Source: Halopseudomonas xinjiangensis (GTDB lineage: Bacteria > Pseudomonadota > Gammaproteobacteria > Pseudomonadales > Pseudomonadaceae). Taken from it: DNA of 64,000 nucleotides. Position numbers and translations under genes: made by a program. Location of the stretch: contig NZ_LT629736.1 in the NCBI RefSeq assembly GCF_900104945.1, positions 1,426,001-1,490,000 of the forward strand, in the 5' to 3' direction. Positions 1 through 64,000 of the stretch are shown here, piece after piece (position 1 is the stretch's first letter; each line of letters opens with the position of its first letter). The notes beneath the pieces were generated by a model that was not told the origin of the DNA, made no database searches, and saw only the letters and a list, made by a program, of their open reading frames with translations.

Positions 1-1087
1 TCTTCAGATGGCCGGTGACGAAGCGTACCGACTGCGCGTGATCGCGATGAGTCAATGGGATACCCGCATAGGCGGAGCAACCGTTTGCTGCGGTAATGCC
101 GGGAACCACCTGGAACGGAACACGGTGCTCGGCGAGCTCCTCGATCTCTTCTCCACCGCGGCCGAAGATGAACGGGTCGCCGCCTTTCAATCGAAGTACA
201 CGCTTGCCTTGTTTTGCGAGTTTGACCAACTGTTGATTGATCTGATCCTGCGGCACAGCGTGTTCCGAACGAGCCTTACCCACATAGATGCGGTCCGCGT
301 CCCGCCGACAGAGATCGACGATAGCCGGAGCCACCAGTCGGTCGTACAGCACCACGTCGGCTTGCTGCATCAGGCGCAGCGCACGGAAGGTCAGCAGGTC
401 CGGATCGCCGGGGCCGGCGCCCACCAGATATACCTCGCCGGTGTAGCTCTGGCCGGCCTGCTGAGTCAACCGCTCCGCCAGCAGCTGCTCCGCCGCCTGG
501 TCCTGGCCAGCGAAGACGCGTTCGGCGATGTCGCCCTGAAATACGTTCTCCCAGAAGACTCGACGCTGATTGATCTTGGGAAAGGCAGCCTTCACCTGGC
601 TGCGAAAGCGTTTGGCCAGCTGCGCCAACTTGCCGTAGCTATGCGGAAAAAGCGTCTCGATACGCGCCCGAGTCAGCCGCGCCAGCACCGGCGCATGGCT
701 ACCGCTGGACACCGCGATGATCAACGGCGACCGGTCGACGATAGCGGGAAAGATGACGGTGCACAGCTCAGGCGCATCCACTGCGTTGACGGGCAGGTGA
801 CGCGCCTGGGCATCGGCAGATACCTGGGCATTGAGCGCCTGGTCATCCGTCGCCGCGATAACCAGCACAACGTCTTCCAGGTCGCTGGCCTGATAGCCGC
901 GCGTTTCGCACTGCCCGCCGCCCTGCTCTACCAGCGCGGCCAGCTCCGGCTCGATGTCGGGCGCAACCACCCGCAGCTTAGCGCCCGCCTCGGACAGCAA
1001 GCGCGACTTGCGCAACGCGATCTCGCCGCCGCCGATCACCAGGACGGTGCGCCCCTGGAGATTGTGAAACAGTGGCAGGAATTCCAT
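1..1087 (-). CDS. cysG: Siroheme synthase CysG (3' part outside window)
   Basis: Multifunctional enzyme that makes siroheme, the cofactor of sulfite and nitrite reductases, from uroporphyrinogen III by two SAM-dependent methylations, NAD-dependent dehydrogenation and ferrochelation. Translating the minus strand from the ATG at 1087 gives [20 protein letters not shown], an N-terminal NAD-binding Rossmann domain (GGGEIA at about 20-25), followed by the methyltransferase domain with [12 protein letters not shown] (about 220-231) and [15 protein letters not shown] (about 300-314). About 362 of the usual 460-470 codons are present; the frame is open to the window edge. It lies directly downstream of serS, as in P. 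aeruginosa, with a 61-bp gap and probably shared transcription. Family assignment is certain. Confidence 0.95.
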
Positions 1088-1148
1088 ACTCACATCGCCT
1101 CGTCAGATGGCTGAAGACGCCTCGCGCCTTGTAAAACAGCAGCGGCTA

Positions 1149-2435
<1,287 letters not shown>

Positions 2436-2471
2436 TCATCACTTATCGGTTGCAGGTGGCAGCCTGGCTGA

Positions 2472-2846
2472 CTAGCGCGTCAGAGCCAGACCGGCCCAGG
2501 TGGCGGCCAGGCAGGCGCACACACTGAGCAGGATATATCCCAGAGCCAGCAGGCTCTCGCCGCTCTCCATAAGACGCAGAGTGTCGAGGGAGAACGTGGA
2601 AAATGTAGTAAACGCGCCGAGGAAGCCGATAATCAGTCCCTGACGCAACAGTGGCGACGCCTCCGGTCGGGCCAGCCACAGGCCGTATAGTACACCGATC
2701 GCAAGGCAGCCTAGGACGTTGACGGCAAAAGTACCGAGTGGGTAGGCCTTCGGCCAGACGCTACTCACCCATTGCGCCAGGCCATAGCGGGAAACAGCAC
2801 CGAGCGAGCCGCCGATGGCGACGGCGAGCAGCGTGTTGGTCAGCAT
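2472..2846 (-). CDS. crcB: Fluoride channel CrcB/Fluc
   Basis: Small inner-membrane protein that forms dual-topology dimers and exports toxic fluoride. The 124 residues hold four hydrophobic segments and the family signatures GGSLGAVSRYGL near the N-terminus, NVLGC in helix 2 and GAFTTFSTFSLD in helix 3; the TTFSTF stretch supplies the phenylalanines lining the fluoride path. The ATG overlaps the rarA stop by one base, so translation is coupled to rarA. Because it sits inside an operon there is no leader in which a fluoride riboswitch could act, which suggests constitutive expression. In P. aeruginosa, as I recall, serS directly follows rarA here, so crcB looks like an insertion into this operon. 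Confidence 0.95.
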   Translation of the reverse strand: MLTNTLLAVAIGGSLGAVSRYGLAQWVSSVWPKAYPLGTFAVNVLGCLAIGVLYGLWLARPEASPLLRQGLIIGFLGAFTTFSTFSLDTLRLMESGESLLALGYILLSVCACLAATWAGLALTR

Positions 2847-4171
2847 TACCCCCTCCTTTTCTTTGCACTGCGCGCATCCAGGCCGCGCAAATACTCCAGT
2901 TTCTGGGCAATTTTCTGCTCAAGCCCGCGGTTGGCCGGCTTGTAGTACTGTCGGGGCTCCAGCTCGCTGGGGAAGTAATCTTCACCTGCCGCGTAGGCTT
3001 CCGGCTCGTCGTGGGCGTAGCGGTAGCCCTCGCTGTAGCCCAGTTCCTTCATCAATTTGGTTGGGGCATTCCGCAGATGCAGCGGTGGCTCGTACGAAGG
3101 CTGGGCCGCGACGTCCGCTCTGGCTGCGTTATAAGCGGTGTACACCGCATTGCTCTTTGGCGCGCAGGCCAGATAGACGATCGCCTGCGCGACGGCCAGT
3201 TCGCCTTCGGGGCTGCCTAGCCGCTCCTGTACGTTCCATGCGTTCAGGCATAGCTCAAGCGCACGCGGATCTGCGTTGCCGACTTCTTCGCTGGCCATCC
3301 GCACCACGCGTCGCGCTATGTACAGCGGATCGCAACCGCCATCGAGCATACGTACGAACCAGTACAGCGAGGCATCCGGATTCGAGCCGCGTACCGACTT
3401 GTGAAGTGCAGAGATCTGATCGTAGAAAGCCTCGCCGCCCTTGTCGAAGCGCCTGCTGGTGTCGTTGAGAAGGTCGCTTACCAAGGGCGTATCGATGGTG
3501 CCGCCGTCCTCGACCAGGTCAGCGGCGATCTCGAGCAGGTTGAGCAGGCGCCGTGCATCCCCGTCGGCCGCGCCGAGCAGAATGCGCCTGGCCTCGTCGG
3601 CCAATGCCAGCTTATGTTGGCCGAGGCCGCGCTCGGCGTCGGCCAATGCGCGATCGAGCAAGGCACTGAGTGCGTCTTCGTCAAGCGACTTGAGTACATA
3701 GACGCGAGCCCGTGAAAGCAGCGCGTTGTTCAGCTCAAACGAAGGGTTTTCCGTCGTAGCGCCGATGAATAGCAGCGTGCCGTCCTCTACGTAAGGGAGG
3801 AATGCGTCCTGCTGCGCCTTGTTGAAACGGTGCACCTCATCGACAAAGAGAATGGTCTGGCGGCCGCTCTGCGCCGCCTGGTGCCGGGCGACGTCCACCG
3901 CCTGGCGAATGTCCTTGACGCCAGCGAGGACGGCAGAAATGGTAACGAAATGGGCATCTGCCAGAGTGGCGAGCAGCCGCGCCAGGGTCGTTTTGCCGAC
4001 ACCGGGCGGCCCCCAGAAGATCATCGAATGCAGCGCACCCTGCTCCAGTGCAACCCGGAGCGGACGGCCCGGGCCAAGCAGATGGGCCTGGCCCGCGTAT
4101 TCATCCAGCGTCGCTGGCCGCATGCGCGCGGCCAGCGGTTGGTGAGCGGCCTGGTCAGGGAACAGGCCCAT
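2846..4171 (-). CDS. rarA: Replication-associated recombination protein A (AAA+ ATPase RarA/MgsA)
   Basis: Clamp-loader-like AAA+ ATPase that acts at stalled replication forks together with SSB. Walker A GPPGVGKT is near residue 55-62, Walker B/DExH is [10 protein letters not shown], and sensor 1 is [12 protein letters not shown]; the C-terminal oligomerisation domain follows ([16 protein letters not shown], with a conserved C-terminal [19 protein letters not shown]). I chose the ATG at 4171 (MGLFPDQ, matching the family start) rather than the in-frame GTG at 4177, which overlaps the lolA stop as GTGA. The gene is tightly packed between lolA and crcB, so one transcript is likely. Confidence 0.96.
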
Positions 4172-4173
4172 GC

Positions 4174-4809
4174 TCACTCGCTGATCACATCGACCCCATC
4201 CGGGATATCGAAGGTGAACTGGCTGGGGTCGACGTTCGGGTTCAGTTGCACGTTCTGGAACAGGATGTTGGTGCGCTGCCCGATGGGATCATTCATCTGC
4301 ATGTCATTGATCACGCCGTCACGAAACGACAGGCGCAGCGTCTCGAACATCGAGTCGTTGACCTTCGGCGTCAGGATGAAATCGACCACGTTGCCGCCTT
4401 CGGTGTGGGTGATATCGAAGTTTTCCTGCAGCGTGCTCACATCACCGGACAACAACAGCGCCGGCGTATGGGTCAGTCGCTTGTCCATTTTCTGTACCGT
4501 AACCTGCATCAGATCCGGGTCGTACAGCCAGATGGTTTCGCCGTCGGATACCAGCTCCTGCTCCAGCGGCGGATTCGTATGCCAGCGAAACATGCCCGGA
4601 CGCTTCATCACCAGCGTTCCGGTCGTGTCCTGCATGTTGGCGCCGTTGGAGCTCAACGTCATCTGGGAAAAGTCTGCCTTGATCGTCTTGGCCTTGGAGA
4701 GCAGCTCGTTGAGGCGTGCTGCAGCTTGCGCCTGGTCAGCCAGGGCTACGGCGGGTGTAGCCAGCAGACAGATAACCGTGACGGTCGAGCGCAACAGGGT
4801 TTTGAGCAT
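4174..4809 (-). CDS. lolA: Outer-membrane lipoprotein carrier protein LolA
   Basis: Periplasmic chaperone that takes mature lipoproteins from the LolCDE transporter and passes them to LolB in the outer membrane. The 211 residues begin with a clear signal peptide ([24 protein letters not shown], with cleavage after ALA) followed by the LolA fold, including the conserved segments [13 protein letters not shown] and [17 protein letters not shown]. It lies 18 bp downstream of ftsK, the standard pseudomonad arrangement. It is relevant to this window because both carboxylesterases and several other proteins encoded here are predicted lipoproteins. Confidence 0.96.
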
Positions 4810-4827
4810 AATTAGATATAGTCTCCG

Positions 4828-7260
4828 CTAATCGCGAACAGGTGGCGGCGCGATGACCTCGCGCGAGCCGTTGGTATTCATTGAAGTGACCACCCCGGCC
4901 ATCTCCATGGATTCGATCATCCTTGCAGCGCGGTTATAGCCGATTTTCAGCTTGCGTTGTACTGCCGAGATCGAGGCGCGACGGCTTTCGGTAACAAAAC
5001 GTACGGCTTCGTCGTACAAGGCGTCTTCCTCTGCATCACCATCGCCTCCGCTACTACCGCCGCCATCGTAGCTTCCGCCGCCATCGTCGGCACCTGCGAG
5101 GATGTCTTCAATGTAGTTCGGCGCGCCGCGCTTCTTCCATTCGTCCACCAGCCTGTGCACCTCTTCGTCCGAAACGAAGGCGCCGTGCACCCGCATCGGC
5201 AGGCTGGTGCCCGGCGGCATATAGAGCATGTCACCGTGACCGAGCAATTGTTCGGCGCCGCCCTGGTCAAGAATGGTCCGCGAATCGATCTTGCTTGAAA
5301 CCTGGAATGCCATGCGCGTCGGGATGTTCGCCTTGATCAGACCGGTGATCACGTCGACAGATGGGCGCTGAGTCGCCAGCACCAGATGAATACCCGCGGC
5401 ACGGGCTTTCTGAGCAATACGCGCAATAAGCTCTTCAACCTTCTTGCCGACGATCATCATCATGTCGGCGAACTCATCGATGACTACGACGATGATCGGG
5501 AGGCTTTCCAGCTCGGGCGGAACGTCATCCATCGACTCACGGCGGTACAGCGGATCGGTTAGTGGTGTGCCGGCCTTCTGCGCGTCCTTGACCTTGCGGT
5601 TGAACCCCGCCAGGTTGCGCACACCCATGGCCGCCATCAGTTTGTAGCGCCGCTCCATCTCTGCGACGCACCAGCGCAAGGCATTGGACGCCTCCTTCAT
5701 GTCGGTCACGACCGGCGTCAACAGATGCGGGATGCCTTCGTAAATCGACAACTCCAGCATCTTCGGGTCGATCATGATCAGCCGCACCTCGTCGGGATGC
5801 GACTTGAACAGAATGCTGAGCAGCATTGCGTTGACGCCCACAGATTTACCCGACCCGGTCGTGCCCGCTACGAGCAGGTGCGGCATCTTCGCCAGGTCAG
5901 CCATGATCGGATGGCCGCCGATATCGTGCCCCAAAGCCAGGGTGACCGGCGACTGCGCCTCGTCGAATTCGCGGGTTTCCAGCACTTCCGACAGACGAAC
6001 GATCTCACGGTCTTCGTTGGGGATCTCGATGCCCACAGTAGTTTTGCCCGGGATAACCTCAACGACGCGAACGCTGATGACGGCAAGCGAGCGCGCCAGA
6101 TCCTTGGCCAGGTTGGAGATCTTGCTGACCTTGACGCCCGCTGCCGGCTGAATTTCGAAACGGGTGATCACCGGCCCAGGCTGAACCTTCTCTACCAGAG
6201 CCTCGACACCAAAATCCTTGAGTTTGAGTTCGAGCAGCCGCGACATCCCTTCAAGCGATTCGGGCGAAAAACCCTTCTGTTTTTTACTGGCCGGGTCGAG
6301 CAGCGAAATCGGGGGCAACGAGCCGGGTTCAACCGAATCGGTGAACAGATACGATTGCTTTTCCTTGTGTAGCCGCGCGCTAGCCTCGACCGGCTTGGCC
6401 TCAGGCGGCACGATCTCCGGCGGCTGACGGCTGCCTTGGGCAGCGACATGCTTGGCCAGCGACTCCTGACGTTGTGTACGAGATGCTTCGGCTCGCCGCT
6501 GCTCTTCCGGGTTGAAGACTGGCTCAGCACGTTGCGCTGGCCGCGGTGCAGCGACCGAGCCAGAACGTGCAGGGGGATTACGATCGGCTTTGCCAGCCTG
6601 GCGCCGGGCTTGCCAGGCTCCCCAGCCCCTGCGCAGCAGATCGAACAGGTCGAGCGTGAGTCGGCCAGTGACGTCCATCACGCGGAACCAGGAAAGGTTG
6701 GTGAATACCGTGAGGCCGAACAGGAACAATGTCAGAAACAGCAGTGTGCTGCCTTGCATGTTCAGCACTGGACGAGCCAGATCGCTCAGCAGCTGCCCCA
6801 GCACGCCCCCGGCGCTCGCCCCGTCCGGGAAATCGGCAGGCGCAGTGCCATGCAATGCCGCGAGCGCAGTACCGGCGAACACGGTTAATACGAACCCGAT
6901 CAAACGCCAGGAGAACAACCAGCCATTCCAGATGAAAGGCAAGTGGCGACGACGAAACATCTGCCACACTTTCACTGCGACGATCAGCGGAAACAGGAAT
7001 GCGAGATAGCCCAGCACCAGCAAGAGGACGTCAGCGATCCAGGCCCCCATGCGTCCGCCAGCGTTCTGCACCTGAGCGACATCGCCGCTGCGAGTCCAGC
7101 CGGGATCAACCGTGCTGTAGGTAAACAATGCCATGCACAAGTACAGACACAGCGCGATCATCGCCAGCAATGCGCCCTCGCGCAGACGCAGCGTGAGCTG
7201 TTCGCGCCATGCGAAATGCGCTTTCTTGGCTTGGTTGTCCTTCAAGATCCTGGCTTCCAT
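4828..7260 (-). CDS. ftsK: DNA translocase FtsK
   Basis: Septal DNA pump that clears chromosome ends from the closing septum and activates XerCD at dif. The 810 residues match the P. aeruginosa protein in length. Order: four N-terminal membrane helices (about 25-200); a short Pro/Gln/Arg-rich linker; motor domain with Walker A GTTGSGKS (about 464-471) and Walker [13 protein letters not shown] (about 590); C-terminal gamma winged helix (about 745-805, ending near [17 protein letters not shown]) that reads KOPS sequences. Between motor and gamma domain lies a Gly/Ser/Asp-rich stretch ([16 protein letters not shown]), a flexible tether more repetitive than I would expect. In P. aeruginosa trxB lies between ftsK and aat; here only 214 bp separate them. 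Confidence 0.97.
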
Positions 7261-7474
7261 CTAAATTCCAGTCGCTATTGTAAGGTGTGCGAGGCATGAA
7301 TGAACAACAGGCGGCCATCAGCCAGCAGCGGATGACGGCGTCTGATTCGCGACCTGCCTGGAGCAAGCCGTTTGCGCTCTGCCATGTTTAGGAACTATCT
7401 TGAGACCCGACAATAACTTATATCGTTTTCTTGATAAACCATTTAGACCCGTTCTTGCGACCTAAGGCATGCTC

Positions 7475-8176
7475 ATGAGCCAATTGACCTGGCTGCGGCC
7501 GGATACGATCGACTTTCCTCCCGCCGGCCGCGCCCTCGCCGATCCGAACGGGTTGCTGGCCATCGGTGGCGACCTGTCGATCCCCCGCTTGCTCAATGCC
7601 TATCGCCAAGGGATCTTTCCCTGGTATCAGGATGGCCAGCCGCTACTGTGGTGGTGCCCAGATCCGCGAACCGTCCTCTATCCGCGTTCGCTGCACATTT
7701 CACGCAGCATGCGAAAATTCCGCAAACAGACTGGACTTCGCGTGACCTTCGATCGCGCATTCGCATCGGTGATGCGCGGCTGTGCCGAGCCGCGCGACTA
7801 CACTGATGCCACCTGGATTACCACCGAGATGCAAGACGCTTACTGCGACCTGCATCGCCTGGGCTACGCACACTCAGTGGAAGTCTGGGATGGTCCCGCG
7901 CTCGTCGGGGGACTCTATGGCGTCGCGCTGGGTCGGGTATTCTTTGGGGAATCGATGTTCAGCCGTCGCACCAATGCGTCGAAGCTTGCCTTCATGCATC
8001 TGGTGGAGCGCCTGCAAACATGGAATTTTCAACTGATCGACTGTCAGATGCCGACCGACCATCTGTTCAGTCTGGGCGCGGAGTCGATCGGCCGGGAAAC
8101 GTTTCGGCGACAACTGGCCGACCATTGCAACGAAGCTGTAGCCGATCATTGGCGCACGGACGATGCTGAAATTTGA
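7475..8176 (+). CDS. aat: Leucyl/phenylalanyl-tRNA--protein transferase
   Basis: Transfers Leu or Phe from tRNA to proteins with N-terminal Arg or Lys, creating N-degrons recognised by ClpS/ClpAP. About 233 residues. Family signatures: [48 protein letters not shown] and [16 protein letters not shown]. Two ATGs lie six bases apart; the AAGG at 7464-7467 is only one base from the first (7469) but seven from the second (7475), so I chose the second. It is followed 55 bp later by bpt, which gives a two-gene N-end-rule block. Confidence 0.96.
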
Positions 8177-8231
8177 ACGAACACGAACAAAATCTATACT
8201 TGCCTGAAAAAGGCATCGGGAAGCGCGCTCC

Positions 8232-8939
8232 ATGACCGATCTGGCTCATCTAAAGTTTTATGCGACCCAACCGCATACGTGCAGCTACCTGCCGGAAGAG
8301 CAGGCGACGACGCTGTTTCTTGATCCTCAGAAGCCTATCGATCTGACGACTTACAGCCAGCTTTCGGAACTGGGCTTTCGGCGCAGCGGCGACCATTTGT
8401 ATCGGCCGCACTGCCGTACCTGTACCGCCTGCGTACCTGCACGCATACCAGCCGACGCATTCGAGCCGACCCCCTCACAAAAGCGCATCCTCAAGCGCAA
8501 CCGGGATGTTCAGGTCACTGCGACGTTGCCGCGCATCGATGAAGAGATCTACGACCTGTATGCGCGTTACATCAATGCCCGGCACTCCGACGGCGACATG
8601 TATCCACCTAGCCGCGAGCAATTCAGCTCGTTCCTGGTCCGCAAATGGCCGTTCAGTCTGTTCTACGAATTCCGACTGGATGGGCGCTTGATGGCGGTCG
8701 CCGTGACCGACCAGATGCTCAATGGCCTATCCGCCGTATATACCTTCTACGAACCGGCAGAACAGCGCCGCAGCATGGGCCGTTACGCCATTCTGTGGCA
8801 GATTGAAGAAGCTCGGCGCTCAGGTCTGGGGGCGGTATATCTAGGATACTGGATCAAGAACTGTCGGAAGATGAACTACAAGACCGAGTACCGCCCGATC
8901 GAGATGCTGGTCAACCAGCGCTGGGTCCAGGTCAACTGA
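8232..8939 (+). CDS. bpt: Aspartate/glutamate leucyltransferase Bpt
   Basis: Attaches leucine to N-terminal Asp and Glu residues, making them N-end-rule substrates; related to eukaryotic arginyltransferase and often mis-annotated ate. 235 residues, the usual length. The N-terminal part has the conserved cysteine cluster [13 protein letters not shown] (about 57-69) and the GNAT-like C-terminal half has [20 protein letters not shown] and [15 protein letters not shown]. The start codon follows the aat gene closely and they are probably co-transcribed. No stem-loop terminator is seen before infA. Confidence 0.95.
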
Positions 8940-9009
8940 ACTCGAGGGCATTCCGACGATCCAATCGCAACGCAAGATACCCTTCGTGTGTCGCTTGGAG
9001 ACACCTTGC

Positions 9010-9038
9010 TTGGCTGTTGGCGACTTTTAGGGCACAAT
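9010..9038 (+). promoter_or_regulatory. Candidate sigma-70 promoter of infA
   Basis: TTGGCT (9010-9015), a 17-bp spacer and CACAAT (9033-9038) lie about 70 bp upstream of the infA ATG. This independent promoter fits the high, growth-related expression known for IF-1. Read by eye only. Confidence 0.5.
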
Positions 9039-9106
9039 TGCTCACCTTTTTTGCGGGTGGCAGTCCAATCACCCGCGTGGAACCGAAATCGAGAGGCCCT
9101 TGCTTA

Positions 9107-9325
9107 ATGGCGAAAGAAGACAGTATTGAAATGGAAGGCACCATCATCGACACCTTGCCTAATACCATGTTCCGAGTGGAACTGGAGAATGGCCATGTCG
9201 TGACTGCCCACATTTCAGGCAAGATGCGTAAAAACTACATCCGCATCCTGACCGGTGACAAGGTCCGCGTCGAATTGACGCCCTACGATCTGACCAAGGG
9301 TCGTATCACCTACCGCGCTCGCTGA
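9107..9325 (+). CDS. infA: Translation initiation factor IF-1
   Basis: S1/OB-fold protein that binds the ribosomal A site during initiation. The 72-residue product ([13 protein letters not shown] to GRITYRAR) is exactly the normal length. An upstream in-frame extension is open from 9017, but the family start and the GAGAGG ribosome-binding site at 9091-9096 fix the ATG at 9107. It has its own promoter and a strong terminator. In P. aeruginosa clpA and clpS follow nearby; here a permease gene does. Confidence 0.98.
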
Positions 9326-9333
9326 TGATTCGG

Positions 9334-9360
9334 GCCATCTGCCAGGCGCAGATGGCTTTT
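9334..9360 (+). terminator. Rho-independent terminator of infA
   Basis: Perfect 9-bp stem GCCATCTGC / GCAGATGGC with a 5-base loop, followed directly by TTTTCGTCTTTT. Confidence 0.9.
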
Positions 9361-9507
9361 CGTCTTTTACCCACCCCCCCTCCCCTGTTTGCTTGTCGAA
9401 GCCCCAGTCGGGTTGCTCGCACTGAACGTCATAGCGAAGCCGTAGTCCATTTGCTTGAACCGGCAGGTCGATAACAATCGGCCAACCAGTCCTTGCATGG
9501 AGACGAC

Positions 9508-10578
9508 ATGGCTGAATCAGAGCGTGCACATCCGATGAAAGCTCTCGCCCACCGAACACTCGTTCGAAGCAGCGTGATAGCCGTCATGGTGGTGCTATTG
9601 GCGCTCGCCTGGCTGGCATTCGACTTCTTTTTGCTGATATTCGCATCGATTCTGTTCGGCGTGCTCTTTCATGGGGCCAGCCGCGGCATCAGTAACCTTA
9701 CGCATATGCCGTACCCCGCCGCACTTGCTACCTTCTTCGTGCTGTTGGCGATAGTGCTCAGCGGGGGGGTCTTGCTTCTGGCGCCAAGCGTGATCGAGCA
9801 ATTTCAGTCGTTGTCTGAGAGCCTGCCCCGGGCGCTGGATCAACTCTCGAGTCGAGCGCAAGACTCGCGCTGGGTGCAGACGATCATGGATCAGCGCGAC
9901 ACCATCCGAGACGCAATGGAGACGACTGGCGTCGTCAGTACGGCAACCACCATCATGTCGTCACTGTTCGGCGCGATCGCCAGCTTCTTTATCGCGCTTG
10001 TAATCGGCATTTGCTTCAGCTTGAATCCTTCGATTTATATCGATGGATTCGTCAGGCTGCTGCCAGTCGATTACCGCCCGCGCGCTCGCGAAGTGTTGCT
10101 CACCACCGGCTCGACTTTGCAGGACTGGCTGCTGGCGAAATTGCTGGAGATGCTGGTAATCGGGGTTTTCACTACGCTGGGCTTGTGGCTGATCGGACTC
10201 GATCTGGCTCTGGTGCTGGGTCTGATTGCCGGGATATTGTCGTTCATCCCCAACTTCGGGCCGATCATCTCCTTGATTCCGGCCGTCCTGTTGGCCTCGC
10301 TGGATGGGATGAGCACCGTTTTCTGGGTGGTGGGCCTCTACGCGAGCGTTCAGGCTGTGGAAAGCTGGCTGCTGACCCCATGGTTGCAACATCGCATCGT
10401 CGAGATGCCGCCCGCGGTGACCATAAGTGTGCAGTTATTATTCGGCGTGCTCGCCGGCACCCTGGGTCTGATTCTGGCGACGCCGCTTGCCGCAGCAGTC
10501 ATGGTGTTGACCAACCAGCTGTACGTACGGGACGTACTAGGTGACGAATCAGTGGATGGCGGATCGGCGGAGCAATAA
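9508..10578 (+). CDS. AI-2E family transporter (PerM/TqsA-like permease)
   Basis: Inner-membrane protein of 356 residues with about eight hydrophobic segments: two near the N-terminus (about 20-70), one at about 75-95, then after a hydrophilic segment (QFQSLSESLPRALDQLSSRAQDSRW) five more. The conserved family core is visible as WLLAKLLEMLVIGVFTTLGLWLIG and AGILSFIPNFGPIISLIPAVLLA. Members export autoinducer-2 or other small molecules, or act as Na+/H+ antiporters; the substrate here is unknown. ATG 9508 is preceded by GGAG at 9499-9502; an in-frame TTG at 9493 is less likely. Monocistronic, with a terminator right after the stop. Confidence 0.9.
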   Translation: MAESERAHPMKALAHRTLVRSSVIAVMVVLLALAWLAFDFFLLIFASILFGVLFHGASRGISNLTHMPYPAALATFFVLLAIVLSGGVLLLAPSVIEQFQSLSESLPRALDQLSSRAQDSRWVQTIMDQRDTIRDAMETTGVVSTATTIMSSLFGAIASFFIALVIGICFSLNPSIYIDGFVRLLPVDYRPRAREVLLTTGSTLQDWLLAKLLEMLVIGVFTTLGLWLIGLDLALVLGLIAGILSFIPNFGPIISLIPAVLLASLDGMSTVFWVVGLYASVQAVESWLLTPWLQHRIVEMPPAVTISVQLLFGVLAGTLGLILATPLAAAVMVLTNQLYVRDVLGDESVDGGSAEQ

Positions 10579-10608
10579 AAAAAGGCCCGCAGGAAGCGGG
10601 CCTTTTTT
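10577..10608. terminator. Bidirectional terminator between convergent genes
   Basis: GGCCCGC (10584-10590), loop AGGAA, GCGGGCC (10596-10602), with seven A before and six T after, so it can end both the permease transcript (+) and the acyl-CoA dehydrogenase transcript (-). Confidence 0.92.
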
Positions 10609-10622
10609 CTCGTGCAGGGATC

Positions 10623-11831
<1,209 letters not shown>

Positions 11832-11919
11832 AGTCGTTGGCCTTTATTTGGTGGCTTATTGGGTGCGACGGAAAAATGCTAGATGAGGCAGCAGGATTTA
11901 TCGAACCTATTTTTCGCGT

Positions 11920-11946
11920 GTATAAAGATTCATAAGCGATATATAC
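11920..11946. promoter_or_regulatory. Divergent control region with GTATA...TATAC dyad
   Basis: The AT-rich region between the dehydrogenase and lysR genes holds GTATA (11920-11924) and its inverted copy TATAC (11942-11946). This is a plausible LysR site and/or the lysR -10 region; assignment is tentative. Confidence 0.35.
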
Positions 11947-12008
11947 TGACCGTCCCACCCAACGTGCCATGTCTCGTAAGTGAGCCACTTTATTCGAAGG
12001 AAGTTGCG

Positions 12009-12953
12009 ATGAACCTCAGTAAAGTCGACCTGAACCTGTTCATTGTATTTGACGCCATCTACACCGAGGCCAACCTCACCCGGGCCGGGCAGATCGTCGG
12101 TATTACCCAGCCGGCTGTGAGCAACGCCCTGGCCCGCCTGCGTGAAACCTTCAACGATCCGCTGTTCGTCCGTACTGCCCAGGGCATGGTGCCTACGCCA
12201 ATGGCGCAGAACATCATCACGCCGGTACGCAACGCTTTGCAGTTGTTGCGCGTTTCGGTGCAGGAAAGCCGTAGCTTCAATCCGGAGCAGGCCACCAAAA
12301 CCTACCGCATCAGCATGACGGACCTTTCCGAGGCCGTGATTTTGCCGCATCTGGCTGCGCGTATCCGTCGACTGGCGCCCAATGTGAACATCGACAGCTT
12401 TCTGACCCGACGTCGGGAGACCACCAAGGAGCTCGCCGCAGGCCGGCTGGACTTCGCTATCGACGCGCCGCTCAATACCGACACCCAAGTCCGCCACGTC
12501 AAGCTCTTCGAAGATCGCTATGTGTGCGTCATGCGCAAAGGTCATCCATTGGCCGGGAAAGAACGGATTTCGCTGGACGACTACCTGGCGCAATCGCATA
12601 TCCACATCTCCAGCCGGCGAAACGGCCTGGGACACGTGGATCTGGCGCTGGGAAAAATCGGCCTTCAGCGACGCGTGGTATTGCGTTCACAGCATTACCA
12701 GATGGCCCCCTTGGTCCTGGACTCGACCGACATGGTCATGACCGTGCACGAGCGCTTCGCCAAGCGACACGGACTGCAGTGGGTCGAATTGCCGATCGAA
12801 GACGTACCGCCAATCGAAACGCACCTCTTCTGGCACGAAAGTACCGATCAGGATCCGGCGAACCGCTGGATGCGAGAGCAGCTGATCGAGCTGTCCCAGC
12901 AGCTTGAGAGACGCGGTTTGCGCGAAAAGCCGGTTCCTTCGCTGGCGTCGTGA
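12009..12953 (+). CDS. LysR-family transcriptional regulator
   Basis: 314 residues. The N-terminal winged helix (about 1-65) contains LNLFIVFDAIYTEANLTRAG and VGITQPAVSNALARLRETFNDPLFVR; the rest is the periplasmic-binding-protein-like effector domain (about 90-295). It belongs to the NodD/LeuO-like LysR branch with sequence LFVRTAQGMVPTP. The start at 12009 is preceded by AAGGAAG; an upstream in-frame extension has no family homology. It probably regulates the divergent acyl-CoA dehydrogenase; the effector is unknown. Confidence 0.92.
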   Translation: MNLSKVDLNLFIVFDAIYTEANLTRAGQIVGITQPAVSNALARLRETFNDPLFVRTAQGMVPTPMAQNIITPVRNALQLLRVSVQESRSFNPEQATKTYRISMTDLSEAVILPHLAARIRRLAPNVNIDSFLTRRRETTKELAAGRLDFAIDAPLNTDTQVRHVKLFEDRYVCVMRKGHPLAGKERISLDDYLAQSHIHISSRRNGLGHVDLALGKIGLQRRVVLRSQHYQMAPLVLDSTDMVMTVHERFAKRHGLQWVELPIEDVPPIETHLFWHESTDQDPANRWMREQLIELSQQLERRGLREKPVPSLAS

Positions 12954-12961
12954 AGTAAGAC

Positions 12962-12986
12962 TGTCTGGCGCGGCCGGCGCCAGACA
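12962..12986. terminator. Hairpin between convergent lysR and mocR-like genes
   Basis: Perfect 10-bp inverted repeat TGTCTGGCGC / GCGCCAGACA with a 5-base loop. No T tract follows on either strand, so it may act as a Rho-assisted end or RNA stabiliser rather than a classical terminator. Confidence 0.6.
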
Positions 12987-13015
12987 CTAGGCCAGACGTG
13001 TGCAGACTACCCCGC

Positions 13016-14476
13016 TCAGGCTACCGCTTCGGCACCCATCGCCCCACCCCGTAGCTGCTCTTCCAATTGTTGTGTAGCCAACAAGCCTAGCGTCACGATC
13101 GCCCGCTCTGCATTACGATCCCACGGAATACCACAATTCAACCTGAGGCAATGGTTAAATTGATCTGTATTGCTGAACACCACGCCTGGCGCGATGCTGA
13201 TGCCGCGCTCCAGCGCCCGGTTGAACATCAACTGGGTATCGATGGCGCCCGGCAGACTCAGCCACAGAATGAAGCCACCACGAGGTCTCGTAATCTGCGT
13301 CCCTTCGGGAAAGTGCTGTTGCACCGCGAGCTGAAAATGGCTGAGGTTCTTGCGGTACTCGTGGCGGATATAACGCAGATGCCTGTCATAGCCGCCGTTC
13401 TCCAGATACGCGGCGACAGCCATCTGGCTGACGCTACATGCCGAAAGCGTGGTGAACGTCTGCAATTTCTCGATCGCGTCCTGATGCTTGCCTGCGATAA
13501 CCCAACCGGTTCGCACGCCCGGCGAGATGGTCTTGGAGAAGCTGGAGCAATACAGGACGGTATCCGAGCAATCGAATGCCTTCAGCGCCTTTGACCGGCC
13601 GTGGTCGAACATCAGCTCGCCGTAGATATCATCTTCGATGATCTGGATTCCGCGCTGCGCCATCATCCCGACCAGCTTTCGCTGCCGAGGCTCTGACATC
13701 GTTGCCCCCATCGGATTGCCGGCACGGCTGGTCACCACCAGCGCCTTGATTGGCCATTGGTCCGCAGCCCCTTGCAAAGCTTCGAGGCTGAGACCGGTTT
13801 CCGGATCGGTGGGAATCTCGATCACCCTAAGCCCCAGCAGCTCGCACAGCTGCAGCAGCCCGTAGTAGCTCGGTGATTCGGTCGCTATCAAATCGCCTGG
13901 AGATGTCACGGTGCGCAGGCACAGTTGCAACGCTTCCACGCATCCATTGGTGATGACGATTTCTTTCGGATCGACCACCGCGCCTGCGTCGCGCATGCGA
14001 ATAGCCACTTGGCGACGGAGCGGTTCATAGCCCGGACTGAAGGTATAGCTGAACGCGCGCTGCGCGTGAAAACGCGTGACCTTGCTCATCTGCTGGTGCA
14101 GCGCGCGCAGCGGGAGAAATTCGCTGGATGGAACGGCGGCACCCAGAGGCATCACACCACTGCGGCGCGCCTGGCTGAGAATCTGGCTGATGATGCCGCT
14201 GCGCGTCACTGCATAGGGCGGCTCGGCCCTGGAAATGGACGGAGTAGGAGCAGTCAGTGCGGGGGTGCGATGCACGTAGTATCCGGATTGCGGTCGTGCA
14301 CGGATCAGACCCTGATCTTCGAGGGTGGCGTACGCCTGCAGCACAGTGGCGTGGCTCACGCCCTTCTGGGTGCTCAGCTTGCGTACCGAGGGGACGCGCT
14401 CGCCGGGCTGGTAAAAACCTTTATGGATATCCTCGGCCAACTGCTGGGCTATCTGCTGGTATAAAAGACTGGCCAT
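13016..14476 (-). CDS. MocR-type regulator: GntR DNA-binding domain fused to PLP aminotransferase-like domain
   Basis: 486 residues. Residues 1-75 are a GntR winged helix (LAEDIHKGFYQPGERVPSVRKL ... VSHATVLQAYATLEDQGLI). From about 110 a fold-type I aminotransferase domain follows: TNGCVEALQLCLRT, SPSYYGLLQLC, IIEDDIYGELMFD and the PLP-lysine segment SSFSKTISPGVRTGW. MocR proteins use PLP as an effector or sensor (for example GabR, PdxR). No adjacent pathway gene identifies the target. GGAG precedes the ATG at a good distance. Confidence 0.92.
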   Translation of the reverse strand: MASLLYQQIAQQLAEDIHKGFYQPGERVPSVRKLSTQKGVSHATVLQAYATLEDQGLIRARPQSGYYVHRTPALTAPTPSISRAEPPYAVTRSGIISQILSQARRSGVMPLGAAVPSSEFLPLRALHQQMSKVTRFHAQRAFSYTFSPGYEPLRRQVAIRMRDAGAVVDPKEIVITNGCVEALQLCLRTVTSPGDLIATESPSYYGLLQLCELLGLRVIEIPTDPETGLSLEALQGAADQWPIKALVVTSRAGNPMGATMSEPRQRKLVGMMAQRGIQIIEDDIYGELMFDHGRSKALKAFDCSDTVLYCSSFSKTISPGVRTGWVIAGKHQDAIEKLQTFTTLSACSVSQMAVAAYLENGGYDRHLRYIRHEYRKNLSHFQLAVQQHFPEGTQITRPRGGFILWLSLPGAIDTQLMFNRALERGISIAPGVVFSNTDQFNHCLRLNCGIPWDRNAERAIVTLGLLATQQLEEQLRGGAMGAEAVA

Positions 14477-14616
14477 GCTCGCTCTCCTGATCAGCCTCCT
14501 AACCTAACGCAGGCAGGCAGTTGGCGGCCCCGTACAGCTGGGCACGAAAAAACCTGAACAGAATAGCAGTCGCGCAACTGTTAAGGTCCAGATGCGCTGA
14601 TGAACAGACTGTTCCT

Positions 14617-15444
14617 TCAGTCGGCCACTTCGGCCCCGGCCTCTGGACGCGCAACGTCGAATCGCCCTGCCCATTGATCACGGTACTTCTCGAAGAGTCG
14701 CCGCGGCTCGCCCTCCTGGCTCAGGCGATGCATCCCCTGCGCAAGCGCGCCACGGAGCTCGGGCGAATTGCAGGCGGAGTTATGCGAGATGGTGAAATAC
14801 AGCTGCTCGTTGATCACCGAGCCGTCAAGCATGTCGAGCTGTTCAGAGAATCCCAATTGTTCTGCCAATGCCTGCCCCTGGTGGCGCTGAAACACGACAT
14901 AGTCGACACGACCATTGAGCAACTGACGGAAAGCCTGCTCGATCGATTCCGCTTGCTGAATATTCAGATGCTCGCGCGCGTAGGTATCGAAGGCCGTGCC
15001 AAAACTTGTATTGGCCAGCGTGCTTCCCCGCTTGTCGCGAAGATCATCCCAGCCGCTGTAAGCGAAGGATTCCCCGCGTTTGACAAACAGCACACTGGGT
15101 ACCTCCATGTAGGCCGGGTGCACGTAATCCATATACCCGAGCCGTTCGGGAGTCAGAAAAGCGCCGGCCAGCATGTCGATGCGGCCACTGCGCACTTCTT
15201 CCTGCGCCGCCGCGTACGACTCTACATTCAGCGTTTCTACCTTCACGCCGCTGCCTTCGAGGGCGCGCTCGAGCAACTCGACCGCGGCCCCCGTGAGCCG
15301 GGAAGGCTCCTCGGGATCCGCCCAGAGCACCGGTGGATACCGCGGATCACCGGTCACCACGATGCGTTCGCAGGGTCCCGAGGCCGCAGCCGTCGCAGAC
15401 AACGTCCAGATCAAACCACCGACCGCCCATCCTGCCCAGCGCAT
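14617..15444 (-). CDS. Periplasmic substrate-binding protein (amino-acid-type, PBPb family)
   Basis: 275 residues with a signal peptide (MRWAGWAVGGLIWTLSATAAASG). The fold is the bacterial extracellular solute-binding family 3: VVTGDPRYPPVLWAD, GAAVELLERALEGSGVKVE, VRSGRIDMLAGAFLTPERLGYMDYVHPAY, and the second lobe from about 110. No ABC permease or ATPase is adjacent, so it may be an orphan binding protein or a sensor, as is common in pseudomonads. The start was set at the ATG 15444 with strong Shine-Dalgarno GAGGAGG; the longer frame to 15507 would bury the signal peptide. Confidence 0.85.
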   Translation of the reverse strand: MRWAGWAVGGLIWTLSATAAASGPCERIVVTGDPRYPPVLWADPEEPSRLTGAAVELLERALEGSGVKVETLNVESYAAAQEEVRSGRIDMLAGAFLTPERLGYMDYVHPAYMEVPSVLFVKRGESFAYSGWDDLRDKRGSTLANTSFGTAFDTYAREHLNIQQAESIEQAFRQLLNGRVDYVVFQRHQGQALAEQLGFSEQLDMLDGSVINEQLYFTISHNSACNSPELRGALAQGMHRLSQEGEPRRLFEKYRDQWAGRFDVARPEAGAEVAD

Positions 15445-15530
15445 CGCGCCCTCCTCTTTTCTGTTTATTGGCATCGTTCGCTGCGGCATGACTGCCAACC
15501 GCTGCACGGCAGTATAACCACTCAGCCGGA

Positions 15531-16142
15531 TCAGACCACTTCCACGGCCGCGCCACTATGGAAGCGAAACTCGCTATCCGGCTGGATGATTGCCAGAGCT
15601 TCGGCTCTGCCGAAAAACTCGATGCGATCATCGATGGGGCCATCGGCATACTGACGCGCCAGCTTGAGATAGTCCTGATAGTGCCGCGCTTCGGACTTGA
15701 GCAGCGAGCGGTAGAAGTCCCCGAGCTGCTCGTCGAGATGCGGGGCGAGCTTGGCGAATCGCTCACAGGAACGCGCTTCGATGAAAGCGCCGACGATCAA
15801 GGTATCGACCAGCCTGCCCGGCTCGGTCGTGCGTACGTGCTCCCTGAGACGCTGCGCGTACTGACTGGCAGACAAGTTGCGGTACGCAATCCCGCGCTTC
15901 TGCATGATTGCCGTGACCTGTTCAAAGTGGCGCAGCTCTTCGCGCGCCAGGCGCGACATCTTCTGCAGCAGCTCAGGCTTGTCGGTATAGCGAAACATCA
16001 GGTTCAGTGCCGTGGATGCGGCCTTCTTCTCGCAGTTGGCATGGTCGATCAGGAGCTCGTGCGGATGCTCCATGGCCTGGCTTATCCAGGCATCGGGCGT
16101 TTCGCCGTGCAGAAAGGCAAGAAGTTCGCTAGGTAGGGTCAT
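15531..16142 (-). CDS. miaE: tRNA-(ms2io6A37) hydroxylase MiaE
   Basis: Carboxylate-bridged diiron monooxygenase that uses O2 to hydroxylate the isopentenyl group of ms2i6A at tRNA position 37. The 203 residues form a ferritin-like bundle with iron ligands in CEKKAAST, REELRHFEQV, IEARSCERF and SEARHYQDY. The start at 16142 gives MTLPSELLAFLHGE, the usual N-terminus. The gene diverges from uspE, and the space between holds a perfect Anr/FNR box, so an O2-consuming enzyme and an anaerobically induced stress gene share one control region. Confidence 0.94.
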   Translation of the reverse strand: MTLPSELLAFLHGETPDAWISQAMEHPHELLIDHANCEKKAASTALNLMFRYTDKPELLQKMSRLAREELRHFEQVTAIMQKRGIAYRNLSASQYAQRLREHVRTTEPGRLVDTLIVGAFIEARSCERFAKLAPHLDEQLGDFYRSLLKSEARHYQDYLKLARQYADGPIDDRIEFFGRAEALAIIQPDSEFRFHSGAAVEVV

Positions 16143-16212
16143 TGGACACTCGGAGATGGACCGGCGGAATGTCGTGATTATATCGGCACCACAGGCAACG
16201 GGGCACCCCGGT

Positions 16213-16254
16213 TTGATCCACATCAACGGTCTGCGCTGGAAAACCGACTACATT
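16213..16254 (+). promoter_or_regulatory. Anr/FNR box and -10 element of uspE
   Basis: TTGAT-CCAC-ATCAA (16213-16226) matches the FNR/Anr consensus perfectly. TACATT (16249-16254) is a -10 that places transcription start near 16261, so the box is centred at about -41.5, the canonical class II activator position. Confidence 0.85.
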
Positions 16255-16298
16255 CTGGTGAGGCATAGAAGAAAGCAACGCATCAGAGGGAGATCGCC

Positions 16299-17159
16299 AT
16301 GCAAGCCGTCAAACGAATTCTGGTCGTCATCGACCCCACCCAAACCGAACAGATGGCGCTGACGCGGGCGCGACTGATCGCAGGCGTGATCGAATCGGAC
16401 CTGCATTTATTGATATGTGAGAACCGTGACGATTACAAACCCATGCTTCAGAAGCTCGCCAGCGAGCTCGAGGCCGATGGCCGGCGTGTCACTTATTCGC
16501 AGCAGTGGCACGGCAATCTTACCGATACCATCATTCATGCGCAGCGCTGCGAGGGGTGCGGACTTGTAATCAAGCAACATCTACCGGACAACCCGCTCCG
16601 CAAGGCCCTGCTCACTCCGGACGACTGGAAGCTGTTGCGCTACTGTCCGGCGCCGGTACTACTGGTTCGCAGCACCGAATCCTGGATGCACGGGGCGGTG
16701 CTGGCCGCCGTCGATCTTGGCAACCATGACGATCAAAATCACGTACTGCACGACACAATCGTCAGTCATGCTGCGGATATCACCGAAATGATCAACGGTA
16801 CGCTGCATCTGGTCAGCGCTCATCCGGCGCCCATGCTGTCGGCCGCCGACCCGGTATATCAGCTGCGCGAACGTATCGCTGCGCGTTACGTCGACGAGGC
16901 ACATAAGTACATCGATCTGTACAACATGTCCGAGTCGCAGGTGCATATTGACGAAGGGCCGGCTGACACGTTGATTCCGCGCGTTGCTCGGCAGACCGGT
17001 GCCAGCGTAACCGTGATCGGCACCGTCGCCCGCACCGGCCTTTCCGGAGCACTCATCGGTAACACCGCGGAAGTTGTGCTCGATCAGCTCGGCAGCGACG
17101 TGCTCGTACTCAAGCCTGACGACATGCTTGCGCGTCTGGAAGAGATTCTGGAGAAATAG
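16299..17159 (+). CDS. uspE: Tandem universal stress protein (UspE type)
   Basis: 286 residues made of two Usp domains (about 1-140 and 150-286). The first begins KRILVVIDPTQTEQMALTRA; the second ends with the nucleotide-loop-like segment VIGTVARTGLSGALIGNTAEVVLDQLGSDVLVLKP. Usp proteins in P. aeruginosa support survival under oxygen limitation, and several are under Anr control; the box upstream predicts the same here. GAGGGAGA precedes the ATG. A hairpin (GGCAGCG/CGCTGCC, 17168-17192) follows the stop. Confidence 0.93.
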   Translation: MQAVKRILVVIDPTQTEQMALTRARLIAGVIESDLHLLICENRDDYKPMLQKLASELEADGRRVTYSQQWHGNLTDTIIHAQRCEGCGLVIKQHLPDNPLRKALLTPDDWKLLRYCPAPVLLVRSTESWMHGAVLAAVDLGNHDDQNHVLHDTIVSHAADITEMINGTLHLVSAHPAPMLSAADPVYQLRERIAARYVDEAHKYIDLYNMSESQVHIDEGPADTLIPRVARQTGASVTVIGTVARTGLSGALIGNTAEVVLDQLGSDVLVLKPDDMLARLEEILEK

Positions 17160-17473
17160 GCCGTTCTGGCAGCGGCCATATAGATCGCTGCCGGTCCTCC
17201 CTGTTCCGAGTCGAACCGTGTCAATCAGTTTGCTACCAAGGTCATAGAGCCCTGCAACTTAACTTTGCCAGGCGCTTACTGTAGAATCGGCGCGCCGTTA
17301 GGGCTGTGTGACAGGCGTTTGCCCGCAACCCCATTCGTATCTGCGTACCCAGTTACCCAGGTTGCCCCCCACCAGATTCGGGCTTGCGCTTGCACCCAAC
17401 CTCATATCCGGCGCCATGGTCCGTGAGGATGACCGTTCCGTCACAAACGGAACAGACTGATGAGGGTATTACT
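17160..17473 (+). promoter_or_regulatory. acnB upstream region with candidate promoter and leader hairpin
   Basis: This 314-bp stretch has no gene. TTAACT (17259-17264), 17 bp, TAGAAT (17282-17287) form a good sigma-70 promoter and imply a leader of about 180 nt. Close to the start codon lies a 7-bp hairpin GTTCCGT/ACGGAAC (17435-17453). Confidence 0.55.
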
Positions 17474-20068
17474 GTGCTTGAAGCCTATCGCAAACACGTT
17501 GAAGAGCGCGCCGCCCAGGGCATCGTGCCTCAGCCGCTGAACGCCGAACAAACTGCCGGTCTGGTTGATCTGCTGAAGAACCCGCCCGCTGGCGAAGAAG
17601 ATTTCCTGCTCGACCTGCTGACCAACCGCGTTCCTCCGGGAGTGGACGAAGCAGCCTACGTAAAGGCCGGCTTCCTGTCTGCCGTTGCCAAAGGCGAAGC
17701 CACCTCACCGCTGCTGACCCGGCAGCGCGCCGTCGAACTGCTCGGCACCATGCAGGGCGGCTACAACATCGCCACTCTGGTCGAACTGCTTGACGACGAA
17801 ACGCTGGCCCCCTTCGCTGCGGTCGAGCTCAAGCACACGCTGCTGATGTTCGATGCCTTCCATGACGTCGCAGACCGCGGCAAGAACGGCAACCCGCACG
17901 CCAAGGCTGTCGTGCAGTCCTGGGCCGATGGTGAATGGTTCGTCAACCGCCCGGCTGTTCCGGAAAAGCTGAGTCTGACCGTATTCAAGGTGCCTGGCGA
18001 AACCAATACCGACGACCTGTCGCCCGCGCCTGATGCCTGGTCACGTCCCGACATTCCATTGCACGCCCTGGCCATGTTGAAGATGGCGCGTGACGGTATC
18101 GTGCCGGACGAGCAAGGCGCCATCGGTCCGCTGAAGCAGATCGAAGAAGTTCGGGCCAAAGGTTTCCCGGTTGCCTACGTCGGTGACGTGGTCGGCACTG
18201 GTTCCTCGCGCAAATCCGCTACCAACTCCGTGCTGTGGTTCTTCGGCGATGACATTCCGTACGTGCCGAACAAGCGCGCCGGCGGTTTCTGCTTCGGATC
18301 CAAGATCGCTCCGATCTTCTACAACACCATGGAAGATGCTGGCGCGCTGCCGATCGAATTTGACGTTTCCGAGCTGGAAACTGGCGACGTCATCGACGTC
18401 TATGTCTATGAAGGCAAGGTGTGCAAGCACGGCACCAACGACGTCATCACTACGTTCGAACTGAAAACTCAGGTGCTGCTGGACGAAGTCCGCGCCGGCG
18501 GCCGTATTCCGCTGATCATTGGTCGCGGCCTGACCGACAAGGCACGCGCCGAACTGGGCCTGCCGCATTCGGACCTGTTCCGCAAGCCCGAGCAGCCGGT
18601 CGATACCAAGAAGGGTTACACCCTGGCGCAGAAGATGGTGGGCAAGGCTTGTGGCGTGGAGGGCGTACGGCCCGGTACGTATTGCGAGCCGAAGATGACC
18701 ACCGTAGGCTCCCAGGACACCACTGGCCCGATGACCCGCGACGAGCTGAAGGACCTGGCTTGCCTGGGCTTCTCTGCAGATCTGGTCATGCAGTCGTTCT
18801 GCCACACCGCGGCCTACCCGAAGCCGATCGACGTCACCACGCACCACACGCTGCCCGACTTCATTCACAACCGCGGCGGTGTTGCCCTGCGTCCGGGCGA
18901 CGGCATCATCCACAGCTGGTTGAACCGCATGCTGCTGCCCGACACCGTCGGCACCGGTGGCGACTCGCACACCCGTTTCCCGATGGGCATTTCGTTCCCG
19001 GCCGGTTCTGGCCTGGTCGCCTTCGCCGCTGCCACCGGCGTCATGCCGCTGGACATGCCGGAATCGGTTCTGGTGCGCTTCAAGGGTGAAATGCAGCCCG
19101 GTATCACCCTGCGCGATCTGGTCCATGCGATTCCCTACTACGCAATCCAGGAAGGTCACCTGACTGTCGAGAAGAAAGGCAAGAAGAACATCTTCTCCGG
19201 CCGCATTCTCGAGATCGAAGGTCTGGATCACCTGACTGCCGAGCAGGCATTCGAGCTGTCCGACGCCTCCGCTGAGCGTTCTGCTGCTGGTTGTACCATC
19301 AACCTGAGCGAAGAGTCCGTTGCCGAGTACCTGAAGTCCAACATCGTCCTGCTGCGCTGGATGATTGCCAACGGTTATCAGGATCCGCGTACCCTGGAGC
19401 GTCGCGCCCAGGCCATGGAAGCATGGCTGGCCGATCCCAAGCTGATGAAGGCCGATGCGGACGCCGAGTACGCTGCCATCATCGAGATCGATCTGAGCGA
19501 AGTAAAAGAGCCTGTTCTCTGCGCCCCGAACGATCCGGACGATGCGCGTCTGCTGTCCCAGGTAGCTGGTGAGAAGATCGACGAAGTGTTCATCGGCTCG
19601 TGCATGACCAACATCGGTCACTTCCGCGCGGCCGGCAAGCTGCTCGAGAAGAACAAGGGCGCCCTGCCGACCCGTCTGTGGCTGGCTCCGCCGACCAAGA
19701 TGGACCAGTTCCAGCTGACCGAAGAAGGCTACTACGGCATCTACGGCAAGGCTGGTGCGCGCATGGAAATGCCAGGCTGCTCGCTGTGCATGGGTAACCA
19801 GGCACGTGTGGCTGCCAAGTCCACCGTCGTATCCACCTCCACGCGGAACTTCCCGAACCGTCTGGGCGATGGCGCCGATGTGTACCTGGCCTCTGCCGAG
19901 CTGGCTTCGGTTGCGTCGATACTGGGTCGTCTGCCGACCGTTGAGGAATACATGGGCTACGCTGCCGAGCTCAACAGCATGTCCAGTGATATCTATCGCT
20001 ACATGAACTTCAACGAAATCGAGTCGTACCAGAAGGCCGCAGCGTCCATCCCGGTCGCTCAGGTCTAA
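17474..20068 (+). CDS. acnB: Aconitate hydratase B (bifunctional aconitase/2-methylisocitrate dehydratase)
   Basis: TCA-cycle enzyme that interconverts citrate and isocitrate with a [4Fe-4S] cluster. 864 residues versus 865 in E. coli. Order: HEAT-like domain (1-160), swivel domain with [16 protein letters not shown] (about 240), then the cluster-binding domains. Cluster cysteines are seen in [10 protein letters not shown] (about 710) and GCSLCMGNQ (about 769 and 772). The GTG start at 17474 gives (M)[22 protein letters not shown], the known AcnB N-terminus, and GAGGG at 17462-17466 supports it; an in-frame ATG at 17429 is less likely. Confidence 0.98.
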
Positions 20069-20089
20069 GCTCTACGCAGTATCAAAAAA

Positions 20090-20113
20090 CCCCGCCTTGT
20101 GCGGGGCTTTTTG
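20090..20113 (+). terminator. Rho-independent terminator of acnB
   Basis: CCCCGC / GCGGGG with loop CTTGT, followed by CTTTTTGTTT and preceded by A6. Confidence 0.92.
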
Positions 20114-20272
20114 TTTGTGGTCGTTGTTGACTCAGTAGAACTCCGCTCGTCGGCATAACAGTGCCGTTACAGAGGCATTGGACCAACGGCAGCCGCCGAG
20201 TCTGGCAAGGTGCCACTGTGGCGGATAGAATACGCCGTCTTCGCCACCGCCGCGTCTGTCTCAGAGGTTTTC

Positions 20273-21604
20273 ATGTCCAAACTCCCGTCGACCAATCCTA
20301 AAGTCGGCTTCGTCAGTCTCGGCTGTCCCAAGGCATTGGTCGACTCCGAGCGTATTCTCACGCAGCTGCGTACTGAAGGGTATCAGGTCGTTGCGACCTA
20401 CCAGGACGCTGATGTGGTGGTGGTCAACACTTGTGGTTTTATCGATTCCGCCAAGGCCGAGTCGCTCGACGCCATTGGCGAAGCAATAGCCGAGAACGGC
20501 CGGGTTATCGTGACCGGCTGTATGGGTGTCGAAGAAAGCGTGATCCGGGATGTGCATCCCAACGTACTGGCTGTTACCGGGCCGCAGCAGTACGAACAGG
20601 TCGTGAATGCGGTGCATGAAGTGGTCCCGCCGCGCGCCGACCACAATCCGCTGGTCGATCTGGTTCCCCCGCAGGGGATCAAGCTGACGCCCCGTCATTA
20701 TGCTTATTTGAAAATTTCCGAAGGCTGCAATCACAGCTGCAGCTTCTGCATCATCCCGTCGATGCGCGGCAAACTGGTCAGCCGTCCGATCGGCGACGTG
20801 CTCGGCGAAGCCGAACGGCTGGTGAAGTCAGGCGTGAAAGAGTTGTTGGTGATCTCTCAGGACACCAGCGCCTATGGCGTCGATATCAAGTACCGCACCG
20901 GCTTCTGGAATGGTCGACCGGTCAAATCGCGCATGACGGAAATGTGCGAAGCCCTCAGTGAACTTGGCGTATGGGTACGCCTGCATTATGTGTACCCCTA
21001 CCCGCACGTCGACGAGCTGATCCCGCTGATGGCCGAGGGCAAAATCCTGCCGTACCTGGACATCCCCTTCCAACATGCGAGCCCCAAGGTTCTCAAGGCG
21101 ATGAAGCGCCCTGCGTTTGAAGACAAAACGCTCGCGCGGATCAAGTCCTGGCGCGAAATCTGTCCGGAGCTGACCATTCGCTCGACCTTCATTGTCGGCT
21201 TCCCCGGCGAGACGGAAGATGATTTCCAGTACCTGCTCGACTGGCTGACCGAAGCACAGCTCGACCGCGTGGGCTGTTTCAAGTATTCCGCGGTGGACGG
21301 CGCCCCGGCCAACGAGATGGCGGCCCCGGTACCGGAAGAAGTCAAAGAAGACCGCTGGGAACGTTTCATGGCTCATCAGCAGGCGATCAGTGCGGCGCGC
21401 CTGCAGCGCAAGGTGGGCCAGACGCTCGAGGTGTTGATCGACGAAGTGGACGAGGACGGCCCAATCGCCCGTTCCATGGCCGATGCACCGGAAATCGACG
21501 GCGCGGTTTATATCGACACTGACGAGCCGCTTAAGCCAGGCGAGATCGTCACGGTGGTGATCACCGACGCCGACGAATACGACCTCTGGGCTCGACTGGT
21601 CTAA
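20273..21604 (+). CDS. rimO: Ribosomal protein S12 methylthiotransferase RimO
   Basis: Radical-SAM enzyme that adds a methylthio group to the conserved Asp of ribosomal protein S12. 443 residues: N-terminal UPF0004 domain ([19 protein letters not shown]), radical-SAM core with canonical CX3CX2C in [18 protein letters not shown] (about 148-165), and C-terminal TRAM domain (from about 375). The start at 20273 fits the family and has AGAGG upstream; a weak promoter TGGCAA-17-TAGAAT lies at 20203-20231. Confidence 0.96.
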
Positions 21605-21630
21605 ATCGCCTGGTCCCAAGTGCTCTTCCG

Positions 21631-21665
21631 CGCCAGCTCAGGAGCGATCCGAGCTGGCGTTTTTC
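21631..21665 (+). terminator. Rho-independent terminator of rimO
   Basis: CGCCAGCTC / GAGCTGGCG 9-bp stem, 11-base loop, followed by TTTTTCTTT. Confidence 0.88.
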
Positions 21666-21712
21666 TTTCCGCCAGCATGTCGTCCCTCTAAAAAATCGCA
21701 GCCCTGCAAGAC

Positions 21713-21739
21713 TGAAGAATACCTGTACATCGCCGATAT
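21713..21739 (+). promoter_or_regulatory. Candidate FliA (sigma-28) promoter of the chemoreceptor gene
   Basis: TGAAGAAT (21713-21720), 11 bp, GCCGATAT (21732-21739). The -10 matches the sigma-28 consensus GCCGATAA at 7 of 8 positions and the spacer is canonical; the -35 matches at 5 of 8. Motility sigma control would suit a receptor-type protein. Confidence 0.45.
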
Positions 21740-21828
21740 CAAGAATGAACAATCCATTACAAAGGTTGTACGAACCTTGAATGATGGCTATTGTCTATCG
21801 CCGCGATATCAATCAGGAACGCTTCGTA

Positions 21829-23136
21829 ATGTTCAATCACAGGATCAAGACCGAGTTACAAGCCACCAAGCTTGAGCTGGACGGAGACAGAGCTCTGCTG
21901 GCGGCGGTCAGACGTCATGTCGCAGTCATCGAGTTCTCGCCGGACGGGGTCATTCTCGACGCCAACGACCTCTTCCTCCAGGTCACCGGCTACTCTCTCG
22001 CCCAACTCTGCGGTAAACATCACCGCAAACTTTGTGCGCCAGAACTGACTGCTTTGCCAGCGTATCGTCAGTTGTGGAGCGAACTCGCAAACGGCAAAGC
22101 CCGCTCAGGGACCTTTCCGCGCCGTGACGCACGAGGCCGCCAGATATGGCTGGAAGCCACGTACTTCCCTGTCCTTGATGAAGCGCAGCGAGTGGTGAAG
22201 GTACTGAAAATCGCTTCCGACGTGACGGAACAGCACAACACAGCCTTGGAGCAGCGAGCTGTCGTGGAGGCGTTGCATCGCTCGTTAGCGGTGATCGAAT
22301 TCACACCAACCGGTGAAGTGGTGCGGGCCAACCAGAACTTTCTCGAGACGTTGGGCTATTCCGGCGACCAGATCATTGGCAAACACCACCGGATGTTCTG
22401 TCCGGACGGGTTCAACCAGACCAATCCACACTTCTGGAAAGAGCTGGCCAATGGTGAATTCAAGTCCGGGCGCTTTGAACGACGCAACAGCCGTGGCGAA
22501 ACCATCTGGCTGGAGGCAACCTACAACCCGATCATTGACGAACATGGCGTAACCACCAAGGTCATCAAGTTCGCGACCGACATAACCGAGCGCGTGCAGC
22601 AAGCTCTCGCCATCCGCCAGGCCGCCGAGGTCGCCAGCAGCACGTCGGAAGAAACCGCGCAGATCGCTCTGCAAGGCATGACCTCGCTACAGGCGACCGT
22701 GGAAACCTCGGCGCGGATATCCGAACAGGTCAGCGAGACAACCCTGCTCATCGAGCAGCTCAATGTTCAATCCAAGAGCATCGAGGACATCGTTTCGACG
22801 ATCAGCGCTATTGCCGAGCAGACCAACCTCCTGGCGCTCAACGCAGCTATCGAGGCGGCGCGTGCCGGAGAACAAGGTCGCGGCTTCGCCGTTGTGGCGG
22901 ACGAAGTGCGTCAGCTAGCGGCAAGGACAAGCAAATCGACATCCGAAATTGCAAGCGTCGTGCAGCGCAACCGGGATCTCACCCAGAACGTGACCAGCCG
23001 TGTCGATGCGGTGAGCCGTTCGGCCGAAGATGGGCGCCAGCGCACCAACGAGGTGGCAGCGATCATGGACGAGATCCACCAAGGTGCAGAAAACGTGTGC
23101 AAGACCGCTTCCCGATTACTCGAATCCCACCAGTAA
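21829..23136 (+). CDS. Soluble PAS-PAS methyl-accepting protein (BdlA-like)
   Basis: 435 residues without a membrane helix. Two PAS domains, about 30-130 ([21 protein letters not shown]) and about 150-250 ([21 protein letters not shown]), share repeated internal sequence (KHHRKLC / KHHRMFC; W-LEATY-P in both), showing duplication. From about 270 comes a short MCP signalling hairpin with the conserved tip [20 protein letters not shown]. The layout matches P. aeruginosa BdlA, which controls biofilm dispersion, but function here is inferred. ATG 21829 ([11 protein letters not shown]) was chosen over 21781. Confidence 0.88.
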
Positions 23137-23184
23137 AGGACCAAACTGGAGGCAGATCGGCCGCCCTGGCGCTGGCCGGCCAGG

Positions 23185-24033
23185 TTAGCCGACCCAGACC
23201 TCAACCCCTGCATGCAACGACCCTGCCTCGGACATGCGCCCGTATACGCCGAGATTTTGATCGGCATGCCTCACAACCGTGCGCAGAACCAGTGTATCCG
23301 CCCCGAAATCGCGCTGGGCTCGGGTGATCGCACCGCAGCGCGGCGTGGTTGCGATGCACGTCAGCTTCACCTCGCCCATATGAAGTGTCTGGCCAATCCA
23401 ATCCTGTTCGGCCAGGCCTTCTTCGCCAGGCAAGGTTTCGATCACAAGGTTAGGTCTGAACCGTCTAGCGTCCCAATCAGCGTTCTGCTGCACGTTTTCC
23501 AGATGGGATAGCGTGGCCGTGGTCACGATGTGCACCGGGGCAACCAGGAAGAAGGTTCCAGGGACCGAAACGAAATCGGCTACCGATTGGGGCAGGTTCG
23601 AGAAGTCTGGTAGCGGCTCGCCCTGCTCCCGATCAAACGTGGCCTTCAGTTCGTCGAGCCAGCCGATTGCGCCCAACTTGTAGCGGCGAAACCGATCCAG
23701 CCCTTCGTTGCTCTGCAGCGCCTCGATCCGGGAAGCATGACCAAGCAACTCGGAGAGTCGCTCCTCAACGCTAGCGTCAGTGCAGCACACCGTCTCTCCA
23801 TCAGGAAACTCGATACGCGGCGTATCAGAATCAGCCATCGTGCGAGCCGTGCAGCGCAGCAGCTGAGGGCGGAATTTGCAACTTTGTATCTCATCCCGGT
23901 TCAGGTCCCGTACCGCCCACCGCCTGTCGCCATACAAGCCCATAGCGTCGAGGCCGCAGGTCTCGACGCGCTCACCACCCATCCCTTTCACCGGATAACG
24001 CCAGATTTCCTTGATAATGCCGACCTTGCGCAT
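23185..24033 (-). CDS. MOSC-domain protein (YcbX-like)
   Basis: 282 residues: an N-terminal beta-barrel domain (MRKVGIIKEIWRYPVKGMGGE ... GLYGDRRWAVRD) and a C-terminal MOSC domain with the conserved cysteine in CIATTPRCGAITRAQ. MOSC proteins handle molybdenum cofactor or activated sulfur; YcbX takes part in reducing N-hydroxylated compounds. The [2Fe-2S] ferredoxin domain of full-length YcbX is missing, so an external electron donor would be needed. It converges with the chemoreceptor gene. Confidence 0.85.
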   Translation of the reverse strand: MRKVGIIKEIWRYPVKGMGGERVETCGLDAMGLYGDRRWAVRDLNRDEIQSCKFRPQLLRCTARTMADSDTPRIEFPDGETVCCTDASVEERLSELLGHASRIEALQSNEGLDRFRRYKLGAIGWLDELKATFDREQGEPLPDFSNLPQSVADFVSVPGTFFLVAPVHIVTTATLSHLENVQQNADWDARRFRPNLVIETLPGEEGLAEQDWIGQTLHMGEVKLTCIATTPRCGAITRAQRDFGADTLVLRTVVRHADQNLGVYGRMSEAGSLHAGVEVWVG

Positions 24034-24155
24034 CGCTGTGTGCCGCCCCTTCGTTGCTGTCCGTCAGTGCTATGCATCATCGATGCCAGCGTTGCGTTGA
24101 CGTGCTGCGTCGTGCGCAGGATCATGAGCAGCACATACGCGCAGCAGGAATTCAG

Positions 24156-25049
24156 ATGTTTGACAATTTCGTTTGGCCGCCCTCGGTCCAGATACCCGAC
24201 AGCCTGATGGGGCTTTTGCTCAACTCCCTCATTCTGGTGGTCACCATCGGCATCCTCCGAGCAGTGACGGCCCGATTCATCCGGCGGACAGTTCAGTCTG
24301 CCGAGCTTCGAGGGAGGTGGTTGGTCAACTCGCGCAATGGTTTCCTGCTCCTGCTGCTGCTGGGGCTGGTGATCATCTGGGGTGACGAGCTGCGCACGCT
24401 TGCACTGTCCATCGTCGCGATCGCGGTGGCCTTCGTCGTTGCTACCAAAGAGCTGATCCTTTGTCTGACCGGATCACTGCTCAAGAGCGGCTCACGCTCG
24501 TTCAATCTGGGTGACCGCATTCAGGTGAAGGATTTTCGCGGAGACGTCATCGACCAGAGTTTGCTGGCGACAACGATCCTGGAGGTTGGCCCAGGCAAAA
24601 CCATGCATCAACGGACCGGACGAGTCATCGTGCTGCCCAATGCGCTCTTCGTCTCCGAGCCGATCGTCAATGAAAGCTTTACCGATGATTATGAGTTCCA
24701 CGTATTCACCGTGCCGTTCAAGCGGGATGATGATTGGCAGGCTGCACGTCAGGCACTGCTGGACGCCGCGACGCGGCAATGCGAACCCTACCTTGAGCAA
24801 GTACGTCGGTACATGAATCGGGTGAGTTCTCAGCGCGGGTTGGCCGTGCCTTCGGTGGATCCACGGGTAACCATCCAGGTCCCTGCGGCGACTGAAATAC
24901 ATTTGGTCGTGCGGCTACCAGCCAGACCGGGGCAACGCAGCGCTCTGGAGCAGACAATACTATCGGAGGTGTTCTCAGCGAGAAGCTACTCCGCAGGCTG
25001 CTCCGAGGAAGACGAAGCAATCGATGAGAGCGAAAATGCCACTGAATAG
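24156..25049 (+). CDS. MscS-family mechanosensitive channel (small)
   Basis: 297 residues. Two to three N-terminal helices (about 13-110) are followed by the MscS beta-domain core LGDRIQVKDFRGDVIDQSLLATTILEVG and VIVLPNALFVSEPIVN. The pore helix (TM3) equivalent, VATKELILCLTGSLLKSGSRSF, lacks the strict Gly-Ala packing of E. coli MscS. Likely an osmotic safety valve or ion-regulated channel in the inner membrane. The ATG at 24156 is preceded by CAGGAA. Confidence 0.85.
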   Translation: MFDNFVWPPSVQIPDSLMGLLLNSLILVVTIGILRAVTARFIRRTVQSAELRGRWLVNSRNGFLLLLLLGLVIIWGDELRTLALSIVAIAVAFVVATKELILCLTGSLLKSGSRSFNLGDRIQVKDFRGDVIDQSLLATTILEVGPGKTMHQRTGRVIVLPNALFVSEPIVNESFTDDYEFHVFTVPFKRDDDWQAARQALLDAATRQCEPYLEQVRRYMNRVSSQRGLAVPSVDPRVTIQVPAATEIHLVVRLPARPGQRSALEQTILSEVFSARSYSAGCSEEDEAIDESENATE

Positions 25050-25080
25050 TCGGCATCTCGCCAGACGCTGAGGAAGACCG

Positions 25081-25107
25081 AGCCGGCGCAACAAGCGCGC
25101 CGGCTTT
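25081..25107. terminator. Hairpin between convergent mscS-like and baeRF3 genes
   Basis: AGCCGGCGC / GCGCCGGCT 9-bp stem with a 7-base loop. The following T tract is poor (TT then GG), so efficiency is uncertain. Confidence 0.5.
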
Positions 25108-25118
25108 GGTCGGTTCGA

Positions 25119-26285
25119 CTAGAAGCGATAGACCGCGGCGGCGCCGGTCTCGACCGGCATCTGGTCAGCCGGCACGACGATTACTTCCCCGCCGTTCTGC
25201 AGCACCCGAGGAATCAGCTGGTCGAGCACGTCATGCGAGCCCTGGTCGGTTGCTGAGCTCATGCGTACCTCGCCGCTTTCCTGATCCAGCTCACCTGGAA
25301 TCACCCGTTCGGCCTCAACCAGCAGGGTTGAAATGCGACCGGCGACCGCCGCCTGACCAATGTCCTTGACACTGTCCGATGCCAGCCCCTGGCCCTGCGA
25401 CACGCCGAAGCGGTCGACGATACCATCCAGCCGCTCGCGATACTTCTTCGACATCACCTCCCAGCTCCGCTTGCGCAGTTCTTCAAGATCCAGCGCTGCC
25501 GGGTCCAGGTCTATGCCCTCTTCAGTCAGATGCTGGTTGTGCGTGACGGTGCGAAACACCGACTGGTTTTCAGGCAGCGCCACGAGCAGCAGCGGCAGGT
25601 TGCTCGGGTTCGAGTAGTATTCGGTGATCGCAGCATCGACCTTACGGAAGAAACGGTCGCGGTCGAGATCGATCTCGTCCTGCTTGCCGCTGCCACCTGC
25701 CTCGTGCTGCATCGGGTCCCCGCGCTCGGAAGCCATGCTGTAGCCTCCCGGATTACCGCTCTGCGTCGCCTCGGTCAGATCCGAGCCAAGCGCTTCGTTC
25801 TGGTTTCGCGGCACTTCGTCCACCATGTGTACCTCGTCAAGCACATCGCGGTTGCCCTCGAACAAGTGCACATCATCACGGGCCAGACACAGCACCTGGT
25901 AGCGGTCGGCCGACTGCGCGACGCGTAGCATCGGCTTCAGGTACGGACGGACGTCCACCGAGGCAATCTCGGGAACGCGGCGTTGCAGGGGGAATACCCG
26001 GAAAAAATGCTCGCCTCCCAATACGGCGAGCCCATCGCGCAGATAGACCCAGAAATCCCGGTCGTCCAACAACGTCTCGAATGGCTCCAGCAGGGCGTCG
26101 TGATCGGCATCGGGGTGCTGCGCGGCCAGCTTTTCTCGCAGTTCGCGGAGAAGGTTCTTGTAACGGATCGGGTCCTGATCCCGCTCCGGCACGGTTCGGT
26201 GGGTCGGCATATACACCGACAGACATATCTGCTCCTCGAGCTTGACCAGATCAGTCAAGGTTTCTCGGGTTATGGGGTCGCTCAT
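25119..26285 (-). CDS. baeRF3-family protein (bacterial eRF1/Pelota-related)
   Basis: 388 residues. Recognised by LVKLEEQICLSVYMPTHRTVPERDQDPIRYKNLL at the N-terminus, the PLPFQR-like FRVFPLQRRVPEI, VLCLARDDVHLFEGN, a Gly/His-rich loop (MQHEAGGSGKQDEIDLDRDRFFRKVD) and the C-terminal segment GRISTLLVEAERVIPGELDQ ... DVLDQLIPRVLQNGGEVIVVPADQMP. The family is related to archaeo-eukaryotic release factors and is thought to act on stalled or resting ribosomes; relatives such as Balon are hibernation factors. The function here is inferred from family only. Start at 26285 with GGAG upstream. Confidence 0.8.
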   Translation of the reverse strand: MSDPITRETLTDLVKLEEQICLSVYMPTHRTVPERDQDPIRYKNLLRELREKLAAQHPDADHDALLEPFETLLDDRDFWVYLRDGLAVLGGEHFFRVFPLQRRVPEIASVDVRPYLKPMLRVAQSADRYQVLCLARDDVHLFEGNRDVLDEVHMVDEVPRNQNEALGSDLTEATQSGNPGGYSMASERGDPMQHEAGGSGKQDEIDLDRDRFFRKVDAAITEYYSNPSNLPLLLVALPENQSVFRTVTHNQHLTEEGIDLDPAALDLEELRKRSWEVMSKKYRERLDGIVDRFGVSQGQGLASDSVKDIGQAAVAGRISTLLVEAERVIPGELDQESGEVRMSSATDQGSHDVLDQLIPRVLQNGGEVIVVPADQMPVETGAAAVYRF

Positions 26286-26601
26286 GGCAGTCTCCTCGTC
26301 AGTCAGTGAAAGACACGCTTCAGCTCCTGCCGTATCCGCGTGGGTTACGCGGCTCCCTTTTTGTTCGTACGTCGGTTCGCGCACTACCGATACATACAGT
26401 CAACTCATACAGTTACGACGTGTCTGCCCGCCCCGAGTTCAAGCGAGCCGGGGGAGTGAAGCGCAGCCAAACGGGCACCAGCGGCTCGCAAGCAAGTCGT
26501 GTGAATCGCTACACGAAACACGCGGTTATTCGTCGCCAAGTGTGAACAGGGGGCGCGTCCTTCGGTCATCCGCAATGCACAATCAGCCTGCAGGAGTCAC
26601 C
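26286..26601. other. Divergent intergenic region, no gene seen
   Basis: Separates the baeRF3 gene (-) from the lipoprotein gene (+). It holds one hairpin, CCGCGT/ACGCGG (26336-26352), followed by CTCCCTTTTTG on the plus strand. Promoters for both sides should lie here, but I find no convincing hexamers. Confidence 0.5.
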
Positions 26602-27099
26602 ATGAAGAACACCATCGTCGTGTTAATTGGAAGCGCCGTACTCGCCGGCTGCGCGGCACAGAGTCCGTCCGTTCCGCCCTCTGCGCGCAGCGAGCAATGC
26701 CAGCCCATCGACGAGAACGGCGTTATGCAACTTTTCGACCGATGGAACCGATCCTTGCTTACCGGTGACCCTGAAAAGGTCGTGGCGAACTATGCAAGGA
26801 ACTCGATTCTGCTCCCTACTCTGTCAGACAAGCCACGCTTCACTCCGGAAGAAAAGCTCGAATACTTCCAGCACTTCCTGGGCAACCAGCCAAGCGGGGA
26901 AATCACGCTGCGAGCGGTCGAGCTCGGCTGTAACACCGTCGTCGACTCTGGGCTGTACACATTCACCTTCGCCCGTACCGGGAGCACTGCCGAGGCGCGC
27001 TACACCTACACCTACCGCTGGGATGGCCAGCAGTGGCTGATCACTTCGCATCACTCGTCGCTGATGCCGGAAACATCCGCGCAACAGACAAGTCGCTGA
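26602..27099 (+). CDS. SnoaL-like (CaMKII association-domain type) lipoprotein
   Basis: 165 residues with a lipoprotein signal (MKNTIVVLIGSAVLAGC; lipobox LAGC, Cys 17). The mature part is an NTF2-like domain: VMQLFDRWNRSLLTGDPEKVVANYARNSILLPTLSDKPR, and at the end YTYTYRWDGQQWLITSHHSSLMPE, typical of the SgcJ/CaMKII-AD group. No enzymatic activity is established for such bacterial proteins. CAGGAG precedes the ATG. Forms a possible unit with the downstream mscS-like gene (92-bp gap). Confidence 0.82.
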   Translation: MKNTIVVLIGSAVLAGCAAQSPSVPPSARSEQCQPIDENGVMQLFDRWNRSLLTGDPEKVVANYARNSILLPTLSDKPRFTPEEKLEYFQHFLGNQPSGEITLRAVELGCNTVVDSGLYTFTFARTGSTAEARYTYTYRWDGQQWLITSHHSSLMPETSAQQTSR

Positions 27100-27152
27100 T
27101 CGGCGGAGCGAATCGGCCAGTACGCAGTCCCACATAGCAACCTTCATCAACA

Positions 27153-27175
27153 CTGCTACCCGTGACGGGTAGCAG
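27153..27175 (+). repeat. Hairpin just upstream of the second mscS-like gene
   Basis: CTGCTACCC / GGGTAGCAG, 9-bp perfect stem with 5-base loop, ending 16 bases before the ATG at 27192 and partly covering the likely ribosome-binding region (GCGGGA). No T tract, so a translational or stability element is more likely than a terminator. Confidence 0.55.
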
Positions 27176-27191
27176 CGGGACTGACGAACCG

Positions 27192-28457
27192 ATGACCAGC
27201 CGTTTACTGTTGTGCCTGTATCTTCTGCTGTTTTCGGTGACGGCACTTGCCGATACCGGGAGAGCAACCGTCCGACTCGACGCGCGATCACTGTTTCAGG
27301 TGGACGCGGAAACACAAGAGGCCGCGCGCGAACGCGCCGACACTATCGAAAGACGCCTCAACCGGTTGCTGGAAAGCCCGGCGAATATCAGTCCGGTGAC
27401 TATCGCGACCGAGGGTGAGCGCCGCGTGCTCAACGTGGCCGGCCGGCCGGTGGTAGAAATTACCCCAGAGGATGCCGCCGAACATCTGACCGATATCGAT
27501 CAACTTGCGAGCACCTGGAAACAAACCATAGACGAGGCCCTGCAACGTGGCAGCGAGCGACGCACGTCTGCCTGGCGACGCTTCAGCACCGAAACCCAGG
27601 CCAGCGTCCAGACGGCCTTCGCGCGGATGCTGGAGACTGCGGTCACGGTGATCCCCAGGCTTCTGGCAGGCGTCCTAGTCGTATTGCTTTTCTGGGGTAT
27701 AGCTTCGGCGGTGCGCTGGCTGACACGGCTGGTGTTGCGGCGCCTTACCTCGGACCTGACGGTGGAAAACCTGATCAAACAGATCAGCTACTATTCCATC
27801 TGGGCAATCGGCATCATCGTTGCGACCAGCGCGCTGGGATTCGATCCGCAGGCCCTTGCCACCGGCCTCGGCCTGACCGGCGTCGCACTCGGTTTCGCCT
27901 TGAAGGACATCCTTTCCAATTTTGTCTCGGGGATTCTCATCCTGCTCATGCGGCCGTTCGAGATAAACGATCAGATCGTAATCGGTCCGACCGAAGGCAG
28001 CGTCGAGCGCATCTTGCTTCGCGCAACGCAGATCCGTACCTATGACGGTCGCGCGGTGCTGGTCCCTAACGGGGAGGTCTTCACCTCTCGGGTCACCAAC
28101 AACACCGAAAGCCCGGTGAGGCGAGGCAGCGTCGCCGTTCCAGTCGGATATGACGCTGACCTCAAGACTGTCGTCGAGACTATACTGGAGGCGGCATTGA
28201 AGGCCGAAGGCGTGCTCGCAGACCCGGCACCAGCGGTGAGGATTACCGAACTGAGCAATGCCATGCAGCTGGAGGCACGTTTCTGGACCGATTCGAGGCG
28301 CAACGATTTCGTACTGACAGCATCGAACGTTCGCTCGCGCATCGTTGAATCGTTCAAGATCAAGGGCCTCAGCTTGCCCGATCCAGGGGTGCGAGTGCTT
28401 GTGCCGCGCCCACCGGATGCGTTCAAACCCGAAACTGGTTACAGGGAACAGGATTGA
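27192..28457 (+). CDS. MscS-family channel with periplasmic N-terminal domain
   Basis: 421 residues. A signal peptide (MTSRLLLCLYLLLFSVTALA) leads into a periplasmic alpha-rich domain (about 20-145), then three helices (about 150-260) including the conserved TM3 GLTGVALGFALKDILSNFVSGILILLMRPF, and the MscS C-terminal domain (VLVPNGEVFTSRVTNNTESPVRRGSVAVPV). Compared with the channel gene at 24156 it is a distant paralogue with better conserved pore helix. Its stop overlaps the start of the GFA gene by one base. Confidence 0.9.
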   Translation: MTSRLLLCLYLLLFSVTALADTGRATVRLDARSLFQVDAETQEAARERADTIERRLNRLLESPANISPVTIATEGERRVLNVAGRPVVEITPEDAAEHLTDIDQLASTWKQTIDEALQRGSERRTSAWRRFSTETQASVQTAFARMLETAVTVIPRLLAGVLVVLLFWGIASAVRWLTRLVLRRLTSDLTVENLIKQISYYSIWAIGIIVATSALGFDPQALATGLGLTGVALGFALKDILSNFVSGILILLMRPFEINDQIVIGPTEGSVERILLRATQIRTYDGRAVLVPNGEVFTSRVTNNTESPVRRGSVAVPVGYDADLKTVVETILEAALKAEGVLADPAPAVRITELSNAMQLEARFWTDSRRNDFVLTASNVRSRIVESFKIKGLSLPDPGVRVLVPRPPDAFKPETGYREQD

Positions 28458-28882
28458 TGTACAACGGACAGTGTCTTTGCGCCAGCGTGCGCTTTCGTAT
28501 CGAAGGGGAACTCCAGCCTATTCAGGTGTGCCATTGCTCGCAGTGTCGTCGGGCACAGGGCGGGCCCTTCGCAACCAATATCCCCGTTGACGAGGCCAGC
28601 TTCGCCCTTCTGGCTGGCTCGGACGTGCTTAGTGAATACGAGTCGTCGCCCGGCAAGTACAGGGTATTCTGCCGTACGTGCGGTTCACCGGTGTTCAGCA
28701 AAAAAAATGCCCTTCCAGGCGTTCTACGTGTTCGCGCGGGTCTGATCAGCGAACCGCTCGAAACACGGGCGATCGGTCACTTCTTTTTTGGGTCCAAAGC
28801 GAACTGGTGGCCCATCGAAGACGGTCTTCCGAGATTCGACGGGCCCTACAAGCCCAAGTCGGCCAGCCCGAGCGAGCGCTAG
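28457..28882 (+). CDS. GFA (glutathione-dependent formaldehyde-activating enzyme)-fold protein
   Basis: 141 residues of the CENP-V/GFA family. Zinc-binding cysteines are seen in GQCLCASVRF, CHCSQCRRAQGG and FCRTCGSPVFS, the typical pattern. Actual activity in this family is often unknown; formaldehyde-glutathione chemistry is not proven. The ATG overlaps the upstream channel stop (TGATG), so the two are translationally coupled. Confidence 0.9.
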   Translation: MYNGQCLCASVRFRIEGELQPIQVCHCSQCRRAQGGPFATNIPVDEASFALLAGSDVLSEYESSPGKYRVFCRTCGSPVFSKKNALPGVLRVRAGLISEPLETRAIGHFFFGSKANWWPIEDGLPRFDGPYKPKSASPSER

Positions 28883-28896
28883 GGCCAGCCAGGCGG

Positions 28897-29379
28897 TCAT
28901 TCGCCGCCAGTTTTTCCTTCCTCGTTCTGGTCGGCCGGGAAATCACGATCGACCGTTGGAGCAGGCTCCAGCGGCTCGGTCTCATCCCCGTCCCAGCGTT
29001 TGCCATCGAGTGGATCCACTCGACCGAGCTCCGCCTCGTCCAGGCCACCCCGGGCTCCGATTTCGTCAATGCTCGCCTCGGAGAGCTGACGATCGGTAGG
29101 TTCGCCAGCGCCAGGCTCGTTGGGCGAGCGGGCTCCATCATCGGGAAGGATAGTTTCGGGAGTCACGTCATCCATCGTCGGCCCGCCACCCGGGAACGAG
29201 GCCTCGGTCAGGCCCGCCTCGTTGACACGCTCCGGCGGCAAACCCTGTTCGGACGGCTGCTCACCGACTGGTCCCATCACCCCTTCGTCAGGAAATTCCA
29301 GTTCGTCGACCTCGGCGGCCACTTCGCTCGGGTCGATCTTGCGTTCAGAGGCCGGGCGGTCATCGCGTTGTCGGTTCAT
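28897..29379 (-). CDS. Acidic low-complexity protein of unknown function
   Basis: 160 residues, very rich in Asp, Glu, Pro and Gly, with almost no hydrophobic core (for example EVDELEFPDEGVMGP, GARSPNEPGAGEPTDRQ, PTVDRDFPADQNEEGKTGGE) and no Cys. Likely intrinsically disordered. Similar acidic pseudomonad proteins carry uninformative names such as HPr-related. The coding call rests on a good Shine-Dalgarno (AGGAG) seven to eight bases from the ATG and a frame with typical composition. It sits 14 bp from the convergent GFA stop. Confidence 0.65.
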   Translation of the reverse strand: MNRQRDDRPASERKIDPSEVAAEVDELEFPDEGVMGPVGEQPSEQGLPPERVNEAGLTEASFPGGGPTMDDVTPETILPDDGARSPNEPGAGEPTDRQLSEASIDEIGARGGLDEAELGRVDPLDGKRWDGDETEPLEPAPTVDRDFPADQNEEGKTGGE

Positions 29380-29491
29380 ATAGCGTCTCCTGTCAGTGTC
29401 TGTTCAGTTGACGGCCAGCCCGGTTGAAAATTCCCCGGCATTTTTTGCTGGGCTGGTAGTCAACAGGCCTAGCGAAACGCGCAGGTGACCG

Positions 29492-30232
29492 ATGGAAGCG
29501 AACAGGCAACGATGGAAGGCATTCGGGTGGTTCACGTTGAGGCTGTCAGCCTTCGCATTATTTTGCGCGGCTGTTTATTTCTCCGAGCCCTGGCGGGCCG
29601 TGCCAGCCCACTGGAACCCATGGCATCCGCTGTCGTTGGACGATCCGATGAGCCCGGTGACCAACTGGAAGCTGGCGCAGCTCAAGAACGATCCCGCAGC
29701 GTGTCTCGATGTCCTTCAATCAGCCGACGCTGAAATGCTGGATTACCTTCCGCTAGACGATTACACACCTGTAACCGGTTGCCCATTGAGCAACGTGGTG
29801 CGGATTCGCCGCAGCAATGTTGCGTTCAATGCACCATTCACGGTCACTTGCCCGCTCGCAGTGCGCTGGGTCATGTTCGAGAGCCAGCAATTGCAACCAT
29901 TGGCGCTCGGGCACTTCGGCACTCGCGTCGCACGCATCGAGCATTTTGGCAGTTTCGCCTGCCGCAATATCTATCACCGGGCCAGTGGAAGGCGCAGCCA
30001 GCACGCGACCGCCTCGGCCTTCGACATCGCCGCCTTTCGACTCGATGATGGGACCGAGGCCAACGTGCTGCGTCACTGGGATGACGAAGACGCACCGGCA
30101 CGTGCTGCATTTCTTCGCGACGTGCATGACGCCGCATGCGGCTACTTCGGGACCGTACTGGGGCCGGATTACAACCAGCCGCATGCAAATCATTTCCACG
30201 TGGATACCAGCGGGATGGGGTTTTGCCGATAG
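29492..30232 (+). CDS. Extensin-like C-terminal-domain protein (membrane-anchored)
   Basis: 246 residues. One N-terminal helix (FTLRLSAFALFCAAVYF) anchors it to the inner membrane; the rest is the Extensin_C domain with FNAPFTVTCPLAVRWVMFE, and metal-site motifs SQHATASAFDIAAF and NQPHANHFHVDT, which resemble the H-x6-D ... HxH zinc site of VanY/MepA-type peptidases. A cell-wall peptidase or amidase role is plausible but not established. Confidence 0.85.
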   Translation: MEANRQRWKAFGWFTLRLSAFALFCAAVYFSEPWRAVPAHWNPWHPLSLDDPMSPVTNWKLAQLKNDPAACLDVLQSADAEMLDYLPLDDYTPVTGCPLSNVVRIRRSNVAFNAPFTVTCPLAVRWVMFESQQLQPLALGHFGTRVARIEHFGSFACRNIYHRASGRRSQHATASAFDIAAFRLDDGTEANVLRHWDDEDAPARAAFLRDVHDAACGYFGTVLGPDYNQPHANHFHVDTSGMGFCR

Positions 30233-30322
30233 AGCGTGCATGGACGTACCGGCGTACGATCTGGCACCATTCCCGGCCTTCAGTCGCCCATGACGGGCGA
30301 CGTACAGCGACCAAGGATTCTA

Positions 30323-30667
30323 ATGAGCACCCTGCCACCCTGCCCCGCCTGCCATTCCGAATTCACTTATGAGGATGGCGCCAACCTGGTGTGCCCGGAA
30401 TGCGCCCATGAATGGTCTGCAGCAGACGCCAGCGCCGAAAAAACCGAAGAAGATGCCGTTATCAAGGATGCGAACGGCACGCCGCTCACGGACGGTGATT
30501 CGGTTACCGTGATCAAGGATCTGAAGGTCAAGGGTTCATCGTTGGTGGTGAAGGTCGGCACCAAGGTGAAGAACATCCGCCTGGTCGGCGGCGACCATGA
30601 CATTGATTGCCGGATCGATGGCATCGGCGCGATGAAATTGAAATCGGAATTCGTACGAAAGGCGTAG
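30323..30667 (+). CDS. PhnA/YjdM-family zinc-ribbon protein
   Basis: 114 residues, close to E. coli YjdM (111). N-terminal zinc ribbon [21 protein letters not shown] and C-terminal PhnA domain [28 protein letters not shown] ... [32 protein letters not shown]. The old name (alkylphosphonate uptake) is not supported; its role is unknown. AAGGA precedes the ATG. Confidence 0.93.
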
Positions 30668-30677
30668 CGCCCGTGAG

Positions 30678-30700
30678 CACGCCCGCACCAGGCGGGCGTG
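30678..30700. terminator. Hairpin between convergent yjdM-like and yebC-like genes
   Basis: CACGCCCGC / GCGGGCGTG 9-bp stem, loop ACCAG. No T tract on either strand. Confidence 0.5.
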
Positions 30701-30706
30701 TGTCGG

Positions 30707-31423
30707 TCAGACTTCGGCGTTGTGATACACGTTCTGCACGTCGTCGACGTCGTTGAGCATGTCCAACAGCTTGTCCAGCATGTCGACATCTTCCCCGCTT
30801 ATGGCGGTCATGGTCTGCGGCAGGAACTGCACTTCATCGACCGCAAAATCAACGTCGCCGAAGGTATCGGTCAGAGCCTGCTTGGCTTTGGCATATTCGG
30901 TATGCGGCGTGAAGACCGTGATCGTACCGTTCTCGTTTTCGATGTCGGTGACGTCAACGTCCGCCATCATCAACGCCTCGAGCACTGCCTCTTCATCATC
31001 GCCGGTAAAGGCCAGGATCGCGCAATGGTCGAACATGTGGCTGACACTGCCGGCTACGCCGAGCTTGCATTTGGTTTTGGTGAAACAGTGGCGCACATCG
31101 GCGATGGTGCGGTTCGGGTTGTCCGTCAGACAATCGACGATGACCATGCAGTTGCCCGGTCCGAAGCCCTCATAGCGCGCCAGTGCAAAATCTTCCCCGC
31201 CGCCGCCCTTGGCTTTGTCGATGGCCTTATCGATGACGTGAGCAGGCACCTGGTCCTTCTTCGCCCGTTCTATGAGACCGCGTAACGTCAGGTTGCCGGT
31301 AGGATCCACGCCCCCGGACTTGGCGCTCACATAGATCTCCCGAGCGTACTTGCTGTACAGCTTGGTCTTGGCGTCAGCCGTCTTGGCCATGGATTCTTTG
31401 CGGTTCTGGTAGGCGCGTCCCAT
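30707..31423 (-). CDS. YebC/PmpR-family protein (YeeN subtype)
   Basis: 238 residues. Starts [38 protein letters not shown], the YeeN-type N-terminus; core [33 protein letters not shown]. The family was long annotated as transcriptional regulators (PmpR); recent work links YebC proteins to translation of proline-rich stretches. Which applies to the YeeN branch is unclear. Convergent with the yjdM-like gene. Confidence 0.92.
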
Positions 31424-31729
31424 GAGTACATCCCAGTGAATTCGGAAAGCCGCCGATTCTACCCGCACTCGGGCGGCATATCCACGTCTCATCGGGCTCG
31501 CTTCGCCTACAACCCGCGCGTCATGCGGGCTTTACAAAAGCGCAGCAGATTCCGGAGCGAACTTTGCCAGCGCTTCGCTGCCATAATCTAGGAACCCTGA
31601 CCGCTGCCAACTATCCGCAGCGGCCTGCTACGGGGCAGGAATGTCTGTCGTATGACCGTTCGAAGTGAGATGCGGCGAAGCCCTGGCGCTGTTCGACCCC
31701 AGCGAATCCAACGATCGGATGGACACACC
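31424..31729. other. Divergent intergenic region, no gene seen
   Basis: Lies between the yebC-like gene (-) and the beta-lactamase-fold gene (+). Contains a small hairpin CCCGC/GCGGG (31513-31529) followed by CTTT, and a possible -10 CATAAT at 31582-31587 without a convincing -35. No ORF with supportable coding signals. Confidence 0.45.
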
Positions 31730-32788
31730 ATGAGACGCGCACTGCTCACCACCACCCTCACCTTGTTACCATGCATCGCTCTGGCCGCCACCGACTGGCA
31801 GAAGTCCCTGCAGGATGAAATAACCCGGATCGACAACTATTTCCCGGGAGAAGTGGGCCTGTACGTCCAGCGGCTTGGCGATGGCGCCTCGCTCTCCTGG
31901 CATGCGAATGAGAGCTGGCATCTCGGCTCCCTCATGAGCGTGCCGATTGCCGTCGAAGTCTTCGACCGTATCGATAAGCGCGAGTTGAGCCTGAGCGATA
32001 CGGTGGAACTTGAAGAAGCGCGCATCGTCGATGGCCCGGGGGAAACCAGCCAGCACCAGCCGGGCACCTCGCTGAGCATCGGCTATCTCCTGGAACAGAT
32101 GCTCGGAACCGGCGACCAGACCGCTGCAGACGTGCTTATCGGTGTCGTCGGCCTCGACGCGGTGAATCAACGCGCCCAGCAGCTCCTTCCGCCTGGCAGC
32201 GATTATGAACAGCTGGGTCCGATCACGCGGCCGCTGGAAATGCACCGCAACGTATTCGGCATCATGCATCGAGGTGCCTTCGATCTTACTGCTACGGATT
32301 TTCTGGAGATACGCAAGGCCGGAGACGCGGATGCGCAGGTCGAAGCTTTCCAGCAGCGGCTGGGTATCGGCGAGCAGGATCTGAAGGTGCCGGATCTTAC
32401 CAGCGCCTACGCCCTGTACTACGCCACGCCCATCAATTCTGGTCAGCTCGACAGCTTCGCCGGCGTGTTGGCCACGGTGCAATCGGGCCAAGCCTTATCT
32501 CCGGAGAGTACCGAGGCCCTGCTGACGATGATGCGTCTCGGACATGGTCGACTGGGCAGCAGCCTCCCTGACTCGGCGAGCTATGCACATTTGCGTAGCG
32601 ACCTCCCTCGACGGGTATGCGATGCTGGCGTCATTTCGACCGGCATGCTCGGAGGCGACACCGAGCAGGACGGCGTGATCGTCGCCGCCTGCACGCGCGG
32701 CGCGGCTTCGGCCGAGGAAGCGGGTCAGGCATTGAGCGAAATAGGCAAGGCGGTAGCCCAGTCGGGTATCCTGAGGACCGCCGAGTAG
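31730..32788 (+). CDS. Exported beta-lactamase-fold protein lacking catalytic motifs
   Basis: 352 residues with a signal peptide (MRRALLTTTLTLLPCIALAA). It aligns with class A beta-lactamase/serine hydrolases: GEVGLYVQRLGDGASLSWHANE, HLGSLMSVPIAVEVFDRIDKREL, GTGDQTAADVLIGVVGLDAVNQRA and the late ISTGMLGG. But SxxK reads S-L-M-S, SDN reads G-D-Q and KTG reads S-T-G, so the general-base lysine and both other motifs are absent. It is therefore probably not an active acyl-serine hydrolase; a binding or structural envelope role is inferred. Start chosen at ATG 31730 just before the signal peptide. Confidence 0.82.
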   Translation: MRRALLTTTLTLLPCIALAATDWQKSLQDEITRIDNYFPGEVGLYVQRLGDGASLSWHANESWHLGSLMSVPIAVEVFDRIDKRELSLSDTVELEEARIVDGPGETSQHQPGTSLSIGYLLEQMLGTGDQTAADVLIGVVGLDAVNQRAQQLLPPGSDYEQLGPITRPLEMHRNVFGIMHRGAFDLTATDFLEIRKAGDADAQVEAFQQRLGIGEQDLKVPDLTSAYALYYATPINSGQLDSFAGVLATVQSGQALSPESTEALLTMMRLGHGRLGSSLPDSASYAHLRSDLPRRVCDAGVISTGMLGGDTEQDGVIVAACTRGAASAEEAGQALSEIGKAVAQSGILRTAE

Positions 32789-32807
32789 CGGCGCGGCGGC
32801 GCTCGGT

Positions 32808-33272
32808 TCAGAAGCCCTGGACCGTGCTAAGCCAGGCGATGCCCAGACAGGTCACCACCACGATGCTGAGCGGTTTGCGTAGCGAGGGATACCACACTGG
32901 CGCGAGCCCGTGACGAACTGCCCATATGTCGGCGAAGTATAGTGCCGCGAACGCCACGAAAATGACCGGAAGCCCGAAATCGACCGGCAGGCTGAGCGCG
33001 ACCCAGCCAAGCAGCGGCGGAATGATCGACAGGCCGAGCTGCACTGGGGCCTTCTCGCTACGCTCATCGGCGCGCATCGCCAGGCCCCAGTGAATTGCAC
33101 CCATGAAGGCCAGGACGATGGCAGCGTAAGCCATCAGCTCCTCCAGCACGCGTTCACGCCAAGCCTCGGGCGTGACCCACATGCCAAGCGCCCCCGTGAC
33201 AAAGGGAACCAGGCCGGCCAGGCCGAGACCTACGGCCAGCCGAGGCGGCCGTGTCGCGCTGAAGGGATGCAT
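32808..33272 (-). CDS. DUF3429 membrane protein
   Basis: 154 residues with about five hydrophobic segments (PRLAVGLGLAGLVPFVTGALG; LEELMAYAAIVLAFMGAIHWGLAM; LSIIPPLLGWVALSLP; LPVIFVAFAALYFADIW; LSIVVVTCLGIAWLS). The AFMGAIHWGLAM motif marks DUF3429. Function unknown. Start set at ATG 33272, with GGAG upstream. Convergent with the beta-lactamase-fold gene with a 19-bp gap. Confidence 0.85.
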   Translation of the reverse strand: MHPFSATRPPRLAVGLGLAGLVPFVTGALGMWVTPEAWRERVLEELMAYAAIVLAFMGAIHWGLAMRADERSEKAPVQLGLSIIPPLLGWVALSLPVDFGLPVIFVAFAALYFADIWAVRHGLAPVWYPSLRKPLSIVVVTCLGIAWLSTVQGF

Positions 33273-33357
33273 GCTTGCTCCGCTAGACGTGAGGAGGATC
33301 GTGTATCGGTTGCGGATCATTATAGGTCTGGCGGCTTCGCCGGCAAGCATTGATCCG

Positions 33358-35370
33358 CTATCGGCTGTTGGCGACCGCCTGTGTGCGTCTTGGAATCGCA
33401 CGTAGCAGTCGCTTGAGACGGCGTTCAAAGTCTCGCCATTGCCTACGCCCGCCCGCTCCCGCTGCACCCGCATAGGTGAGCCGAACGTACTCGTCGAAGA
33501 AAGCAGCCAATTCATCGCGTTGCCGAGGTAGCGCCTCCGACAGTCGCGCCTCCCAGGCTCGGGGCCCTTCAGCCTTGTCGGCCTGCAGTCCGATCCGCGC
33601 CAGGCGCCGGTTAAGCCGGAGCCACGCCTCGCGACGAGGGTCGCGGCGGTGCCGTTGCGGGCGCAGCGTCCACAGCGCGAGCGGTATCATCACCAGCAGC
33701 ATCGCAACCAGCGCATAGATGCCGATGCGCTGCCAGTCCGTGGTACCCAGCCAGCGCTTGAAAAATTCCAGCTGTCGCTCGCTTTCGTAACCGAGCACTT
33801 TCAGCTGCCATTGATAGTTCACATCATCCCAGGTCAGCCGGATGTCGTTGACCCAGCCGATGTTACGGTAACGGGCGCTGGCAAGCGGTGCGTTCTCGAG
33901 AAAGGTCCCCTCGTCCATGATCGCGTCCTGGATCCCCTGCTCGATGCGCTCGGGAGCAACCTGAAAGGTTGGGTCGACCGATATCCAGCCTTCGCCAGGT
34001 ATCCAGGCTTCTACCCAGGCATGCGCGTCAAACTGGTGCACCAGTACATAGTTGCCGCGCGGGTTGACCTCGCCACCCTGATAACCGGCCACGATGCGCG
34101 CGGGGATGCCTGCAGCACGCAGCACGAACGCCATGGCTCCGGCGAAGTGCGCGCAGAAACCGCGTCTTTTATCGAACAGAAACTCGTCGTTGGTATGTCG
34201 GCCCAACCGATCGGGGCGAAGCGTGTAGTGATAGGGTTCACGGTTGAAATGCGCCAGCACCGCCTGAACCAGTTCCAGATCATCCGGGTACTGTTCGCGC
34301 AGTGACGCAGCCCAGGCCCTCGTCCTCGGGTCCGACCCCTCGGGCAGGCCGGTGTACACCCGGCGCTGCAGCGGATCCAGCCGTTGCGGATCCAGCCGAC
34401 TTTGGCGCCACGACGTGGCGGCATAGAACAGCGTCTGGCTGATCGGTCGGCGCGCCTGGAGCATGAAGTCGCGGGTCAACACCAGGCGATCGTCGAGGCT
34501 GGTAGCGCCGCGGAGGCTGAATGCCCAGGCCTGTCCGGTCGGAGGAATCATCACCTGGTAGGTAATCGGCTCGCCCGCGGCTTCCCAGGGTGGGACCGGC
34601 CCACTGGAGGCGAAGCCCGAGTGGCTCCAGCTACGCCCGTCGAAATGGCCGAGCGTCAGTGCCCTCCAGTAAAGCTGTGGGTGCGGTGGGATCTCGCCGA
34701 TGAAGCTGGCGCGAAACGCCAGATTGCCGGAGCGCGCCACTTCCGCTACGTCCCCCGGCGCCATGCTTTCGGCTAATCCGATTCGGTCCTGCCCGGGCGT
34801 ATTCACCGCCCACAACGGCCCGACTCGCGGAAAAACCAGGAACAACACGAGCATCAGCGGGATCGCCTGCAGCAACATCACCGCGCCGGTGCGAAACGCG
34901 CGTGCCGGGTCGTTGCGCGCGGGTGTCTGTTGCAGGCCGACCAATGCGGCGACCAGCACCAGAAGCGAGAAGCACTGATATAGCGCAAGTACGATCCCTT
35001 GGTCGAACAGGAACGCGGTCGCGACAATGAAGAATCCCAGATAGATCACCACCAGGGCGTCGCGCGGCGTGCGCATCTCCAGTAGCTTGAGCATGAACAG
35101 CAACAGCAGCAGCATCACCGCCGCGTCCAACCCGATCAGTGTCCCCTGTGCAGAGAACACACCCGCACACGTGGTGACCAGCGCCAGTACCTTTATCAAC
35201 TTGCCTGGATAGTTCCAGCGCATGCGTTGAATCTGTACCCGCCACAGAGCACAGACCAGCCAGAGAACAGCGACCCATATCGGCAGACGCGGCAGATGCG
35301 GCGCCAGCACCACCACTTGCGCTGTGAGGAGCCACACCAGACTGTTACGGGGAATCAGCGCGGCGCTCAT
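33358..35370 (-). CDS. tgpA: TgpA-like membrane transglutaminase
   Basis: 670 residues: six N-terminal membrane helices (DUF3488, about 1-170), periplasmic transglutaminase core with the catalytic triad Cys in RRGFCAHFAGAMAF, His in FDAHAWVEAW and Asp in WISVDPTF (about 405-465), one more helix (IGIYALVAMLLVMIPLALW, about 550-570) and a cytosolic DUF4129 tail. In P. aeruginosa TgpA is essential and is encoded with MoxR and DUF58 proteins, as here. Start overlaps the DUF58 stop by 4 bases (ATGA). Confidence 0.93.
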   Translation of the reverse strand: MSAALIPRNSLVWLLTAQVVVLAPHLPRLPIWVAVLWLVCALWRVQIQRMRWNYPGKLIKVLALVTTCAGVFSAQGTLIGLDAAVMLLLLLFMLKLLEMRTPRDALVVIYLGFFIVATAFLFDQGIVLALYQCFSLLVLVAALVGLQQTPARNDPARAFRTGAVMLLQAIPLMLVLFLVFPRVGPLWAVNTPGQDRIGLAESMAPGDVAEVARSGNLAFRASFIGEIPPHPQLYWRALTLGHFDGRSWSHSGFASSGPVPPWEAAGEPITYQVMIPPTGQAWAFSLRGATSLDDRLVLTRDFMLQARRPISQTLFYAATSWRQSRLDPQRLDPLQRRVYTGLPEGSDPRTRAWAASLREQYPDDLELVQAVLAHFNREPYHYTLRPDRLGRHTNDEFLFDKRRGFCAHFAGAMAFVLRAAGIPARIVAGYQGGEVNPRGNYVLVHQFDAHAWVEAWIPGEGWISVDPTFQVAPERIEQGIQDAIMDEGTFLENAPLASARYRNIGWVNDIRLTWDDVNYQWQLKVLGYESERQLEFFKRWLGTTDWQRIGIYALVAMLLVMIPLALWTLRPQRHRRDPRREAWLRLNRRLARIGLQADKAEGPRAWEARLSEALPRQRDELAAFFDEYVRLTYAGAAGAGGRRQWRDFERRLKRLLRAIPRRTQAVANSR

Positions 35371-36356
35371 GTACCCTCCTGGTATAACGCCACCGCTCTG
35401 AGGCAGGCGTCGCGGTGGGCCTCGCCCCGACCCGGTTCAACGCGCGTGCCGCCGAGTATCAGCCCGAAAGGCTGCCCCGCCTGATCGAGCTGCAAGATCC
35501 AACCGGTCAGGCAGCCCAGCCGGCCTTCCAGGTCCATGGCCGGCGCATCGTCGAGACTGAGCCACAGACTGCTATGGGATGGCTCGGCAAAAACCTTGCT
35601 GTGCAACCCCTGGCCACGGGACCAGGCGCGCCAGTCGAGACGGCGCTTGGAGTCGCCCGGCTGGTAGTCGCGGAGACCCTGGAAATCCTCGACGCCCTCA
35701 CCACGCGGCTGCTCACCTTCACCTTCGCGGTTACGACTCTGTTTCGGCAGTTCGGCCTCGACCGGTCTGGGATAGACGAGCACCTGCCAGTTCAGGTCCA
35801 CCAGGCTCCACGCCACGAACCAGCCAAGCGGGTACCGGGTCTCTACGCGCAGGCGGCCGGGGCTGAACCAGCCCCGACGATGGGTGGGGTGAAACAAGGT
35901 GGCATCGATCTCGCCATTGCCCGGCACATCGATGCGCTGCGCTGGCGTACCGCGCCAGCGGAGACTGATCGACTGGTGTTCGCGCCGTCCGCCGCGCAAC
36001 TTCAATTCAAAGGGCGCGGCCTCGCCAGCGAAAACGGAGCGGCTGCCGCTGCTCTGCAACTGCAGACTGGCGAGGTTGCGGTACGTATGGTGTAGGGCTA
36101 CCCAGAACAGGCTGCCCAGGGTGAACGTGACCGCATAGACCAGGCTGTTCTGATAGTTGATCGCACCCAGCAGCATGATCAGCAGCAACAGCAACATGCC
36201 GAGTCCGGCTCGACTGGGTAAAATGAAGATACGTCGATGATCGAGCCGCACCTGGCTCGCCGCCGGGATCCGCCGGTTCAACCAGCGGGCGAATGCGCCA
36301 CGCGGGCGCGCAGACGAACGCGCCGTCACACTGCCGATACCTCGTTGAGCAGCCAT
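35367..36356 (-). CDS. DUF58-domain protein of the MoxR operon
   Basis: 329 residues. Two adjacent membrane helices (about 50-95: GLGMLLLLLIMLLGAINY and LVYAVTFTLGSLFWVALH) precede a cytosolic part with the DUF58 signature VEDFQGLRDYQPGDSKRRLDWRAWSRG (about 220-245), a von Willebrand-like fold. Partner of the MoxR ATPase. The ATG at 36356 overlaps moxR by 31 bases; a GTG at 36329 would overlap by 4 and also has a good Shine-Dalgarno (GAGG), so the true start is uncertain. Confidence 0.92.
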   Translation of the reverse strand: MAAQRGIGSVTARSSARPRGAFARWLNRRIPAASQVRLDHRRIFILPSRAGLGMLLLLLIMLLGAINYQNSLVYAVTFTLGSLFWVALHHTYRNLASLQLQSSGSRSVFAGEAAPFELKLRGGRREHQSISLRWRGTPAQRIDVPGNGEIDATLFHPTHRRGWFSPGRLRVETRYPLGWFVAWSLVDLNWQVLVYPRPVEAELPKQSRNREGEGEQPRGEGVEDFQGLRDYQPGDSKRRLDWRAWSRGQGLHSKVFAEPSHSSLWLSLDDAPAMDLEGRLGCLTGWILQLDQAGQPFGLILGGTRVEPGRGEAHRDACLRAVALYQEGT

Positions 36357-37243
36357 TGCGCCAACCCTTCGCCGCCGTGGCCGGCTGGATCCTCACTGGC
36401 GCGCAACCTATGACTGACCACGGCCGGTAGCACCGCCTGTACATCCTCGGGAATGACATAGCTACGGTGCTGCAGCATGGCCCAGGCGCGAGAGGCTGCC
36501 AGCAGACCGAGGCTTGCACGGGGCGAGAGCCCCCAGGCACAGACCTGCCCCTCCCGCGTACGGTTAACCAGCCTGAGGATGTAATCGATGATTGCATCGG
36601 TCGCCGTAATGTCCGGGACCATCGCCTGAAGCGCGTGCAGTTGATCGCGGGTCAACGCCGGTTCGATTCTGTCCAGGCGAACGCGTCGCGCGTCCCCCTG
36701 CAGCAGGCTCTTCTCCGCTACCTCGGAAGGATAGCCGAGCGATAGGCGCATCAGAAAACGGTCGAGTTGCGACTCTGGAAGTACGTAGGTGCCGCTCTGC
36801 GAGACCGGGTTCTGGGTCGCGATGACGAAGAATGGATCCGGCAAGGCGCGGGTCGCGCCGTCGACGGTAACCTGCCCTTCCTCCATCGCCTCGAGCAATG
36901 CGCTCTGGCTTTTGGGCGTGGCGCGGTTGATTTCGTCGGCAAGAATCAGTTCGGCAAAGACCGGGCCGGGGTGGAACTCGAATTGGGCAGTATCCCGGTT
37001 GAATACCGATGTACCCAATATGTCGCCTGGCAGCAGATCGCTAGTGAACTGAATGCGCTGATGACTCAGGCCCAGAACTCGCGCCAGCGCCTGAGACAGC
37101 GTTGTCTTGCCCATGCCGGGCAAGTCCTCTAGAAGCAAATGGCCCTTGGCGAGTAGGCAGGCCACCGCGAGTCGTACCGTGTGCCGCTTTCCGAAAAGAA
37201 CCTGATCGACCGCTTCCACCGCACGATCCAGTGCATCCCTCAT
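36326..37243 (-). CDS. MoxR-family AAA+ ATPase
   Basis: 305 residues. Walker A in LEDLPGMGKTTLSQALA, Walker B in LILADEINRATPKSQSALLEAMEEGQVTVDG, sensor-1 ATQNPVSQSGTY, and the lid domain with WGLSPRASLGLLAASRAWA. MoxR ATPases act as chaperones for cofactor insertion or complex assembly. First gene of moxR-DUF58-tgpA. ATG 37243 (MRDALDRAVEAV) is preceded by GAGG; the GTG six bases upstream is less likely. Confidence 0.94.
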   Translation of the reverse strand: MRDALDRAVEAVDQVLFGKRHTVRLAVACLLAKGHLLLEDLPGMGKTTLSQALARVLGLSHQRIQFTSDLLPGDILGTSVFNRDTAQFEFHPGPVFAELILADEINRATPKSQSALLEAMEEGQVTVDGATRALPDPFFVIATQNPVSQSGTYVLPESQLDRFLMRLSLGYPSEVAEKSLLQGDARRVRLDRIEPALTRDQLHALQAMVPDITATDAIIDYILRLVNRTREGQVCAWGLSPRASLGLLAASRAWAMLQHRSYVIPEDVQAVLPAVVSHRLRASEDPAGHGGEGLAQWLLNEVSAV

Positions 37244-37400
37244 GTACACCTCTTTTTATGCCGTCCTGGAACTATGACCATACCCGTTCCGCTTGGTGCA
37301 GCGAAAAACAAAAAGCGAAAGCGAGGGACATGACAGAGTACATCTGAGTGCGGAAGATCGGACCGATCGGCAGATTGGGCGCCGAACAAGAGGAAGGCAT

Positions 37401-37436
37401 CTTCGCCGTCAGACCATCACAGTCTAAACGGCGAAG
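37401..37436. repeat. Long hairpin downstream of the urease operon
   Basis: CTTCGCCGT (37401-37409) pairs with ACGGCGAAG (37428-37436), with a second inner stem AGAC/GTCT. No T tract. It lies 25 bases beyond the ureJ stop on the minus strand and may mark the end of, or protect, the urease mRNA. Confidence 0.55.
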
Positions 37437-37460
37437 AGCGAGGCGGCGAGCGCGTAGCAT

Positions 37461-38033
37461 TCAGCCTAGCGCGAGCCCTACCCCAGCCAGAGCGATGCCG
37501 GCGCCGATAAGCCGGGCCAGCCCAGCCGTACGCCGGCTCCCCAGTCCCGCGCCTGCGAGGTGAAGCACTGCGGTACTGAGAGCGAAGCCCAGCATGTACC
37601 CCAACATGCCCGCATCAACAGGCATTTCGGTGCCATGTGCTACGCCATGCACCACGGCAAAGGTAGAGACCAGCACTGCACCGGGCAGCAGCGCCACGCG
37701 GCGCGCCCAGAGCAGCAACATACCCAATGCCATTACCGAGGCCACGATGCCCTGCTCGACGCCCGGAATAGCCACACCGGCGAGCCCTGCCCCGGCGCCA
37801 ATCAGCATGAATACCACGAACAATAACGGCAGCGCCCACCGCGCACGCCCGCCAAGCTGAGCGCCCCACAGGCCTACCGCCAACATCGCAAGAAGATGAT
37901 CCAGCCCGGCGAACGGATGCGCCAGCCCCGAAGCCAGGCCACCCAGGTCGCCATGGCCTGAATGAGCCTGCGCCAGCGCTGGAGCACCCAGCAGGACAGC
38001 AAGAACAATGGAACGAGATAGCACATTATTCAT
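37461..38033 (-). CDS. ureJ: HupE/UreJ-family metal permease
   Basis: 190 residues, with a signal-like first helix ([22 protein letters not shown]) and about five more helices. The [18 protein letters not shown] motif (HPxxGxDH) is the family's metal signature. HupE/UreJ proteins move nickel or cobalt; in this operon nickel supply for urease is the obvious role. It is the last gene, its ATG overlapping the ureG stop by 8 bases. Confidence 0.93.
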
Positions 38034-38682
38034 GCTCAGACTCCTGTGTCGCAGTGGTCGGCGCGGGCAAGGCGTGCAACATGCCCTGACTGACAAGGAA
38101 GGCGATGATGTCGTCGACACCCGCCCCGCTTTTCAGATTGGAAAACACGAATGGCCGTTCGCCGCGCATCTTCTTCGCGTCGCGGTCCATGACGCCAAGG
38201 TCGGCCCCCACCAGCGGGGCCAGGTCGGTCTTGTTGATGATCAGCAGGTCGGAACGGGTGATGCCCGGCCCGCCCTTGCGCGGAATCTTGTCACCGGCGG
38301 AAACATCGATCACATAGAGGGTGAGATCGGAAAGCTCGGGGCTGAACGTCGCGGCCAGATTGTCCCCGCCGCTCTCAACGAAGATCAGCTCCATGCCCGG
38401 GAAACGCTCCTGCAATTCGGCTACGGCGGCAAGGTTCATCGAAGCATCTTCGCGTATTGCCGTATGCGGGCAGCCACCGGTTTCCACCCCAAGAATCCGG
38501 TCGGCCGGCAGCGCCTCGTGGCGCAACAGAAAGTCGGCATCCTCCCGCGTGTAGATATCGTTGGTGATGACCGCGAGGTCGTAATGCGGGTACAGGCGCT
38601 CGCACAGTATGCGAACCAGGGCCGTCTTGCCCGAGCCGACCGGCCCGCCGATCCCTACGCGCAGAGCGGGTTTGCTACTCAT
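38026..38682 (-). CDS. ureG: Urease accessory GTPase UreG
   Basis: 218 residues. SIMIBI-class GTPase that delivers nickel to urease in a complex with UreF and UreD. P-loop [13 protein letters not shown], metal-binding Cys-Pro-His motif in [19 protein letters not shown], and NKTDLAP base-recognition motif. ATG 38682 ([12 protein letters not shown]) has AGGAG seven bases upstream; the in-frame ATG at 38697 is less likely. Confidence 0.97.
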
Positions 38683-38693
38683 GGTATTGCTCC

Positions 38694-39380
38694 TCATGAC
38701 CGAAACAGTCTTGTGTATTGGTTTTCATGCCGGGCGCTGGCAAATGCCAGACCGGGGAGACCGGCACCCAGATCGTCGTCTTCGAGTAATGCCGCGGCGT
38801 CCACCACCGCAGGCAGGCAGGGCAACAGCCGGTCGAGCAAACGTTGCGCGTCGGTCTGCCCCAGCGGAATCAGCTTGGTCGCGGCACCGGTCTGGTTTTC
38901 CAACCAGCTCCACAACACACCAAGCGCCAGCTGCCGGCTTCCGGTCTGCCAATACCAGCCAGCCATGGCAAACGCCGTTGCCAGCGCTATTGGCTCGCCC
39001 TTGGGCCAGTCCAGGGCGACCGGCAATTCCAGGGAGCACAACAGACGCAGCAATGCACCGCCCTGCTGGCTGTCTTCCAGATACAGCTCGGCCGTTTCGC
39101 GACTGGCCAGCAGCCAGTCGTTCCATCGCGCCAGCGCATCGGTGTCGCCCTGTTCCAATGCGGTGTACTGGCGCAGCAACAGCGGTACGTCGAGCCGGGC
39201 CAACCCCTGGGACGCCAGACCCTCGAGCCAGTCGGCGGCCGAGTCGAGATCGCTCACCCAACCTTGCTCAATGACGTATTCCAACCCTTGCGAATAGGCG
39301 TAGCCGCCGATCGGCAAGGCCGGGCTGGCCAGCTGCAGGACGCGCAGCAACGCGTTATCGGACGTTTCAATGGCTGGCAT
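38694..39380 (-). CDS. ureF: Urease accessory protein UreF
   Basis: 228 residues, all helical, GTPase-regulating partner of UreG. Family motifs [25 protein letters not shown] and, near the end, [21 protein letters not shown]. Overlaps ureE by 14 bases and ends 11 bases before ureG. Confidence 0.95.
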
Positions 39381-39858
39381 GCGTATGCCCGTTGAGACGC
39401 AGCAAGGGTGCTGCCGGGGTAGCTACGCTGTGTGTATGCCCGTGATAAGCGCCAGGCTCTGGGTTGAACGGTGCGACGATGTCTTCCACATCCAGCCCCA
39501 GGCCCTTGAGCATGCCTTCCAGTACGTGGTCGCGCTGATAGCGCAGCTGACCGGGCTGGACTTCCAGCGCAACATGCCGGTTGCCCAGGTGATAGGCGGC
39601 CCGCGCCAACAGCAGCGTGTCGTCGCACAGCACGCGAGACAGCGGCTCGGGTTCGGCGTGGATGACCACGACCGTATCGTCGTTGGCGAGCAGCCGGTCG
39701 CCGTGCTGCAAGACGCGCCCGCGCGGCAAAAAAAGACCTACCTCGACGCCCTCGCGTGTGCGCGTACGCAACCGGCTACGGGTGCGTAGTTCATAAGTCA
39801 GCTCCAGCTCATGGTGCGCCGGTCCCGGCCCGTCCAGCCATTGATGACATTCGAGCAT
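39367..39858 (-). CDS. ureE: Urease nickel metallochaperone UreE
   Basis: 163 residues. N-terminal peptide-binding domain (ELTYELRTRSRLRTRTREGVEVGLFLPRG) and C-terminal metal domain (AAYHLGNRHVALEVQ, with the nickel-binding His) followed by a His-containing tail (AYHGHTHSV ... NGHTHASH), which should bind extra nickel. GAGGAG precedes the ATG. Confidence 0.95.
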   Translation of the reverse strand: MLECHQWLDGPGPAHHELELTYELRTRSRLRTRTREGVEVGLFLPRGRVLQHGDRLLANDDTVVVIHAEPEPLSRVLCDDTLLLARAAYHLGNRHVALEVQPGQLRYQRDHVLEGMLKGLGLDVEDIVAPFNPEPGAYHGHTHSVATPAAPLLRLNGHTHASH

Positions 39859-39875
39859 GAGCTCTCCTCAACCAG

Positions 39876-41576
39876 TCAGAATAAAAAGTAACGCTGCGCC
39901 AAGGGCAGCACGTCTGCCGGATCGCACAGCAGCGCGACACCATCCGCCTCGACCACGTAAGTCTGTGGATCGACGCTGATCTGCGGCATGTAGTCGTTGA
40001 GTTTCATGTCCGTCTTGCCGATGTTGCGGGTGTTGCGCACGGCTTCGAGCCGACGTGACAGCCCTAACCGCTCGCCAATGCCCGCCTCCAGCGCAGCCTG
40101 GGAAACGAAGGTGATGCAGGTGTGGTTCATCGCTTTGCCAAGGGCGCCGAACATCGGGCGGTAATGCACCGGTTGCGGTGTCGGGATTGATGCATTGGGA
40201 TCGCCCATCGGCGCTGCGGCGATAGCGCCGCCTTTGAGGATCAGGCTCGGCTTGGCGCCGAAGAACGCCGGTTTCCACAGGACCAGATCGGCCAGCTTCC
40301 CGGCTTCGATCGAGCCGACGACGTGCGCCACGCCCATGGTGATCGCCGGATTGATGGTGTACTTGGCCACGTAGCGACGCGCGCGGTAGTTGTCCGACCA
40401 GTCGTTGTCCTCGGGTAGCTCGCCGCGCTGCACTTTCATCTTGTGCGCGGTCTGCCAGGTGCGGGTGATGACCTCGCCGACCCGGCCCATGGCCTGCGAG
40501 TCCGAGGAGATCATGCAGAAGGCACCCAAGTCATGCAGGATATCCTCTGCGGCGATGGTCTCGCGGCGGATGCGGGAATCGGCGAAGGCGACGTCTTCGG
40601 CTATCGACGGATCCAGGTGGTGGCAGACCATGAGCATGTCCAGATGCTCATCGACGGTGTTGATGGTGTAGGGCCGCGTCGGGTTGGTCGAAGACGGCAG
40701 GACGTTCGGCTCGCCGCAGGCCTTGATGATGTCCGGCGCATGGCCACCGCCGGCGCCTTCGGTGTGATAGGTGTGGATCACGCGGCCCTTGATAGCAGCC
40801 AGGGTATCCTCGACGAAGCCGGACTCGTTCAGCGTATCGGTATGGATCGCCACCTGCACATCATAGGCATCAGCGACGCTTAGGCAGCAGTCGATGGCCG
40901 CCGGCGTGGTGCCCCAGTCCTCATGCAGTTTGAGCCCCATCGCACCGGCTTCGATCTGTTCTTCCAGCGCATCAGGCAGGCTGGCGTTTCCCTTGCCGAG
41001 AAAGCCCAGGTTCATGGGCAAGGCTTCGGCCGCCTCGAGCATGCGTGCGATATGCCAGGCGCCCGGCGTGCAGGTCGTGGCGTTGGTTCCGGTCGCCGGG
41101 CCGGTTCCACCGCCGAGCATGGTGGTGACGCCGGACATCAGCGCTTCCTCGACCTGCTGCGGGCAGATGAAGTGGATGTGCGCGTCAATGCCGCCAGCGG
41201 TGAGAATCATCCCCTCCCCGGCGATGACTTCGGTACCCGGCCCGATGATAATATCCACCCCCGGCTGAATGTCCGGGTTGCCGGCCTTGCCCAGATGCTG
41301 GATAAGACCATCCTTGATCGCTACATCGGCCTTGACGATGCCCCACCAGTCGAGGATCAGCGCATTGGTAATAACGGTGTCCGGCGTATCGGCTCTGCCA
41401 CGCTGGCTCTGGCCCATGCCGTCGCGAATCACCTTGCCACCACCGAACTTCACCTCCTCGCCGTAGCGGGTGTAGTCCTTCTCGACGCTGATCCACAGTT
41501 CGGTATCGCCGAGTCGAACCCGGTCGCCCGTCGTGGGGCCGTACATCTCAGCGTAAGCCTGCCTGCTTATTTCCAT
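39876..41576 (-). CDS. ureC: Urease alpha subunit UreC
   Basis: Catalytic subunit; hydrolyses urea to ammonia and carbamate in the cytosol. 566 residues, normal length. Nickel ligands in [14 protein letters not shown] and in GLKLHEDWG (carbamylated Lys), active-site flap [21 protein letters not shown], and [13 protein letters not shown]. Start at ATG 41576 ([14 protein letters not shown]) with GGGGGAGAG upstream; the frame is open further up but without family similarity. All catalytic residues appear intact. Confidence 0.98.
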
Positions 41577-41601
41577 GTTCTCTCCCCCTTGCGACAGGCG
41601 T

Positions 41602-41907
41602 TCAAAGGCTGCCCATGACCTGGCCGCGAAAGCCGTAGACCTTGCGCTCACCGGCCAACGCAACCAACTCGATCTCGCGGCTCTGGCCCGGCTCGAAGCG
41701 CACCGCGGTGCCGGCGGCGATATTCAGGCGAAAGCCGCTCGCCGCTTCACGGTCAAAGCGCAGCGCCGCGTTGGTTTCGGCAAAGTGATAATGCGAGCCG
41801 ACCTGAATCGGTCGGTCGCCGGTGTTCGCTACGCTCAGGCGCAGCGTCTCGCGTCCCTCATTGAGGGTCAGCGAGCCTTCCAGCGTCTGGATTTCTCCGG
41901 GAATCAT
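41602..41907 (-). CDS. ureB: Urease beta subunit UreB
   Basis: 101 residues ([20 protein letters not shown] ... [14 protein letters not shown]), typical separate bacterial beta subunit. Motifs [15 protein letters not shown] and [27 protein letters not shown]. Ten bases downstream of ureA. Confidence 0.97.
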
Positions 41908-41917
41908 TGGCCGGGCC

Positions 41918-42220
41918 TCATACGATGGGATTGTGCACGGTCACCAGCTTGGTGCCGTCGGGAAAGGTCGCTTCGATCTGCACTTCGGCCAGCAGCTCCG
42001 GCACACCGGGCATGACCTGTTCGCGGGTCAGCAGCGTGCGCCCGAAACTCATCATCTCCGCCACGCTACGGCCGTCGCGTGCGCCTTCCATGATTGCCGC
42101 GCTGATATAGGCCATGGCTTCCGGGTAGTTCAATGTCACGCCGCGAGCCAGGCGGCGCTCGGCCACCAGCGCTGCGGTAAACAGCATGAGCTTGTCTTTC
42201 TCACGGGGCGTAAGCTCCAT
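41918..42220 (-). CDS. ureA: Urease gamma subunit UreA
   Basis: 100 residues, exactly the usual length: [44 protein letters not shown], and [13 protein letters not shown] at the end. The ATG at 42220 was chosen over an upstream frame extension because it matches the family. Confidence 0.97.
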
Positions 42221-42233
42221 GGGTGCACTCCGT

Positions 42234-43091
42234 TCAGGTGTTCCAGATTCGCGGCGCGCAGGCGGGCCGTCCATTGATGCGCGGGCGTAGCTGTTGCCAC
42301 AACCGCATGAAGGTCAGTCGTGCATGCTCGGCCGAGTCGCCCAGGTAGCGTCCGATAAGCAGACCGTGTCGTTGCGTCAGGGCCAGTTGTGGGATGGCCG
42401 CGCAGTCCTCACGCAGCGCATCCAGCTCGGTGCGATCCAGCGTGAGCGTGCCGAGCCAGGTGCCGCTTACGCTGCAGCCACCCAGCCCCCAACGCGCCGA
42501 CAGCAGCGGATCACCGCCATCGAATCGGTTGTGCTCGATATACAGCGGCCGGCCGGCGCGCCAGATATCCAGTTGTTGATCGACGCGGCCTGCTGTGAAG
42601 CCCTCGCCTGCAGCCGGCCGACCCAGACACAGCAGATCCCACAGACAGACGCGCGCATCACCCAGCAGGTCCACCCGCGTGGTCAGCCGGGCGTTGCAAC
42701 CCTCATAAGCGATGGTGTCTTGCGGCAGATATTCAAGCGAGCCGCCCGCAGCGACCGTGAAGCGGTTGAGCTGCTGCTGTAGCGTGCCGTTTTCGCGCGC
42801 CCGGTAGCATTTGCCGGAAGACGGCGTGGTGAGCAACACCGACGCGCCCTCGCCGACATCGGTATTCAGACGCAGAGTGTCCCCGCTTACCAGGCCGCCA
42901 GGCGGATGAAGAATATAGACATGGGGGCACTGCGGGCCTTCCGGATGAAGCGGACGCTGAACACGGAGCGGACCCCGATGGGCGAGTCGATCGATTACGG
43001 AGCGTCCCGCGCGATTGACGATGCCCATATCCAGGCCAGCCTGCCAGCTCACTGCACTATCGAGTTGCTCGAGATACCACGCTGCGGTCAT
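42234..43091 (-). CDS. ureD: Urease accessory protein UreD
   Basis: 285 residues, first gene of the operon and scaffold of the UreDFG activation complex. Motifs: [35 protein letters not shown] and [37 protein letters not shown]. Directly preceded by a sigma-54 promoter, with about 23 nt of leader. Confidence 0.95.
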
Positions 43092-43124
43092 GTCGCCCTG
43101 CCCTGTCTACGGATAACCGGACAG

Positions 43125-43140
43125 AGCAATAGGCGTGCCA
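43125..43140 (-). promoter_or_regulatory. Sigma-54 promoter of the urease operon
   Basis: On the minus strand the sequence reads TGGCAC-GCCTA-TTGCT, i.e. TGGCACG-N4-TTGCT, a near-perfect match to the RpoN consensus with exact -24/-12 spacing. It ends 34 bases upstream of the ureD ATG. Confidence 0.88.
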
Positions 43141-43202
43141 GCAGGGGCTTGGCTCAGGCTTGGTAGGGTTGCGGGATCAAAAGCTCAGGGATGGGTCGAA
43201 TC

Positions 43203-43236
43203 GTTTTGGTGCGGCGCAAAACACACGCACCAAAAC
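43203..43236. promoter_or_regulatory. Palindrome upstream of the sigma-54 promoter (possible enhancer)
   Basis: GTTTTGGTGCG (43203-43213) and its exact inverted copy CGCACCAAAAC (43226-43236), 12 bases apart, lying about 65-100 bp upstream of the -24 element, where an activator such as NtrC would bind. Its half-site order (GGTGC then GCACC) is opposite to the standard NtrC site, so the binding protein is uncertain. Confidence 0.55.
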
Positions 43237-43448
43237 AAGGCGGCAAGAATAGAGCGGGATTATGGCAGGCGTGCCACAAGAAAATCGTGCAGCGAACCGA
43301 CGATCGAACGCCTCGCCTTCGAGATAGTCGGGAATCGGCACACCGAACTGCTTGCCCTCGGGATCGATTCCGGGAGCGCGCCGAGCAGCTCGGTTTCAGC
43401 GCCCAGCGCGACACTGTCATCAATAAGCAGACTGCGTTGCAGACGCGC

Positions 43449-45044
43449 TCACCGCTCGTCGTTGACGGATTCCGGCGTTTGCTCCGGCACGGCATGTCCG
43501 AGCTCCAGACCGCCACGATCGGTCCACTGCTCGCCAAGTTCTGCTTTAACAGAGACGCCCAACTCTTTGAAATCGTTGACTTGCTTGACCAAGTTACCGC
43601 GTCCGTTCACCAGCTGATCGCACGCCTTTTGATAGGCATCGGTCGCCGATTCCAGGTTCTTGCCGATCTTGTCCATGCTGCCGAGGAAGGTCCGCAACTT
43701 GTCATGAACCTTGGCTGCGCGGTCGGCCAGTTCAGCGGTATGTCGGTTCTGATCTTCGAAGCGCCACAACTGGCGGACGATATTCAAGCTGGTCAGCAGC
43801 GTGGTCGGTGTAGCGACCAGCACGTTCTGCTCGATAGCTTTCTGGAAGAGTTTCTCGTCCGCTTTCAGCGCCTCGACGAAGGCCGATTCGATCGGGATGA
43901 ACATGAACACCATTTCCGGCGCGTTCAGGCCTGGCAGGTCGAAGTAGTTACGGTCGGACAGTTCACGAATGCGTTGCCCGATGGCCTGGACGTGCTCGGC
44001 CAGCGCGATATTGCGCTCGGCATCATCTTCGGAATTGATGTAGCGCGTATAGGCATTGAGCGACACCTTGGCGTCGATGATCAGATGCTTGCCTTGCGGC
44101 AGGTACACCAGCACATCCGGACGTTGGCGCTGACCCTCTGCGTTGGTGAAGCTGACCTCTCGCTTGAAGTCCTCCCCTGCACGCAGGCCGGAACGCTCGA
44201 GCACATTTTCCAGAATCAACTCGCCCCAGTTGCCCTGGGTCTTTTTCTGCCCGCGCAGCGCGGTGCTCAGATCATGCGCTTCCTGGGTGATCTGCCGGTT
44301 CAGCTCCTTGAGGTGCATCAGCTCCTGCGCCAGCGCAGCCTGTTGCTGGGTATCCTTGTGATGAATATCTTCAACCTTGGTGCGGAACTGGTCGATTTGT
44401 TCACGAAACGGCTTGAGCAACGCGTCGAGTGACTGCTGACTGTGCTGGGAAAACGCCTGCCCTTTCGCCTCGAAGATACGCCCCGCCAACTGTTCAAATT
44501 CCATTTTCAACTGCTCGCGGCTTTCCTTGAGCAATTGTTGTTGTTCGGTGAAGTGTTGCTGGCGATGTTCCAGGCTGTTGCGCAATGTCGAGTGCTCGAC
44601 ATTCAGTTGCTCATGCACCGTCTGCAGCTCCACCAGCCGAGCGGTAAGCGCTTCGCGCTCGCCGCGTAGCTCCTCCATTTGCCGCAGCTGTTCGCGGCTC
44701 ATGGTTTGCGCCCGCTCGGCCTGCACCTGCCAGTCATGGCTCAGGCGCTCGGCCTCAGTCAAACGCACGGAGATCTCCTTGTGTTGGGCGCGCAAGGCGT
44801 CGAGCGTTTCCTGCACATGTTCCAGCCTAGCTTCCAGCGTGCCGTGGCGCGCCTGGTGCTGATGACCCTCGACTTCGAGACGGTGACCACGCTCGCGCTG
44901 TTCTTCCAGCTGGACGATGGCTGCCTCGAGCTCGGCCTGGCGCTGGCTCTGACGGCGCAGGAGCAATGCGGCGGTTGCGCCCCAGCCTATCAGCGAGGCG
45001 AGAGCAATGGCGCCCATGAGCAGTTGAATGTCTGAAAACGGCAT
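43449..45044 (-). CDS. rmuC: DNA recombination protein RmuC
   Basis: 531 residues. One N-terminal helix (LLMGAIALASLIGWGATAALLL), then a long coiled coil (about 30-200), then the RmuC domain (about 230-480) with GNWGELILENVLERSGLRAGEDF, RPDVLVYLPQGKHLIIDAKVSLNAY and PEMVFMFIPIESAFVEAL; its core resembles restriction-type nucleases (D...DAK). Limits DNA inversions. Monocistronic as far as can be seen. Confidence 0.94.
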   Translation of the reverse strand: MPFSDIQLLMGAIALASLIGWGATAALLLRRQSQRQAELEAAIVQLEEQRERGHRLEVEGHQHQARHGTLEARLEHVQETLDALRAQHKEISVRLTEAERLSHDWQVQAERAQTMSREQLRQMEELRGEREALTARLVELQTVHEQLNVEHSTLRNSLEHRQQHFTEQQQLLKESREQLKMEFEQLAGRIFEAKGQAFSQHSQQSLDALLKPFREQIDQFRTKVEDIHHKDTQQQAALAQELMHLKELNRQITQEAHDLSTALRGQKKTQGNWGELILENVLERSGLRAGEDFKREVSFTNAEGQRQRPDVLVYLPQGKHLIIDAKVSLNAYTRYINSEDDAERNIALAEHVQAIGQRIRELSDRNYFDLPGLNAPEMVFMFIPIESAFVEALKADEKLFQKAIEQNVLVATPTTLLTSLNIVRQLWRFEDQNRHTAELADRAAKVHDKLRTFLGSMDKIGKNLESATDAYQKACDQLVNGRGNLVKQVNDFKELGVSVKAELGEQWTDRGGLELGHAVPEQTPESVNDER

Positions 45045-45115
45045 GGCGGGTCTCCCTTGGCAAGGACCGCATTATCCGCCTGGCGCGGTCAGTTGCAACC
45101 TCCACCGGCGAGCGT

Positions 45116-45159
45116 CCCCCCCATAAGGGGGGTTCAGGGTTCAACCGGAGCGGCATAGT
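45116..45159 (+). promoter_or_regulatory. Putative LAL-regulator box and promoter of DUF1302 gene
   Basis: CCCCCC-ATAA-GGGGGG (45117-45132, with one extra C before it), then exactly 21 nt, then CATAGT (45154-45159) as -10. The box centre falls near -41.5 relative to the predicted start (about 45166). The same layout precedes the PQQ dehydrogenase gene. Confidence 0.6.
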
Positions 45160-45244
45160 GTCGAGTGGGGTGCGAAAGGCCGTGACAGACGGCGCGCAGA
45201 CATCGCCCCGGTGACAACAAGAAAAAGCCCGACGCGAGGGAATC

Positions 45245-47041
45245 ATGAGCAGAATAACTACAAAAAATCTGGTCTGGGGCCTCAAGCCTCTGACCGTCGC
45301 GGTCGCTCTGGCCGCAGCAATGCCGGCTCACGCGGTACGCTTCGATATTGGTGAGGTGCAAGGTCAGTTCGATTCGCAGCTTTCCATTGGCTCGGCCTGG
45401 AGCACTGCCGAGCGCGATGAGGATCTCATCTGGATCAACAACGGGGGCCGGGCCAATGCGGCCAACTCCGACGACGGCCGCCTGAACTACGAAAAAGGCG
45501 ATGTCATCTCGACCATTTTCAAGGGCACACACGACCTCTCGCTGCAGTACGGTGACACCGGCGTCTTCGTGCGTGGCAAGTACTGGTACGACTTCGAGAT
45601 GAAGGACGGTAGCCAGGATCTGTACGACATCGACGACAGCGGCCGCCGGGATCTGGCCAAGGCCTCCGGGGCCGAACTGCTCGACGCCTTCATCTATCAC
45701 AATTACGCCATCGGCAGCATGCCCGGCTCGGTGCGTGTCGGCCGCCAGGTCGTAAGCTGGGGCGAAAGCACCTTCATCCAGAACAGCATCAACAGCATCA
45801 ACCCGGTCGATGTTGCGGCGTTTCGCCGTCCCGGCGCGGAAATCAAGGAAGGATTGATTCCGGTAAACATGCTTTACCTGTCCCAGAGCCTGACCGAAAA
45901 CCTCGGGATGGAGCTGTTCTATCAGCTCGAGTGGGATCCGCTGGTACTCGATAACTGCGGCACCTTCTTTTCGTTCACCGACTCGGTAGCCAAGGGTTGC
46001 AACTACACGGTAGTCGACGGCACCCAGCTCAGCGGTGGGCCGATGGTCTACGTCCCGCGTCTGGAGAATCGCGAGCCGACCGACAGCGGCCAGTTTGGCG
46101 CCGCCTTTCGCTGGTTCGTGCCGGCGCTGAACGACACCGAGTTCGGCCTGTATGCGATGAACTTCCATAGCCGGACCCCGTTTTACAGCAACGTCGCGGG
46201 AACCGGGGCACCAACCGGAGCGGCCTACAATTCGCATCTCGATGTCGTCGAGGTACCGCTCGATGCGGGTTATTACATCGACTACCCCGAGGACATCCGT
46301 CTGTATGGCCTGAGCTTCCAGACCAACCTGGGCGGCATGTCGGTATCCGGCGAAGTCAGCTACCGACCCAACCAGCCGCTGCAGATCAGCACCAACGATA
46401 CCGTGGCCGCTGCACTGGGTGGCGGCGCCAACCCATTCACGCCAGTCAACCTCAGCGGCTACTACCCCGGCCTGGTTCCAGGCGTTCCGGCCCCGGCTGG
46501 CTACGATATCCGTGGTTACAAGCGGATGCCGGTCACCCAGGCCCAGGTAACGGCCATCCATTTCATGGATAACGTGCTCGGTGCCGACCGGCTCTCGCTC
46601 GTAGGAGAAGTGGGCTACAACCATATTGGCGGGCTGAAGAGCGGCCCCGACGAGCTACGTTTTGGCCGTGATTCGATCTTCGGTTCGGGAGAACTGGCTG
46701 TGCCTGGCCTGTGTGAAACAGCGGTCAATACGGCGCAACCGCAATACTGTTCGGACGAGGGCTTCTATACCCAGCATTCGTGGGGCTATCGACTGGTCGC
46801 CGCGCTGGATTACAGCGGCTTCGCCGGTGTTGCGCTGACGCCGAGCCTGGCGTTTTCCCATGACGTGGAAGGCTACGGCCAGAACTTCAACGAAGGCGCC
46901 AAGGCCGCCAGCGTCGGCCTCAACGCCTTGTACAACAATAAATACAACGCCAGCCTGAGCTACACGAACTACTTCGGTGGCGACTTCAATACTCTGACCG
47001 ATCGCGACTTCGTTGCCGTCAGCGTCGGCGTGAATTTCTGA
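45245..47041 (+). CDS. DUF1302 outer-membrane protein
   Basis: 598 residues with a signal peptide (LTVAVALAAAMPAHA). It starts with VRFDIGEVQGQFDSQLSIGSAWSTAERDE, the DUF1302 opening; the rest is beta-strand-rich with alternating polar/nonpolar runs and ends in a porin-like aromatic C-terminus (RDFVAVSVGVNF). Predicted outer-membrane beta-barrel. Members are regularly paired with DUF1329 genes and often found near lipid, steroid or alcohol catabolism; function unproven. GAGGG precedes the ATG. First gene of a two-gene operon. Confidence 0.88.
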   Translation: MSRITTKNLVWGLKPLTVAVALAAAMPAHAVRFDIGEVQGQFDSQLSIGSAWSTAERDEDLIWINNGGRANAANSDDGRLNYEKGDVISTIFKGTHDLSLQYGDTGVFVRGKYWYDFEMKDGSQDLYDIDDSGRRDLAKASGAELLDAFIYHNYAIGSMPGSVRVGRQVVSWGESTFIQNSINSINPVDVAAFRRPGAEIKEGLIPVNMLYLSQSLTENLGMELFYQLEWDPLVLDNCGTFFSFTDSVAKGCNYTVVDGTQLSGGPMVYVPRLENREPTDSGQFGAAFRWFVPALNDTEFGLYAMNFHSRTPFYSNVAGTGAPTGAAYNSHLDVVEVPLDAGYYIDYPEDIRLYGLSFQTNLGGMSVSGEVSYRPNQPLQISTNDTVAAALGGGANPFTPVNLSGYYPGLVPGVPAPAGYDIRGYKRMPVTQAQVTAIHFMDNVLGADRLSLVGEVGYNHIGGLKSGPDELRFGRDSIFGSGELAVPGLCETAVNTAQPQYCSDEGFYTQHSWGYRLVAALDYSGFAGVALTPSLAFSHDVEGYGQNFNEGAKAASVGLNALYNNKYNASLSYTNYFGGDFNTLTDRDFVAVSVGVNF

Positions 47042-47057
47042 AGCACGGAGAACAACA

Positions 47058-48431
47058 ATGAAATCAATCGCACAAGCTAGTCGCCGCACCTTGGCCCTGC
47101 TCGCCCTGAGCACACTCGCCGTCAGCGTCCACGCAGCGGTGTCGCAGGAAGAAGCGTCCAGGCTCGGCAACGAACTGACCCCGCTGGGCGCCGAGCGCGC
47201 CGGCAATGCCGACGGCACGATTCCCGAATGGACCGGTGGCATGCCGACCGATGCAGCCGCAGTCGACAAAGACGGGTTCTACTCGGAGCCCTTCCCTGAC
47301 GACAAGATCCTGTTCACCATCACGGCGCAAAACGCCGAGCAGTACAAGGACAAGTTGAGCCCGGGCCATATGGCGATGTTCACCCGCTACCCGGAAACCT
47401 ACCGGATGCACGTCTACGAGACCCGCCGGACCAACACTGTTCCGACCGAGATCGAAGAGGCGGTCGCGCGCAACGCCGTGAATACCAGGCTGGTCGAAGG
47501 CGGAAACGGGCTGGAGAACTTCGATAGCGCCTACCCTTTCCCTATTCCGCAGAGCGGCGTCGAGGTGGTCTGGAACCATATCACCCGTTACCGTGGTGGT
47601 AGCCTCAAGCGAACCATCGCCCAGGCAACCCCGCAAGCGAACGGCTCAAACACCATGGTCATCTTCCAGGACGAATTCACCTTCGCCACCGCCCTCACCG
47701 ACTATGGCCCGAAGATTTCCGACAACCTGATGTTCTATTTCACCCAGCGGGTGCTCTCGCCTTCGCGTCTGGCCGGCGATGTGCTGCTGGTGCATGAAAA
47801 CATCAACCAGGTGAAGGAGCCGCGCCTGGCGTGGATTTACAACGCTGGCCAGCGCCGTGTGCGTCGCGCGCCGCAGGTCGCCTATGACGGTCCGGCTTTC
47901 GGCGCCGATGGCACCCGCACCGCTGACAACTACGATCTATACAACGGCGCACCGGATCGCTATGACTGGAAACTGGTTGGCAAGCGCGAGATGTACATCC
48001 CGTACAACAACTACAAGATCGCCTCGCGTGACGTCGAATACGAAGACATCATCCAGGCCGGACACATCAACCAGGATCTTGTGCGCTACGAGTTGCACCG
48101 CGTATGGGAGGTCGAAGCTAACCTGCGGGACGGCCAGCGTCACGTCTACGCCAAGCGTCACTTCTTCATCGACGAAGACAACTGGCAGGCCGCGGCGATC
48201 GACCATTACGACGGCCGCGGCGGTCTCTGGCGGGTCGCTGAAGCAATCGCCCAGCAGCGCTTCCAGGTGCAAGTGCCCGGTTATGCCATCGAGACACTGT
48301 ATGACCTGCAAAACGGCCGGTACGTGGCGCTGGGCATGACCAACGAAGAACGTAACAACTACGATCTGGATTTCAAGGCATCGTCTGCCGATTACACCCC
48401 CAACGCGTTGCGCGCCTCGGGTATTCGCTAG
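47058..48431 (+). CDS. DUF1329 periplasmic/outer-membrane-associated protein
   Basis: 457 residues with signal peptide (TLALLALSTLAVSVHAA). Family signature VSQEEASRLGNELTPLGAERAGNADGTIPEWTGG, and YDGPAFGADGTRTADNYDLYNGAPDRYDWKLVGKREMYIPYNNYKIAS. DUF1329 proteins are predicted to have a LolA/LolB-like half-barrel, so a role in moving a hydrophobic molecule across the periplasm with the DUF1302 barrel is a reasonable inference. Lies 16 bp behind the DUF1302 gene. Confidence 0.88.
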   Translation: MKSIAQASRRTLALLALSTLAVSVHAAVSQEEASRLGNELTPLGAERAGNADGTIPEWTGGMPTDAAAVDKDGFYSEPFPDDKILFTITAQNAEQYKDKLSPGHMAMFTRYPETYRMHVYETRRTNTVPTEIEEAVARNAVNTRLVEGGNGLENFDSAYPFPIPQSGVEVVWNHITRYRGGSLKRTIAQATPQANGSNTMVIFQDEFTFATALTDYGPKISDNLMFYFTQRVLSPSRLAGDVLLVHENINQVKEPRLAWIYNAGQRRVRRAPQVAYDGPAFGADGTRTADNYDLYNGAPDRYDWKLVGKREMYIPYNNYKIASRDVEYEDIIQAGHINQDLVRYELHRVWEVEANLRDGQRHVYAKRHFFIDEDNWQAAAIDHYDGRGGLWRVAEAIAQQRFQVQVPGYAIETLYDLQNGRYVALGMTNEERNNYDLDFKASSADYTPNALRASGIR

Positions 48432-48438
48432 CCCTCCG

Positions 48439-48460
48439 CTCCCCGGTATCAACCGGGGAG
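48439..48460. repeat. Perfect hairpin after the DUF1329 gene
   Basis: CTCCCCGGT / ACCGGGGAG, 9-bp stem, loop ATCA. No T tract of its own; it precedes the real terminator. Confidence 0.55.
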
Positions 48461-48486
48461 TACCAACTCCTTCGTTGCTGAGCCTT

Positions 48487-48521
48487 GCGCTTCCTCGTGA
48501 CTGCCGGGGAAGCGCCTTTTT
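48487..48521 (+). terminator. Rho-independent terminator of the DUF1302-DUF1329 operon
   Basis: GCGCTTCC / GGAAGCGC 8-bp stem, 13-base loop, then CTTTTT. It abuts the convergent regulator's stop codon. Confidence 0.82.
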
Positions 48522-51202
48522 CACCCTCCCTGGCGCAACATCACCGCCGCCTGTGCGCGGTTATCCACCTTGAGTTTGGCGAAGATACTTTTCATGTGGG
48601 ATTTGATGGTTTCCGGCGCCACGTTCAGATCGCGGGCAATCTGCTTGTTCGACTTGCCTTCGGCAACCAACTGCATCACCTGTCTCTCTTTGACGGTCAA
48701 ATCCAGCAGTGCAGCGGCCTGCCGTTCATCCTGCTGAATACCTACGCCGGCATCGGCGCGGATCTGCCGGATTCGTTGCCAGACAGAAGGCACAATCGAC
48801 TCCTGACAGCGGGCATCCTGATCTCCGAGTGGACAGTCGAATACGATCGCCAACGCGCCGCTCTGCTCGACGCTCATCAGTACCTGTTCAAGCAAAGCCG
48901 GATCGTTGCCAGGGTGCTGATGCAAATCTTGCACGAGGCCCAGCGCCAGTCCCAGCTCGGCGTGCCAGAGTCGCAGCTCGCGATCGTGCAACCTGAGCGT
49001 CAAAGCCTGCGCCTTGTCTATCAGAGCTTCGTCGAGATCATCCCGATGCATGGCCAGCCAAAGCGCGGACAAGGTCGCGTATACGTCGAATTCCCAGGTC
49101 GGCGCGTCGGTGTGTCGCGTCGATAATTCAGCGAGTCCACTGACGCAAGCCGCCGCCTCGCGAAATTTGCCGTCCAGCAAATTGATCCGGGATCTCTCCA
49201 TCAGCACCCTGGCGCGCAATCTGTCCCAATCGTGGATGTTGGCGAGTCCTTCCAACTGTTCCAGCAGGCGCCGGGCACGTTGATGCTGGCCCTGATGCCA
49301 GGCGAGCCTGGCACTGGTGCAATAGGCCGCCGCGGTGCAGTCGAGGAATCCGGCCATGTCGACCAGGTCAATGCCCTGGGCGAGACAGGCCTGCGCCGCG
49401 GTCCGATCGCCGAGCAGATATTGCAGCTGGGCTATCACTGCCTGAGGCAATGCCACCAATGCCGGGTTGGGCCGCTCCGGCATGTCGGCGAAACGAGCCG
49501 ACACGCGTTGCAGGAATTCGGTCAGATCGTTAATGCCGTCCTGCAGCCGTCCCTGTATCGATTGCGCCAGAGCGTGCAGCGATTGGCGGTAGCAATCGTG
49601 AAACAGCATGCCCGCCGGCATGCCCGGTCCGCATAGCGTCGGTGGAACGGTGTAGAACGCATCCCAGCGACCGGCGTGGAAATGACTGCAGCTGATCAGG
49701 TTGAGCAACACATTCCGGACCCAGGGACGTAACGTTGCCGATCTGTAGCAGGTTTCCGCTAGCGGGCCGGAAATGTGATTCTGGTCTGCCAGGCCGGCCA
49801 GCATGGCCTCCAGCGAGCGCATCTCCCACTCGATCCAGACACCTTCCTCGCCCATCGAGGTGATGTCCGAGGTTATCTCGGCCATCATCGCCCGCGCGCT
49901 GTCAGGCTCCAGCGCCACGCCTAACGCCCAGGCCCTGGCTATCTTGAGCGCCAACGGTGCACCCGAGGAATGCGTTTGCCAGCGTTTTTCCAGCGAAACC
50001 AGTGCGGCGAAATCGCCCTGCTCCAGTAGCTGCATTGCACAACCTTCGATCCAGCCGCGGACCGCATCGAGATGCCCGCCCTCCATTCCCAGCCGGATAG
50101 CATCGAGCCAGCGCTCGTGTCGGGCGCACCAGTCTGCCGCGGTCAACAGAAACCGGTTCGCGTCTTCGCCATTGCGCCGCAGATATCGGACCTTGAGATA
50201 TTCGCGGAACATCGGATGCAGACAGTACCAGGCGCGGCTGTCATCCAAGGATTGGATGAACACCGATTGATCCAGCAGCGCATCGATCAGGCCAAAGGCG
50301 GCGTGCTCACCGAGCACATTACGTAGCATCGCATCGCTGAACTTGTCGAGCATGCCCAACGGCAAAACCGCACGGCGTTGGCCCGCGGGAAGGTATTGCA
50401 GCGCCTCGTCGAACACGTGGCGGATACAACGCATGCTCGCCCCGTGACTCGATCCGGTCGATGCCGGGGCTTGCAGACAGGCACGCAGCCCGGTGACCCA
50501 ACCCTCGGTGTACCGCTGCAACTCAGCCAGTTCGAGGCTCGACTCGGCGCCTGCCTTACGCAGCAGATCGCGGGTTTCATCAAGCTCGAAACGCAGCTCG
50601 ATGGCGCCCAGTTGCAGCAGGTCATCGAGATAGAGATTCTGCTTGATTGCGGTCGGGATAGCGCTTCTGGAACACAGCACCAGATGAGTCGAACCGGGAG
50701 CACGTTGCAAGAGCCTGCTCAGCGCGCCGACGAGGACTTCATCATCTACCCGATGACAGTCGTCGATGAACAGAACCAGAGGGCGTGCAGCCTGGCTGAG
50801 GGTGTTGATCAGCTCTATGATCGACCTGGGCTGTGCATGCTGCCCTTCCACACCCAGAGGATCGAAGGCCTGCGCCACCGCGGCAAACAGGTACCGATGG
50901 ATGTCCTCGACATGCTGGTCCTCGTCATCCAGCGAGAGCCAGCCAACCGCGTGCCCGCGAGCCGCAAGATCGTCGCACCAGATGGTTGCCAGCGTGGTCT
51001 TGCCGTATCCTGCCGGGCCTTCCAGCACCGTCAGACGGTGCTCGGCGACGCGTGCATGCAGGTCTTCGAGTCTTGGCCGGGGAAGGATATTGCGGCCGCG
51101 CCGCGGTGGGATAAGCTTGGTTTTCAGCAGTGGCGGACAATCGTCACGAGGCTCGGCTCGGAGAGGACGATCGGGAATCAGTGCGCCTGTTCTCATGCTC
51201 AT
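48521..51202 (-). CDS. MalT/LAL-type LuxR-family transcriptional activator
   Basis: 893 residues. N-terminal ATP-binding STAND domain with Walker A LEGPAGYGKTTLATIW (about 58-72) and PLVLFIDDCHRVDDEVLVGAL (Walker B), a TPR-like middle region, and a C-terminal LuxR helix-turn-helix LTVKERQVMQLVAEGKSNKQIARDLNVAPETIKSHMKSIF. Such regulators (MalT, AlkS, AcoK) need ATP and a small inducer. P. aeruginosa has, as far as I recall, a similar regulator next to a DUF1302/DUF1329 pair. ATG 51202 (MSMRTGALIPDRP) was preferred to 51283 because GGAAAG lies just before it. Probable controller of the surrounding genes. Confidence 0.9.
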   Translation of the reverse strand: MSMRTGALIPDRPLRAEPRDDCPPLLKTKLIPPRRGRNILPRPRLEDLHARVAEHRLTVLEGPAGYGKTTLATIWCDDLAARGHAVGWLSLDDEDQHVEDIHRYLFAAVAQAFDPLGVEGQHAQPRSIIELINTLSQAARPLVLFIDDCHRVDDEVLVGALSRLLQRAPGSTHLVLCSRSAIPTAIKQNLYLDDLLQLGAIELRFELDETRDLLRKAGAESSLELAELQRYTEGWVTGLRACLQAPASTGSSHGASMRCIRHVFDEALQYLPAGQRRAVLPLGMLDKFSDAMLRNVLGEHAAFGLIDALLDQSVFIQSLDDSRAWYCLHPMFREYLKVRYLRRNGEDANRFLLTAADWCARHERWLDAIRLGMEGGHLDAVRGWIEGCAMQLLEQGDFAALVSLEKRWQTHSSGAPLALKIARAWALGVALEPDSARAMMAEITSDITSMGEEGVWIEWEMRSLEAMLAGLADQNHISGPLAETCYRSATLRPWVRNVLLNLISCSHFHAGRWDAFYTVPPTLCGPGMPAGMLFHDCYRQSLHALAQSIQGRLQDGINDLTEFLQRVSARFADMPERPNPALVALPQAVIAQLQYLLGDRTAAQACLAQGIDLVDMAGFLDCTAAAYCTSARLAWHQGQHQRARRLLEQLEGLANIHDWDRLRARVLMERSRINLLDGKFREAAACVSGLAELSTRHTDAPTWEFDVYATLSALWLAMHRDDLDEALIDKAQALTLRLHDRELRLWHAELGLALGLVQDLHQHPGNDPALLEQVLMSVEQSGALAIVFDCPLGDQDARCQESIVPSVWQRIRQIRADAGVGIQQDERQAAALLDLTVKERQVMQLVAEGKSNKQIARDLNVAPETIKSHMKSIFAKLKVDNRAQAAVMLRQGG

Positions 51203-51395
51203 CGAGTCTTTCCATGCTGGTCGGGCTGATGGATTACCAGCCTCTTTTTGTTGTATGTGCCTGATCGGCACTTGCCCCAGCATAGCAGTGAACAGCGACG
51301 AGGGGAGCGTCTGGCGAGCCAGCGTCCCCCATCATAAAACGCGTTGATTTAGAGCAAATACTCAGCGCTATGGACCTTTCGGTCCGAGTCGGACG

Positions 51396-53486
51396 CTATT
51401 GTTGGCTTCCAGCTGCCTTCATCGCCTCGGTCCAGGTCTGATATTCCCGATGCCGGACGTAGGTCAGGATCTGCCTGGCCTGCTGTTCGCTAAGGCTGTC
51501 ACCAAAGGCGGCCATGCCTTTCGACTGAAATGCCCCGTGCAGAACAATAGCCTCCCACGCCTGACGCACCGCATCCGGTGAATGGCGCAGATCCGGCAAC
51601 ACGCCTCCACCGACGACCCCTGTGCCGTGACATACGGCGCAATAAGCAGCATACAGATCCGAACCTGCCTTGATATCCTCTTCCGATGCCACCACCGGCT
51701 CAGGCGTGCGTTGGCTCTGCGGCACATCTCCAAGCGTCGGCAGGCTTGCCTTGCCATCGAGCTTGAAGACCAGCATACGACTAACATTGCGCACACCAGT
51801 GGCCACTACCGCATCACCACCGAACAGTGCAGCGGAACCGCCCCAACCAGCCATCAGCGCTACGTACTGTTCGCCTTCGTGGCGATAGGTCATAGGCCCG
51901 GCGATAACGCCGGTTTGCGCGTCGAACGACCACAACTCCTTTCCCGCATCGGCGCTGTAGGCCTTGAATTTGCCCGCAGCGGTGCCCTGAAAAACGAGAT
52001 TGCCGGCCGTTGCCAAGGTTCCGCCATTCCAGTGATGCGGATATTCGACGCGCCAGGCAGCTTCTTGCTTGGCCGGATCCCAGGCGATCAGCGCACCGGA
52101 TGTGTAGTCGCGCGGCAACTCGGTGATTTCAGATGAGCCCGAACCGGTATTGAAACCATGCTTGGGTACGTAACTCTTGCCCTCGTTACTGTAGATCCCA
52201 GGCACTTCCTGATACGGGATATAGACCAGCTTCGTCAGCGGGCTGTATGACATCGGGTGCCAGTTGTGCGCCCCGAATGGGCTTGGCCACATTGTCACCG
52301 CTTCTTTCTCGTAGCGGGCGCCGGGGACTTCCACAGGTCGGCCGGTGGCCATGTCGATGCGCTCGGCCCAGGTTACCTTGCCGAACTTCTCCGCCGAGAT
52401 GAGTGCGCCGCTTTCGCGGTCCAGCACATAGAAAAAGCCGTTCTTTGGCGCCTGCATCAACACCTTTCGCGGCTTGCCGTCGACCTCCAGCTCCGCCAAG
52501 GTGATTTGCTGGGTGGCGGTAAAATCCCAGGTGTCGCCCGGATTGACCTGGTAGTACCAGGCCAGCCGACCGGTATCAGGCTTGATTGCCAGGATCGAGG
52601 ACAGGAACAGGTTGTCGCCGCCGCCTGGGCTGCGGATTTCCCGGTTCCAGGGCGAACCGTTGCCGGTTCCCACATAGAGCAGGTCCAGCTCCGGATCGTA
52701 AGCCATCGCGTCCCAGGCGGTACCGCCGCCACCAAGCGACCAGTCGGTATCCTCGCTCCAGGTTTTCGCCGCTTCGGTCAGCTCTGGATGCTCCACAGGC
52801 TGCGATGGGTCCGCCGGCACGGTGTAGAACCGCCAGCGCATCTCGCCTGTTTCCGCATCGTAGGCTGAAAAGTAGCCGCGCACACCGAGCTCAGCGCCGC
52901 CGTTACCGATCATCACCATGCCTTTGACGATACGTGGCGCCGCGGTGATGGTGTATGGCTTGCTGTTGTCGGTTGTCTGCTTGGTCCATACCGGCTCACC
53001 GGTTTTGGCATCGAGCGCAATGAGGCGGCCATCCAGCGTGCCTACGTAAACCTTACCCTTCCATAGCGCCACGCCGCGGTTGACCGCGTCGCAACAGGCG
53101 TGGCGTCCCTTGGCCTTGTTCACCTCGGGATCGAAGCTCCATAAGATTTTTCCCGAATCGGCGTCGACCGCCATGACGCGGCTCCAAGACAACGAGGTGT
53201 ACAGAACGCCGTCGTGATAAAGCGGCGTCGCTTCCAGCCCGCGGTTGTTGTCCAGGTCGATAGACCAGGCGAGTCCGAGCTTCGCCACGCTGTCCTGGTT
53301 GATTTCTTTCAGCGGACTGAAGCGTTGTTCAGCGCGGGTTCGACCATAGCTCAGCCATTCACCGTCGCTCTGCTCGCGCAGCGCCTGTTCATTGACTGGT
53401 GCGGCCAGGGCAGTCAGGGAAAGACCACCAAACGCCCACAGCAGAGCCAGGGTAGAACGCGGGTTGGGTATTATTATTGTCATCAT
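51396..53486 (-). CDS. Quinohemoprotein alcohol dehydrogenase (PQQ and heme c)
   Basis: 696 residues. Signal peptide (STLALLWAFGGLSLTALAA), then an eight-bladed PQQ propeller with the vicinal disulfide GRHACCDAVNRG (about 128), WAW-type docking repeats such as GTLDGRLIALDAKTGEPVW, and calcium/PQQ-site segments (WDAMAYDPELDLLYVGTGNGSPW; PGDTWDF with the catalytic Asp). A C-terminal cytochrome c domain has CAVCHGTGVVGG (about 616) and distal Met in FQSKGMAAFGDSL. This is the type II (soluble) quinohemoprotein class that oxidises primary/secondary alcohols in the periplasm. PQQ synthesis genes are not in the window. Confidence 0.94.
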   Translation of the reverse strand: MMTIIIPNPRSTLALLWAFGGLSLTALAAPVNEQALREQSDGEWLSYGRTRAEQRFSPLKEINQDSVAKLGLAWSIDLDNNRGLEATPLYHDGVLYTSLSWSRVMAVDADSGKILWSFDPEVNKAKGRHACCDAVNRGVALWKGKVYVGTLDGRLIALDAKTGEPVWTKQTTDNSKPYTITAAPRIVKGMVMIGNGGAELGVRGYFSAYDAETGEMRWRFYTVPADPSQPVEHPELTEAAKTWSEDTDWSLGGGGTAWDAMAYDPELDLLYVGTGNGSPWNREIRSPGGGDNLFLSSILAIKPDTGRLAWYYQVNPGDTWDFTATQQITLAELEVDGKPRKVLMQAPKNGFFYVLDRESGALISAEKFGKVTWAERIDMATGRPVEVPGARYEKEAVTMWPSPFGAHNWHPMSYSPLTKLVYIPYQEVPGIYSNEGKSYVPKHGFNTGSGSSEITELPRDYTSGALIAWDPAKQEAAWRVEYPHHWNGGTLATAGNLVFQGTAAGKFKAYSADAGKELWSFDAQTGVIAGPMTYRHEGEQYVALMAGWGGSAALFGGDAVVATGVRNVSRMLVFKLDGKASLPTLGDVPQSQRTPEPVVASEEDIKAGSDLYAAYCAVCHGTGVVGGGVLPDLRHSPDAVRQAWEAIVLHGAFQSKGMAAFGDSLSEQQARQILTYVRHREYQTWTEAMKAAGSQQ

Positions 53487-53564
53487 GGTTTCCCTTGAGC
53501 TTGTACGTCTATGGCGGCCGCTTCCCGTTCAGAGGTGCGAGCCGGCTCACCGGCATGCTTCGAA

Positions 53565-53606
53565 TGTATGCGGGTGGACGCTGAGGTTTCACCCCCCTGA
53601 TGGGGG
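53565..53606 (-). promoter_or_regulatory. Putative LAL-regulator box and promoter of the PQQ dehydrogenase
   Basis: On the minus strand: CCCCC-ATCA-GGGGGG (53606-53592), exactly 21 nt, CATACA (53570-53565). Predicted leader about 72 nt. Matches the layout upstream of the DUF1302 gene. Confidence 0.6.
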
Positions 53607-53635
53607 AGCAGTACCGCTTCAAGAGGCAACCACAG

Positions 53636-53667
53636 AAACAAAAAAGGCCCTGAGAGGGCCTTTTTTT
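53636..53667. terminator. Bidirectional terminator downstream of nrdJb
   Basis: GGCCCT-GAG-AGGGCC (53646-53660) with A-rich sequence before and T7 after; on the minus strand the A-rich side becomes the T tract behind nrdJb. Confidence 0.88.
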
Positions 53668-53688
53668 AGGGAAGCGATACTTGATCGC

Positions 53689-54390
53689 TCAGCCGCATTT
53701 GCTATCGCCGCAGCTCAAGCAGGTCATGCAGCCGTCCATCAACACCGCCGCCTGGGTGTGGCACTTTCCGCACATCTGCGCTCCGGGCGGATAGGTCTCG
53801 GTGCTGTCGTCACAATCGGCCGCGGCCTGGCTCTGCGGGTTCATGTTGACGAACTCGGCACGCTTCTGCTCGAGATAGGCGCGCTGGTGCTCGTCCATTT
53901 CGCTGCTCATCATGCCGATGCGCTTGAGATGCTGCTCGAGTACGTCGCCAATTTCGGCTACCAGCGATGGCATCCAGCGGCCACCGCGCTTCATGTAGCC
54001 ACCCTTGGGGTCGAACACGCTGCGCAGCTCTTCGACCAGGAAGGTGCAATCACCGCCCTTGCGGAACACGGCAGAGATGATCAGCGTCAGGGCCGAGATC
54101 CACTGGTAGTGCTCCATGTTCTTCGAGTTGATGAAAATCTCGAAAGGGCGGCGCATCTCATGGTCACTGCCGTGGTTGAGCACCACGTCATTGATGGTCA
54201 CATAGATCGCATGCTCCGAGTTCGGCGTTTTGATCTTGTATGTCGAGCCTTCAAGAAACTCGGGACGCTTGAGTTTCTCATGCATTTCCTCGAGCTTGGG
54301 TGCAGCCGGTGCGGCAGGCGCCTCGACCTTGGGCTCTTCCGGCTTGACCACAGAGTAGTCGACGATCTTGCTGCTGATTTTCAGAACCAT
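53689..54390 (-). CDS. nrdJb: Ribonucleotide reductase class II, NrdJb subunit
   Basis: 233 residues. Corresponds to the C-terminal part of class II RNR, which in P. aeruginosa is a separate gene. TSCPD-like domain with EFLEGSTYKIKTPNSEHAIYVTINDVV and RPFEIFINSKNMEHYQWISALTLIISAVFRKG; the tail carries paired cysteines (CGKCHTQAAVLMDGCMTCLSCGDSKCG), which should shuttle reducing equivalents to the NrdJa active site. ATG 54390 (MVLKISSKIVDYSV) has GAGGAAAAG upstream. 73 bp behind nrdJa. Confidence 0.92.
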   Translation of the reverse strand: MVLKISSKIVDYSVVKPEEPKVEAPAAPAAPKLEEMHEKLKRPEFLEGSTYKIKTPNSEHAIYVTINDVVLNHGSDHEMRRPFEIFINSKNMEHYQWISALTLIISAVFRKGGDCTFLVEELRSVFDPKGGYMKRGGRWMPSLVAEIGDVLEQHLKRIGMMSSEMDEHQRAYLEQKRAEFVNMNPQSQAAADCDDSTETYPPGAQMCGKCHTQAAVLMDGCMTCLSCGDSKCG

Positions 54391-54463
54391 GTTTCTTTTC
54401 CTCACCCCGCTCCGCGGGGCTTCACTCAATCGTTGGATGTGGCAGACAGGGTCCGCCAGCCGC

Positions 54464-56617
54464 TCAGAACTTGCCGTAGTAGCCTTCTTTCAAGGCGTCG
54501 TACAGGTTCGCCGCGCTGTGCAGTTCGCCGTCGTACTCGATCTCGTCTCCGCCCTTGGCCTCGATGAAGGTGCCGTCTTCAAGCTTGAAGCGGTAGGTAG
54601 TGTTGGCCAGATCCTGCTCCTTGACCAGCACGCCCTGGAACGCCTCGGGGTTGAAGCGGAAGGTGGTGCAACCCTTCAGACCCTTGTGGTAGGCGTACAT
54701 GTAAATGTCTTTGAAGTCTTCGTACGGATAATCGGTCGGCACGTTGGCAGTCTTGGAGATCGACGAGTCGATCCACTTCTGCGCGGCGGCCTGGACATCG
54801 ACGTGCTCGGTCGGCTTCACATCGTCCGCAGCGATGAAATATTCCGGCAGGTTGCGGGTGCCGGCTTCCATGCTCGGCAACGCTTCGGCATTGACGAAGT
54901 GGCGATAGGCGAGCAGCTCGAAGCTGAACACGTCGACCTTTTCCTTCGACTTCTTGCCTTCACGGATCACGTTACGGAAATAGTGATGCGCGAAGCTCGG
55001 CTCGATGCCATTCGAGGCGTTATTGGCCAACGACAGCGAGATGGTGCCGGTCGGTGCGATCGAGCTGTGGTGCGTGAAGCGCGAGCCCTTTTCGGCCAGC
55101 GCTTCGACCAGAGCCTTGTCTTCGCCCGCCACTTGCTGCATATAGCGGCTGTACTTGGCCCAGAGTACTTTGCCCTTCACCTTCTGGCCGACCTTGAAGC
55201 CGTCCTTGCGCATGTCGGGACGCTTGGCCAGCATCGCCTCGGTCACGTCGAACTCTTCGTCCATGATAGGCGCGGCGCCCTTCTCTTCGCTCAGCGCCAG
55301 CGAGGTGCGCCAGCCCTGGATCGCCATCTCCTTGGAAACCTGCTCGGTGAATTCCAGCGAACGCGCGTCGCCGTACTTCATGCACAGCATGGTCATCGTC
55401 GAGCCCAGGCCGAGGAAGCCCATGCCATGGCGACGCTTGCGGAAGATTTCGTTGCGCTGCTGTTCCAGCGGCAGGCCGTTGATCTCGACTACGTTGTCCA
55501 GCATGCGGGTGAAGATGTCGACGACCTTGCGGTACTCGTCCCAATCGAACCGCGCCTTGTCGGTGAACGGATCGCGAACAAACAGAGTCAGGTTGATCGA
55601 ACCCAGCAGGCAGGCGCCATACGGCGGCAGCGGCTGCTCGCCACAGGGGTTGGTTGCGCGAATCTCTTCACAGAACCAATTGTTGTTCATCTGGTTGACG
55701 CGGTCGATCAGGATGAAGCCTGGCTCGGCGAAGTCGTAAGTGCTGGTCATGATCATGTCCCAGATCCGACGAGCCTTCAGCGTTTTGAATACACGGCAGG
55801 CCACCTGGCCATCGGCACGGCTGACATAACGCTCGGTATTCGGCCATTCGCGCCAGATCACCTGCTCCGGATCATCGAGATTGACCTTGTCGGCTTCGGC
55901 TTCGGCCGGAGTCAGGGGGAACGACAGCTTCCAGTCACCGTCGGTTTCGACGGCCTTCATGAAGTCTTCGGTAATCAGCAGCGACAGGTTGAACTGACGC
56001 AGACGACCGCCCTCGCGCTTGGCACGGATGAAATCGGCTACGTCCGGATGACCGACGTCGAAGGTCGCCATCTGCGCACCGCGGCGGCCGCCGGCTGACG
56101 AGACGGTGAAGCACATCTTGTCGTAGATATCCATGAACGACAGCGGGCCGGAGGTATACGCGCCAGCGCCGGACACGTAGGCACCTTTCGGGCGCAGCGT
56201 GGAGAACTCGTAACCGATACCGCAACCAGCCTTCAGCGTCAGACCGGCCTCATGCAACTTGGACAGGATATCGTCCATCGAGTCGCCGATCGTGGCCGAC
56301 ACGGTGCAGTTGATAGTCGAGGTCGCAGGCTTGTGCTCGAGCGCGCCGGCATTGGACGTGATACGGCCAGCCGGAATCGCACCGTGGCGCAACGCCCATA
56401 GAAATTTCTCGTGCCACTCTTCACGGAGCTCGGGTAATTCCACATCAGCCAAGGCACGGGCAACACGCTGGTAGCTCTCATCGACGCTCTTGTCGATCGC
56501 GACCCCGTCCTTGGTCTTGAGGCGATATTTGGTATCCCAGATGTCTTCCGAAGCAGGCTGCATCGGGATGCTGGTGACCACGTTATGCAGGCGCTGCACC
56601 TTGGCTGTTTGGCTCAT
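54464..56617 (-). CDS. nrdJa: Adenosylcobalamin-dependent ribonucleotide reductase, NrdJa subunit
   Basis: 717 residues. Oxygen-independent, B12-dependent reduction of ribonucleotides. Ten-stranded barrel motifs: AGRITSNAGALEH, KPATSTINCTVSATIGDSMDDIL, the active-site NPCGEQPLPPYGACLLGSINL, GMGFLGLGSTMTMLC and APTGTISLSLANNASNGIEPSF. The frame stops after the barrel and the thiol-transfer tail is supplied by nrdJb. Ends with a short domain EAKGGDEIEYDGELHSAANLYDALKEGYYG. Upstream NrdR-like boxes suggest repression when dATP is high. Confidence 0.95.
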   Translation of the reverse strand: MSQTAKVQRLHNVVTSIPMQPASEDIWDTKYRLKTKDGVAIDKSVDESYQRVARALADVELPELREEWHEKFLWALRHGAIPAGRITSNAGALEHKPATSTINCTVSATIGDSMDDILSKLHEAGLTLKAGCGIGYEFSTLRPKGAYVSGAGAYTSGPLSFMDIYDKMCFTVSSAGGRRGAQMATFDVGHPDVADFIRAKREGGRLRQFNLSLLITEDFMKAVETDGDWKLSFPLTPAEAEADKVNLDDPEQVIWREWPNTERYVSRADGQVACRVFKTLKARRIWDMIMTSTYDFAEPGFILIDRVNQMNNNWFCEEIRATNPCGEQPLPPYGACLLGSINLTLFVRDPFTDKARFDWDEYRKVVDIFTRMLDNVVEINGLPLEQQRNEIFRKRRHGMGFLGLGSTMTMLCMKYGDARSLEFTEQVSKEMAIQGWRTSLALSEEKGAAPIMDEEFDVTEAMLAKRPDMRKDGFKVGQKVKGKVLWAKYSRYMQQVAGEDKALVEALAEKGSRFTHHSSIAPTGTISLSLANNASNGIEPSFAHHYFRNVIREGKKSKEKVDVFSFELLAYRHFVNAEALPSMEAGTRNLPEYFIAADDVKPTEHVDVQAAAQKWIDSSISKTANVPTDYPYEDFKDIYMYAYHKGLKGCTTFRFNPEAFQGVLVKEQDLANTTYRFKLEDGTFIEAKGGDEIEYDGELHSAANLYDALKEGYYGKF

Positions 56618-56652
56618 GTTTTTCTCCTGAGACGCTCGACTACACCGTAAAA

Positions 56653-56686
56653 GCCCGCCGGCTCAGGGGTTTACCGAGCGGCGGGC
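56653..56686 (-). terminator. Terminator-like hairpin in the nrdJ leader
   Basis: GCCCGCCG (56653-56660) pairs with CGGCGGGC (56679-56686); on the minus strand it is followed by TTTT, 30-35 bases before the nrdJa ATG. It lies downstream of the NrdR-like boxes, so nrdJ transcripts starting there must read through it. It could also be the end of the upstream DUF1285 transcript. Confidence 0.6.
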
Positions 56687-56699
56687 CTTTAGGCAAGAA

Positions 56700-56780
56700 A
56701 CACTACTTGTTGTGCATTTCGACGAATCCTAGACCTACATATGGTAAAGATCAACTCGAAAAATACACTATTTTGCGACC
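56700..56780 (-). promoter_or_regulatory. Three NrdR-like boxes upstream of nrdJa
   Basis: ACACTACTTGTTGTGC (56700-56715) agrees with the NrdR consensus ACACWATATATWGTGT at 12 of 16 positions. A second, GACCTACATATGGTAA (56732-56747), starts 32 bp further and a weaker third, ACACTATTTTGCGACC (56765-56780), 33 bp beyond. The spacing equals three helical turns, as in known tandem NrdR sites. Confidence 0.6.
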
Positions 56781-56869
56781 AGGGAATCTTGACTTGGCGC
56801 GAAGCCGCACGGGGACTGGGGTGGCCGCCAGGGGGGGAGCGAGCGACGCGCCTGAAGGCGAAAACCGGT

Positions 56870-57463
56870 TCAGCCGGGCGTGGCAGAACCGTCGATGGGA
56901 AAGAACTCGCCGTGGCTCCATACACCTAGCGCGGGGCGGCCGTTGTGCTCGTGCTCGACCGCCCGGTCGGCAAGTTCATAAAACACGCTGCGACCGATCA
57001 GTGCCTCGAGGTTGTCACGCACCCGCACGTAAGGAGATGGCTCACCGGTTTCCGACTCGATACTGACGCGGATCGGATTGTCCGGACCGGCTTCGACATC
57101 GTCTTCGAGGTTGGTGGTGAACGTGAGCACCTGGTCCCTGCCCTCGCCACGAACGGACAGACGCACCGCGACGAACGGCGCATCATCGACCTGGATTGCC
57201 CAGCGCTCGACAGGGGTAACCAGATAATAGCGACCATCATCATCGTGGCGCAGAATACCGGAAAACAGCTGTGCCAGGGCCAGGCGCTTGATCGGGCCGC
57301 CTTCGTGATACCAGGTACCGTCGCGGGCGATGCGCATGTCCATCTCGCCGCTTAGCGGAGGGTTCCACAAATGCACCGGGGCTGGCGCCCGGCGCTTGAC
57401 CAGATCCTGGTGATCGGGAATATCGTCCAGCAATGATTCGGGATTGCGCTTGTCATCAGTCAT
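56870..57463 (-). CDS. DUF1285 protein
   Basis: 197 residues, soluble. Family core VHLWNPPLSGEMDMRIARDGTWYHEGGPIKRLALAQLFSGILRHDDDGRYYLVTPVERWAIQVDDAPF. DUF1285 folds as paired small beta domains of unknown function, widely conserved in pseudomonads. It lies 11 bp behind the DUF4823 lipoprotein gene, forming a two- or three-gene unit. Confidence 0.92.
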   Translation of the reverse strand: MTDDKRNPESLLDDIPDHQDLVKRRAPAPVHLWNPPLSGEMDMRIARDGTWYHEGGPIKRLALAQLFSGILRHDDDGRYYLVTPVERWAIQVDDAPFVAVRLSVRGEGRDQVLTFTTNLEDDVEAGPDNPIRVSIESETGEPSPYVRVRDNLEALIGRSVFYELADRAVEHEHNGRPALGVWSHGEFFPIDGSATPG

Positions 57464-57474
57464 GCGAGCCTCCG

Positions 57475-58071
57475 TCAGCGACCAAGCAGGCGCCGGGTAT
57501 AGTCTTCGAGCGGCGGTCGCAACAGGTCTTCGGCGTTGGCCTTGTAGAACTGCAGGAAGCCGCCGCGCGTTTCGATGGTTACAAAGTCGACAACATGCTC
57601 GGTGGAAGTTTCAATGAGGATCAGCTGCAGCACGGCTCGGTCGATCCCGACGTCGCTCCAGCTGTCCCTCCTTTCCCACTGCTCCGTAGTGCTGACGCCT
57701 TCGCGAGCGCTGGCGAATCGGGTGTACATGAGATAGTGAGCGCGCTGCATCCGAGCTGCCAAAAGCGCTTCCTCCAACCCAAGCGGTTGCTCCGCACGGC
57801 GCACCAACGGGAACACTTGCACGGCGGCGGCGAAGGCTTCCTCCGCAACAACGTTCGGCCGTGCATAGGGATGGCCGACCGGAACGAAGTGTCCCTGTGC
57901 TATGTAAAGCTGCGAGTCGCTCTGCAACGTGCGACTGGCGCTGCGATGGATCTGGTAGTGATCCATGAGCCCGGTATCGCCGAGGTAGTACCTGGCCTCC
58001 TTCTGCATGTCCGAAGGTTTCATGCATCCAGCAAGCATCAGGACAGATACAACCAGGACGATCCAGCGCAT
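57475..58071 (-). CDS. DUF4823 lipoprotein
   Basis: 198 residues; lipoprotein signal MRWIVLVVSVLMLAGC with lipobox LAGC. Mature part: SASRTLQSDSQLYIAQGHFVPVGHPYARPNVVAEEAFAAAVQVFP, typical of DUF4823. Located 18 bp behind the radical-SAM gene and just before the DUF1285 gene. Function unknown. Confidence 0.9.
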   Translation of the reverse strand: MRWIVLVVSVLMLAGCMKPSDMQKEARYYLGDTGLMDHYQIHRSASRTLQSDSQLYIAQGHFVPVGHPYARPNVVAEEAFAAAVQVFPLVRRAEQPLGLEEALLAARMQRAHYLMYTRFASAREGVSTTEQWERRDSWSDVGIDRAVLQLILIETSTEHVVDFVTIETRGGFLQFYKANAEDLLRPPLEDYTRRLLGR

Positions 58072-58089
58072 CGGGTTACTCCGGTAGTG

Positions 58090-58986
58090 TCAAAGGGCGC
58101 GCATCCATTCCGGACGCAGACGGGCGGTAGCCGGGCTTTCAATTGCAGTGCGCACTTGTGCCAGCATGCGCGCCTTGTCCGCTCCGAGAATGCCTTTCAG
58201 AACCAAATAGTTGGAGGCATGGTCGCTGCGAAAGACCGTGTCTTTCAACTCGAGCGAGGACACCAGGCGTTCGATCTCAAGGAATAACCCTTGTTGTTCC
58301 AGCGGCCGAAAGTCGGGGAACTGCTCCTGGTAGCGCTCCATGCCTTGAGGAAAACTCACGACCAGCGTGGAGAGGAATTCGGGTTGTGTGGCGTTCATCA
58401 GCCTGGCGGAATTGTCCGCGTGCTGCTCGCTGAGGCTCTGGCCCCCAAGCCCGTTGAGAATCATCACCGAACGTTGCAGCCCCGCCTCGCCCGCCTTGAG
58501 CAAAGCCTCCTCGGTTGAGGCATAGGTTTCGCCCTTGTTGACCCGGCGCAGCACTTCGTCATCGCCGGACTCGGCGCCCACATAGATCATCGCCAGGCCT
58601 GCCTCGCGAAGCTCGCCAAGTTCATCGACCGACTTGCGCTTCAGATTGCGCGGCAGACAGTACGACGTGACGCGCTCCACGGTCGGCATGTGTTCGCGTA
58701 TGGCCTCAAGTATCCGCAACAACCGGTGGGTTGGCAGAATCATCGCGTCGCCGTCTGCGAGAAAAACCCGCTGTACGATCAGGTGCTCGCCGCAACGGCG
58801 AATCTCTTCCATGACGTCCTGCTCGTCACGAGCGCGGAATTTCTTCTGCGGCGCGGTGTACATCTCGCAGAACGTACATCTGTTCCAGGAACAGCCGTTG
58901 GTCACCGGAAGGATCAGCGAATGCGCCTCGCTCGGCGGACGGAAGACGGGTTCGATATAGCTGATCGGGAACGAATTCTGGGGCAT
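58090..58986 (-). CDS. Radical SAM protein with CX4CX2C cluster motif
   Basis: 298 residues. N-terminal cluster segment LPVTNGCSWNRCTFCEMYT, where the three cysteines are spaced C-x4-C-x2-C instead of the usual CX3CX2C; then a TIM-barrel fold with FLADGDAMILPTHRLLRIL, and LAMIYVGAESGDDEVLRRVNKG (the GAESG SAM-binding step). Belongs to the COG1032-like group; substrate unknown. Probably heads the unit with DUF4823 and DUF1285 genes, and diverges from the first carboxylesterase gene. Confidence 0.9.
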   Translation of the reverse strand: MPQNSFPISYIEPVFRPPSEAHSLILPVTNGCSWNRCTFCEMYTAPQKKFRARDEQDVMEEIRRCGEHLIVQRVFLADGDAMILPTHRLLRILEAIREHMPTVERVTSYCLPRNLKRKSVDELGELREAGLAMIYVGAESGDDEVLRRVNKGETYASTEEALLKAGEAGLQRSVMILNGLGGQSLSEQHADNSARLMNATQPEFLSTLVVSFPQGMERYQEQFPDFRPLEQQGLFLEIERLVSSLELKDTVFRSDHASNYLVLKGILGADKARMLAQVRTAIESPATARLRPEWMRAL

Positions 58987-59048
58987 GGATTCTCAATAGA
59001 GTTGACTTCGCAACCCGTCAAAATAGACCAGATACACGCGGAGTTAAA

Positions 59049-59093
59049 CCCCCCGATCGGGTTTTGGCGCCAAGGCAGGCGATTGCTCTAAGG
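59049..59093 (+). promoter_or_regulatory. Candidate LAL-type box upstream of first carboxylesterase
   Basis: CCCCCC-GATC-GGG (59049-59061) followed by TTTT. The C side matches the boxes at 45117 and 53606 fully, the G side half. The position, about 100 bp before the ATG, is like the others, but the -10 (a TCTAAG near 59088) is weak. Confidence 0.4.
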
Positions 59094-59158
59094 TACAGGG
59101 CCCAATCGGGATAAAAGTCGGATATGACCCAACGTCATACAACTTCGGGAACAGAACA

Positions 59159-60841
59159 ATGAACAACAACAAAAGCGAAATGACCAAGCCGCGATTTTTT
59201 CTTACAGCCATTTCTACAGCCGTACTTGCAGTCTCGTTGACCGGCTGCCTGGGTGGCGACAGCGACAACGATACCCCTCCGCCTGCAGCCGCCGACCCGC
59301 TGGCCGTCGAGACCCAGCAGGGTACCGTTGCGGGCATCGAACTCAACAACATGCGCGTCTTCCGGGGCATTCCCTACGGGGCGGAGCCAGAGCGATTCGC
59401 GGCCCCGGAGCTCCCGGCAGAGCGGACGGAGCGCCTCGTTCTCAGCGAGGAATTCGCCACATCGTGCCCGCAGCCTGACGCCACATTCGGTGACTACAGC
59501 GACAACGAAGACTGCCTTTACCTGAATGTCTACGCCCCACCGGAGCCGGGTGATTACCCGGTGATGGTATGGATTCATGGCGGCTCCCTGACGACCGGGT
59601 CCGGCGGCAGCAGCTACGAACCGGCACGTCTGGTCGAACAGGGCATCGTCGTAGTCACTATCAACTATCGTCTGGGCGCCCTGGGCTTCCTGCCGCACTC
59701 CTCTCTCGCCGATGAAAACGGTTCCTACGGCAACTACGGCCTGATGGATCAGCAGCTCGCTCTGAAATGGGTTGAAGAAAACATCTCCGGGTTCGGCGGC
59801 AATCCCGACAACGTGACCATTTTCGGCGAGTCAGCTGGCGGACACAGCGTTATGAGCCACCTGGCATCGCCCGGCTCGGCAGGCCTTTTCGATAAAGCCA
59901 TCGTCCAGAGTGGTTCCTACAGCCCGACACAGCTCAGCCAGCCCGCGGGCGAAGCGGTATTCGGCCAACCTTTGGTAGCCGCAACCGGTTGCGACCAGAG
60001 CCCGGACGTCGCGACCTGTCTGCGCGAATTGCCGGTCGATGCCATCCTCGACGCGCAGGCTGGCAGCTACCTGCCAGTAACCGGCGGCCAAGTACTGCCT
60101 GAATCGATTGATGAGCGTCTATCCAGCGGAACCTTCAATCAGGTGCCAGTGATGATCGGCAGCAACCTGCACGAAGGACGGCTGTTCGTAGGTATCGAAA
60201 TTCTGCAAACCCAGACCGGGGTGACAGCCGCCAACTATCAGGACAAGGTAGACGCCCTGCTGGCAAGCGATCCGCGCGAGTACGATCGTCAGACCGTAGC
60301 GGACGAGTACTACCAGCGCATCGTTGCGCTTGAGAACATTCAACCGGACGATCCCGGCCGCTATGCCCGTGCGCTCTCGGCAATCAACACCGACTGGCGC
60401 TTCGCCTGTTCCAACGTCAATCAGCTGCAACAGATCAATGCAGCAGGACAGGATGCGTACGGTTACTGGTTCACCGATGAGAATGCTCCGAGCATCCTTC
60501 CATACACGGTTCCGGGTTTACCCTGGGGCGCGGCACATGCGTTCGAGATCCAGTACGTGCTGGCTGACGAATCCACTTTCGTCGAGCGTGGCGCTACCGA
60601 ATCCCAGGTAGCCCTGTCTGACGCCATGGTTGGCTACTGGGCAAACTTCGCCAAGTTCGGCGACCCGAACAGCACCGATGGTGCTTCCGGCAACGTGGAA
60701 TGGAGTGCGGTGGGTGAGTCGGGAACAATCCTCGATCTCGACCCCGCTCAGCTAGGTCCCGTGCCCGCAACCAGTTACGCTGAATATCACAACTGCGATC
60801 TCTGGGCCGATCCGGAAACGCAGGCACCGCTAACGCCGTAA
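59159..60841 (+). CDS. Type-B carboxylesterase lipoprotein (first of pair)
   Basis: 560 residues. Lipoprotein signal ending TAVLAVSLTGC (lipobox LTGC) followed by Leu-Gly, no Asp at +2, predicting the outer membrane. Alpha/beta-hydrolase of the carboxylesterase type-B family: FRGIPYGAEP, EDCLYLNVYAP, oxyanion-hole VMVWIHGGSL, nucleophile FGESAGGHSVMSHL (about 226), and late VPGLPWGAAHAFEIQYVL containing the catalytic His. Substrate unknown; surface location suggests bulky or extracellular esters. Has its own terminator. Confidence 0.92.
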   Translation: MNNNKSEMTKPRFFLTAISTAVLAVSLTGCLGGDSDNDTPPPAAADPLAVETQQGTVAGIELNNMRVFRGIPYGAEPERFAAPELPAERTERLVLSEEFATSCPQPDATFGDYSDNEDCLYLNVYAPPEPGDYPVMVWIHGGSLTTGSGGSSYEPARLVEQGIVVVTINYRLGALGFLPHSSLADENGSYGNYGLMDQQLALKWVEENISGFGGNPDNVTIFGESAGGHSVMSHLASPGSAGLFDKAIVQSGSYSPTQLSQPAGEAVFGQPLVAATGCDQSPDVATCLRELPVDAILDAQAGSYLPVTGGQVLPESIDERLSSGTFNQVPVMIGSNLHEGRLFVGIEILQTQTGVTAANYQDKVDALLASDPREYDRQTVADEYYQRIVALENIQPDDPGRYARALSAINTDWRFACSNVNQLQQINAAGQDAYGYWFTDENAPSILPYTVPGLPWGAAHAFEIQYVLADESTFVERGATESQVALSDAMVGYWANFAKFGDPNSTDGASGNVEWSAVGESGTILDLDPAQLGPVPATSYAEYHNCDLWADPETQAPLTP

Positions 60842-60850
60842 AGCAATTGG

Positions 60851-60877
60851 CGCGGCCCGCAACGGGCCGCGTCTTTT
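60851..60877 (+). terminator. Rho-independent terminator between the two esterase genes
   Basis: CGCGGCCCG / CGGGCCGCG 9-bp stem, loop CAA, followed by TCTTTTT. Confidence 0.92.
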
Positions 60878-61009
60878 TCGCGTGCTCTCGCCCTACCTGA
60901 CTGAGCCAGTCTGCCAATAAGCTTGCCAGCTCGCCAGCCAACACAGGCTCGTTCGCATCCGCCGAGTTTTTTCTCGAGGCCTTGCAATTCCTGCCGTACC
61001 CAACCATCA

Positions 61010-61049
61010 CCCATTTGGGTTTAGCCAATGCATGGCTGGTTCATTTATG
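61010..61049 (+). promoter_or_regulatory. Candidate degenerate box upstream of second carboxylesterase
   Basis: CCC-ATTT-GGGTTT (61010-61022) has the same GGGTTT right side as the box of the first esterase; 21 nt later comes TTTATG (61044-61049). A weak version of the shared layout. Confidence 0.3.
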
Positions 61050-61092
61050 GTTGCTGAATCAATCCGGATCAGATTGATCTTCCGCCCACGCC

Positions 61093-62781
61093 ATGGACAT
61101 AAAAACAATGAATTTCGATCGTGTTACAAAGCCAACTACCCCGCTGCGCGCCCTAACCGTTGCGCTGCTCGGACTCAGCCTTAGCGCCTGTCTTTCCGGC
61201 GGCGGCAGCTCCAACTCTGCTGCCCCGGCTGCGCCGGCCAACCCGCTGCAAGTCACCACTACCGAGGGTGAAATCCGCGGGATCGAATCTGGCGACATTC
61301 GGATCTTCCGCGGGATTCCCTATGCTGCCCCGCCGGTTGGCGAGCTGCGCTTTGCTCCGACCGAACCAGCGCCAGAACGCGAAGGCGTGCTCGAACTCAG
61401 CGAAGAGTTTGGCGCCATGTGCCCCCAGGTCGATCTGCTCACGCAGCAGGTCCAAGGCTCAGAGGATTGCCTGTTCCTGAACGTTTACGCGCCTGCCGGT
61501 GCTGATGACCTCCCAGTAATGATCTGGATTCACGGTGGGGCCTTCGTCTTCGGCAACGGTGGCGGCGAATATGACCCGACGCGGCTGGTTGCAAAGGACG
61601 TCGTCGTTGTGACGCTGAACTATCGTTTGGGCAATCTCGGCTTTCTCGCGCATCCTTCGCTGGAGTCGGATGGCGGCAATTATGGCCTGATGGATCAGCA
61701 GGAAGCGATGCGCTGGGTCAAGCGCAACATCGCCGCCTTCGGTGGAGATCCAGGTAACGTGACCATCTTTGGCGAATCGGCCGGTGGCCACAGCGTGATG
61801 AGCCATATCGTATCGCCCAGGGCTGAAGACGAAGACCTGTTCCAGCGCGCGATCGTGCAAAGCGGCTCCTACGCTGCCTTCCAGTCGCCCAAAGCGGTTT
61901 CTCAGGCCGGTGGTCTTTCGGTGGCAGACGCGTTAGGTTGCCCGGAGACCGGACCGGTAGCCGAGTGCCTGCGCAGCGCCTCGATCCCTGCGCTGCTCTC
62001 GGCTCAGGGATCTCAGAGCATCCCGACCGTGGATCCGGCAACCGACCTTTTGCCGAAATCGATTCAGCAAGCGCTTGGCGAGAACGACTTCAACACCAAT
62101 CTGGACATCATGATCGGAAGCAACCAGAACGAAGGCACGCTGTTCGTCGCGCTCGACGAGCTGGGCGGCACTTCGCTGGAAGCGCAAGGCGAAGGCGAAT
62201 ATCGAGACCGGGTTGCCGAGTTCTTCGCGCCCTATCAGGCTGCGGCGCCCTTCGACGACCAACAGATCGCCAGCGACTATCTGGGGTTTTATAGCGAAGC
62301 CTCCAGCCCTTTTTCCCAGGCGCTGTCAGCGATCTGGACCGACTTCATGTTTGCCTGTAACAGCGCAGGCCAAGCCGCGACATTCGCGGGCAAAAACATG
62401 AACACGTTCAAGTACTGGTTCCGTGATGAAAATGCTCCGTGGACGCTGGTCCGCCCATCCTTTGCCAGCTTTCCGCTAGGCGCGACGCATGCCGGAGAAA
62501 TCCCTTACGTACTTTATCCTGAAAGCATCATGCGCGACCGTTACGCGGGCAGCCAAGCCGATGTCGATGCATTGGCCGAAACGATGGTGGATTACTGGAC
62601 CAGCTTCGCTCGGAACGGCGATCCCAATACCGCAGATGGCGTAGCGGCGAGCTGGCCGCAGGCGTCGTCGGGTCAGTATATGGTGTTGGACGTACCAGCC
62701 TCCGCCAGCACCAGTGCCATGAACTTCCTCACCTATCACCGTTGCGGATACTGGCAGAACCCGCCGCTTCGCACACAGTGA
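61093..62781 (+). CDS. Type-B carboxylesterase lipoprotein (second of pair)
   Basis: 562 residues, paralogue of the preceding esterase: same blocks FRGIPYAAPPVGELRF, EDCLFLNVYAPAG, VMIWIHGGAF, FGESAGGHSVMSHIVSPRAED (nucleophile Ser about 232), and FPLGATHAGEIPYVL with the catalytic His. Signal LTVALLGLSLSAC gives a lipoprotein with Leu at +2, again for the outer membrane. Neither ATG (61093 or 61108) has a clear Shine-Dalgarno. Strong separate terminators imply independent transcription of the two paralogues. Confidence 0.91.
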   Translation: MDIKTMNFDRVTKPTTPLRALTVALLGLSLSACLSGGGSSNSAAPAAPANPLQVTTTEGEIRGIESGDIRIFRGIPYAAPPVGELRFAPTEPAPEREGVLELSEEFGAMCPQVDLLTQQVQGSEDCLFLNVYAPAGADDLPVMIWIHGGAFVFGNGGGEYDPTRLVAKDVVVVTLNYRLGNLGFLAHPSLESDGGNYGLMDQQEAMRWVKRNIAAFGGDPGNVTIFGESAGGHSVMSHIVSPRAEDEDLFQRAIVQSGSYAAFQSPKAVSQAGGLSVADALGCPETGPVAECLRSASIPALLSAQGSQSIPTVDPATDLLPKSIQQALGENDFNTNLDIMIGSNQNEGTLFVALDELGGTSLEAQGEGEYRDRVAEFFAPYQAAAPFDDQQIASDYLGFYSEASSPFSQALSAIWTDFMFACNSAGQAATFAGKNMNTFKYWFRDENAPWTLVRPSFASFPLGATHAGEIPYVLYPESIMRDRYAGSQADVDALAETMVDYWTSFARNGDPNTADGVAASWPQASSGQYMVLDVPASASTSAMNFLTYHRCGYWQNPPLRTQ

Positions 62782-62787
62782 CGCACT

Positions 62788-62815
62788 GCCGGGCCCGGCG
62801 ACGGGCTCGGCTTTT
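62788..62815 (+). terminator. Rho-independent terminator of second esterase gene
   Basis: GCCGGGCCCG / CGGGCTCGGC stem (one G-T pair), loop GCGA, then TTTT. Confidence 0.85.
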
Positions 62816-62819
62816 CGCG

Positions 62820-63842
62820 CTACTTCTCCTCGGCTACAACCGGCCGCTTTGGCAGCACTGCGAGAAAATTGCTCTGCGCAACTTTCACGGCTACGTCCGC
62901 TTCGAGCGCATCGAGAAACGCATCGAAGCGCGACAGATGCTTGCCTAGATTGTCGAACCGCCCTACCACGTCCGACCCGATCATGAAGCGGTCAGGGTAG
63001 CGTTCGACCAACCGCACCCATTCCGCGTCCGCTTCACCCGCTTCGTCCAGCAAATACGTATCGAGCATGCTCCAGGATAGATCGATGTAGAGGTTGGAGT
63101 AGGTCGCGAGCATTCTATCCAGGGTGTCATGGAGAAACTCCAGGCGTTCCTGGCGACGGTGAATTTCAGCGGATGTACCAGCATGCGCCCAAATGAATCG
63201 AACCTTAGGGTGGGCGCGTAGCGGCTCCTCGATCTCGTGCAGATACAGGGGTTCACGTTCTCGCTTGGAGGTGATGTTGCTATGCACCATGACCGGCATG
63301 TCGAATTCTGCGGCCAGATAATAGACGCGCGTCATGGCTTCGCTGTTGGCGCGCGGCACGTCGCCATGCGTCAGAGCGGTGAGATCGTCATGACGGGTGA
63401 ACACCTCGCCGATCCCCTTCCACAGGCCGGGGAACATCTCGATCGTTCGACGGATGTGCTCATCGGAGTTCTTGTCGTTCGGGTTGAAGCCGGTGAGGAA
63501 AGGATGAAACCGTTCACGTTGCTGCTCCGGTAGATCAAGCAACGCATGGGCAAGAATCGCATCGGTCCCGGTAAACCAGTAGGCGCCTGCATCGTCGCCG
63601 GCGTAATAGCGCGGGCGACGCGGCTCGTTCTCATGCCATTTCTTCGCAACGGCCACGCCTGAAATCATCACGGCATCGATGCGATGCTCATCCATCTGGC
63701 TGAGCAGAGGCAGCATGCCTTCGCTGTTCTGAAAGAAATCGACGTAATGCAGGTGTGCGTCGGTGTAGCGATACTCGCGGGCCTGGAGCGCGCCGGAAGC
63801 GAGCGATAGAACCATTAGCGATACAACGGTGACAGTGCGCAA
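62820..63842 (-). CDS. Exported amidohydrolase-2 family protein
   Basis: 340 residues. A signal peptide (VVSLMVLSLASGALQA) is followed by a metal-dependent TIM-barrel hydrolase (COG2159/amidohydrolase 2): HxH in YTDAHLHYVDFF, MVHSNI, FIWAHAGTSAE and the metal/catalytic Asp in FMIGSDVVG. Most family members are cytosolic decarboxylases or lactonases, so the signal peptide is notable. The start is TTG at 63842, supported by GGAG eight bases upstream; the ATG at 63815 would cut the signal peptide. Convergent with the second esterase. Confidence 0.85.
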   Translation of the reverse strand: MRTVTVVSLMVLSLASGALQAREYRYTDAHLHYVDFFQNSEGMLPLLSQMDEHRIDAVMISGVAVAKKWHENEPRRPRYYAGDDAGAYWFTGTDAILAHALLDLPEQQRERFHPFLTGFNPNDKNSDEHIRRTIEMFPGLWKGIGEVFTRHDDLTALTHGDVPRANSEAMTRVYYLAAEFDMPVMVHSNITSKREREPLYLHEIEEPLRAHPKVRFIWAHAGTSAEIHRRQERLEFLHDTLDRMLATYSNLYIDLSWSMLDTYLLDEAGEADAEWVRLVERYPDRFMIGSDVVGRFDNLGKHLSRFDAFLDALEADVAVKVAQSNFLAVLPKRPVVAEEK

Positions 63843-63909
63843 GGTTCGTCTCCGAAACTCTGTAGCCTGTCAGACCGCGGCCTGGCGCCGCGGTTTCAAA
63901 AGAGCCCGA

Positions 63910-64000
63910 TCAAGCACCTTTGCCTGCGTTGTCGGCGTCTTTCTTGCGCTTGGAACGATTACCCATCCGTACCCCAATATCCATCAGAAACTGCATGTAG
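63910..64000 (-). CDS. C-terminal end of an unidentified protein (partial)
   Basis: The minus strand is open from the window edge to TGA at 63910-63912, encoding about 29 residues ending RMGNRSKRKKDADNAGKGA, a basic tail. It is probably the 3' end of a gene starting beyond the window. Too little is visible to name the family. A GC hairpin CCGCGG/CCGCGG (near 63876-63894) lies downstream. Confidence 0.45.
   Translation of the reverse strand, partial: YMQFLMDIGVRMGNRSKRKKDADNAGKGA

Follow-up and report, generated by a model that had tools for sequence, protein, structure and literature searches.

The closest described parallels to the locus analyzed here come from MalT-type activators. The MalT box is G-rich, and MalT sites are reportedly direct repeats. 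Once bound to its inducer, MalT multimerizes, after which it occupies its boxes and brings in RNA polymerase (passages of PMC4381067). AlkS of P. putida GPo1, a MalT-family activator in a pseudomonad, activates transcription from an inverted-repeat operator located 5′ of a catabolic promoter, PalkB (passages of PMC8784404). With respect to target genes, PP_0765 and PP_0766 of P. putida belong to the same two families, DUF1302 and DUF1329, that are found at this locus, a likeness at the family level, and the P. putida relatives of the DUF1302 and DUF1329 proteins are predicted to be an outer-membrane barrel and a periplasmic protein, respectively (passages of PMC10866462). In the ped cluster, the LuxR-type regulators AgmR and PedR2 control the PQQ alcohol dehydrogenases, and the passages of PMC12997753 on these enzymes name no LAL regulator. 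Among open-licence papers, we found no literature on the candidate operator described here or on a LAL regulator beside DUF1302.

Two putative promoters flanking a LAL gene share a palindromic box and a spaced −10 element

The window (the whole stretch of DNA analyzed, 64,000 nt from Halopseudomonas xinjiangensis) contains a gene for a LAL regulator between a DUF1302-DUF1329 operon and a gene for a PQQ-dependent alcohol dehydrogenase, with the following features:

45116-45132, + strand: palindromic box 5′ of the DUF1302 operon, C7-ATAA-G6 (core 14-mer, 45118-45131; seven C, 45116-45122; ATAA, 45123-45126; G, 45127-45132)
45156-45161, + strand: putative −10 element of the DUF1302 promoter, TAGTGT, starting 31.5 nt from the centre of the box
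45245-47041, + strand: DUF1302 protein (Pfam PF06980, 579 bits)
47058-48431, + strand: DUF1329 protein, LolA-like (Pfam PF07044, 507 bits; PF17131)
48487-48515, + strand: terminator-like hairpin 3′ of the DUF1302-DUF1329 operon (consensus match only)
48521-51283, − strand: LAL (MalT-like) regulator, 920 aa, between the two operons (Pfam AAA_16 and GerE)
51396-53486, − strand: PQQ-dependent quinohemoprotein alcohol dehydrogenase (Pfam PQQ and cytochrome c)
53563-53568, − strand: putative −10 element of the PQQ dehydrogenase promoter, TACATT, starting 31.5 nt from the centre of the box
53592-53606, − strand: palindromic box 5′ of the PQQ dehydrogenase gene, C5-ATCA-G6 (core 14-mer, 53593-53606; C5, 53606-53602; ATCA, 53601-53598; G6, 53597-53592)

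The first-pass annotation described a layout common to the two genes, comprising box, 21 nt, and CATA, and the sequence bears this out position for position, with CATAGT (45154-45159, + strand) at the DUF1302 gene and CATACA (53570-53565, − strand) at the PQQ dehydrogenase gene; at the DUF1302 box the layout holds, but the run of C comprises seven residues rather than six. A promoter scan listed no −35/−10 pair at either box, as expected of an activator-dependent promoter.

Among solved structures, 1kv9, a type II quinohemoprotein alcohol dehydrogenase (ADH-IIB of P. putida HK5), is nearest to the PQQ dehydrogenase, with 1077 bits over residues 31-692. Two type-B carboxylesterase genes and an amidohydrolase gene lie near the cluster in the window (59159-63842), with no box before them, and an esterase gene and an amidohydrolase gene lie about 2.5 kb from the PQQ dehydrogenase box in three relatives (L025, L027, and L033, positions 1-2422).

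The LAL protein comprises an N-terminal P-loop NTPase domain (AAA_16, 38 bits; PDB MalT 8bob over residues 52-377, E 1e-31) and a C-terminal GerE (LuxR) HTH (residues 862-915 of 920 aa, E 8e-21) that contains TIKSHMK; NTPase domain, GerE HTH, and large size together point to a regulator of the LAL, MalT-type STAND class. The match to the MalT equivalog model NCBIfam NF003420 scores 242 bits, below the 537-bit cut-off. In an alignment of HTHs without L027, whose reading is truncated, and L096, whose reading lacks the HTH, KSHMK is present in 20 of 21 readable LAL-subfamily rows and KSYMK in one, whereas distant LALs have KWHL (19/21 readable rows) or RTHL (2/21); the KSHMK stretch presumably is the recognition helix of the GerE-type domain. 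The LAL protein resembles MalT of Escherichia coli in its NTPase domain, its GerE C-terminus, and a G-rich candidate site, but differs in that the site is one inverted repeat per promoter (32/32), whereas MalT is said to use direct repeats. The parallel with MalT drawn earlier is therefore loose: the MalT-like family stands, but the single inverted repeat is closer to the AlkS operator (passages of PMC8784404), a likeness at the level of operator description, with a different target pathway.

Box and spacing are conserved in Halopseudomonas

The relatives of the window genome are Halopseudomonas. The LAL gene is present in 16 of 37 genomes of the genus (E at most 1e-100), and the same 16 genomes contain orthologues of both the DUF1302 protein (66% identity or more) and the PQQ dehydrogenase (72% or more). 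An exact box precedes both units in all 16 LAL-containing genomes (32/32 sites). When the 32 promoters are aligned on the box, 24 have a TAnnnT sequence that begins 31.5 nt from its centre, and the other 8 have one at 32.5 nt. The distance is kept even though the 18 nt interval between box and −10 element is weakly conserved, with a mean pairwise identity of 0.39 and 0.33 in the two promoter sets. CATA, which had been proposed as the −10 element, occurs in only 10 of 32 orthologous promoters (9/16 for DUF1302 and 1/16 for PQQ dehydrogenase) versus 32 of 32 for TAnnnT, and the predicted −10 element thus sits 2 nt beyond CATA. Taking the −10 element to span −12 to −7, the box centre would be located near −43.5 (24/32) or −44.5 (8/32), and not at −41.5 as previously suggested. 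The layout, with a constant box-to-−10 distance of 31.5 or 32.5 nt in 32 of 32 promoters and with no consensus promoter at the boxes, would suit a class-II-like activated promoter.

The position of the box relative to the PQQ dehydrogenase gene varies. An alpha/beta-hydrolase gene (8/8 by Pfam) separates the two in 8 of 16 genomes; the box then lies 884-913 nt from the start of the PQQ dehydrogenase gene and 54-90 nt 5′ of the hydrolase gene, at the head of the unit. By position, the box marks the head of the predicted transcript rather than the PQQ dehydrogenase gene. Nor is the box common to all DUF1302 genes: among 112 matched stretches, the 16 cluster stretches have the box, and 94 of the other 96 have no listed box within 10 kb (lists compared by eye; the remaining two, from G018, fell outside the check, the single box of G018 not being in the list).

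The box with a spaced −10 element is rare

The C5-N4-G5 pattern CCCCCNNNNGGGGG occurs twice in the window, both occurrences being the boxes described above, versus a mean of 0.08 occurrences in window shuffles (2 reached in 0/100). The whole 3.54 Mb genome contains three exact C5-N4-G5 places, versus one for a reversed control pattern. Of the three, the one outside the window, C1:2335213, lies 864 kb off and has a GC-rich core; TAnnnT at the fixed distance is absent from it, and we set it down as background.

Outside the cluster, there are 19 C5-N4-G5 occurrences in the 16 LAL-containing Halopseudomonas genomes (1.2 each) and 29 in the 21 LAL-lacking ones (1.4 each; one overlapping pair counted twice), and the reversed control pattern has 58 over all 37 genomes. 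The pattern outside the cluster is thus at the background rate in the genus. None of 24 background boxes, a subset comprising those in loci L040-L068 outside the cluster plus L003, has TAnnnT at 31.5 or 32.5 nt on either side. The search of the genome and its relatives that the first-pass annotation had called for thus yields a motif that is not randomly scattered. Chance as the cause of the shared boxes is ruled out by the shuffles, the genome and genus counts, and the absence of spaced −10 elements from the background boxes.

The promoter layout co-occurs with a LAL subfamily across Pseudomonadaceae

Within Halopseudomonas, the LAL gene and its candidate targets are gained or lost together, so co-occurrence there cannot alone name the binder. 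In the family as a whole, 21 of 398 genomes contain a member of the LAL subfamily, with at least 36% identity. A sequence model of 35 promoter rows chosen from 37 references (R1) matches 22 of 398 genomes at E 0.02: all 21 LAL-subfamily genomes and G375 (21/21 versus 1/377; Fisher p 5e-34, which, like the p value below, overstates, closely related genomes not being independent events). Outside Halopseudomonas the R1 result is partly circular, with 5 of 35 rows from four of the five non-Halopseudomonas LAL-containing genomes. A second model (R2) was built because R1 held these rows, and comprises 30 Halopseudomonas rows only. At E 0.05, R2 finds its 15 training genomes, G026, and four of the five other LAL-containing genomes, missing G195, versus 2 of 377 LAL-lacking genomes, G375 and, with a weak, partial match, G270 (p 9e-8). 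Both models left out the two main-cluster promoters of L070 (G026), which are near-identical to those of L022; their E-values are rough, and stricter filters were applied. The R1, R2, and LAL searches are taken to cover the same 398 genomes, given that their counts and handles agree.

Six LALs of 36-39% identity, one of them a second LAL of Halopseudomonas G026, have in their surroundings (110,882 bp) five exact boxes in four loci, all with a spaced −10 element; the other two loci have one-mismatch boxes with it. No box occurs in the 429,499 bp surrounding 22 more distant LALs, whose identity is at most 29%. In the LAL-lacking genome G375, a one-mismatch box with a spaced −10 element precedes an acyl-CoA dehydrogenase gene (L157 5978-6024). 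We found no LAL gene in the 12 kb fetched, where there are only short LAL matches, one of them antisense to the acyl-CoA dehydrogenase gene, and none in the genome at E 1e-100. The thiolase-like frame that follows the acyl-CoA dehydrogenase gene changes beyond its initial portion, an arrangement suggestive of a deletion in the operon. The G375 box may be a relic, given that the operon looks truncated.

The comparative results support the first-pass proposal that the LAL protein encoded between the two operons controls both transcripts. We assign a probability of roughly 0.85 to the reading that the LAL activator binds the palindrome and drives transcription both of DUF1302-DUF1329 and of the PQQ alcohol dehydrogenase gene.

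Proposed mechanism and alternatives

The leading alternative is that the box is bound by a regulator from another locus, such as a GerE-type response regulator akin to AgmR, and that LAL is a mere neighbour. The control of ped-cluster PQQ alcohol dehydrogenases by LuxR-type AgmR and PedR2 (passages of PMC12997753), together with the match between HTH domains of such regulators and the LAL HTH, gives this alternative some appeal, but a widely present response regulator should leave spaced boxes in LAL-lacking genomes, and box and LAL subfamily coincide (21/21 genomes versus 1/377 otherwise) even where the target genes differ. The spaced boxes precede differing genes, and LAL is therefore what these loci share. 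We consider binding by another regulator unlikely.

It is also quite improbable that LAL acts at these boxes as a repressor. Some subfamily loci have the box within the brief stretch that precedes the LAL start codon, and a protein bound there could prevent LAL from being transcribed, but the box of the target promoters is 5′ of a −10 element without a recognizable −35 element, an activator position, and MalT and AlkS are activators (passages of PMC4381067 and PMC8784404). Least probable of all is that the box is an RNA or DNA structure (a C-run/G-run hairpin in a leader or terminator) rather than a protein site: C5-N4-G5 is able to form a hairpin, and one relative has a similar sequence resembling a terminator (L034 4734, by eye), but the box is 5′ of a conserved −10 element at a fixed distance (32/32) and hence would not be transcribed from that promoter, and the scan listed no terminator at either box.

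By analogy with MalT and AlkS, we propose that LAL (48521-51283) would be a STAND-type activator that depends on an inducer and, through its C-terminal GerE domains, binds the CCCCC-N4-GGGGG palindrome as a dimer, just 5′ of a degenerate −35 region and with the center of the palindrome 31.5-32.5 nt from the TAnnnT −10 element. Bound LAL would touch RNA polymerase from upstream, in a class-II-like position, replacing the missing −35 element, and would switch on DUF1302-DUF1329 and the PQQ alcohol dehydrogenase together, under one signal; in half of the relatives, the PQQ dehydrogenase unit so controlled would carry the extra alpha/beta-hydrolase gene. DUF1302-DUF1329 probably is an envelope pair for a hydrophobic substrate. 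The best reading of the sequence comparisons is that the regulon is small and local, joining this envelope pair to a PQQ alcohol dehydrogenase.

Candidate targets elsewhere

At the loci of 36-39% identity, genes of several kinds follow the spaced box: an acyl-CoA dehydrogenase gene that is divergent from LAL in 4 loci, a DUF1329 gene in 3, and, in one case each, a DUF1302 gene, a DUF1254/1214 gene, and a second LAL gene. The last case, in G195 (L077 15037-17609), hints at a regulator cascade. In L156 (G188), an exact box precedes a DUF1254/1214 gene, with no TAnnnT at the fixed distance.

In the window genome, a box with one mismatch and a TAGTAT at the 31.5 nt distance (C1:1905483-1905531; L122 6484-6532) is located 83 nt 5′ of an operon for a flavin monooxygenase (FMO-like) and an esterase (hormone-sensitive-lipase-like). 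The box is also present in the nearest relative, G001 (L123 6865-6910), with differing spacers, and hence in 2 of 11 LAL-containing genomes with a readable upstream region (a twelfth read N); it is absent from four LAL-lacking rows from three genomes, two of these rows having three-mismatch look-alikes only. R1 matches the two sites with E 0.011 and 0.45, and R2 does not find the site either at E 0.05 or at E 1. From these comparisons, the monooxygenase-esterase operon is only a probable third regulon member. A wide regulon is unsupported: at E 1, R1 adds seven weak sites in the genus, the best with E 0.011.

We give even odds to a broader reading, in which the KSHMK LAL subfamily of Pseudomonadaceae would own a private operator (C5-N4-G5 with TAnnnT at 31.5-32.5 nt) that has been rewired to serve a variety of catabolic modules (PQQ alcohol dehydrogenase, acyl-CoA dehydrogenase operons, DUF1254/1214, and, in two genomes, probably flavin monooxygenase and lipase-like esterase), usually with DUF1302 and/or DUF1329, and in which the regulon would mark an import-and-oxidize system for hydrophobic alcohols or esters. 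A precise, testable candidate operator is now assigned to an uncharacterized regulator subfamily, and DUF1302 and DUF1329, families of unknown function, would be tied to alcohol oxidation under one control. The operator with spaced −10 element is rare enough in these genomes for the regulon to be readable from sequence, and, given the inducer, box and regulator together could be used for sensing.

The putative promoter of the LAL gene

Two further features lie 5′ of the LAL gene:

51331-51363, − strand: putative LAL promoter, GAGTATTTGCTCTAA (51349-51363) and TATGAT (51331-51336); layout in 11 of 15 loci, window included
51322-51334, strand not assigned: single half-site GCGTCCCCCATCA adjoining the putative −10 element of the LAL gene (sequence read)

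The AlkS operator is also found 5′ of alkS itself (passages of PMC8784404), whereas the window has only the half-site, and self-activation is unsupported by R2. A pattern drawn from the half-site itself, with up to three mismatches, yields 58 matches versus 73 expected and thus no enrichment; R2 does not find the half-site, and it is not conserved in all relatives. We reject the half-site as a full box, and an autoregulatory contact there is a weak possibility. In five of the six loci of 36-39% identity, an exact or one-mismatch box is located just before LAL. In four of these five loci, the box lies between LAL and a divergent acyl-CoA dehydrogenase gene, and this gene, rather than LAL, could be what the box serves.

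In the window, the scan lists no coding-strand terminator from the PQQ dehydrogenase gene to the LAL gene, so a transcript from the predicted PQQ dehydrogenase promoter could possibly read on into the LAL gene. A promoter-like stretch, GAGTA-N2-TACTCTAA followed by TATGAT, is conserved before LAL in the window (one mismatch) and in L021-L034 and L069-L072. The sequence GAGTANNTACTCTAA also has matches in other places, 21 across 15 of the 37 genomes of the genus, with several of them at LAL, and some regulator may therefore act at this stretch of the LAL promoter. Directly 3′ of the LAL TATGAT (51262-51330, − strand), several relatives have a hairpin-capable stretch, with differing sequences; the z values are −3.4 for L034 and −4.2 for L022, and range from −2.0 to 0.1 for the other nine loci, with −0.4 for the window.
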